From contig JBAMJV010003047.1 in NCBI GenBank assembly GCA_037951105.1, positions 1 to 64,000 of the forward strand: a DNA stretch of 64,000 nucleotides, in the 5' to 3' direction. The notes beneath the pieces were generated by a model. That model made no database searches and was not told where the DNA came from. It saw only the letters and a list, made by a program, of their open reading frames with translations. The DNA comes from Echinarachnius parma (Eukaryota; Echinodermata; Echinoidea; Clypeasteroida; Echinarachniidae). The number at the start of each line of letters is the position of its first letter. Position 1 is the first letter of the stretch. Shown one piece after another: positions 1 through 64,000 of this stretch. Made by a program: the position numbers and the translations under genes.

Positions 1-330
1 CATGAGTGAGCACACAAAAATCCAATTTCATTTTCACACAGAAGTTAGTAAATAAGTGTAGGAACAATCCTGCCGAGTTATTTTGCTCAAAACATATTTG
101 TTAAAAAGTTATGTTATTCTAATCAGGAGGAGACTTACTTTTTTGTTGAGTTTATTCCAACAATACTGATCAATAAAACTCAACACAAAATAAGTCCCCC
201 TTAATCAAATAACATAACTTTTTAACGAAAAGGTTTTGAGCAAAATAACTCGGCAGGATTGTTCCTACATTTATTGAAAATGAAATTGGTCCGTCGAGTC
301 ATGGATGAGTGACCACACATCAAAGGCAGA
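1..330. repeat. Fold-back (inverted-repeat) element
   Basis: The first about 155 bases and the reverse complement of about 175-325 match closely and share the core TAGGAACAATCCTGCCGAGT. The loop between the arms is only about 20 bases. No coding capacity is visible. It looks like a hairpin-forming MITE or fold-back transposon whose left end may start before the window. Confidence 0.8.
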
Positions 331-374
331 ATTTTCACTTTTTGACTTTTGTGACTTTTGAAAAGTGACATTTT

Positions 375-490
375 CCCTTTAATGTGTGCTCACTCATGCA
401 TGGCATGGCGGATCAAATTCATTTTCACAGAGACGTTAGCCAATCAGTTTAGAAACATTCCTGCCAAGTTATGTTGCTCATTTTGCTTAG
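375..490 (+). repeat. Partial third arm of the 1-330 fold-back family
   Basis: This stretch repeats the arm of the preceding hairpin in direct orientation (GTGTGCTCACTCATG, then a diverged CATTCCTGCCAAGTTATGTTG) and stops at a G run at about 490-510. It is a solo arm or a truncated copy. Confidence 0.65.
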
Positions 491-794
491 GGGGGGGGGG
501 GGGGGGGGGGGTTACTTTTTTTGTGGTGTTTAGATATGGCCAAAAGTTCTATTTTGCTCATGTTCAGAATTATTCATTACAATACTTCAACAAAATTTTC
601 CTTTTTTGATAGTGCCCATTCGTTTCGCTTCCTGCAAATGTGCTAATATTTGTCCTATATTTATTTCAAGATGTTTCAATGGATTAAATACCTTTTTTGT
701 TGACCAAATGTTAAACAATGATACAAATAGCACTTTTCCAGAGGGAGTCAAAATAGAGGAAAAGCGTTCTGGTCTTCCTCGGTTTCTGATCATC

Positions 795-1310
795 ATGGCC
801 AAGAAGAAGGAGTTCAGTGATGACCTACGCCAACGTCTTGTGCGTGCCCATAGTGAAGGAAAGGGTTATAAGGCAATTTCAAAGCAGTATGATGTCCCTA
901 TGGCAACTGTCCAGAGCATAATCAACAAGCACAAGAGGTTCAACACTGTTAAATATCTCAGTGGGCGTGGCAGGAAGCGTAAGGTGTTCCCCAAACTTGC
1001 CAGGAAAATCTGTCAAGAGGTCAACAACAACCCCCGGATCACAACCAAGGCCCTTATTGAAACGCTTGACCAGGCAGGGACGAAGGTGTCACGGTCCACC
1101 ATATGGAGCGAGTCTTGCACAGAGGAGGTCTCCATGGACATAGGCCTCGGAAGACAACGCTGCTCAGGAAGAAACATCTGAAAGCTTGCCTGGCCGTCAT
1201 CTGAAACAAGATCCCAGCTTCTGGTCAACCATCCTGTGGTGTGATGGGACGAAGTTGGAGTTATTTGACCATATGGATGTTGAATACGTCTGGAGGAAGA
1301 AAGGAGAAGC
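795..1310 (+). pseudogene. Tc1-like transposase, N-terminal part (left arm)
   Basis: An open stretch starting MAKKKEFSDDLRQRLVRAH matches the Tc1 family N-terminal DNA-binding region: a first helix-turn-helix, then a basic GRGRKRK linker and a second helix-turn-helix region ending KVSRSTIW. The phase then breaks at about 1110-1181. Further on, another frame reads FWSTILWCDGTKLELF, which resembles the segment around the first catalytic Asp of the DDE domain. The remaining catalytic region is absent because the arm runs into its inverted partner. It is non-functional as it stands. Confidence 0.8.
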
Positions 1311-1321
1311 ATACAATCCTC

Positions 1322-1651
1322 GCTCGCTCAATGGTGGACCGTGACACCTTCGTCCCTGCCTGGTCAAGTGTTTCAATTAGGGCCTAATTGGTTGTGATCC
1401 GGGGGTTGTTGTTGACCTCTTCGCAGATTTTCCTGGCAAGTTTGGGGGACACCTTACGCTTCCTGCCACGCCCACTGAGGCTATTTAACAGTGTTGAACC
1501 TCTTGTGCTTGTTGATTATGCTCTGGACAGTTGCCATAGGGACATCATACCTGGTACTGCTTTGAAATTGCCTTATAACCCTTTCCTTCACTATGGGCAT
1601 GCACAAGACGTTGGCGTATAGGTCATCACTGAACTCCTTCTTCTTGGCCAT
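1322..1651 (-). pseudogene. Tc1-like transposase, N-terminal part (right arm)
   Basis: On the minus strand the same MAKKKEFSDDL start is seen at 1651. It is followed by a frame-disturbed version of the helix-turn-helix and the shared segment VPMATVQSIINKHKRFNTVK, which here ends in a stop. It is the decayed inverted copy of the left-arm transposase fragment. Confidence 0.78.
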
Positions 1652-2149
1652 GATGATCAGAAACCGAGGATTACCAGAACGCTTTTCCTCTATTTTTACT
1701 CCCTCTGGAAAAGTGCTATTTGTATCATTGTTTAACATTTGGTCAACAAAAATGGTATTTAATCCATTGAAACATATTGAAATATCTATAGGACAAATAT
1801 TAACACATTTGCAGCAAGCGAAACGAATGGGCACCATCAAAAAAGGACATTTTTGTTGAAGTATTGGCAGGGGTATGAATAATTCTGAACATGAGCAAAA
1901 TAGAACTTTTGGCCATATCTATTATTATGCAAATGAAGTTTAGCCAACTCATATGTGGATTTGTGTATAACAACAAGTAGACAAAATATACACAGGAAGT
2001 ACCAACATAAAAGTTTTTACAAACGAAGAATCTAAAAAAGAATGTTATTTTCCAAGGGGTATGAATAATTTTGAGGACATCTGTATATACTTTCATTCCG
2101 TCCAAGTTTTATCCGCCAAACGCTTTTCATTTTTGAATGAATTAGCATA

Positions 2150-2700
2150 AATTAGTGGAAAACTAAAGAAAAACAAAGACAATTATTCAAACTCTATCTC
2201 CTCTCATGTTTATCACTGGATTGAAGCCAAATTTGGCAGGTATGTTATTTAACTATATCTCCATCATATAATGAAAGGAATTTTGAAAATATGCATAATA
2301 TTTGATTAATTAATTAATTATGCATATTACCAGATTTGCATTACAAAAATTGAATTTTTTGAAATATTTTGGAATGTGATAGTGCTATCAAAAAAAAACC
2401 ATCATCATATTGTGCAATGGTATGAGCCCAACATCCTGTCCAATTTTTAGCCAAATTGAATGATAAAATAGTGAAGTTTTTAGAAAAAATGTGTGAAAAA
2501 ATGACATTTTACAGAAAATGCATGTAAAGATAAGCATTATCCATTGACACGGTGTACACTAACGATATGCAAATATGATGTTTGAATACATTTATAGTTA
2601 TTTCTCAGGGCTTGTCATGCTGGATTCATGTTGAGAGGACCATAAAGATATGGTATAGCTAAACAAAAAAATGCAATTTGTTTGTGTTTGTGTTTGATAC
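2150..2700. other. AT-rich spacer
   Basis: AT-rich sequence with short TTAATTAATTAATTA and poly-A/T tracts. I see no gene, terminal repeats or conserved coding signal. Confidence 0.6.
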
Positions 2701-2709
2701 AATGGCATA

Positions 2710-2938
2710 ATCGTGTATTATAGGCCCCACCACTGCTATACTGTATACATATAACCTAACCCTATAACCCTTTAAACCCTAACCCTAACCCTAACCCTAA
2801 TTTGGTGGCTATAGGTCAGATTAATGGCTATAGCTAGGTCAGATTAATGGCTATAGGTCAGATTTAGTGGCTATAAGTTGGCTACATAAGTGTATACAGT
2901 ATAGTAGTGGTGGGGCCTAATACACGATATTGCCGATA
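2710..2938. repeat. MITE with telomere-like interior
   Basis: Inverted ends of about 40 bases: ATCGTGTATTATAGGCCCCA on the left, and ATCGTGTATTAGGCCCCACC read from the right end. The interior holds a run of TAACCC units (about 2754-2801) and repeats of GGCTATAGGTCAGATT. It is a short non-autonomous DNA element, and the telomere-like tract belongs to it. Confidence 0.8.
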
Positions 2939-3059
2939 CAATAGTAACAACATGCGAAATATTGTGTTATGTAATATAAATCATCTCAGAATGTCATGAT
3001 ATACAAATAATATTTTTTTTTGTGTTTTTCAATTACGAAATAAAGGGCTTCCCGAGTTC

Positions 3060-3304
3060 CCGTACTGAGGCGAGAATACCGTGGGCGATTTTGTTCTGGC
3101 TCGAGTTATCTAAACATAAATTTCGCGCATGCGCAGCGTCACCCAGGCGAAAGCTAGCCAAGCTAGCTAGCTAGTTTCTTCGAATCCATTTTAATAATTT
3201 TTTCGCATTCTCTTTCTCTTGCCTCCTGAACGTGGTTGGGTGTTCTGTGGCGTATCTTCCTTTACCAAATTTCTTCCCAAAATAATTCACGTAAAACCGA
3301 CAAC
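3060..3304 (+). promoter_or_regulatory. Promoter and 5' UTR of the hnRNP A/B gene
   Basis: This block is richer in CpG than its surroundings and lies just before the start codon. It contains CGCGCATGCGCA at about 3124-3135, which fits the palindromic NRF1 consensus common in housekeeping promoters. A pyrimidine-rich stretch at about 3207-3229 could mark transcription start. No TATA box is evident. The exact start site is inferred. Confidence 0.55.
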
Positions 3305-18728
<15,424 letters not shown>

Positions 18729-18859
18729 TTCTGTGGTACGTATTGAGTCTTTGTAATACTACTTTAGGATCGATAGGAAAATTTACATTGATAGGTGTAT
18801 TGTAGTGCATCCTTAGAACATTGAAGTACTAGGATTAATACAACTTTTGAATAAAAACA

Positions 18860-19130
18860 AAATTATCTTGGACAAATAGGAATGATATATTTGGGGTCTT
18901 TAGGAATAGTAGAAGGATAGATGGGAGTTATAATTAGGGTCGATTATAGTTTAAATTGCCTGCAGCATTTGCCAAGACAGATCTGCTTCTGTATGTTTTG
19001 GGGACGTATGGTTTGAGAAATCTAAGATCATTGTTTATTTTTAAAATTTCTTAATTAAGTGCAGTTAAGGTAAAGCTCAAAATCAACTTGCCTAGGGACT
19101 AGTAGGTAGATTTTAGTTGTGTAGGAACGT
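18860..19130 (+). promoter_or_regulatory. UAG-rich cluster after the hnRNP stop codon
   Basis: Within about 270 bases there are more than eight UAG words, including UAGGGU (18935) and UAGGGA (19093), plus UAGGAA, UAGGUA and UAGUAG. UAGGG(A/U) is the known high-affinity site for hnRNP A1-type RRMs, so the gene's own product may bind its 3' region. Function is inferred. Confidence 0.45.
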
Positions 19131-20819
19131 TAGCTCCAGTTTCTTTGATAGATGATGAATACATAGTGACCATTGTCAGTTATTGATATATTTGCCTGTT
19201 GAAGTTCTTGCCAATCATGTTAGTGAAATTGCTATATTGTTAGTTTGTATGATTTGCCGTTTGTCACACACCTATAGGAATCGATAGATATGGTAGCAAG
19301 GAGAAAGCAGTGACCTCATCGTATAACAGTCGGGGAAGAAGCAGAAAGAAATCAAGCTAGGCCCCGCCCACCCTCTAGTTCCACACTCGACAATCGTCAT
19401 TCTCGCCAACAAATTGATTGATAGGGAAGACTTAGGCTAGTCCACCCGATCAGTCAATCCGATAGCAGAGACCCTATTCGCTAGGAAGACTCACTCGCAG
19501 ACCTGATAGTTCCATTGCGGAGATAACCCAATCACTAGGATCGCCCTCAGACTTGATAATCTCAATTGCTGGTGGGGAAAATGTTTCGTCGATCATCTCT
19601 TAGAGCCGGTCGTTCTTGGCTGGCTCCTCATTCTTGCTGCCATTTTATAAGATGACCCACTGATGTTAGGGCAAATTTTGTCCCTTTCTCTGAACTCCAA
19701 AGACTCTTTGAGCATGCTCATGCGTGCTGGAATAGACACTTGTTGCTTTTTTTAATTAATTGGTATTAGAAAAAAACTGTGCTCAGTTGTAACTATCATT
19801 CTTGTTATATGTCACTATGTAAGTGTAAAAATATATTGGTTATGTTAATGATTTCATTGGGAGTCAACGCGTGAAGCAAACTGAGACCCTGTCATGAAAA
19901 CTGACATTTGCAACTTATGTATCCCCCCCTCGTACAAAGTATGTCGCATCGCAAACAATTCTAAGAATAAATCGCCTCCCTGAAAAAAAGGTTTCTTTAG
20001 CCTTCAATAAATTTTTCATTTAAAAAAAATCACATGTATTCAAAGCTGTCAGCAAGTGTAACAACAAAAGACATTTCTGTTTTGCCTCCCATGAAGATTT
20101 TTTTTTTTACATGTTATTGGTTAATAATCAAAAATGAAATGAGCACAAGAAAAGTTTATTCCCGTTTTGAAAAGTGCTACCTTGGATCAAAATAGTGTAA
20201 ATATGTACAGCTCCCATGTTATGTATTTTAGAAAATTAAGTCTGGATATTCTAGTATTGTCTGTTATATGTGTTAAATGTCTTAAAAGGACAATGAATCG
20301 TGTTTGTGAAGTAATGTTAGCATAATCTTCAATTGGTCAATTTTGTATTCTGTTCGGGATGTTCACGATATTTATCTGCACCCCCATAAAAAAATCATGG
20401 TCCTTATTATTTTTTGTTAGCTGATATAATGGAAACCAAATTTGTGAGATGTTCTTGTTAATTTTCATGAGTTTGTCCTCATTTCTATGAAGCTGTTGTA
20501 ACAAATCAAAATATTCAATTCCCCTTTATGTTTTTGTATCAATCTGTTCAACTATAAAAAAAGTATTTTAATATACAAGTTTTCCGAAGAGATTGTTTTT
20601 ACCCAACTAATTCTGAGATTAAAGAAGGTTCAATGTGATAATAGGTGATATGTCTCTATTCCTGTAGTTATGTTTGCTTCCAGCATCTTGTAAGAATTAT
20701 TTGCCTAGCTTATTAGAGCCTTGGGAATCAATGTTAAACTGGTCGTCCACGTGCAAGAATAAACCACGGAATGTATGCCTTACTCTTGGGTGAGCATACT
20801 TATAATTTCCAGTAACGGG

Positions 20820-20980
20820 CAAACCAGCTCTAGCGACTACCTGTCTTTAAAGACCACCATTTTTGATTCCCTTGGAAGAAGTTTACATGTAAATGAACCT
20901 GTCTATAGGGACCACCTGCTTTTAAAGGCCACATTTTCTGTCTCCCTTGGGTGTTCTGTATAGACAGGTTTGACTGTATA
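20820..20980. repeat. CAAACCTGTC-TATAG-GACCACC repeat, copy 1
   Basis: Carries CTGTCTATAGGGACCACCTG, a CTTGGGTG word and, at the end, ATAGACAGGTTTGACTGTAT. Other copies lie near 25527, 37576, 46208 and 52704. Confidence 0.7.
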
Positions 20981-23225
20981 TAGATTCTTAATAATGAGCA
21001 TTTCACTCTGACAGATAATTTACAAATTACTGATAATTGAGACAAACCAAAACGTCTTAGTGATATCAGACTCGCATTACAGGGCCGAGGGAAATGTTAT
21101 GGTGCAATTTGAACTTTGGGATGTATGTATGTGCGTGTGTTAGTTCATATTAGATGATTACTGAAATTAGACACTGATTTACATGCAAATCTACTAGCCG
21201 GTGATATGGATCAAAATCAATTCATCCAGAAAAGGTAGCGGTGCATTTCAAAGTCATGAGATGTAAGAATGCTAGCGAGCATTACAAAGGCTCGTTTGTG
21301 TCTTCCTAGTCCAGTTCATCTACTACGAATGGGCCGGGAATAGCAGTTCTATTGAACATCTTCATGGTGTAGAAATCCCTGCAAGTTCCAGAGAAGTCTA
21401 AAGTACAGTACTGGGGACCGCTAGTAACAGTCCTACCGAAAGTTGTCTACAGTGCTTAACTACGGTGTACTCGCCAGTCCAGTGATTAGGAGTCGTTTCC
21501 TAATAATAGAAGTCGTCCCGTTCTAGATGTGCTAGCAAGTCTTCGTAGGCCTGTGCTAGGAATCGCTATCTATGTTCTACCAAGTACTGCTAGGAAGTGA
21601 GCTAAGAGCAGTCTGCCAGAAAGCCTTCAGGCTATAGGAGTGCTAGCAAATGTCTTCATAGTCCACTGTCCAGTGCTATAGGAGTGCTAGCATAGGAACC
21701 ATTCTATTCCTTCTTCGCCAAGAAAGTCTTGATAGGTAGAGTATGAACTAAGAGGGTATCTCGTCTTTCAGTTTTGTCTTTGTGTGCATTATTTGTTAGT
21801 TTATAGACCAGTTTCATTGATTATTTTTCAAGATCAAAAACATTTGGAAATACAAGTCTTGGATGCATCAGTCGACAGAAGACACATTTTTACTATTGAG
21901 GGCTGCTTTGGTTCGCATATTTCAACCCTTTGAATTCTTTATTTTTGGTCCAAAGAAATTTCATACAGATTTTGCTGGAAAGAAAGAGCCATGTTTAGTA
22001 TACCTTGCCATATTTTATTCAAACAAAGGAAAGCCCATTTTTCTTTGCTCATTTTCAATCTCTTAATATATTTTGAAAAAAAAACGATTTCTACAAATTA
22101 TCAAAATTTGGTTTCAATCCTGAGAGATGGTATTCACGTAGAGGTGTACCACGTTATTCAAAATCAACGATATAACGTCAAAGAATCGTATAAATTGAAG
22201 CATCCTGGACATTTTTGTGAAGCTGTTCCTGCACGTTAATTCATTTTTTTTTTCATACAAATTTTAGTGTATCCGTTTGTGTTATCGTATTGATGGAATC
22301 CCTTCATGTTTGCGGGCGTTAGGTGAATTAACCCATGCACAGTACAGTTGAGACTCATAATTAGAATAAGAAGTTTTAGGTACTTACCCCATTTCAATCA
22401 TAAAGTATAAGGCTTGAAAACAATCAATCGGAAGTATGTGCATGAATGAAAGGGTTTCTGGTCTTGCATATTTCAAAATTGAGGAAATCTGGGGAAGAAT
22501 AACTTGCATAATTGTTGCTTTTCATTGTCTCATTGAGGACTGGTTCTGAACATGGGCTAGGGTTTATGGATAATGCATGTTGCACAAATGCCAACAATAT
22601 TATTTCCCTATGAATTTCACATACAGTGTATGTATAGTATTATTAACCCATACAAAACTAAGGAATTGTAGGGATATATATAAGATTTAATAATTGGAAT
22701 ATTTATATTTGTATTGTATGCATGCGAATGTATGATTTGCAGGGATCATAAAGTGTGGACAGTAGGGCAATAAAAGGAATATTTCCCCCCGTTTTTGATG
22801 GTCTGAAATGAAAAAATTTAGTGGCCCCTAAAGAAAGATGAAACATTCAATGTCTCGCAATTCTCATCCAACAAAGACAATAAAAAAGCTTTACAATTTT
22901 TTTTTAAATAACAAAAGGCACAATGGAACGAGAATAATTATTTGCTGTCTCAACATGGGCATGTTTGGCTGAATTGTCAGTCTTGGCCCTGTAACGAAAA
23001 TCTATGAATGATCTTCCGATCAATCGGCCTGGTTCCTCAGACGAGCTGATGTAGAAGTAGGGCATTCGTTTCCTGGGTCAGCAAGTTTGTGCTAATTTAA
23101 ACCCTGTCTAGTTATCCACATTTTTATGAAACATGCATATTGAATTCAAACTTTACATTTGTATCTGTGTACAGTTACAATTGGGATAACCTTTCTCATA
23201 TGTAGACTTGTGTTTTGTTTTACAG

Positions 23226-23338
23226 AGTTCTACTATTGGACTGATTAACCAGTTATGAGGACATGTAGCAGATTCAACATTGATGTGTTCTGCAACTCGC
23301 TGGTAGAGGATGCTTGCTTGCTTGCCTTGTGAAACCAG
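23226..23338 (+). other. Putative non-coding 3' exon of the hnRNP gene (a)
   Basis: Preceded by a T-rich tract and TTTTACAG and followed by CAG/GTGAGG. Stops are frequent in all frames. It fits a spliced 3' UTR exon as found in vertebrate hnRNP A/B genes, but could belong to a separate transcript. Confidence 0.45.
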
Positions 23339-23724
23339 GTGAGGTTCAATCAACTATGTTATATTTGGAACCTCTTTTATACCCAATAAAGAGGCCTTTT
23401 CTCTGGGCCAGGATCTATGTATTTTATTATTTTTTATAGTGATCTGAAAAATCAAATATGATGGCCATGATGATATTGATATGAAATTGATTCATATTTG
23501 GGCTACCATAAACTCCTGCTTGGATGGCCATCCAGGCCAACAGAATGTTCTTTTTGGGGCAAGCCTGGTTTGACTTGGCCAATATTCAATCTGGGTAATG
23601 TCTGAATAGTTATAGCACAACAGCATCTCGTATGCATGTAAATTTTGTAAATCAACAGCTTTGAGATGTAGCGATATTGTCTTGTAATATAACTGAAATT
23701 ACATTTTTCTCTGTTGTATTATAG

Positions 23725-23830
23725 GTATGAGGTACTATGCAGATGTTATCTGGCTTCTTAGGCACCACTTCTCGACTGGAATGAACGGACGGTAGATACT
23801 GGTCTGGCAGACTGGTGGAAAGCTAGTAAG
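23725..23830 (+). other. Putative non-coding 3' exon of the hnRNP gene (b)
   Basis: Acceptor TTGTATTATAG and donor AAG/GTAATT bound a 106-base segment with higher GC than its flanks. No coding potential is evident. Confidence 0.45.
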
Positions 23831-24524
23831 GTAATTATTGCACGTTTCAGTTCTAATGATTAGGAACAAAGTCCCCATGGTTGAAGCATGTGTCACTCGT
23901 CCAGTACAGATTTTAGGACTAGTTTTGCTTTCCTAGAATCTGGTACTGGTGACTTGACGTGAGAGGAAGCGTATAGTGCATTCATACTAGCTTGAATCTT
24001 GTCGTTGTGTATGACCAATCGTTCATAAAAGTCTATTCAACTAAAAAAAATTACAGAAGGGCTTCCTATAAAAGTGAAAACAGAAGTAAGGACTAAATAC
24101 ATGTTTGGTACATTAAATTAGTGTTTGATGTGTAGTGACTATGTACATTTGCTGGGAATTTTAAAACAATAACTGCTTACAAAGTCATATAGCTGCGAAT
24201 AATATTTGTACAAGGTGCAACATAAGCATTTTCCCCCCGCGGCCAAAGCAAGTTTGATTTGGTCTAGTATTTGGGGGGAAGCAAGAAAAATTGTCGGCTA
24301 AAGCTTGGTAATGCAAAGTAAATTCATTAACATGTACATGTATAACTTACTATTTGGGTAAGTGAAAGTTTTCTTTGTGCAAGCAATGTATTACATGTTG
24401 ACATTGTACATGTCTGAATTTGCCAGAGTTTGAAAAAAAATGCGTGTAGCATCTTGGATTATAAATATGGATGTTTGTAGGAACGTGTCTAATGTTAAGT
24501 TTTCTTTCTTTTTCTTACTTGCAG

Positions 24525-25245
24525 CACAACTGATGGTGGCGACGAGTCGTCATGGTCTGGCAGTCGAGGGAGATCAGATCCGGCAAGGATAGAACCCAAA
24601 GGGGAAGAAATCCATAGCACTTGGTGGCGTCATTATGCCCATGCTACACCACTGACTGGGTCCGTGGGCATTATCCCAAATAGCCTCAAACAGCGCAATA
24701 TACTAACCAAAGAGCCCCTGTATAATACAAGCCCCATAACAGGAAGCTATTTATATTGCATTGACTCGTTCAATCCATTTTATGATGAATTAATGATTGA
24801 GGGCCTAAACCAGTCCAATGGGAGTTCAGGACATGTGTATAAAATGGGAATGCAAATTAATTTTACAGATACCTGATACATTTCTGGGGCAATTACAATT
24901 TTCTGGAGATATATTTGTTCAGATTTTGGGTCCATTTCGTAAATAGAATCTGCAGCATGAAAACAATTTAGCAGACATTTACCCTACATATCTACATATT
25001 GATGGACAACTGGAATATGTAGAACAACATACAGAAACCCCAATTTAGAAATGAATTACAGATTACCATTGTCCCAAGGCACCAAAAATCCCAATCCAAA
25101 ATGTAGTATGATATTTCGGGCAAATGTTTGTTCAATCACTTGCCTTGAAAAAGAATGAAAGCATTTATTTTCTATAATAGGCACATTTCTCGATCAATGT
25201 GCCTGCAACTTTTGAATAAAAGGAATAAAAAACATTTGTATACAA
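24525..25245 (+). other. Putative terminal non-coding exon with poly(A) signals
   Basis: Acceptor TTTCTTACTTGCAG at 24511-24524. The segment ends with AATAAA at 25215 and a second at about 25224, followed by a GT-rich stretch (25280-25310), the usual layout of a polyadenylation site. The open frame at 24664-24876 resembles no protein I know. Confidence 0.5.
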
Positions 25246-25526
25246 ATTGGATTGTCTTATTTCTTGTGTAAGTGCTAGATTGTGTGTGTGTGGGTGTGTG
25301 TGCGTGTTTGTAAATGTATGAGCGATGGAACCTCCTTCTGAAGATCTCAAGACCATGCAAGTTACGTTGTTAAAGCATACATTTATCTTCTATTGGTAAA
25401 AATCGAAAGATTATAAAGACTTTGACCAGCAAAATAACCCTGTTACAAGAGGGTTTTCTTGCATCGGAGCTTGGTCTTCATATTGAGGTTCCACTGTAGG
25501 TGCTCTGTGAGAATGCATTGTAAACT

Positions 25527-25612
25527 ACAGTCAAACCTGTCCTAGTGGAAAGAGTGGCCACTTGTCTCGTTTCCCTTGGGTGGTCACTATACACGGGTTA
25601 GACGGTACATGT
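25527..25612. repeat. CAAACCTGTC repeat, copy 2 (short)
   Basis: Reads CAGTCAAACCTGTCC, then GTGGCCACTTGTCT, CCCTTGGGTGGTCACTATAC and GGGTTAGAC, the core of the family. Confidence 0.7.
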
Positions 25613-25743
25613 ACTACAAAATGTAAAAAACTAGTACCGATAGGTACACTGCAAGGTCCTACATCACTTTATCCTTCAAATATTATCAAGAAATTTTTGT
25701 TGTACTGTTCGATGCATGTATCTTTCCGTTTGCTGTCCTCATT

Positions 25744-26245
25744 GAAAGGGGGTATCGTGCGTGACCAAGAAAACAAGTAATTAGGGTGGTTTTTTACGAT
25801 CAGGCGAGATACTCGAGTATCTCGAATAGGGTCTCAAAATCACCCAAAATCAGGGAAAAGGGTATCTTTTTTAGGCTGATGAATTACTCGTTTAGGGTCT
25901 CAAAAAGATGAATTACTCGTTTAGGGTCTCAAAAACTCAGCTTACTTGCTTAGGGTATCAACAATAGTTATCACTTGCTTTTAATAGGGGTTTACAAAAA
26001 AAAGATTACTTGCTTAGGGTATCAAATATAGTTATAACTTGCTTAGGGGTTTACAAAAAATTGAGGTACTTGCTTAGGGTATCAAAAATAGCTATAACTT
26101 GCTTAGGGGTTTACAAAAAATTGATTACTTGCTTAGGGTATCAATTTACCGATAATCATACTTAGGGTGTATTTTTTGCACCACGCAAATACTCGTTTAG
26201 GGTGCTTTTGGCAAGTCCTTGGTCACGCATGATACCCCCCTTTCT
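25744..26245. mobile_element. MITE with internal minisatellite
   Basis: Ends GGGGGTATCGTGCGTGACCA and, reversed from the right, GGGGTATCATGCGTGACCAA. Inside, units of TTACTTGCTTAGGGTATCAA and AGGGGTTTACAAAAA alternate with a period of about 60 bases from about 25960 to 26150, preceded by a shorter CTCGTTTAGGGTCTCAAAA unit. No coding potential. Confidence 0.82.
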
Positions 26246-26440
26246 ATGAGGACAGACGCCCCCCCCCCCCCCCCCCCCCCCCCCGGGTGTGTTACATGTA
26301 TATATGTATTTATCACATGACTTTGTAAATACAGTACATGCCGCTGCGGTGTTATATTTTTGGATATACCATGGCAATATTACACCCCTGTGTTTGACAG
26401 TCGGATGATAAAACAGTTGTTCAATTTGTTGTCAGGGAAA

Positions 26441-26575
26441 ATCACGGAATATTCTTATCCTCGGGATTTCAAATGCTATTTCGTGAAGAAAATAAGTCCC
26501 TCGACTTCGTCTCGGGACTTATTTACTCTTCCCTCAATAGCATTTAAAATCCCTCGGGATGTAATATTCTGTGCT
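26441..26575. repeat. Hairpin around AAGTCCCTCGACTTCGTCTC
   Basis: GGAATATTC...CCTCGGGATTT...AAATGCTATTT at the left is mirrored by AATAGCATTT...CCCTCGGGATG...AATATTCTG at the right. A short fold-back element in the spacer between the hnRNP and G6PC genes. Confidence 0.7.
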
Positions 26576-26599
26576 ATACCCTCCACCGCCATTTAACAA

Positions 26600-26830
26600 C
26601 AGTATAATATAGCACTGGTCTAGCAATCCAGAGGTCCCGGTTTTATTTCCTGGTGAAGCCCCATTTTCTCTGCTCATTTTTAACCCAAAATGTGTAATAT
26701 AAATGAAAGTAAATTCAGACAGAAGACTGACCAGAAATGTGTAATATAGATGAAAATGAGCAAAGAAATTTGGGCTTCCCGAGGAATTGACCAGAGACGT
26801 CTGGTTTGCTAGTGCTGAGAAGTAATAGAG
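26600..26830. repeat. Pair of inverted tRNA-SINE-like fragments
   Basis: GCACTGGTCTAGCAATCCAG with AGGTCCCGGTTTTATTTCC resembles a tRNA-derived head and B box. A diverged inverted copy follows (TGACCAGAGACGTCTGGTTT at about 26790). A related single copy is at about 49225-49310. Confidence 0.45.
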
Positions 26831-27261
26831 AAGCAATATTTTATTTTTTTTTTAGGGGGGGGGGGGGGGGGGGGGTGGGGGGGGGGGGCGGCTGACTTTA
26901 TGGCCCGGTCACATATCAACGGATTGCACAAACGGACGTCAAACGGAGAGCTAAATTTTCCATCCGTTCTATACGTTTCTTGTCCGTTCCGGTGATGTCC
27001 GTTGATGTACGTTGTTCTATGTTTTGTACATGATCAATGGAGACGACTTTCATCGCCGGATAATTTCATTTCGCAAATTGTCTATTCGTTGGGCATACGT
27101 TTCCGATATCCGTTGATATCTGACCGGGTCATTAGGTGCAACACCCTAGAAAAACAAAATACATTGGGTATAATGAATGTGCATTTTCTTGAAGTGAAAT
27201 TTTCAGTTTGTGTATGCTTATAGATGTACACTCTAAAAAACCCTTGTTCAATTACTGAAAC

Positions 27262-27668
27262 TAAAGGGATCATACTAGTTTAGGTCAAACTGAATTTTAG
27301 TAACCAAAACCTGCACATTACAAACTAAACATGCTTGAAATGTATACAAAATTAAAGCCGTTAAAACACAAGAGGGGGCTCTCTAAAAATGCATTGGTTT
27401 CAATCATTTTGTATAAAACAAATTTTACGTGTGATGTTTAAAGAGATCATCAAAAACAATTTAAAAACCTCTTTCGTAAATTTTTGAAAAAGTGTAAGCA
27501 TTTTATTTATTTTTTCTTAAATCATGTAATAGATTTATTGATAATTCAGCTGTTTCTGAACCGATTTGTATTCAAATTTGACACTCAGTTTTTCATTACC
27601 TCACAAACAAATTATTTCTTGAAGCTATATCAAAACTCAAAACTATACCAAAAATCAACTATCCCTTC
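27262..27668 (-). mobile_element. TTAA-flanked MITE family, diverged copy
   Basis: Begins AAAGGGATCATACTAGTTTA and ends ATCAACTATCCCTT, with the family interior AACTGAATTTTAGTAACCAA near the start. A C run follows at about 27702. Confidence 0.75.
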
Positions 27669-27970
27669 AATAATGTCTCAATCCTGCGGAGGTGTACCCC
27701 TCCCCCCCCCCCCCCCCCCTTCACATCCGTCCTTTTACAGAAAGGGGATTTACCTTTAATTGTATAGTCTTTATCCAGGCTGTGGGCTTGTAAATTTAAA
27801 TCATACCACACGTGCTTCTAATTACGATTCTTTTATTAGTCATGATTTGGGTTAATTATAAACATATTTATAATTATTTCTTGATTTAATATCAAATACA
27901 ATTCATCAATTTGCTAAAGGAAAGACAAAAATACATTTGTGTTATCAATTTGAATTCAAATGAGCCTGAA

Positions 27971-27977
27971 TATAAAG
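27971..27977 (+). promoter_or_regulatory. Possible TATA box of the G6PC gene
   Basis: TATAAAG lies 112 bases before the start codon, and no other promoter word stands out. Vertebrate G6PC genes have TATA promoters, so the position is plausible but unproven. Confidence 0.35.
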
Positions 27978-28088
27978 CTATAGCGCAAAACCTGGGGCAA
28001 GATAAAGAAGCCATGTGAATTGTGTACGGGTTTTCCAAGATTGCACGACTCATTGACATTGTGAAGAGAGAGAAAATCCCTTGAAAAT

Positions 28089-28309
28089 ATGGATGACCTT
28101 CAGCGAATTGAAATCAACTTTATACAAAGATTGCAGGAGACATTTGCCAACCATGACGGAGTTATGTTGGCGTTTTCAAGCGTGGGATCTCCTAAAAATG
28201 CCTTTTTGATATGCTTCCCGTTGACCCTGTCTCTGATCGGAGCGCGCGCCGGGCTCCAGGTGCTGTGGGTGGCCGTGGTCTCCGAATGGCTGAACGCAGT
28301 GCTCAAGTG
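28089..28309 (+). CDS. G6PC exon 1
   Basis: Starts MDDLQRIEINFIQRLQ and ends LWVAVVSEWLNAVLKW; donor TG/GTAGGT leaves two bases. The first hydrophobic segments and the signature Lys are here. Confidence 0.9.
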
Positions 28310-31300
28310 GTAGGTAAACTTCAGCAGCGTAGACATGTTACAACTAGTATAAGTGACATTATAATATATAATTATAATATTTAAATAGTTCAACATTCTT
28401 GAGTTTGAACTTTGAAACTGAACTAAAATGCATTTTGTCATTTTGGGCAATCTCTAATACTATTAAATTTGATTCATGACTCATGACTCATGTCCAATTC
28501 TCTTTTTGTGCGTTAACCTAACCAGGCGCCGTGCGAAGTACGGCGCCTGGCCGCGACGTCGCTCGAAATCTTGTGGGTACATTTTTGTAGATGTGCGACG
28601 AGGTAAAAAATCGCCTTTACTTACAAAATTATTTGAATTTGTTTCGCTCCGAAGTACCTTTAGTTATTGAACTTATCGGACGTTGCATATAATTTGCTAA
28701 AAAAGAAGGATAACTTACCTCAAATTGATGATTTATTACGGTAGTCCTGGTTAGAATCCGGCTTTGTCTTTGATCGCTGCAATGATGACGTCACCTCAAA
28801 ACTTGTCGGCAATGCATGCTGGGATAGGAGGTATTCGATATTCCGCTCGTATAAAGTGGCGATCGGTCAAAGACAAAGCCGGATTCTAACAAGGACTACC
28901 GTAATAAATCATCAATTTGAGGTAAGTTATCCTTCTTTTTTAGCAAATTATATGCAATGTCCGATAAGTTCAATAACTAAAGGTACTTCGGAGCGAAACA
29001 AATTCAAATAATTTTGTAAGTAAAGGCGATTTTTTACCTCCTCGCACATCTACAAAAATGTACCCGCAAGATTTCGAGCGACATCGCGTCACAGCCCTGT
29101 GCTACGCACAGGGCTGATCACAGTTATTTGTGCGTGTGCATTTTGTAATGCAAAGCTCAAAATTAGCACAAGTCCGCTAGGGCCTAGGCCTAGGCCACTA
29201 AATAATTAGCTTCAGGCCACCACATTTCATTCAAGCTTATATTCCACTTGTCCGAATGGGCATCCAAATATAAAACATAATTGTTAATGTTTTTCTTTGT
29301 TCGGGGCCACCAGATTCAGCTTTCGAGCCTCTAGAATGTGAACATATTTTTACTTGCCTGACCACCAGGCCATAAGGCAAGACATTTCTAGCTTTGCATG
29401 CATAATGGCATGAAGCACATTTACCCGCATCGTAAAAGAGTCTACAAAAATGTTATGTGTTTATGTGATCCACAATTCATATACTTTGATAATAATTACA
29501 GACTCTGTTGTTTTGAAGACCGCAAAATGTAGAACAAAATTTATTATTTCCCGTCCGTTTTCCTTACCGATGCGTCCTAAAACACAGCGTTCAACTGTTG
29601 AACGATGCAGTTTACGAATGGGCGGTATACTTATCTCCAGCGTATTAACATGATTGTGTGTAAATGGTCCAGCTGACTGGACCATCATGCCACATATACA
29701 GACATTACAATACTGTACTGTGCGCTCTGCATTGCATTTGCAATGCACGGGTACCGATAGTCGAACGACCGTTATCAATGCATTAAGAGTACACAGTTTG
29801 CTCCGATGATATTGCCTGTCACTCAGGCGATTAAATGGTCATACCATTGTATGACCCTTTACAAAGTAGATGTGGCTCATGTGATGATGATGCTGCAGAG
29901 AATTGTAGGCGAAACGCGACTTCGTTGTCGTGACTGAAGAGCCCAGAAGTATCGCGATGTCGATGATGAAAATTGCATGTGGAGATGAATAACGAGGCGG
30001 AACAGTGGCGGATCTACGGGGGGTTTAGGGGGTTTAAACCCCCCCCCCCCCCCCCCCTTGGGCTGCCAAGTGAAAATGTGATGTGCATAGAAAAACGCCA
30101 TCATGTGTCCAGACCCACACAGTATCCGCATCGTCATTGGGTCAAACCCCCCCCCCCCCTTAGCAAAAAGCTAGATCCGCCCCTGCGGAATAACGATGCG
30201 CGATTGGAGGATTGAATGCACGTGGTATAAAACATGATGGAAATGTACTGAGCTACGAGAAACTGGAAATGACCGGATCGCTTAATGAAGGTCGGGGTCA
30301 AGATAAGATTTTGCATGAATAAAATAAAGGCGTGAGTACGAGACACCGGTCAGTACAATATACAAAGTTTAGACTAGCTCTTTATGATTGATATATTGCA
30401 GGACTATTCATTGGTTCTTGGACATTATATTCAACCATTGTTGTTGTGAATAAATTAATGTTTTTGTTTTTTCTTATTTAAATTAATGTAGGATTATGAT
30501 GGGTCAGCGGCCCTATTGGTGGGTGCAGGAGAGCCCACTGTATATTGGACAGGAGCGACCTTTCCTCAAACAGTTTCACTTGACCTGTGAAACTGGCCCA
30601 GGTAATTTAATATTTTACCCTGTTCCCTTAGAGAGTCTTATATTCCCATAGACTTTGTACATAATAGCCCTCCAGGTTTCCATAGGCAAGGGGTTCAAGA
30701 TGTTCAGGGGCTACATATGCAATAGCACTCTGAAATCAGGGATGCAGGTTTTCTGGCAAAGCCCTGAATTCAGGCCCTGGTAATTTCTTTTTGTCATTTC
30801 GATCATTTGCTTCTGCATAAATCGCTGTGGGATTTGTTTTGCATAATTCATGGGCCAAATCATTTTATTCACCAAATATGTTAATTAAGAATGTTAGAGT
30901 TAGGTTTCATAGGGCTGTGGATTAATATTTATTCAGGGCTCGACACTAGCACTTGCCCACTTGCCTGCTTGCCCAGGGCAAGTGAAAATTGGTGTCATAA
31001 ATGTCATAAATGTCATAAATGTCATAAATTGTCTGGTTTGCTAACTAAATAATTGTTCAACTATGAGAGAACAATGTAATTTCTTACATCTAAATCTCAT
31101 CAAGAAGTAAGAGGGCAAGTAAATTTTATATTGGGGCAAGTAAATTTTCAAAATGTATGATTTTACTTGCCTGAAAGGGCGAGTAGAACAAAATTAGTGT
31201 GGAGGCTTGATTTATTATTCAGAAAATTTTCTCTCATTTTTTCAAATATTGGCTAATTGATGAATATTGTAGAAATATTGCAAAATCTGAACCCAAAAAA

Positions 31301-34029
31301 TACTGAAAAATATTAAAGTGCCTATGCCGGAAAGATCTATGCCGCCCTGGTGAGAATGCCCCACAGTCAGTTCACCGCCTCGGCCCATTTATGTATTTGT
31401 GACTACACATTTTGATCATTTTGTGCAGTTGCTTTCCACTCGTTTTCCACATGCGGAGGGGGTGTCCCAAAGCTTCAATTTGCCCGATGGGGTGACCAAC
31501 ATTTAACTGATTTGAAATAGGATCCGACATCAATTTTACTGGCCCCTGGCTATCGGGCCAGTTCTAGTAAATCATAAAACCTTTTTAGCTTAGTTTCAAT
31601 CAATGTTTATATTGGATGATAGAGCTATAATTATAAAGTAAGCAACACAATTGTCTTAGTCAAAAACTATGGTCATCTGGGTAAGCATGTATTGCAGCAT
31701 ACCGTATTTTCCGGTGTATAAACCACACCTGTGTATTACCCCCCATTTTTGCACCAAAAAAAAATTGAAAAAAAGTGTGGTTAATATAAACTGCACCCGT
31801 GTATTAACCGCACCCCCATTTTTAAATTTTTTTTATTTTTTAAAGGTGCGGTTGATACACCAGCAAATATGGTATTTAATGGGAACCAACACCCGAAAAG
31901 ATTCTTATAAATGAAAGGCAATATAGTTTTAGTAGTCCGTTCCACAAACAAGTTCAGAAAAATAATTTGAAAACTCATCACCATACTAAAGCAAGTGAAG
32001 TGCAGAAGAAAATTGTTTAGGATGTATGCGTCTTCCATGGTTCTATTGTCTCCAAACATACGCATTTATAGAATTGGTGCTTACGGAACCAAAGGCCCTG
32101 TTTTGGAGATTAATTGCATTGTTTAGAATAACACAACCCTTTGCAAAGTGTTGGACATCTATTTAAATTCAAACAAGGGTATAAGCCTGTGGTGTTCTTT
32201 GCATGGGGGTCCCCCGTAAGTTGACCCTAGTTAGCAAGTAAAGTTGCAGTCATGTCAATCAAAACACACTTAGAATGGAACTAATATAGTGTGATTTGAA
32301 TAACAATATATGGGCCCAGATAAATAGATATTTGCTACTTTTTGCTCCATTTTAATCTCTCTATCCAGGCTGCCCGTCTGGTCATTCCATGGTCTCGTCC
32401 GCAGTCTGGTTCGTCTTTGTGACACACATTAATGAGGTCATCACATCAGAAGTGAGGTCAAGCAAGGCTGGAATAATTACAAAGATGAACTGGATCATTT
32501 ATACTGTCTTCATCCTGATGACTGCATTTTCACGGGTGTACATAGCTACGCACTTTCCCCACCAAGTTATACTTGGACTAATGACAGGTATGACGAGCTT
32601 ATGACACACATTTCACCGTTTGCAGTTTACATGTTTAATATGTTGCAAAGTTTGTATTGCATTTGTCACTGCTCATATATATGAGGGTGTACATGTACTC
32701 CATTCCAAGTAATTCCAAGTCATACTTGGACTTATGACAGGTAAAGCATTTCACTTGTTCATTCATTCAATATGTTACAAAGCTTGTATTGCATCTCCCA
32801 CTGCTGATGTGTTGAATGACCAAGCTGACCTGAATCGAGTACTCAACACTAGCACTTGCCCGCTTGCCCAGGGCAAGTAAAAATTGCTGTCGGGCAAGTA
32901 AAATTTCATAAATTGTGTAGTTTGCTAGCCCAACCGTGCAACTAAATAATTGTTCAACTACAAGAAAACGATGTAATTTCATATATGTGTTAATCTCGTC
33001 TAGAAGTAAGAGGGGAAGTAAAATTTCAAAATGTATTGAAATGTCTTGAAAAAAATTATGGTGGAGGCTTGCCTTTATCGTTTTTGCCATATTAATTTTG
33101 TTTTGATGACGGCATTCTCAAGAGTTCCAGAGTGACATATTATTTTGCACCAAATCATACCCAGTCTTGTAACAAAATTGGTTCAGGTACAATTCTGCCG
33201 AGTATATGAAACATGAACATTATACAAAATTAGTCGAATTTGTGCAATCTTTTCCATATCTGTGGACAGGCCATTACAATTTGGCCCCAGAAATATGTTC
33301 GGTAAGCAACAGTGATGATCAATCTTGAAAATCTATTCTCAATTTCCCATTTACTCCACATATCTGTTATAATAAATCTCATATCATGCTCTATATTTTC
33401 ATGTCTTTTTTTCTCCAATGTTTAGATTTTTTTATGGGATTTCAAAAGTAGAAGCATGTATGGCTTCTATAGCTCCCTCCTTCAATAATACTTTGTTCCT
33501 GTTCTTCTCAACATCATTTTTCTCTCTCATATCTAAAGGAATTATACTTGGATATGAAGTCCAAGCGCGCTCAGTGGAAGACTACGGGTTCGGTCGCTAC
33601 ATTCTCAGCGCCCTGTTCATGTTCTTCTCCATCTTCCTGGAATATCATGGTCTCGCTCTTTTTGGAATCGACCCGACTTGGACCATGGATCTCGCAACGA
33701 GACGGTGCGTCTATCGAGAGTGGGTCCACCTCAACACGACGCTTTTCTACGCAATCGCGCGAGACCTTGGATTTCTCGTCTTTGCGGGTATGATGAATTC
33801 ATGCTTGACCCTTGACCTTCAGCAGATGAGGGGACGATACAAAGGAAAGATGGCTGCCGCCTTCTTGACGATAGCGGCTGCAAAAGTCATCGAGGGAATA
33901 TATGTTCCTTCGGGCTTCGCAGCTCTGTTCTACGTGCTGGGTACGTTGAAATACGGACTTATAGCCATCTGCATATTTGGCCTGCATCAGATGGTAGCTA
34001 GTTATGGTAAGAATGATGGAAATTCATGA
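28089..34029 (+). CDS. G6PC: Glucose-6-phosphatase catalytic subunit
   Basis: Exons 28089-28309, 30492-30601, 32369-32587 and about 33449-34029 give about 376 residues, against 346-357 in human G6PC-family proteins. The enzyme hydrolyses glucose-6-phosphate in the ER lumen, the last step of gluconeogenesis and glycogen breakdown. The phosphatase signature is complete: K73 to R80 in KWIMMGQRP, CPSGHSM with H116, and SRVYIATHFPHQ with R166 and nucleophile H172. Several hydrophobic membrane segments are evident, as is the family word FKW/LKW before GQRPYWWV. Human exons 4 and 5 positions cannot both be matched; here the C-terminal half is one exon. The acceptor for the last exon is uncertain: the strong TTTAG at 33425 breaks the frame, whereas AAAAG at 33448 restores it. 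The C-terminus (KNDGNS) lacks the KKXX-type ER signal of human G6PC. It could be closer to G6PC2/G6PC3 than to G6PC1. Confidence 0.92.
28515..29115. mobile_element. Large palindromic MITE in G6PC intron 1
   Basis: Arms of about 220-235 bases (about 28553-28775 and 28858-29093) are nearly perfect mirror copies around an 82-base centre. Shared words include GAAGGATAACTTACCTCAAA and AGACAAAGCCGGATTCTAAC. Outer hairpins GGCGCCGTGCGAAGTACGGC and CAGCCCTGTGCTACGCACAG flank the arms. Open frames inside are by-products of the palindrome. Confidence 0.92.
29160..29420 (+). repeat. GGCCACCAGATTCAG repeat, copy 1
   Basis: Shares TTAATGTTTTTCTTTGTT, GCCACCAGATTCAG and TTTTTACTTGCC with the copy at 45350-45590. 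No open frame. Confidence 0.7.
30003..30185. mobile_element. Short MITE with CAGTGGCGGATCTA ends
   Basis: Inverted ends CAGTGGCGGATCTACG and, reversed from the right, CAGGGGCGGATCTAGC. The five bases CGGAA stand directly outside both ends (29998-30002 and 30186-30190) and look like a target duplication. Two C runs (about 30041 and 30147) are internal. Similar CAGNGGCGGATC termini are widespread among animal hAT-like MITEs, but the duplication here appears to be five, not eight, bases. Confidence 0.83.
30492..30601 (+). CDS. G6PC exon 2
   Basis: Acceptor AATGTAG, then IMMGQRPYWWVQESPL and ending LTCETGPG at donor G/GTAATT. Phases fit both neighbours. Confidence 0.95.
30940..31220 (+). repeat. 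CACTAGCACTTGCCC repeat, copy 1 (G6PC intron 2)
   Basis: Carries CACTAGCACTTGCCC, GCTTGCCCAGGGCAAGTG, a short ATGTCATAA microsatellite and GGGCAAGTAAATTTT words. A second copy is at 32835-33080. The alternating TTGCCC/GGGCAAG gives it hairpin character. Confidence 0.75.
31700..31874. mobile_element. MITE family with TACCGTATTT ends (copy 2, G6PC intron 2)
   Basis: Ends TACCGTATTTTCCGGTGTAT and, reversed from the right, TACCATATTTGCTGGTGTAT, with GTGTGGTTAAT/GTGCGGTT words inside, as in the copy at 8347-8485. Confidence 0.82.
32369..32587 (+). CDS. G6PC exon 3
   Basis: Acceptor CTATCCAG. Encodes CPSGHSMVSSAVWFVFV through SRVYIATHFPHQVILGLMT with the catalytic His residues. Donor G/GTATGA. A partial second copy of this exon end follows at about 32710-32745. 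Confidence 0.95.
32704..32813 (+). pseudogene. Duplicated 3' end of G6PC exon 3
   Basis: The segment CAAGTCATACTTGGACTTAT plus GACAG/GTAAAG repeats the last nine codons of exon 3 and its donor, about 150 bases downstream, and the following intron sequence (AATATGTTACAAAGCTTGTA) is repeated as well. The two differences within the coding part are both synonymous. It lacks an evident acceptor, so it is probably a dead exon end. Confidence 0.8.
32835..33080 (+). repeat. CACTAGCACTTGCCC repeat, copy 2 (G6PC intron 3)
   Basis: Shares ACACTAGCACTTGCCCGCTT, CCCAGGGCAAGTAAAAATTG and TGGTGGAGGCTTG-like words with copy 1. Confidence 0.75.
33449..34029 (+). CDS. G6PC exon 4 (terminal coding exon)
   Basis: Encodes VEACMASIAPSFNNTLFLF and further hydrophobic segments, with WTMDLATRRCVYREWVHL resembling the family word before the WVH motif, and a stop at 34027-34029. 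The open frame extends back to 33418, so the true acceptor (33426 or 33449) is not settled. Confidence 0.85.
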
Positions 34030-34138
34030 CAATTTGAGAACATTCCGTGATTTGTGTTGACTGTTCCAATATGACTATTGCACAGTTATAGAAATAATGT
34101 ATTGTGGGTACCGTAATTAGAGGGTACATTACATTATA

Positions 34139-34660
34139 CCCCCGTCACACCTACTACGCTCCTTCTACGCTCCTAATCCCCATTGATAAATTTGGCTAGA
34201 GCAGCGTTCATTGTTCTCTATCGTTATCTACACTTTTTCGCCGATCACGCGGCGCTCCCACTGTGACCAAAGCGCAGGGCATGAGAGTAGTACGGTCTCC
34301 GAGAACGAGTTGGCATGTCAGTGGGGAATGAATGGGAAGATTAACTCACATGCGTGAAAAGATAACCTCCCATGCATGAACAGACAATAGCTCCCTGAAC
34401 AAAAGGCCAGATCGTAGGACATCCACGTTTGCTTTGGACATGCCCAAAACAATCGTAGAGGTTCCACGAGCTGAATTTTTGTTCAGGGGGGTATTATCTG
34501 TTCATGCATGGGAGGTTATCTTTTCACGCATGTGAGATAATCTTCCCATTCATTCCCCATTGAACAAAATACATTTTGCAGATTTATTCCAGTGCTTGTG
34601 ATCAGCTATTGTCCGAGAGTAGTAGAAGCGTAGCTCGGTGTGACGGCACCATTAGGAACT
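34139..34660. mobile_element. Nested MITE downstream of G6PC
   Basis: Outer ends CCGTCACACCTACTACGCTC and, reversed from the right, GCCGTCACACCGAGCTACGC. An inner hairpin at about 34330-34560 has arms containing TCCCATGCATGAACAGA and its mirror. It lies about 100 bases after the G6PC stop, so it is inside the likely 3' UTR. Confidence 0.8.
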
Positions 34661-34732
34661 GGACTGTTAGAAGTGTGAAGTAGAAGAAAATTCAATTTTT
34701 CATTAAAGTTTGATGAATGCTCACATATAGGA

Positions 34733-34740
34733 AATAAAAG
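34733..34740 (+). terminator. Candidate poly(A) signal of G6PC
   Basis: AAATAAAAG near 34733 is the first AATAAA-type signal after the stop codon. It would give a 3' UTR of about 720 bases that includes the nested MITE. Confidence 0.35.
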
Positions 34741-34979
34741 TATGTTCATTGAACCACTGCGTGCGTCTTACAGAACTCAAAAGAAATTTTAAATTTGCAT
34801 ATAGTGCATATTATATCCCTCATAAGAATGTTCTAGCCATGTGATTGGTCGAAATGCTGTCACGTGTTCAAGTATAATTTCTCCCATACATCGCCCAGAG
34901 AGGTATAGTACTTTGATAGTACCTTTTTTGTCAGGGGTAACAAACTTTTTGGCCCTGCCTAGGGTGGTATAGTAAATTG

Positions 34980-37010
34980 CTGATACTCATGTGATCTCAT
35001 AGGGCACGTTGTTAACAACCTCTAAATTAGGAATCAGCGAACATTTACAAACGAGTTGTTTTGTTCCCATGACAATCCAGAACGCAGCGGCAGCCAATGA
35101 GAACACTTGTGCACTCGCAAGTACGCGTACGCGCGTTAGTGCGCAGAAAGGTAGCGCGCCGGTGCGCAAAGTTTATGCGCGGCTACGCTTAATAGACAAT
35201 GGTATAAGCATCTTTGACTTTTAATCATAAACCTTGTTCATGTGCAGGATTGACAAAATTAAAATAAAAGACTCGATCAATTGCTCAATATTCCAAACTT
35301 TTGAGCCCTTTGTGTTAGTTATAGGTCGTTTGTGATCAAAATAATATGAGGGATATAAAGCAAATAACCAAATCTCCTTACTTTGGGTGATGGATGCAAA
35401 CTATACATTGCCTCAGTGATCTGCGAAGGTAACTATCATGGCCTCGGCTACGCCTCGGCATGATAGTACGTTCACAGATCACCTCGGCACGTATATTTCT
35501 TAATATGCTTAAAGGAGAAATTCAAAGGGAATAAAATCAAGTTATTATAGTTTATTTTATAATAGAATGAGTTATTAAAGCAATTTGTGCAGTTAACATG
35601 CCATGAAAGTGTTTCAGTTTCATGTTTTATGAAATTCAAATTTTAGTGAATTGACCCTCTCCTTTACTATAAAATCGGCTCAGCAAAGTGGCTCTGTGCA
35701 TGACGTAAGAGCCGGGTTTTGCGCTTATGCAGCTAGCTAGACGAACGGCGATCTACACGCAAATGTTCATAGAGTGGATGTCAGTTCTACTCTCTCAAAA
35801 CGATTGAATATTGCCTGAATAATCAATATCTGACACACAGTTGTCCTCTCATGTCCTGAAACATAACCTAATGTCAATATTCATGTCATTTTTGGCATTG
35901 AAAAAGTGTCAACCTCCGTCAGAAAATAACTGTTTACAATTCACATTTTGCCGGCTCTAGCTGAATAGTTGTTCATATATACACGGAGAAAGTATGAAAA
36001 ACCAAGCTATTATAGCTGTTTCAAAACAAAATTACCTATAGTAGGATCATGTTCCGAGCTAGAATTGCCTTTGTCATAACAACCCGTCTCTTACGTCACA
36101 GCTAAAGGCCGTTTCGTGTAGCGATTGAGGCAAATTTGTCCCAGGGAATAGGGTGATGTTTTCACCCTAGTTTCGCTTTTACGGAAGCGTTATATTGTTT
36201 GAAAGTCATTCAAGCTCATTGTATGGCTTATAAGCTTTCTGTATATATGAATATCTTCATATGTAGGGGTTTTCTTTGATTTTCTCCTTTAAAGGGAACC
36301 ACCCGGCAAAGAACAACACATAATTATATGTTTTGGTACCGTTTTGTAATATCAAATAGATACCCAACATTTTGCCAAGGGTTGTGTAATTCATAAGCAA
36401 AGCAATTAATTACCACCACGTACGGAACCACTATTATTTCGTGGTTCCGTATGGGCTAAACATTCGCGAGTGCGCCAATGCTATTCACGCATACGTTGTG
36501 AGACAATAGAATCCCGGACGATTCGTTCGCTCTGGACAAAGTCCAGACCCATGAACGCATGCTTTAGAATGGTGATGCGTTTTCCAATTATATATTTTTT
36601 TTCTGGAAACGTATTTTTGTGAACTTGTTGATGGAATGGACTACTAAATATGTTACCTTTCATTTATCAGAATATTATTTTTGGGTGGTGGTACCCTTTA
36701 ATATAATTCTGGTCTTTGAGCATCTATTTTGTAATTTTTAAGGTATTGTGTATGAGCTAATTATGTTATTGAATAGAATCGTAGCTGAATATGAGGCATA
36801 TTTTTATATTATTTGTATTACTCTACGCTGAAGGTAAGACATTTTGTATTAAAGAAGTTTTTTTTCTTCTTTGTTTTCAATGTTTCGTAGTTCATACATG
36901 TATGGAATTAAGAAGACATCAGTTCTAGCATGACCTATTTATTGTATTTTGTCTGCATATTTTGGTTCAATTTCAATTATTATCTTTGATGTATACTGCT
37001 ATGAAATATT
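34980..37010. other. Intergenic or 3' UTR sequence, repeats only
   Basis: Contains a CpG-rich patch (35080-35190), a short palindrome around CCTCGGCTACGCCTCGG (about 35390-35500), and a block CGTACGGAACCACTATTATT at about 36419 related to that at about 9127. I see no gene. Confidence 0.5.
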
Positions 37011-37012
37011 GT

Positions 37013-37161
37013 AATTAAATTAAATACATGTGAGGCATCTCATCTGAATATGAAGAACTCACATTTTCTGATTTTGCCAATACTGATAATTAAATTAAAT
37101 ACATGTGAGGCATCTCATCTGAATATGAAGAACTCACATTTTCTGATTTTGCCAATACTGA
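37013..37161 (+). repeat. 74-bp perfect tandem duplication
   Basis: The segment AATTAAATTAAATACATGTG through TGATTTTGCCAATACTGAT occurs twice in direct succession with essentially no differences, so the duplication is recent or an assembly artefact. Confidence 0.9.
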
Positions 37162-37575
37162 TATGAAAAGTTGTGCAATACTATCTATAGTCAAGAAAAC
37201 AACTAATTCAATGTGATCATCCCGATTACCTTCTGGTTAATAATGCCTGGATACAGTTGTCTTCTATTGTTCATGCACACTGAGGTGCATCTTGTGTAAT
37301 ACTCAGTTGAATATGTCTAATGGCTTAGTCCCACTAAAGCGTATCTCTGGCCTTCAGTTTCCTATCTGACCAAAATGCGGCAAAACATTCAGTATCTAGC
37401 AAATTTTGAAGTTCCATGACATTTTGATTCACACGAAAACAGACCTGAATAAAAAGTATCCTACTAGTCCATTCCGAACTTCGATCTGCATCATTTTGTT
37501 TCCTGCCAGTATTCTGCTAGTACCTTCCGGTTGTCAAACAGGTAACAGAAGGAAATATGCTATAGTGGGACTAGG

Positions 37576-37750
37576 CCATAAGTGGCCACTTGTCTATAGC
37601 AGCCAACCTTCCTACAGTGGCCACCAAAAGGGATCCACTGCAGAGAAATATTATGTTATGGAACCTGCCTATAGAGTCTAGGTCACCTGTCTACAGTGTC
37701 CACTTTTGTTTCCCTTGGGTGGTCACTATAAACAGGTTTGACTGTGATAA
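37576..37750. repeat. CAAACCTGTC repeat, copy 3
   Basis: Carries GTGGCCACTTGTCTATAG, GAACCTGCCTATAGAGTC, CCCTTGGGTGGTCACTATAA and ends ACAGGTTTGACTGTGATAAT. Confidence 0.75.
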
Positions 37751-37817
37751 TAATAGTTTATACTTATCTAGCGCATTTGATGAACATTTTGCTCGTGTTC
37801 ACAAAGACACTAGATAC

Positions 37818-39783
37818 AGGGCAATTCCAAGCAAACATTGACATTGACATGGTCGTTGTACCATAACAAATTTGGTATCAAATGAAAGCTAAAAGATTGA
37901 ACTTTCCAGAAATGCATTTTGTTTAAAAAAAATGTTATTGTAAACTATTATTTTATTGTAATTATATAGCATAAATTAATTTTCAATTATTTTCACAAAA
38001 CATTCTTGTAAATATTAAGCATAAAAGAACTGCGAAAAAGAGTTTTCATAAAATGTTCTTTCAGTGTTGATAGGATCATTGCTTCAATTTTTCAGATAAA
38101 TATCAATTTTGTCATTTACGCTCTTCGTTCCGCTTCAGTGACTGTCTCAGTTACAGTCATCAATATGTCACGGCGTTACACTAAATTACACTAAAAACAG
38201 ATATTTTTAATATTTCTGGAAAAATATGAATGGGAATGAAATGATTTTTTGTTTCCTGTGTATTAGCCCATAGGGCTATAATATGGATGCTGAATAGCAT
38301 TATCTTTTACCACTTATTAATATAATCAATATCAATTTGGTCACGGCGTTAGGTTTTGTGTAACGCCGTGACGCTACCTCCTGGATCTCCATTGACATAA
38401 TACAGTAGACATAATCAAATAATGTAAGATATTTTGTTTAGGTATGCTCCGGCATTGCTCATGATATAATTATATTAATAGGCATCTCAAAGTTACTCGA
38501 GTAATATATGTGTAGGGGTTGTACGTCCGTCTGTATGTGCATCTGTACATCAGTGTTGTTTTTTTTGCTATATCTCAAGAATCGTTGGATGGATTTCGTT
38601 CAAACTTTGTACAATCCATGTATTCAGAGGTACGGATTAATGGATATGATTTTGGTCCATGAGGTCAAAGGTCACATAGCTAATAAATATGCAAAAAATA
38701 TATTATTCTCAAGATAGTTTGAGAATCCGTGAAGGATAGATAACATGATAATAATACTGGTATGCATCCAGTGAAGTATATGACCTGATTATGGAAAGTC
38801 AAAGGTCAACGGGTCAATATATTGTTGTTATTTTTTGTTCTCACAATTAAGTTCCAGAATCAATGTTAGAAAGAGTACTGTAGGTAAAGAAAATGTTCTG
38901 AAAATGTTTGGGGCACAGGTCAAAGGTCACTCGGATAATTACCAATTCAAACACAAACATTTACTAACACTGAAATCATGTTACATGAAACAAATCACTT
39001 GCAAATATGCACTGTGCAGACAGAAAATTAAACATTTGTACGTTATTTTGAGAAACAAGGTCAAAGGTCAGATGTCAAAGGTCTCATATTTCATTGTTAC
39101 ATTTAAGTATGTATTTTGGTTTTATTATTTGATGGTTCCATGAACTAACTTCTGAAATAGATAAGAATTTCAGTTATCTCCTAAAACATTTTTTGATCAA
39201 TAGAGGGCGCTATGCTGCAAATTTGTGTCATGTGGACGATCATTTAATAGCATCTTGGTTATATCACCCATTCATCTAGTTCTTTATTGATTCTGGATCA
39301 CTACATTAAAATTATATCATATTATTCATCTCTTTAATATCTCCCATATATATAACATGTACAATTCAGAGGTCACGGCGTTACAGTCACAGCGTTACAA
39401 TGCACAGATACATTTATGATATCATATTTACTATGAGCATTGGATTTTTTCTACATTTTTATTTGGATGTTTTAGCTTGATGTCTAGTACAAAGAATCAA
39501 TGTGACAAAATTACAAAATTTTCCTGTAGTTCACAGAGTTTACTTAGTTTCTTACCATGTAAGAAACCCATGTCTTTTTGCCGTCACGGCGTTATGGCAG
39601 ATATTGATATTCATAATTCATAATTTATTGGGAATTTTGGTTTTCTTTCCTATTGTAAATAATTGGTAGGATAGTGGTGACAGATGCAAAGTTGGTTCTG
39701 GATATTTAGATTTTATGAGTTATTTGGACTTTCATTGTGAGAAACACCCTCTGACCGTCACGGCGTTTGTTTGGAATTGCCCT
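37818..39783. mobile_element. Non-autonomous DNA transposon with AGGGCAATTCCA ends and GTCACGGCGTTAC repeats
   Basis: Inverted ends AGGGCAATTCCAAGCAAAC and, reversed from the right, AGGGCAATTCCAAACAAAC. Copies of GTCACGGCGTTAC lie at about 38167, 38340, 38360(-), 39372, 39386 (one change), 39593 and 39757. The middle (about 38500-39150) has AAGGTCAAAGGTCA words. No transposase frame is present. It is the better-preserved relative of the element at 9440-10508. Confidence 0.82.
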
Positions 39784-39959
39784 ACATTCAAAGTCACTTT
39801 TACATTTATGGTAGGTGATATAAGCATTTTGTTCTTTTTTTGTTTGTTTGTTTGTGTGGGGTGTATCCTAATACTGTTAGTTATCTTTAAGAGCAATCAG
39901 GTCATACATTGTATATTACAATACAGTACAGTACAGACACACTGCCTATCATCTTAACA

Positions 39960-40251
39960 CATGGGTATTTATAGCCTCTGAATTGCTAAAAAAACTTCCA
40001 TGAATTATTTATTAGTGCTATTTTATTGACGGGCATGCTTTATCAGATGAAAAGAAAAATACATCAAGATAAAGCCTCTGAATTGCAAAAAATACAAAAA
40101 TCCATGAATGATTTATGAGTGCTATTTTAATAGAGGGCAGGCTTTATCAGAAAAAAGGGATAATTTAACCCTTCGATTCGCACCCCAAAAGTTTTGATGA
40201 TGTATTTATGAGTGCTCGGAAGGCAGTCTTTAAAAGTAGTCCCCCCTCCCC

Positions 40252-40282
<31 letters not shown>

Positions 40283-41480
40283 AAATTGGAATTGGAATTA
40301 TCCCCCTGTGCTTATGGTGCTTAAATTTGCTTGCAATATCACACATATAGTAAGCAAATAACCATGAGGGATATAATATTTTATAGCAGAACAGGGGGCT
40401 GTAATATGGCACATTTTGATTTTGTTTCCCTGTAAGGATTTCCACAAATAAACTTTACTAGTGTATAACTGATTTTACATTTGAAAATGTATAAATTTCT
40501 GGCTAAAAAGTCATGACTCGGTTGTAAATTTATTGTCTATGTGAATGTAGTGAATTATATTTTGTATGTAAACTATTGGCTTATAAAGCCTATTAGGGTA
40601 AAGCAGATAATCTGTGGGTAAACGAGGCAAGCTTGGTGCATTATTTGGATTTTGCCTTATTATGTGTACATGTCATCAATCATGTCATGTGTTCTATCAT
40701 TGTTCTCAGAGAATTCTAAATAAACAAGAATTGAACTCATACATTTAATCGTCACATTAAAGTTTGTTGTTTGTATATGTGTGTGTGTGTGTGTTTAAAT
40801 AGTCATTAATTAAGATGTTAATTTTTACCCCCGTTACTCCCTCCCCCCCCCCCCCCCCCCCCATTTCCTGTAGCCCCTATTATCAGTGCATATTGTACCA
40901 TATTATTGTACTGTATTGTATCAATATTAATGCCTTTTCAAAGGAACTGTCAACAATTTTAGAAACAAACGTAACAGCTTTCCATAATAGGTCCAACTTA
41001 CAAGTTAAGTTCAACTTCGAATCTTTGTGAAACATCCCCAGGACAATGAGTCCCTTGAAATTCCAGGCATTTTGTTTGGATGGAGATATGCAAAGACAAA
41101 GAGACAGTAAAAACAGGTGTGAAATAGGTTAGTTTTTGTCTTTTGAGTCTGTACTAAAGTTGTGCCACTGATGAGAATTTTGGCCATTATGATAAATTTC
41201 AAGAGCTATAATGTTTTCATGTTTGTGTGGGGGGGGGGGGGGGGGGGAGTGTGTGTGTGTGTGTGTGTGCACGTGCGTGCATGTGTGCACTTCTCATTTT
41301 GTTGTATAAGACAAAGATCGTAATTGTTCAAATATACAAGTTTGAGATGTCAGGCTGGGGTCTTAAAAATACTTCAATCTATGGAGAATATTTATGTTAT
41401 ATCACAATCAAACTGTCTTCAACAACAAAGTTAGAAATCCTGGACAACTAAAATAAGGCACCAACAGCAATAATGTTTGG
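39960..41480. other. Intergenic sequence with homopolymer and GT tracts
   Basis: Holds a direct repeat of AAAGCCTCTGAATTGC-type units (39975-40160), C/A runs at about 40240-40285, a C run at 40841-40862, GT microsatellites at 40777-40795 and about 41249-41290, and a G run at 41229-41247. No gene seen. Confidence 0.6.
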
Positions 41481-42829
41481 GTTAACATGTAAACAATGTC
41501 TTTATTTCAACATGTGCTCAACTCTAAAAACAGAGAAGCGTCAAAACTGTTCATATAGCAAACATACACATACACAATATAGCATACAAATCACATGCCT
41601 TGGTCATGTGCAGTACCTTTACAAAGTCAATACAGTGGATTTTTGTTATAAGCATGGATAAACAAAACTCAATATATAACTTTTCCCCCTATTTTCTTTG
41701 TATTTTTTTTGTTCATGCCTCTCCAGTATAACAATAGTGAATTCACTGGTTTGAGTGAATATTGAACTGTTATACCAAACAAATTTGAACAATCACATTA
41801 AGTGTAATATGTTTGAATTGAAAAGTGACATTGTTCATGACTATAACAAAAGACACATTGTACCTTTTCCAACTGTATTTTTTGTTCACTTCTGATATAA
41901 ACAGTATTTTGGCATACTTGGAAATAAATGTATAGCCATACACAGTTTGCAGTCTTGTGTATGTCAGCTTGTGATTTGTCATTCAATACAAGTGGAAAAT
42001 AAAGGGGTGCACAGATAAAAACATAACCATGCAAATTGCACTTAAATACAGGATAACCTTGTTATTGGTGGGGTTACCTCATCATAAACGAGCTAAAAAT
42101 GACATAATAAATACAAAATATAGCATTTGTAGAACCTTTTATTAACCAAAGCTCGCAATGAAGAGATTTTACACAAGAAATCAACAAGAAGCTTTGGGTC
42201 ATGTATGTGGAGCGCTACTTGGAGTTCAAATTGGATTGGTGCTATAAACATTTGAAATAGTCCACAAATCATGTATATAATCAAACGATAAATCAGTAAT
42301 ATAAATAGGTATATAGATTTGATTAAAACAAATACGCAAAACAGTATACATGCAGGAACTGTACAATGCGAGACGAAACCAAGACAAGCACACAAAACAA
42401 AAAAGCATTTGTAATAATAATTTCACATAACATATCATGTGCATGTAATTGAACATTAATCATAGAATCAAGAATTTAAAACAACATTTTGCTCCCTTTT
42501 TAGAGTACTCATGTTATAGAAAAGTACTGGTCAAATGTTGGATATTCATTGCGCTCAATGCACGGTAGAAAAAAAAAATGACAAGGGTATTCTAAAAAAA
42601 GGGTTTACAATCTTGTTATCTTGGTTGGCTAATGAATGGTTTACTTTAATAAATGAATGTCCAATAATTCTATTCACACAAATAACAATGTATGAACACA
42701 AATACATACACTGGTAACAACTGCATGTATAATCTTCAAACTATGATACACATAACATGTAGGTCAGCTTTCTTTTCAAAGTAAATTACATTCCTGTTAT
42801 ATATTCAATATGGGAGCTGTTATTAATAA

Positions 42830-43080
42830 TAATTGTGACTAGATATAGCAAAACTCTGCACTTGTCGGTAATTCATGTTTTGGATAAATGGGCATTATAA
42901 GTTCACATAATGTATGTAAAAGACTTATATTAGTAAAATCAAAACAATCATATCTTTGCCAAATATTGTCTAATATTTTAGAACAAGGCATCAAATTAAA
43001 GCTTGTGATGATGCCTTCCTAATGGTACATTTTGATTTTTACCGACAAGTGCAGGGTTTTGCTATAATCCAGTCACTATT
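42830..43080. mobile_element. MITE with AGCAAAACTCTGCACTTG ends
   Basis: Inverted repeats of about 40 bases: TATAGCAAAACTCTGCACTT at the left and, reversed from the right, TATAGCAAAACCCTGCACTT, both followed by GTCGGTAA. The interior is AT-rich. Confidence 0.8.
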
Positions 43081-45349
43081 ATGATTGTTCGTTAGCTGTG
43101 TTAAAATGAGTCGTTACAGCATACAGGTTAATATGGCAGTATACACATACAACTACTTCACTGTATATAATAATATGATAGATATAGCTCGATATATTCA
43201 TGAATACAATCATCTTTTCAGAATGAATATTGGAAGAAAAAAAACAATTGTGACATGAAATCACACATTTGTTTCCACTGCTCAAATGTAAGAATGATAC
43301 AACAAATGTGAATTAAAAAGAAAAAGGAACCAAAACAGCCTAAACTAATAATACTGATAGATTCACAGAAATATATATATGCAAAAACCTCAACTTGACC
43401 CAAATCAAACATGCTTTAACATTGTCCTTTGTGTTATAATTTTAGCGTTATAAATTTTTTGTTCAAGTTATGTGGACGGTTTGAATTCATACTATGGTTA
43501 GAAAAATTGAAGTAATTGCAGTTTCACAACAGTTTGTGTTACGCGTACATCTACTTCACCATGGAAACAAATACTTACATGCAACATCTACTTAAATGGA
43601 AGTCAAACTTAAATTGAACTTAATTTGACTCATTTATCAGAACTCCAGTGCTACTCGTGGTGCGATTTCTCATGAGCATTTGCATACTATCGACAGCCGA
43701 AAGTCTATTTATCAATGACAAACTTGCAAATGAATAAATATTTGTGAATTCGACGGTGAACACAAAGAAGAAACCTGATGAGAGTGGAATGCAGTGGAGA
43801 GGTTTCGCATTGCAGAATTCAATTAAATGTGCTTCTTTTTACATCGATGTATACAAAAAGAAAACATATAATAAAAAACCAACTGCCAAAATATATACAA
43901 GATATTTTCTTCTTCAGCCACTGTGTCCCAAATTCTCATTAGGGGGTTAACTTTAAACTTAGTTTAAATTGTATCACTTTAACATCATTTTAGAAGACCT
44001 TGGGCCATATCTAACTAACCATGGGGTTAGATTTGGTATTACAGTAGTCTTCTCTAAATGGGATAACATTTAAAGGGGTAGAATTCTTAAGGAAATTTTC
44101 TCCACTTAATTGGGCAAACCTGTTTAAGGGGTAAAAAGTACCGTGCAAAAAAGCCTGCCCAATTAAGCGGAGACTCTACTGTATGTACAGCATTTGAATT
44201 TTCAACCCAAACTGACGGTTAAATTTAACCCTTTAATAAGAATTCTGGTCTATGAAACAAACATATCATATGTTGATAGTCAAGGTAATAAAATCAAACC
44301 CACATGCATTTTTGGTAATTCAATGATTGGTAATGTCAAAATTAGGGTATATAAATCAATTAAGCTAATTTCGAACGATAGAAGCTACCAAACAAAGTCA
44401 TGCCTGGCTGCTCGCATAGTGCCATAAAACATCAACAATTTATCAGGTGAAAAACCTTTGACCTGTGAAAATCAATCTAAATGCAAGTTTACAAATTAAA
44501 CTATTACTGTTTATCTCACAACAAAAATATCACCAAACATAGAACCAAACGAGGAAAGCTTGCATTGTATGGCTGGCTTCAAAAATCTACATTTTTAAAT
44601 AGAAACAAAATTTGGCAGACATTTTACATTTTACTTCTTCACATGAGAAGTTTGACACAATTACCTACATGTAGCAAGCACAAAATAGACACCCAAAAGT
44701 TAAATGATGAGAAAATTTGAACATTAAAAATGTTCACATTCACAGCAGAGGACAAGGCTTCAGAAGCCAATACAAGTAGTCAGATACTGCGATATACATG
44801 ATGATGTTCTAATTTCTGCTTTGTTTCTACATTTTCTTTCAGAATTCAGAATACGAAGGTAATGATGATATCGAAAGCATACATATGAAGGGTTCATATG
44901 CAAACAAATCAATAAAGCCATTTTTTAACAAGCCTCCAAACAAATTCTTTTTAAATGACACCTTAATCATTGATCACAAAGGTTTATTTTTTAAGGTATG
45001 ATCCAAACTAACAATAACACACATTTATTCTTTATTTTCAGTGTTTTTGGCACATTTCATCGCAAATAGCTTGAATTGGTAAAAATGGCTTTATCATTTT
45101 GTGCATATCACAACCATCCGGCAACACACACTGGTCAATTAGCAGCATACAGTGTAGTAAAAGAATTTTGCATTGATACAGCTTTTATACAGCCGCATTA
45201 GGTGTGCTCAAATAGACTTCCCTAGCCCAGCATTATGAAACATTATCAACACTTGATAATTCAACGAATATTGCCCTTTTCATCTTAATACAATGTAAAT
45301 CTACATGTCGGAGCACAACAAAGAAAAAGAACTTTGCATTATTATACAA

Positions 45350-45590
45350 GGCTCGAAATAAACACAGGCCCGCTGGCCCAGAGCCACTACAAAATAGCTT
45401 TAGGCCACCATAATTCATTCATGCTTAATTCTACTGGCCCTGAATAGGCAAGTCAACCAATAACAGAATTATTAATGTTTTTCTTTGTTTGGAGCCACCA
45501 GATTCAGGTTCCAGGCCACTTGAAATAAATAAATCTGGTTTTTACTTGCCCGACTGGGCCACAAGACAAAGCAGTTAATTTCTTTGATTG
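45350..45590 (+). repeat. GGCCACCAGATTCAG repeat, copy 2
   Basis: Shares TAGCTTTAGGCCACCA, TTAATGTTTTTCTTTGTTTG and GAGCCACCAGATTCAGG with the copy at 29160-29420. Confidence 0.7.
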
Positions 45591-45661
45591 TATTATGTTT
45601 CAGGCTTATCTTTTCAGTTGGTAGACATTAGTCTGCAACACACTTCAAAATGCCCATTCTC

Positions 45662-45826
45662 GGGCCCTGTTTCATAAAACTTTCGCAATTGTTGCAATTG
45701 TCCAGTTAATATAACTACCATGGCAACAGCTGCAATGCTCCGTGCTGATTGGCTGTTGCCCTACTAGTTAACGGAATTGGACATTTACAACAAATGGGAA
45801 AAGTTTTATGAAACAGGGTCCAGGGG
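45662..45826. mobile_element. MITE with GGGCCCTGTTTCATAAAACT ends
   Basis: GGCCCTGTTTCATAAAACTT at the left is mirrored by AAGTTTTATGAAACAGGGTC at the right, giving a 165-base element with no coding capacity. Confidence 0.85.
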
Positions 45827-45984
45827 CTAGAGAAGTCTATCTAAATGCATCTGTTGTAAGGTGGCTTGGAATGAAATCACACAAAAGAAGATGTTTATGT
45901 GATAAACATTATGAAACACTTGAGAATTCAAGGGATTATTGCCTTTTTTTATCTTTACACGATGTAAATATACACATCTGGGCA

Positions 45985-46125
45985 TTCTCTACCAAAGCGT
46001 GCCCACGACTTGGCATGCATGACAAAAAGAACTGATGCTCTATAGTTGCAATTTGTATAGAGCATCAGTTCTTTTAGTAATGCATGCCAATTCGTGGGCA
46101 CGGTTTGGTAGAGAATACCCACACA
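45985..46125. repeat. Palindromic element (copy B)
   Basis: GCATTCTCTACCAAAGCGTG at the left is mirrored by GGTTTGGTAGAGAATACC at the right. The inner AAAGAACTGATGCTCTATA is mirrored around GTTGCAATTT. Related to 5087-5218. Confidence 0.82.
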
Positions 46126-46207
46126 GAAGGGAAAAGAGTTGCTTTTTTAAAACATATACATGTGCATACTTTTTATGTGACAAATAAAGTCTATAATTGT
46201 TTTTGTT

Positions 46208-46400
46208 CCGAGGTGAAAAGTATATACAGTCAAACCTGTGCATAGTGACCACCTAGGAGAAGCAAGACAAGTGGCCACTGTAGACAGGTGACCTTTACAC
46301 ACAGGTTCCATACAATTTGTGTTCTCTGCAGAGGAACACTTTAGGTGGCCACTATAGGCAGGTAGAGAAGACTGACTATATAAAAACAGGCTTGATTGTA
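46208..46400. repeat. CAAACCTGTG repeat, copy 4
   Basis: Carries CAGTCAAACCTGTGCATAGT, GTGGCCACTGTAGACAGGTG and a terminal GGCTTGATTGTATGA. Confidence 0.75.
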
Positions 46401-47244
46401 TGACTTGACACTATAAACACTGGCCCACTGGTGAAATGTTATTTTAGGTGAGCAAGAATTGATGAAAATTATACGTTAGTATTTATCTCCCTTCTATTTC
46501 ATATTTTGCCCAACCATACCCCACCCCCCCCCCCCCCCACCCCCCCGAAAAAAACAACAACATTCTTCAGTAAAAAAGAATATTAAATTCAAGTCTCTTT
46601 TGAGCAAGGCTTGTTTGAATGTGTTTTTTTTTGGTTTGAAACTTTTTCTACTGTGACCTGTAGAAGAATATGTAGGTACAATAATGACCAGATAAGCTAA
46701 CTCTGATAAAGAAACCAATAAGGAAAAAAAAAAAAAATAACTTTAGGTACCTTAAGGTCAATATTGAGACAACAAAGTGTCTCTATTTACGTTTGGCACA
46801 TATGCATTTACTTAACACACCTAAATTTAGCTTAACACCAATCAATGTTGAGATCACACACATTCTTGCATTTGTAAACTTGTAAAACTGACGGGGAAAT
46901 ATGCAGCCATCAATGGAAAAACTTTGATCTTTGCTTCTGCTTGTTACAAAAAGAACAAATTTTCTGGGTTAATTTCCAAGCGTCAACTCAAAGTCTTTTG
47001 ATGTGCCGACTCCAACAGACACAACACTTCAAATTTCAGAGTCAATTGTAACATTTCCATCGCAACTCGAGTCATTTTGGCTGACACAATATCAATCGCA
47101 AAAAACATATTTCAGCATTGGTATGTTTCCAGGGTTTAATCTTCCGTTTAGTATTTCTTCCGACACCGAGTTCGGACATTAGTTCGGAGTCGGTTTCAAC
47201 TGAATGCAGTCTTTTTTCTGCCGACTCCTTATCAACAATTCACC

Positions 47245-47510
47245 TCAGTCTTGTTTAACTGCGTTCCCGTTTGCAGTCGCAACAACGTTAACCGCCTTCC
47301 ACGCCGGTCTGAGCTTCGTCGTCTTACGCATCTTGTAGACGTAGACGCGCACATTGTTGACGATGTAGTTGCGAACCGAGGCTGTGAATTTGTTGAGGAG
47401 GCATGACGCTGTCGCGACGCCAAAAACGGCATTGTACACCAACACTATGTAGAAGTTTTGGAGTGCATTCAGTCGGCCATATTCTCCAAGCAGATCGAAG
47501 TTTGTGATAC
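47245..47510 (-). CDS. LMBR1 terminal coding exon
   Basis: Acceptor TCGTCGCAG. Encodes ITNFDLLGEYGRLNALQNFY, then a last span and a basic tail ending ANGNAVKQD and TGA. Confidence 0.95.
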
Positions 47511-50500
47511 CTGCGACGAATAAGATAATTTATAGTGGATAAAATCATTTTAGAAAAACAAAATCATAAAAGAAAAACATTTTTGATCAAGCCACAGCTG
47601 GCATCAGAATATGCTTTCCAGTAATGTCAACAGGTTGATTTTTGTTTTGATTTTTTTTTTTTAATAAGTGCCAAACGCTTTGAGTTTTTCAATTACATAA
47701 TTTGTTAGAAAACCCATTTTTCTGAACTCGTTGGTGTGATGGACTACTAAAACTATTACCTTTCATCTATAAGAATATTATTTTGAGAGCTCTGACTTAC
47801 CCAGCATCTTAGAGAGTGGCAAGGCAGAGCCGACGATAAGAACCACTAAAGCAGTTGGCAATGACTTAAGTCATTGACATCACCCCAAACAACCACTAAT
47901 TTGTTGGTTTGGTGTCTGTTTAGGTGCAGTCTTGTCAGTGCAACTTGGGTATAAAGGGCAATCCAAGAGTAGACCAAACTAATCTATATGACCATGCCAG
48001 AAAAATTATCTAAAATCAAGTAAACCTACCCAGCATCTTAGAGAGGAGTGGCAAGGCAGAGCTAAGGACAAGGACCACTAAGCAGTTAGCAATGACTTTT
48101 GGTCAAAGACGTGTCTCTTCTCTGCGGCCGACACCAAAACGACATCACCCCAAATGACCCTGAATTTGTCGGTTTGGGTTTGGTCTTGCCGATGTGACTA
48201 GGGTACATAAAAATAACCTAAAAACCAATTGAACTTACCCAGCATCTTAGACTTACCCAGCATCTTAGAGAGGAGTGGCAAGGCAGAGCTGAGGATGAGA
48301 ACCACTAAGCAGTTGGCGATGACCTTGTTCATTGGCGTGTCTCTCCTCTGTGGAACCAAATGCTTGAAGACTGGCATGCCGTACAGTCCAACCATGGACG
48401 CTAGCATCAGATAACTGGAGGGAAAGCTTTGTGTCAAGGAAACAATGACACTTGTAAACAAGTCGTCCTTAAAGGGATAGTACAGTTTTGGTCAAACTGA
48501 ATTTTAGAAACCAAAACCTGCACCATAACATTACAACTAATAGTAATAACTCAAAATACAATCAAACTCAAATACATCTAAAAATGCATTGGTTTAAACC
48601 ATTTTTTATAAAAAATAGTGCAAACAAAATTGTTGAAATAATGATTAAATAGAGAGATCATCAACAACTAGGTATTTAAAAACCTCTTTTGATAATTTTA
48701 CATATATATATATATATCGGATATATTTATTGATATTTCAGCTGTTTCTGAACCAATTTTGATCCAATAAAGTTTATTTTGTCATTAAAATTGTATGCTC
48801 TTTCAAATTCACAACAAAATTATTTCTTGAAGCGCTCTCTATACCAAAACTGAACTACCCCTTAAAAATTAATGAAGGTCTTTTCACCACATAATTGGAG
48901 CCCATTGGAGCTTGCCCTAGTGCCTTCTTAGCAACCGCTATGTTAGAAAATGTTGGTTTGCCTGACATAGTTTAGGAACTATTACCCATGGCAGTGAATA
49001 GCTGTGACCCCTCACTTCTATTATGATAAATAATCAGATGTTTCATTGAAGTAATGACTGATAAATGCATCAATACTTATTTCTTTATGAAAAAGCTGCA
49101 CCAATTCATGTGATCCCTCATACCTTCCCTAAGTTGTCTTCATATCCTTTTAAAGATTCAAATAGCTTCTGTCAAGCACAGGCATTGAAAAGGGTTTTTA
49201 GGAAGTACCACCATCAAAGGGTCTTTGTGGATCAATGGTTAGATCGCCGGTCTAGTGATCCAGAGTTCTTTGGTTCACTTCACGGCAAAGCCCAATGTTC
49301 TTTGCTCATTTGCATTTATTCAACCTTACTAGATTTTGCAATCCCTGTAGAGTTAATACAGGACACACTATATTCCAGTAGGCAATGAGTAAATGTCAAA
49401 AAGGATACAAAATAAGACAGACTTCCAGGAATGCTCCCACAGCACCAAATGTTGACAGAGACACTTTGCCCAAACCAGCTTCCTGCAGAGAAAATACAAG
49501 TCAAATGTGAAAAATATGCAAAATCAAAGGGTGAGAAAGCACTAATATTAAAATGCATGATACATAGTGTGGCTTGGAATAGTTTTCTAGATTGATGGAA
49601 CATAAGAAAAGCTGGACAATTTCGTAAAACAAATATAAAAACTGATTTTGAGTCAGATTGCTATCATATTTCTCTAGCATACTCAAGAATCGACAATTTC
49701 AAAATATCGCAATAAAATTTAACAGAAAATTCTATACAGAACTACAAAAACAATACGCAATCAATTTGATAGTTTATTTTTAGTGATTTTAGAATTAATT
49801 GACTAAAATATGAAATACCAAATAATACAAAAGAATAAAGAGTTGAAGAGATATGAAATGGACACTCACGGCAATATTGACGGGTAGAGCACCGATACCG
49901 AACAGCAGCCTAAAGACGTTCCAGCCAACCATACACAGTGACAGCACGGTGAGCAGGAATAGTACGATCCACAGGATGGGGTAGCCCATTAAACGATGGA
50001 ATGATGAGGCCTGCCGCCTTCGGTCTAGGACTTGTCTGTCGTGTGTCACTTCTACAAGACGCTCTCGTAACTCCGTCCTGCTGCCGTTGGTATTCCTTGC
50101 ACGTTGCTCTTCTGTATATGATTGGAGTAAAATGGGTCATTATTGAGAGAATATTTCTATTGTAGAAGTTAAAGATAGATGGGGATGAACATAATCCATT
50201 CAATGGGGTAGCATATTAAACGATGGAATGATGAAGCCTGTCGCTTTCTTTCTAGGACTTGTCTGTCTTGTGTGACTTCTGCGAGACGCTCTTGTAACTC
50301 CGTCTGACTGTCGCTGGTATCTGTGGATGATATTGATACTATATCTTTAATCAAACTAGCAAATTACCCGTCACCAGATCTTTGAGTAAGATAATGTTGT
50401 ATGTTGTATATTTGTATTTCGTTATTTTTTGTATCTATCCTGTAAAAAACATTTGGTCAATTAATGGAATCTCTGTTTGAATGGTTATGATATGATTTAA

Positions 50501-53500
50501 TAAGTGTATAATTAAAAATACAATCTCATATTCACAGGCATATGCGTACACGGGGGGGGGGGTGGGGGGGGGGGTTCAAATTTCACTTTGATGAAAAAGG
50601 GCTGTTTTGGGGTTTCCCCCCCCTCAAAAACATATTCACGGACACCATGAACCCCCCTCACAAATTCTTCACCGACACCCCCGCCCCCTTTTGAAAGAAT
50701 CTTCACCAGTACCCCCTCTCGAGAAAATCTTCATCGACACCCCCCTCGCGTCGAAAAATATTCACCGACAACCCCCCCCCCTCGAAAAATCTTCTCCTAC
50801 ACCCCCACCACCCCCCTTCGAAAGAATCTTCACTGTTACTCCCTCTCAATAAAATCTTTACTGACACCCCCCTAGAAAATTCTTCACCGACAACCCCCCC
50901 CCCTCGAAAAATCTTCACAGACACCCCCCCTTTCAAGATTCTTCACCGACACCCCCCCCCCCCCCCTCCGGTGGTGATTCAATCTCATATTCAAAGGCAT
51001 ATGGGTACCCGGGTGGGGGGGGGGGGGGGTGAGGACACCCACCCCCCTTACAAATTCTTCACCGACACTCTCCCTCGAAAATTCTTCACCGACAGCCCCC
51101 CCCCCCCCTCCCCACTCGAAATACTTGACCGACACCTGACCCCTCCAAAATGTTGGTTGAGGAAATAACCACCCCCCCCCCCTCAAAAAATATTCACGGA
51201 CACCCACTCCCCTCACAAATTCTTCAGCGACACCGAAAGAATCTTCACTGGTACCCCCTCTCGAAAAAATCTTCACTGACACCCCCCTCGAAAAATCCCC
51301 CACCCCCCATCGAGATTCTTCACCAACATCCCTCCCCCCTTCGAAAATTCTTCACCGCCCCCCCCCCACGAAATATTTGACCGACACCACCCTCGAAAAT
51401 TCTTCACCGACACCCCCCTCGAAATACTTGACCGACACCCCCTCGAGTTACTTGACCGACACCCCCCTCGAAATACTTGGCCAACACCCAGCCCGTCGAA
51501 AATTTTGGTTGACGCAATAACCCCCCCTACCCCCCCCCCCCCCCTTGTAAAAACCCTAGGTATAATGCCAGCGATCACATGTCAAACAATAAACAGTATT
51601 AATTAAATCGTTGTCAAGTAGATCAATAACCCTAATTCCTTGCTCTTCTTGTTTACACGTTATTTACAAAAAGCACACATTTTTTATACTTCAGTACAAC
51701 AAAGTATGCACTTCGAGCAAACATTTACAATTAGCCTGTATTCAGAAAATTAAACCAGTGACAGAGAGAAACCTATTTTGGTAGCCGTATACCCTGTTTT
51801 GCCAATTTTGTGAATATCGTGTTGAAAATGTGAACAAAAATCACCGATCAAATTCAGTCATGCATATACGGACATGTACAATCACACGAATGTGTGTACA
51901 ATGTAGTAGATTGTGTGTTGACAATGCACAGATGCCGGACCTACAATATTCCGCTACTCTGTATATAGTCTATGCAAATTCTCCGCCCGACGGTCGCTTT
52001 CGCTTTTGGAATGTACCGTCCGTTTCTTGATAGAAATACATATATTTCATCAGATTTGTTTTAATTCTATTCGAAAATCAGTCATTACAATTTTTAAATC
52101 CATATTATTTAAAAGTTTGAAAAACAACAATTCGCAAGCAAATTACGATAGTCTTAATTCAGGCGCACACAGCGGCACACGTGTTATTTCCGATTTGACA
52201 GGCATACGATAATGTGCGTAAGTAATTTACAACGTATCGATTCCAGGCTGAACAAAGACTACATAATGAAAGGTCATTTCAGCAACACACTTTTCACGGT
52301 ACTTCCGTCGCAAGCATGTGCGATGATCAGCGCTCGACGCGACTGCATGGCAAATGAACGTGGAATATTGGCCGATTCATAACTGACCACTGGTCAAACT
52401 GACCCCGACCTGACCCAGACCACAAACCTCTATGGGTCATCACCAATCACTACCCAAAGTTTGATGTTGGTGCCTCAATGCACTACGAAATGCATAGATG
52501 GACAGACAGACATACAGACAGACAGACAGACATACGTAATCGGCTACTTTAGTATAGTAGATTATTACATCGGGAAGGTCAAGTCGGGTCACAAAGCTGA
52601 CGCAGCCTGTGGATGACACCTGAACCATTTGGAGGTAAAAATGTGTATTGCGATCAAAAGTTGTGAAGAAATTTAATTCTGATCATTCTAATGTGTATCA
52701 TACATTCAAACCTACTGTAACGACCACCTGCTTATAAAGACCACTAATGTATTCTTGCCTACCTAGGAAGCAGTTCACATGTAAATGAACCTGTCTATAA
52801 GGACCACCTTCTTTGAAAGACCATTGTTATCTATCTCCCTTGAGTCGTCTCTAATAGACAAGTTTAACTGCATATTCAATTGCTCTTTAATACATATCAC
52901 TGCTTCTATTAACCTTGTTTTGTTTTGGTTTTTGTTTCTGTTTCGGGTCAACAAACTATTATTTGCCATAGCACACAATGGTAGTACAATTAAGTTGCCA
53001 TGACGCTCTATTTTGTAAAGTGGGGCAAAGCATTCACCCATCAATTCAATCCAGGGTCCCTGGCCTATGGGGGTCACATTGAGGAAACAGGAAATTTACG
53101 CTTGTTTCAATAGAGGAAATGGAGTGACTTTGACACCGAATCAGTACACAAGACGTACATAAACTTATATTGTATATATGCAGGCCTTGCAGGGGTAGTC
53201 ATGGGATGTGTTTATCGTTTATCCTATAATCCTTGTTTTGAAACACGTTCCTAGCTAATTATTTCACTTAATAAGATAATTCAGAAGAATCTGCCTTTTA
53301 CATTTAACTATAAGCGCCGTGAGCAATGAGAGACGGACAGTGCGCTATACAATTATCCACTATTATTATTATATTGTTTTCTTTTGCAATGTGAATTATT
53401 TTACCAATAACCTGTAGAGTGGAACCTCACGAAAAAGAGCTCTGATATTTATAACAAAACCATCTTACAACCATTTCTAGCACTATTAAATTCTTCCTTC

Positions 53501-54237
53501 ACAAAAGTTTGGAAGCTGATGGTATCCCATCAATCTTTATTTCTTGTTAAAGGCTCAACTGTATGTAGTATGTAAGTATGTACCTTCCAGTTTTCTAAGT
53601 ATGTCTTCTTCCTCAAATTTGGCGGTGTGGAATTCTTCGTCGATGTTCTCCATGAACTGGGGTTTGACCACCAGCTTGCCGATCACAGAGAAGAGTCTTG
53701 TGAAACCGAGCGGTGTGGAAACTGTATGGGAGAAAAAGAATCATAAATTAACAGGGCTCTCAAAAAAATGTGTTTTCAATTTGCCCAATTGGGAAAGATC
53801 CTAAGAAAATAGCTTGCCCCAAAATATCAATTTTCTTGGGTATTACAGTGGAATATCTTGGCTTTCATAGTGGAACCTCATTATAAAGAGCACTGACATA
53901 ACACAACCTTCTTTTAAAAAAGTGGTTTCACTGGTCTCAAATCTTAATATTCCTTTGTTGTCATTTCCCCCCTAATTAAACAAGAAACCTGATACACCAG
54001 GGTAATTTTCATGGCCATATTAAAGGTCCTTGTTATGATGAGGTTTCACTGTATAGTGTATATTATTTAATCCTTTTTTCATTAGCTAATATTATTCAAT
54101 TATGCGCAAAGAAGAATCAATAAGTAGATTAAATTCTGGAAAGAATATAAATGACAAGGGATACTTACTCAGTAACATGAGCACACCCAGTAATGCCATG
54201 CATGAATACAGGTACGGTAGATATGATGTCCACACTC
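47245..54237 (-). CDS. LMBR1: LMBR1/LMBR1L-like membrane protein (3' six exons, partial)
   Basis: Minus-strand exons in reading order: 54169-54237, 53584-53721, 49870-50111, 49409-49482, 48257-48414, 47245-47510. All borders are canonical and phases agree, giving about 315 codons to a stop at 47245-47247. Similarity to vertebrate LMBR1 and LMBR1L is plain: SYLPYLYSC, TPLGFTRLFSVIGKLVVKP, a coiled segment with DRQVLDRRRQASSFHRLMGYP, LSTFGAVGAFLEVCLI, VIANCLVVLILSSALPLLSK, and NFDLLGEYGRLNALQNFYIV. At least four hydrophobic membrane spans are visible. LMBR1L was described as a lipocalin receptor and LMBR1 hosts a limb enhancer in vertebrates; the molecular function here is unknown. The first about 175 residues are missing from the window. 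A decayed extra copy of exon 3 of this list lies at about 50205-50320 and of exon 5 at about 47806-47900 and 48031-48130. Confidence 0.92.
47801..48190 (-). pseudogene. Two decayed tandem copies of an LMBR1 exon end
   Basis: At about 48031-48130 the minus strand reads VIANCLVVLVLSSALPLLSK with a frame break just before it. At about 47806-47860 a further copy has a one-base insertion and a three-base deletion. Both retain a donor-like GGTAAGT or GGTAGGT but lack the 5' half and the acceptor. Together with the real exon they form units of about 215-225 bases, each followed by the same intron sequence. Confidence 0.82.
48257..48414 (-). CDS. LMBR1 exon with duplicated donor
   Basis: Acceptor TTTCCCTCCAG. 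Encodes YLMLASMVGLYGMPVFKHLV and VIANCLVVLILSSALPLLSK, ending KMLG. The last 18 bases including the donor are repeated, so a second in-frame donor at 48238 would add KSKMLG. Confidence 0.93.
48469..48865 (+). mobile_element. TTAA-flanked MITE in an LMBR1 intron
   Basis: Bounded by TTAA at both ends with inverted termini AAAGGGATAGTACAGTTTTG and, reversed from the right, AAGGGGTAGTTCAGTTTTGG. The interior matches the copy at 55386-55948. Confidence 0.85.
49215..49315 (+). repeat. tRNA-derived SINE-like fragment
   Basis: TGGATCAATGGTTAGATCGC and CGGTCTAGTGATCCAGAG followed by GGTTCACTTC resemble tRNA A- and B-box regions. It is short, lacks a clean cloverleaf and lies in an LMBR1 intron, so it is a SINE remnant and not a tRNA gene. 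Confidence 0.5.
49409..49482 (-). CDS. LMBR1 exon
   Basis: Acceptor TTCTCTGCAG. Encodes EAGLGKVSLSTFGAVGAFLE and VCLI; donor TT/GTATCC is weak but keeps phase. Confidence 0.9.
49870..50111 (-). CDS. LMBR1 exon (coiled segment and membrane span)
   Basis: Acceptor ATATACAG and donor GCC/GTGAGT. Encodes QRARNTNGSRTELRERLVEV, RQASSFHRLMGYPILWIVLF and GIGALPVNIA. Confidence 0.93.
50200..50320 (-). pseudogene. Extra copy of the LMBR1 coiled-segment exon
   Basis: On the minus strand, after an ATCCACAG acceptor, it encodes SQTELQERLAEVTQDRQVLE and RKRQASSFHRL, closely matching the exon at 49870-50111. The phase at the acceptor is correct for joining to the upstream exon, but after YPIEWIMFIP the similarity ends in a stop without a good donor. 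It is either a dead tandem duplicate or part of an alternative terminal exon. Confidence 0.8.
50550..51570. repeat. C-rich minisatellite in an LMBR1 intron
   Basis: About thirty degenerate units of AAATTCTTCACCGACACCCC-type sequence, about 24-36 bases each, with C or G runs between them. A longer internal repeat (ATTCAATCTCATATTC ... CATATG) occurs at about 50518 and 50975. Minus-strand open frames reading GVSVKIF repeatedly are produced by the unit and are not genes. Confidence 0.88.
51570..53583. other. LMBR1 intron sequence with minor repeats
   Basis: Contains a GACA/GACATAC microsatellite at about 52500-52535 and a CAAACCTACTG-type copy of the CAAACCTGTC family at 52704-52875. No other gene is seen. 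Confidence 0.6.
52704..52875. repeat. CAAACCTGTC repeat, copy 5
   Basis: Carries CTGTAACGACCACCTGCTTA, ATGAACCTGTCTATAAGGAC and AATAGACAAGTTTAACTGCA. Confidence 0.7.
53584..53721 (-). CDS. LMBR1 exon
   Basis: Acceptor CCCATACAG. Encodes STPLGFTRLFSVIGKLVVKP through DEEFHTAKFEEEDILRKLE; donor G/GTACAT. Confidence 0.95.
54169..54237 (-). CDS. LMBR1 exon (first in window)
   Basis: Acceptor TTCTGTAG and donor A/GTAAGT. Encodes VWTSYLPYLYSCMALLGVL and LL, part of a membrane span. Entering phase requires one base from an exon outside the window. Confidence 0.9.
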   Translation of the reverse strand, partial: ECGHHIYRTCIHAWHYWVCSCY

Positions 54238-54239
54238 CT

Positions 54240-55385
54240 ACAGAAAACACAAAAAGGAATACTTATAAATGTTAGCCTCGAAGAACATCAGCTCTATTTT
54301 TTAATAAACTAAATCAACTACACTGACATCATGCAGTGAACAAAATACACAGGGGCTTGGATTGATATGTATCCTCCAAATTATAAAAAGACCCCCGTAA
54401 TATGATACAAATACTCAAGTGAGTCAAGTCCAGATAAATTGAGTTCAAATGGTAAAAAAACATTTTTAGAGCGCTTCTTTAATCAAGACAGAGGGCTCTT
54501 TTATGATTTTCTGGGACTATTTTTGGCTTTTGGGGGAGATACATCACCCCGAGCCCCCGTGTACTAACAATGTAATTTTCGGGCAAGTAATTTGTTGTTT
54601 TGGGCCTCCAAAAAATGAGAGGAATTATTTGACTGGTCTGACCAGACTGGTAGTAAATAAAGTTATTGTAGAGCCCTGCATACAATGTTACATAAATTGC
54701 CCAAGGCAACGGACACAAGAGATCAACAAACTTATCGGTTGACATTCACCATGAGGGTGACCTTCAAAAAAATCAAACGAAAGACCATGATCGTGTTTGA
54801 TCAATAAATGTAGCTATGTATGCACAATATATTAAATCAAATAAAGACAATGACATTGCATGATCACTAAAAATTAATGCTGCTCGCCGTACAAAATATA
54901 TTTAGACAAGGTCTTAGTTGTCAATGTTATGCATGATCCCGGCGGCACGTAATCAACTGTGCACAATATTTACATTCACATTTCACAGTTCCCTAGTATG
55001 TCAACACTTACTATGTAACTACGAGCTGATGAAAATTAATATATGCAAAGACCAGAGCAAATTGAAAGCCTCAGACTTAAGTATTTTTCATTGCATAAAT
55101 ATTTATATTAATTGTACAAACAATCTTTGGGCCAGATCCCACGTAACCAACCAGCTGCAATGTTTACATAATTTGTATACATAGTATCTTGGTACGTCAT
55201 CACTCGCAATAATTATTATGCAAGACCTAAAGGAATTGAAAGTGAACTTCATAATACTCTGGGAAGCTGAACTAAGGGTGATCAATCATCACGGACAGGT
55301 TACTGCAGCTTTGTAATACTGAACTGTAAAATACAGTGGGACCCCGTTAAAACGAACTCTGATATCAAAACCTTCTTATAAATAC
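54240..55385. other. LMBR1 5' intron or spacer, no gene recognised
   Basis: AT-rich sequence with scattered short repeats, including a GTGGGACCCCGTTAAAACGA block (about 55333) related to GTGGAACCTCATTATAAAGA at about 53870 and GTGGAACCTCACG at about 53418. No missing LMBR1 exon was found here. Confidence 0.5.
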
Positions 55386-55948
55386 TTAAAGGGATAGTTG
55401 AGTTTTGGTAGAGAGGGCGCTAGACTACTTATTTTTTTGTGAGGTAATGAAAAACTGAGTGTAAAATTTGAAAGAGCATAATATTTAAATAATAAAATCC
55501 TCTTTGTTTGATCAAAATCGGTTCAGAAACGGCTGAAATATCCATAAATATAACAATTTGTAATAAACCTGGGGCCCCAGGTTTATTAGAGAATTTTGAA
55601 CCAGCCGTTAAATTTTGTTTTTAAATGCTTCCTCTTTTCAAAAAGTTACAAAATAGGTATTTAAATAGTTGTTGGTTATTTCTCTATCTAATCACTATTT
55701 CAACAAAGCATCACATGCACAATATTTTATTCAAAATGGTTGAAACCGATGAGTGTTTAGAGAGCGCCCTCTTACGTTTTAACGGCTCTTTTTGAATGAT
55801 AACATGATCTTTACTACGTCATTTGTAATTTTGTGTTCCTTTCTAGTTATAACTATTAGTTTGTAATGTAATGATGCAGGTTTTGGTTACTAAAATTCAG
55901 TTTCACCAAAACTGTACTCTCCTTACCAGAACTCAACTATCCCTTTAA
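55386..55948 (+). mobile_element. TTAA-flanked MITE, best-preserved copy
   Basis: Bounded by TTAA with termini AAAGGGATAGTTGAGTTTTG and, reversed from the right, AAAGGGATAGTTGAGTTCTG. The interior includes GGTAATGAAAAACTGAGTGT and a small palindrome CCTGGGGCCCCAGG. A TTAA target suggests piggyBac-type mobilisation. Confidence 0.87.
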
Positions 55949-55949
55949 T

Positions 55950-56770
55950 GCAGAGCTCTTTACATTTGTTGAAACACATCATACTTTGATACTAATGATA
56001 TATAATTGGTTACTATTTGTAATTTCTTGCTGCAATTTACTTTAATATTTATGTGTGGTATATTCTGCTCTATTTTCAAGAGATAAAACTCTCTGAAAAC
56101 CAGTTAAATATTTGCAGTTTTTATAAAACACACAAACCCCTAAATGTGTATAGAACAATACCAATTGTTCATTACCCTAGGAAACAATGGCTGCTCAAAT
56201 CTCAATCAATCTTAACCACATCCCTTTGTTTGCTAACCACTCCAGTCAGTGTGTTTGTATCACTACAGATAGCTGCCAAGGTCAGAGTCACCTTCTGCAT
56301 TGTATTTCACATTTTATTCAAATACATCATTCAAAATTATACGAACAGAAGACCAAGACCTGCGTTTGATCTGAAATCTTGTATTCCTACAGGTGCATAA
56401 AGAAAGAATACCAATATTTGTTCCTAATCAGGACAACCACCACCCTTCTCCTTCTTAGGACTATCCCAAGAACTGAAGAAAGAATGTGCAGTCCCTATCA
56501 GGATTATCTCACCTCTAACCACATATGCACTGTATGTCTGACTTAATTTGTAGTTTCTTAGCTTTGAGTCTTCATCCCCCACCCAAACAACCAAACCAAA
56601 GACAAGACCATGCCACAAATGTTTCAAGAACTTCTAGTAGTCCGGCAGCCAAGGAGCTATACCTCGTTTTGTTGGAGTAAGTTTTTTTTTTGATGGATTC
56701 TCTTTCATTAGGCATTGCTGATGACCAAACAGAAAACTGGAACTTTGTCAGTGTTGAGCAATTTAAGATA
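55950..56770. other. Spacer, no gene recognised
   Basis: The plus-strand open frame at 56053-56400 (115 residues) has no recognisable domain and AT-rich codons. I treat it as chance. Confidence 0.5.
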
Positions 56771-57870
56771 TGGCAAAAAACAAAATGGCCGCCAAAATAG
56801 CCTATTTTGAGTAAAATTTGGACTATTTCATAATACATTACGAAATATCAGCAGAGAAGTGTGCTTGTAATTCACGAAGACCATTGTCAAGACATTCCTG
56901 ATCATCAAACATAAACATAGACATAATTTGAATATTTTTCATTTAATTTTTTGCTAATTTGCATACTCAAAATGGCGGATAAAAACAAAATGGCCGCCAA
57001 ATAGCCTATTTTGAATTATTTCATAATACATTACGAAATATTGGCAGAGTAGGATGATTGTAATTCACGAATACCATTGTTAATACATTCCTGATGATCA
57101 TACATGAACATAGACATGATTTTAATTTTATCCATTTTATTTGTGGCTAATTTGCATATTCAAAATGGCGGACAAAAGACAAAATGGCCGCCAAAATAGC
57201 CTATTTTGAGTGAAATTTGAATGATTTCATAATACATTATGAAATATTGTCAGATTTGTGTGCTTGTGATTCACAAAGACCATTGTCAACACATTCCTGA
57301 TGAACAGAGACATAATTTGAATATTTTCCATTTAATTTTTTGCTAATTTGCATATTCAAAATGGCGGATAAGAAACAAAATGGCCGCCAAATAGCCTATT
57401 TGGAGTAAAATTTGTATCATTTCATAGTACATTACGAAATATTGGCAGAGTAGGATGCTTGTAATTCAAGAAAGACAATTGTTAATACATTGCTGATGAT
57501 CATACATGAACATAGACATGATTTGAATATTATACATTTTATTTTTGGCTAATTTGCATATTTAAAATGGCGGACAAAAGACAAAATGGCAACCAAGCAA
57601 AATAGCCTATTTTGACTAACATTTGAATGATTTCATAATACATTATGAAATATTGTCAGAGTCGTGTGCTTGTAATTCACGAAGACCATTGTCAACAGAT
57701 TCCTGATGAACATTGACATAATTTGAATATTTTCCATTTTATTTTTTTCTAATTTGCATATTCAAAATGGCGAATAAAAAGAAAATGGCCGCCCAAAAGG
57801 CTATTTTGAGTAAAATTTGAATTATTTCATAATACATTACGAAATATTGGCAGAGTGTGGGGGGGAGGGT
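56770..57870. repeat. Tandem satellite array, unit about 200 bp, six copies
   Basis: The word AAAATGGCCGCCA and its variants recurs at about 56782, 56986, 57181, 57377, 57584 and 57782, with the same following sequence (AATAGCCTATTTTGAGTAAA, CATAATACATTACGAAATAT, ATTCCTGATGA, TTTGCATATTCAAAATGGCG). Copies differ by point changes and small indels. Confidence 0.93.
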
Positions 57871-58340
57871 GTGGGAGTGGGGTGTCCCACCTGCCACGGT
57901 AGGGAACTTTTGCATTTTTTGACTTGAAACTGTGCAATCTGGTGCATACCTGGAAAGGAAGTTCTGTCTTGGCGACATGTAGTATAATGTGCGTTAGTGT
58001 GTCATCATCGTCATAACCAGAAGAGATTATGATTGGTTCATGAAGAAAAACAAAAATGCGCCCCTGGAATACATGTACTATTCTCAAAGTGACATATTCA
58101 GTTCAAACAGTGCATCAAAAGCATTTTTTTTATGACATAGCAACATGAACCTTGTTTTCCAGACGTATACAAGACCGATTTCCGAGGGAGCAAAATGAAA
58201 ACCGAGAGAGGGAAAGGTGATGGGAGGGTGTGATGGTTGGTGGGTGCACGGTAAAGGTGTTTTTGCAATGTTTTTCATTGAAATGATGCAATCTTGTGCA
58301 TACTTGGGAAGGAAAATTTTACTTGACATGAAGTAAAATC
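57860..58340. repeat. Two direct units following the satellite
   Basis: TGCAATCTGGTGCATACCTG (about 57935) and TGCAATCTTGTGCATACTTG (about 58287) lie in two similar G-rich blocks about 350 bases apart. No gene. Confidence 0.7.
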
Positions 58341-58399
58341 TGTCTTTTCTTGTCTACAGAAAGACTCTTTTCTTTCAATCAATGTTATCGATTTAGATA

Positions 58400-59060
58400 A
58401 AAGCCATGATTTGAATTTATTTGGGGGGGGGGGGGGAAGTGCCCCCCCCCCCCCACCAGTACGCCATGTGACATTGTCGTAGCCTTAGATTGTCCATAGC
58501 ATGATGTAATGAGTGATGTTGCATCTTTCATCGCGTCGGCCATATCTGCATCCATGTTTCCAATCGATGGCAAAAGGAACCCATTGTTCTGCCGCAGCAC
58601 TTTTAGTAAAGTTCCTTTGCCAACTCCAAAATGTGCACCAACAGTATCACAACCTATCAGTGCGTGACCTGCTAACATAGAAGGGATGATATGTCTCTGT
58701 GTCTGTCCACTGTGGCATATAAATCAATGTCTTTGATTGGCGACTCGATTATCAAGGGTGACCGAAGGCCTGGCTTGTGGTATAAATGAAGTAGAAGAGC
58801 ATACACATCTGTGTCGTCTGCAAGCAACCTGATGGATCTGCCTTCATCTGCCAGCATGATAGCCTGCTGGACTGCCTGCACAATAATCACATCAGCCTCC
58901 CCATGAGATGTGGCCATATCGTGCCGTTGGATTGGAAAACCATCTGGACAACAGGAGTTTCATATTGGCTGGTGATCACAAGCTTGTGTTTTGTGATGAA
59001 ACCTGCATCGCTTTGCAGATGTTGTCAACTAATGTTTATCATCTGTTTCTTGTTCTGTGT
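58400..59060 (-). pseudogene. Decayed FEN1/PIN-like nuclease ORF of a dispersed family
   Basis: On the minus strand, in order: HKLVITSQYETPVVQM (about 58990), SHGEADVIIVQAVQQA (58912), LLADDTDVYALLLHLYHK and, after a frame break near 58680, GHALIGCDTVGAHFGVGKG. The spacing of E-E/GEAD, D-TDV and GCDT-x-GxGK matches the acidic residues and helix-hairpin region of FEN1/XPG nucleases (EAEA, DxD, GCDY...GIGPK). Frame breaks near 58920 and 58680 and truncation before a poly-G/C hairpin at 58424-58454 make it non-functional. The family name is unknown to me; the nuclease relation is inference. Confidence 0.6.
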
Positions 59061-59104
59061 GACTGTCAGAGTCAGTTTCTGAGATGGAAGAGGTGAAGTC
59101 CCAG

Positions 59105-60620
59105 GACGAAATTCCAGTTAAAATTTTAATTGGGACGATGAATGTAACAACCTCTACAACGACTTCCTCGATGGCGAACGCGGCGATGAAGCAGCCTCTA
59201 CGGCAACCCTTGTAAATACCTGCCTAGACAACAAACGCAGAGAGAGATAGGAGGAGACAGTCCAAGGAATTGACTTCATCTTCTCCAGCAGACTGGCCTG
59301 GAAAACGCCAATCACCTCACTGGCAAAAGTCCCAAGCCAAAACAATGCCCCGTGACCGCTAACTCAATCGCAGAACAGCTCCTCGAGAACGGTTGCTTCA
59401 AAGACGCAGATAAGAACCATACTCGCCATATCAAACAAGAAACCTCCAAACTCTGGCAGGCCCCAGGAGTAGATGGACTCCTGTCATCGTAGATGGACTC
59501 CTGTGGAAGTGGTGTGGCAAGATCGGTAGAGCGCGTGCTTCCTGATCATGAAACCCTGAGTTCGAACCCTGCTCACTCCGTTTGTCCTTCAGCAAGGCAT
59601 TTTATCCACATTGCTGCTCTCTACCCAGGTGTATAAATGGGTACCTGGTCTGGTGGAAATTAGCTTGGTGCTAGGGTTGCCCGCCGATAGTATGCTCCCC
59701 GGGGAGTTGAGAATGTGTACAAGATAATTGTGCAGGTCTGAACTGTATCATATGACCAGGGGTAATAATGCGCTTAGAGGCTGTTCTGCATTAGGCGCTA
59801 TATAAGTGCGATATATTATTATCACCCTTTTCTCCCGATGAGATCGCCACTGCCATCAAACACTTAGGTTTCTTCTGCACTGCGGACCAAAATACCTGGA
59901 ATGGCTCCGCCTATTTTTCTCAACATGCCTCACCCACAAGTCCATCCCCAAGATATGGCGCAAAGCAACCATCATCGCCTTACCCAAGCCAAACAAGCCC
60001 TTGGACAACCCCAAGAATAACAGACCAATCTCTCTCCTCTGCATCCCCTTTAAGCTACTCGAAAGACTCCTCCTAGCCCAGCTGGAACCAATCGTCGATC
60101 CGCAACTTCCGGACGAGCAAGCAGGTTTCCGCCGAGGACGCAGCACCGTCCAACGAGTAGTCTTGCTCACCAACGACATCAAGAGCAGCTTTGGGAGAGG
60201 ACACAAGGCTGACGCCGTCCTGGTAGACCTAACTGGAGCCTACAACACTGTGTGGCACCAGGGCCTCACTCTGAAGCTCCTCAGATAGTCCCAGACCGCC
60301 ACCTACTAGGATTCATCTCCAGCATCTTATCTAATCGCAGCTTTGTCCTGAAGACCAGCAACGGACAGTCCAGTCGTCCCCTCTTCCCTCGTCGCTCTTC
60401 AAAATCTACATCAGTGACATGCCCAAGACTGCCGCACGACAGTACGGCTATGCAGACGACCTCGCTCTCTTCCACTCGGACAAAGACTGGTCAAAAGATG
60501 AAGACGCCTTAACATCCGACATGGCCAAGATCGCGAACTACCTGAATAGTCCGGGAGCATGTCCACAGAAAAAAAGTCCCGTGGGATTTTTTGTATGAAA
60601 GCAAACCACCTATCCAAATG
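59105..60620 (+). pseudogene. CR1/Jockey-type LINE reverse transcriptase fragment
   Basis: Shifting plus-strand frames read SWKTPITSLAK-like sequence and SIAEQLLENGCFKDADKNH (about 59375), then RT blocks NNRPISLLCIPFKLLERLLL (60018), DEQAGFRRGRSTVQRVVLLT, ADAVLVDLTGAYNTVWHQGL (about 60210) and, in another frame, QYGYADDLALFHSDKDW (60438), the YADD catalytic box. There is no endonuclease domain and there are several frame breaks. A SINE splits it at about 59505-59822. It is a dead 5'- and 3'-truncated copy. Confidence 0.85.
59505..59822 (+). mobile_element. tRNA-derived SINE inserted in the LINE
   Basis: The tRNA-like head has TGGCAAGATCGGTAGAGCGC (A-box region) and GAGTTCGAACCC (B box). The body follows with GGGTACCTGGTCTGGTGG and ends GGCGCTATATAAGTGCGATA plus TATTATTAT. 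It interrupts the LINE reading between GVDG and the segment resuming LFSPDEIATAIKHL. The 16-base GTAGATGGACTCCTGT is doubled just before the insertion. Confidence 0.8.
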
Positions 60621-60738
60621 TCTCAAGGGCACCCCAAGGAACAATAAAAAACATGTTGGCAGTCTGGTATCCCTGGCAGATGATAATTATGAAGGATAAA
60701 AAGAAAACAACATATTTGTACTTAATATAACCTATTTT

Positions 60739-60925
60739 TTAGGGGTAGGTTAATGTTGGTATTGAGGGCACCTCATAAAAACAATATTTTTGTGTGGTAA
60801 TGACACATTTAGTGTAGAATCAACAACACGAATATAATGTAAACCATAGAACAAACTTTATTTGGTTGAAATCGGTTCATAAACGGCTGAAATATCCATA
60901 AATATATCGTTCATGATATTTGTTG
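60739..60925 (+). repeat. Partial copy of the TTAA-flanked MITE family
   Basis: TTGGTATTGAGGGCACCTCA, GTGGTAATGACACATTTAGT and ATCGGTTCATAAACGGCTGA match the interior of 55386-55948. Confidence 0.7.
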
Positions 60926-61279
60926 GAAACCCACTTTTATTTGATAATTCAAGAAAATACGATGAAATCCGTATACATTCTGGGAAATGTACCATAAATT
61001 GTCTAAACTTGAATGATTATATTAACCAAACGTCACATTCACTATGTCATGATTCATATTTGTTTATCAAAATAATTATGGTCTCTCGATTTAATTTGAA
61101 ACGGGCACTTATTCCTGTCACACCTACATGGTGCATCCCTTACAGAAAACTTAGCGCAGAGTCTAGCTACACTGCACGCTATAATATACATGCGTTTGTT
61201 TACTTCCGTTCATGTTTCATCAAGATTCAGCTGTATTCAATTCCAGTATACTAATCATAATAAGACTCATATATTTCGC

Positions 61280-64000
61280 AGTAGACAACGTTGACTTCAC
61301 GGAAGACACTCCCGATGGAAAGCGCATCCTGCATGGGACAGCAATGGCCATTTACCAACGATCCCAGCATGACAATGAGACACCTCGACTAAAACTCCCC
61401 CAGCCAGATGTGAAAGGCACCACAAATGATCTTATGACCAAGCTGCTTGACTACCAAAAGCCATCTCTCAAACCACAAAGCCCCGTCTATGCCTCGTTCA
61501 GCCTCAAAAAGGATCCCCCACAACCTTCAGATGGTTCCCTTCCAGAGGTTGCCTGGCTGATGGGTCCGACCCTGGTTAGGTCCCATCATGCGGACGGTCA
61601 GAGAAGAGGCAGTCCTACTCCAGGGGGGGGGGGGGGGGGCACTCATGTATAATGTAAGACGGGTATGTGCCGCTTAAAAGAACCCCTTTTCACACCCGAT
61701 CTCAGCTCTAAAGATTTTCAAACATTGCCGCTCCATAGACCCCCGGTATGACTTGGCTAGGTAGTCGAGTAGCGCCAAGTCCATTCTTCTCTTCTAGTTC
61801 GGCTCCATAGACCCCCGGAATGACTTGGCTATGTATTTTACTAGCGCCAAGTCCATTATTCTCTTCTAGTTCGGCTCCTTGGACCACCATTTGAGCCTTT
61901 TTGAGGGTTTCCGTACGTCTCTGGTAGCTCCAAAGTCTATGTATTTTGTAGTTTTAAGTCTGCTCCTTAGACCCCTTAACTCCCGTTTCAGGGTTTTTGT
62001 AGTTTCAAAGACTCTATATTTTGTGCTTGTAGTCGGCTCTTCAGACCCCCATTTCAGAGTTCTGTGAGGCACACCCTGTCAAAAAATAATTCGAGTGACA
62101 TTCTGTGCTGTAGGGCAAGACCTAGCACTTGAACACATCAGCCGCTCCATGAAGGTAGCTGGGGCACTTGTGGGTATAACCCAGAATGTCTATACTCGCT
62201 GTAAGTTCATCTTAATCTCACCAGATTGCCAGACTTACCGACGAATCCTGTGACATCGCTGGATTTGCATCGCCTGCTCAGAGGCGTCACCATGCCCTCT
62301 CAGCTGCAGTGGTTACAAGGCAAGATAAAACATTGAATCGCTCACGTCCACTATTGAAATATTCACAAACCCATTCGTAGAAAAAAGCTGTGACCTATTC
62401 AACATGGTGACAAAAGCAGTCATGCCTGAGAATGTCGAGAGTGATATGTGCGCGGAAAGCGCATGGGCCAGAAGTTGTTTGAGGAATTTGTCACCAACCG
62501 AATATACCAACAGAATAGGAAGCTTCAGACCCGGAAAACAACTGGGAAACGAGTGAAAGTCAATACTGTCTGGAGACAAGGTAGTGGAGCTCAAAGAAGA
62601 TCATAAACTGTTCACCCGGATGTTGTTGGTGTCGAAGTCCAGACCCAGCATAAACCTGGAGGAAGCGATCGGCAGACCCGAGTTGTCAGTAGTATCAAGG
62701 TCAATGTTTGCCACTAATGGTACAATTCTGCACTGCAACCCTGTAGAGCAGCCTGATGGTCATCCTTGAGAAGCTCCCAAGAAGTGTCACTGATGCGGAA
62801 AATCCACTTCCTGACAATAGCACGGAACCTGAAAACATACCTGCAATGATAAAAGTGGCCTTTGTCGATGCCATGGCAGATGTCCAGTCAATACAAAAGT
62901 CTGACAACCTTACATACTGTAACCAGCTGGCTGATCAGTTCACGCATCGTATCCTCGAGAGATACAGTGAGTGATACCGATGAAGTCCATCTGGTCTTTG
63001 ATCGATGCGCTGTTCCTACCTCTCTAAAGGGTGCCACACATGACAGAAGGCAGGATGATCAGCCAGTCATCGCCTACCACATAACAGATGTTACAAACAT
63101 AGCAAAGGTCCCACTGAAACGACTCACGTGAAAACAAAGATAGAGCGACTTGCTACCTTGCCGAGAAGATGCTGGTGAAGGCTCATGCAGAATCAAATGG
63201 TTGTCACAGTGCCGAGCTACGCACAAAAATGTCAGCCACCTTCAAAGTCAGCAGGAAGAGGCAGACACAAAACTCATCCTGCATGCTGCTGATGCAACTG
63301 CTAGTGGGGCTTCCATCATCAACATTCATTCGCCCAATACAGATGTCTTCGTTCTGGCAATCCGGAGGTATCCAAATGTATGCAGCAACATCTACTTCGT
63401 AACTGGAATAGGTACATGTACGAAGCGAAGAGTCATACCCCTGTGACCAATCTACGAAGCCATGGGACGACAAAAGCTGCTGCTCTACCAGGATTGCATG
63501 CATTTAGTGGAGCCGACAACACAGAGGGCTTTGCTGGCAAGGGCAAACCTGCATTCTGGAAGATATTTCGTGAGACATGGGATTACAAGGAGATATTTGC
63601 TCTGGCAAGTCTAGGAACCATGCCATGGCCGAATGATGGTCTCGAAGAGTTCCTCTTCAATTTGGTCTACGTCCCAGTGAGAAAAAGTACCAAGGTGGAA
63701 AAGCTGAAATGGTGGATCTTCACAAAGAAACAGGCCGAGTCAGATAGGTTGGCGCCTCCACAAGACAAGCAATGTTGAGGGCACACTACCATTGACACTG
63801 TTCCGAACCAAGAGGTACCATCTCCACATGATTATGGCCGGAGCTTCGAAGTCGATGTTTGGGTTCCTGTGATGACTAAGCAACAGCCTGCACCAAACGC
63901 GGTCATCCAGCTGGTGAATTGCGGATGTACAAAGGTCCAAATGTGACAATGCGAGGTGCTTCTGTCGCAAGGCAGGACTCAACTGCACAGAATTATGCGC
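61280..64000 (+). pseudogene. Decayed multi-domain ORF: FEN1/PIN-like core plus Cys-rich C-terminus
   Basis: Plus-strand pieces in changing frames: KRILHGTAMAIYQRSQHDNE (61320) and YASFSLKKDPPQPSD; CDLFNMVTKAVMPENVES (62391); VHLVFDRCAVPTSLKGATHD and VIAYHITDVTNIAKVPLK (about 62988-63120); EEADTKLILHAADATASGAS and SPNTDVFVLAIRRYPN (63258-63370); LPGLHAFSGADNTEGFAGKG (about 63489); EKLKWWIFTKKQAESDRLAP (63699); then NCGCTK and, one frame over, CDNARCFCRKAGLNC (63915-63990). EEAD, TDV and GADN-x-GxxGKGK are spaced like FEN1 catalytic blocks. At least four frame breaks and a minisatellite insertion (61730-62070) inactivate it. The 3' end is cut by the window edge. I recall this architecture as multicopy in marine invertebrate genomes but cannot name it. 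Confidence 0.65.
61730..62070 (+). repeat. Minisatellite, unit about 72-88 bp
   Basis: GGCTCCATAGACCCCCGG recurs at 61730 and 61802; diverged starts (GCTCCTTGGACC, GCTCCTTAGACC, GGCTCTTCAGACC) follow at about 61874, 61962 and 62036. The first two units share CGCCAAGTCCATTNTTCTCT. It interrupts the decayed nuclease-like ORF. Confidence 0.83.

Follow-up and report, generated by a model that had tools for sequence, protein, structure and literature searches.

AcademX transposons encode an XPG nuclease together with a Cys8 zinc finger. P elements and hAT elements make 8-bp target site duplications (TSDs), and we know of no FEN1-like domain in the P element, Hermes (hAT), RAG1 or Transib transposases, while Tn7 uses TnsA beside TnsB. 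As described in a passage of PMC10045372, AcademH elements duplicate 9 to 10 bp of target and AcademX elements 3 to 4 bp, a difference tied there to the encoded helicase or nuclease. Among the papers listed by our literature searches, none dealt with a FEN1/XPG-type domain carried by transposons, and that passage came closest. Here, we compare with these systems a window of 64,000 nucleotides (the whole stretch of Echinarachnius parma DNA that was analyzed, from contig C3046 of a 1.2-Gb assembly), in which two nuclease-like remnants are very likely decayed cut-and-paste transposons, most likely AcademX, whose relatives encode a DDE-like and FEN1/EXO1-like fusion. The features on which this comparison is based are as follows.

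Contig 56638-67879 (window part 56638-64000), minus strand: minus-strand element of 11,242 bp, nested insertions counted; tip TAGTCCGGCAGCC; TSD TAG on both sides
56774-57857, no strand: array of ~200-bp tandem repeats adjoining the minus element's left tip
58457-59099, minus strand: frameshifted remains of the minus element's nuclease region, 89% nucleotide identity to the relative L024 (4626-5273)
58616-58669, minus strand: GHALIGCDTVGAHFGVGK (GCDT...GVGK), last acid and helix-hairpin-helix-like stretch
58795-58824, minus strand: LADDTDVYAL, DTDV motif
58873-58905, minus strand: HGEADVIIVQA, GEAD motif (EEAD in the family)
59842-60288, plus strand: reverse-transcriptase fragment inside the minus element (RVT_1, E 9.3e-13)
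Contig 60547-64965 (window part 60547-64000), plus strand: plus-strand element, 4,419 bp; tips TAGTCCGGGAGCATG / TAGTCCAGGAGCATG; TSD GAA
60577-61074, no strand: left terminal inverted repeat of the plus element (the portion that aligns), 82% to contig 64454-64945
61284-61322, plus strand: DNVDFTEDTPDGK, remnant of the motif with the first candidate transposase acid
62119-62154, plus strand: DLALEHISRSMK, remnant of the motif with the candidate transposase Glu (DxxxE)
62852-62887, plus strand: KVAFVDAMADVQ, first nuclease-domain strand with its Asp
62985-63053, plus strand: VHLVFDR...SLKGATHDRRQ, second nuclease acid and basic stretch
63252-63287, plus strand: QEEADTKLILHA, nuclease-region motif
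63330-63359, plus strand: SPNTDVFVLA, with Asn in place of the first Asp of DTD, a residue that does not vary among 19 aligned relatives
63497-63547, plus strand: HAFSGADNTEGFAGKGK, nuclease-region motif
63917-63986, plus strand: Cys-rich CXC-like tail in two frames (NCGCTK 63917-63934, CDNARCFCRKAGLNC 63942-63986)

All the motifs named in the preliminary description were recovered in the window, on opposite strands, and the remnants match each other by tblastn with 30% identity over the GCDT/GxGK stretch (E 0.008 against the 64 kb and 0.039 in the opposite direction). Chance resemblance is ruled out by this mutual match and by the many matches elsewhere in the genome. Both remnants are frameshifted: the plus-strand motifs are spread over different frames, a frame change also divides the Cys tail in two, and the window copies hold no open frame for a transposase-nuclease protein. 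Among ten window pieces compared with Pfam, only the RVT_1 piece between the remnants passed the cutoff, and Rfam and ARAGORN searches gave no match. The coordinates first given were too narrow: with contig spans of 56638-67879 and 60547-64965, both elements extend beyond the window end.

The plus element, bounded by inverted repeats of ~500 bp, sits within the minus element, 259 bp past the RVT_1 match. Two other loci (L020 and L028) have its flanks with nothing inserted between them; at each, the matches to the left and right flanks overlap by the 3 bases of the duplication, a direct empty site. Inside it, a 72-bp tandem repeat is present in 2.2 copies (61730-61885). In the L029 copy of the minus element, an array matching that of the window lies at the other end (6626-8138) in inverted orientation, and such arrays are a foldback-like terminal structure. 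Judging from its translation, the sequence between the RVT_1 fragment and the plus element would belong to the same retrotransposon. The remnants are parts of nested elements with a reverse-transcriptase fragment between them. Also inside the minus element, 59500-59830 is a putative tRNA-derived SINE, with box-like GTTCGAACC and a tail ending in TATTATTAT; ARAGORN detected no tRNA in it. Elsewhere in the window, self-complementary blastn showed imperfect palindromes of ~145 to 570 bp at 85 to 89% (16889-17162, 34318-34563, 45979-46121, 51-275, and 28531-29109), possibly other foldback or MITE-like elements, and an inverted pair of ~600 bp (531-1112 and 1323-1921, 93%; window 531-1921).

A 3-bp TSD was present in all eight insertions with both ends identified: GAA and TAG at the plus and minus elements of the window, TTA (C3065), CTA (C6843), GTT (C2582), TAT (C2005), and TAT and AAA at two copies of a third family. 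This count omits C3808, whose outer tip was not found, and C6133, which repeats the C2005 insertion. The third-family copies, C158 (17030-25384) and C2697, have tips TAGACTGTAGGCCAT / TAGTCGGTAGGCCAT and are 100% identical over 1,531 bp and 1,702 bp toward the two ends, their repeat stretch differing in length. When the genome was searched, at least six loci of this family obtained equal scores; the frame is 1,524 aa long at five of them and 1,170 aa long at one.

The best-scored candidates of the own-genome search gave at least 87 matches to the plus piece and at least 68 to the minus piece (E ≤ 1e-3). The nuclease domain of L011 yielded 971 first-look candidates, the best 100 of which were scored (at least 115 matches), and that of L010 yielded 1,103, with the best 95 scored (at least 105 matches). 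These counts are lower bounds for the families, yet they are inflated by duplicated contigs: C2005 and C6133 (L029 and L030) carry the same insertion with the same flanks and are duplicated or allelic contigs. Among the matches listed, at least 19 loci have stop-to-stop frames of 1,486 to 1,651 aa with no internal stop; L009, L010, and L011 have one long frame each, and L012 and L024 are split over two. The encoded proteins share a plan of N-terminal Cys/His pairs, a middle region (sub-threshold DUF6589 in some), nuclease motifs in the order DG / V(F/W)D.Y / EEAD / DTDV / HAxTGCD...GxGK, and a Cys-rich tail. The N-terminal region and Cys tail had been regarded as extras of the plus-strand copy; they are present there, but L024, a relative of the minus remnant, also has an N-terminal Cys/His part and a Cys tail in its two overlapping frames. 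Since L024 has the same plan, the remnants in the window represent diverged members of a single family, not one kind with a tail and another lacking it. At L067 (C11920), a frame without the Cys-rich tail keeps the nuclease acids (EETD, SPDSDV, GCDST...GIGK).

The FEN1/PIN-like reading of the motifs is supported by the fold part of the check that had been suggested: the nuclease region of L011, an open-frame homologue, is predicted to adopt an EXO1/FEN1/XRN/XPG-like fold. E153, D155, D179, D181, and D241 are conserved in 19/19 relatives, D21 in 18/18, and D64 in 17 of the 18 with a letter at that position (E in L015); the nine invariant columns among 19 diverse relatives include nuclease acids. 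We assume these acids and the GxGK stretch to be equivalent to FEN1-type residues and the helix-hairpin-helix, respectively. The resemblance to EXO1, FEN1, XPG, and XRN concerns the predicted fold, the order of the acids, and the GxGK stretch, with 10 to 17% identity over aligned residues among the matches listed; in contrast to these enzymes, the domain is preceded here by a transposase-like core and followed by a CXC-like tail. Sequence searches of Pfam, PHROGs, and PDB did not recognize the nuclease: XPG_N and XPG_I were not matched in eight members at E ≤ 10 (HMMER filters drop most matches above 0.1) or in five long frames at E ≤ 1. A YacP match was not significant (E 0.5).

The nuclease had been proposed to be perhaps transposon encoded, and the inverted termini, 3-bp duplications, and empty sites show this; the same protein additionally holds a DDE-transposase-like core. 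In the model, the strands of this core are RNase-H-like and are interrupted by a long helical insertion, as in DDD/E transposases. Foldseek alone did not recognize it, and a second look with VIA, whose output carries a warning on helical models, ranked transposases first. The likeness to the P element, Hermes (hAT), RAG1, and Transib transposases is at the fold level only, and the P-element match thus indicates a shared transposase fold rather than membership among P elements. DUF6589 (PF20231; cutoff of 27 bits) reached 22.7 bits in L009 (E 4.8e-5) and 16.8 bits in L011 (E 2.9e-3), with no match in L010 or the two L012 frames. The tail has the CxC...CxC...C spacing of Tesmin/TSO1 CXC (TCR, PF03638), but its profile matches are weak (three of eight members, best E 0.089; L010, 11.1 bits against a cutoff of 23.5) and model confidence is low. 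Altogether, the better-preserved relatives encode a single protein of ~1,500 aa in which N-terminal Cys/His pairs precede a DDE-transposase-like core that contains a helical insertion; a FEN1/EXO1-like 5' nuclease domain comes next, and a CXC-like tail closes the chain.

Rather than a poorly described family, as was first thought, these elements probably represent the known AcademX lineage, because their 3-bp TSDs and nuclease match the AcademX side of the passage in PMC10045372. Compared by description with AcademX of the Academ superfamily (Repbase; Kojima), they share 3-bp TSDs, inverted termini, a DDE-fold transposase, and a nuclease domain; a trait that may be local is the ~200-bp tandem array found at either end in the minus family. 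They differ from AcademH, as characterized in the PMC10045372 passage, by their 3-bp instead of 9- to 10-bp duplications (8/8) and by the lack of helicase families in the Pfam-scanned frames (five frames from four loci, E ≤ 1). We consider it unlikely that they belong to another superfamily, P-like or unnamed, in which a DDE transposase and a 5' nuclease were joined in a separate event, given that the 3-bp TSDs at 8/8 insertions and the nuclease fold fit AcademX as that passage presents it. The same 8/8 duplications depart from the 8 bp of the P element superfamily, which argues against a P-like origin.

Pseudogenes of a host repair gene of the FEN1, EXO1, or asteroid type would share the FEN1-like fold, and around the long frames of six loci (L009 to L013 and L024) the search for inverted termini with TSDs gave only chance-like pairs. 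Nevertheless, inverted termini, 3-bp duplications, empty sites, the number of loci, and the fusion to a transposase fold make a host origin extremely improbable, and for the plus copy of the window L020 and L028, being empty sites, already refute it. Just as improbable is a virus or virus-like element (Polinton or giant virus) as the source of the gene family: the large multidomain frames and their wide spread would suit it, whereas no relative was found in viral_contigs with one single-protein and two motif scans (exact patterns of limited sensitivity), and the termini with 3-bp TSDs fit a cut-and-paste transposon. The nuclease-like domain might instead be a catalytically dead DNA-binding module that recognizes branched or nicked transposon ends, enzyme activity being here a prediction; we think this unlikely, as acids among nine invariant columns in 19 diverse relatives would be unusual for a dead enzyme.

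Four indels relative to L024 (−7, +9, −9, and +2) are common to the window and 10/10 decayed minus copies examined, which amount to eight loci besides the window (L016/L029 and L017/L030 overlap), or seven insertions if C2005 and C6133 are the same; L025 is identical to L024 in this region and has none of the four. When the plus family is compared with L014, which has an open frame of 456 aa, 11 frame-shifting indels are seen in the window copy; nine of them recur in L002, seven in each of L003, L004, and L005, four in L007, three in L008, and none in L015. Since sister copies carry the same lesions, broken copies were probably mobilized in trans by intact relatives.

As a mechanism, we infer that the Cys regions at both protein ends would bind DNA and recognize the element ends, that the DDE site would cut these ends and join them to target DNA with a 3-nucleotide stagger, and that the FEN1-like site would trim or cut intermediates bearing 5' ends or flaps, either during excision or once insertion has taken place. 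In a bolder version, which we propose with more doubt than confidence, one polypeptide has two unrelated cleavage sites that share the work, as TnsA and TnsB do in Tn7: the DDE site would cut and join the 3' ends, and the 5' strand at the transposon ends would be cut or trimmed by the FEN1/EXO1-like site, which would thereby set the short 3-bp stagger. If true, eukaryotes would have a transposition pathway with a repair-type flap nuclease built into the transposase.

Our study explains the window by mobile elements nested in one another; their broken copies have lesions in common and hence probably spread after decay. It gives a structural identity, that of a predicted EXO1/FEN1-type nuclease with its acids under constraint, to proteins that are numerous in this genome and missed by Pfam. 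With this nuclease in one chain with a P-element-like core, the role of a repair nuclease in cut-and-paste transposition becomes directly testable.
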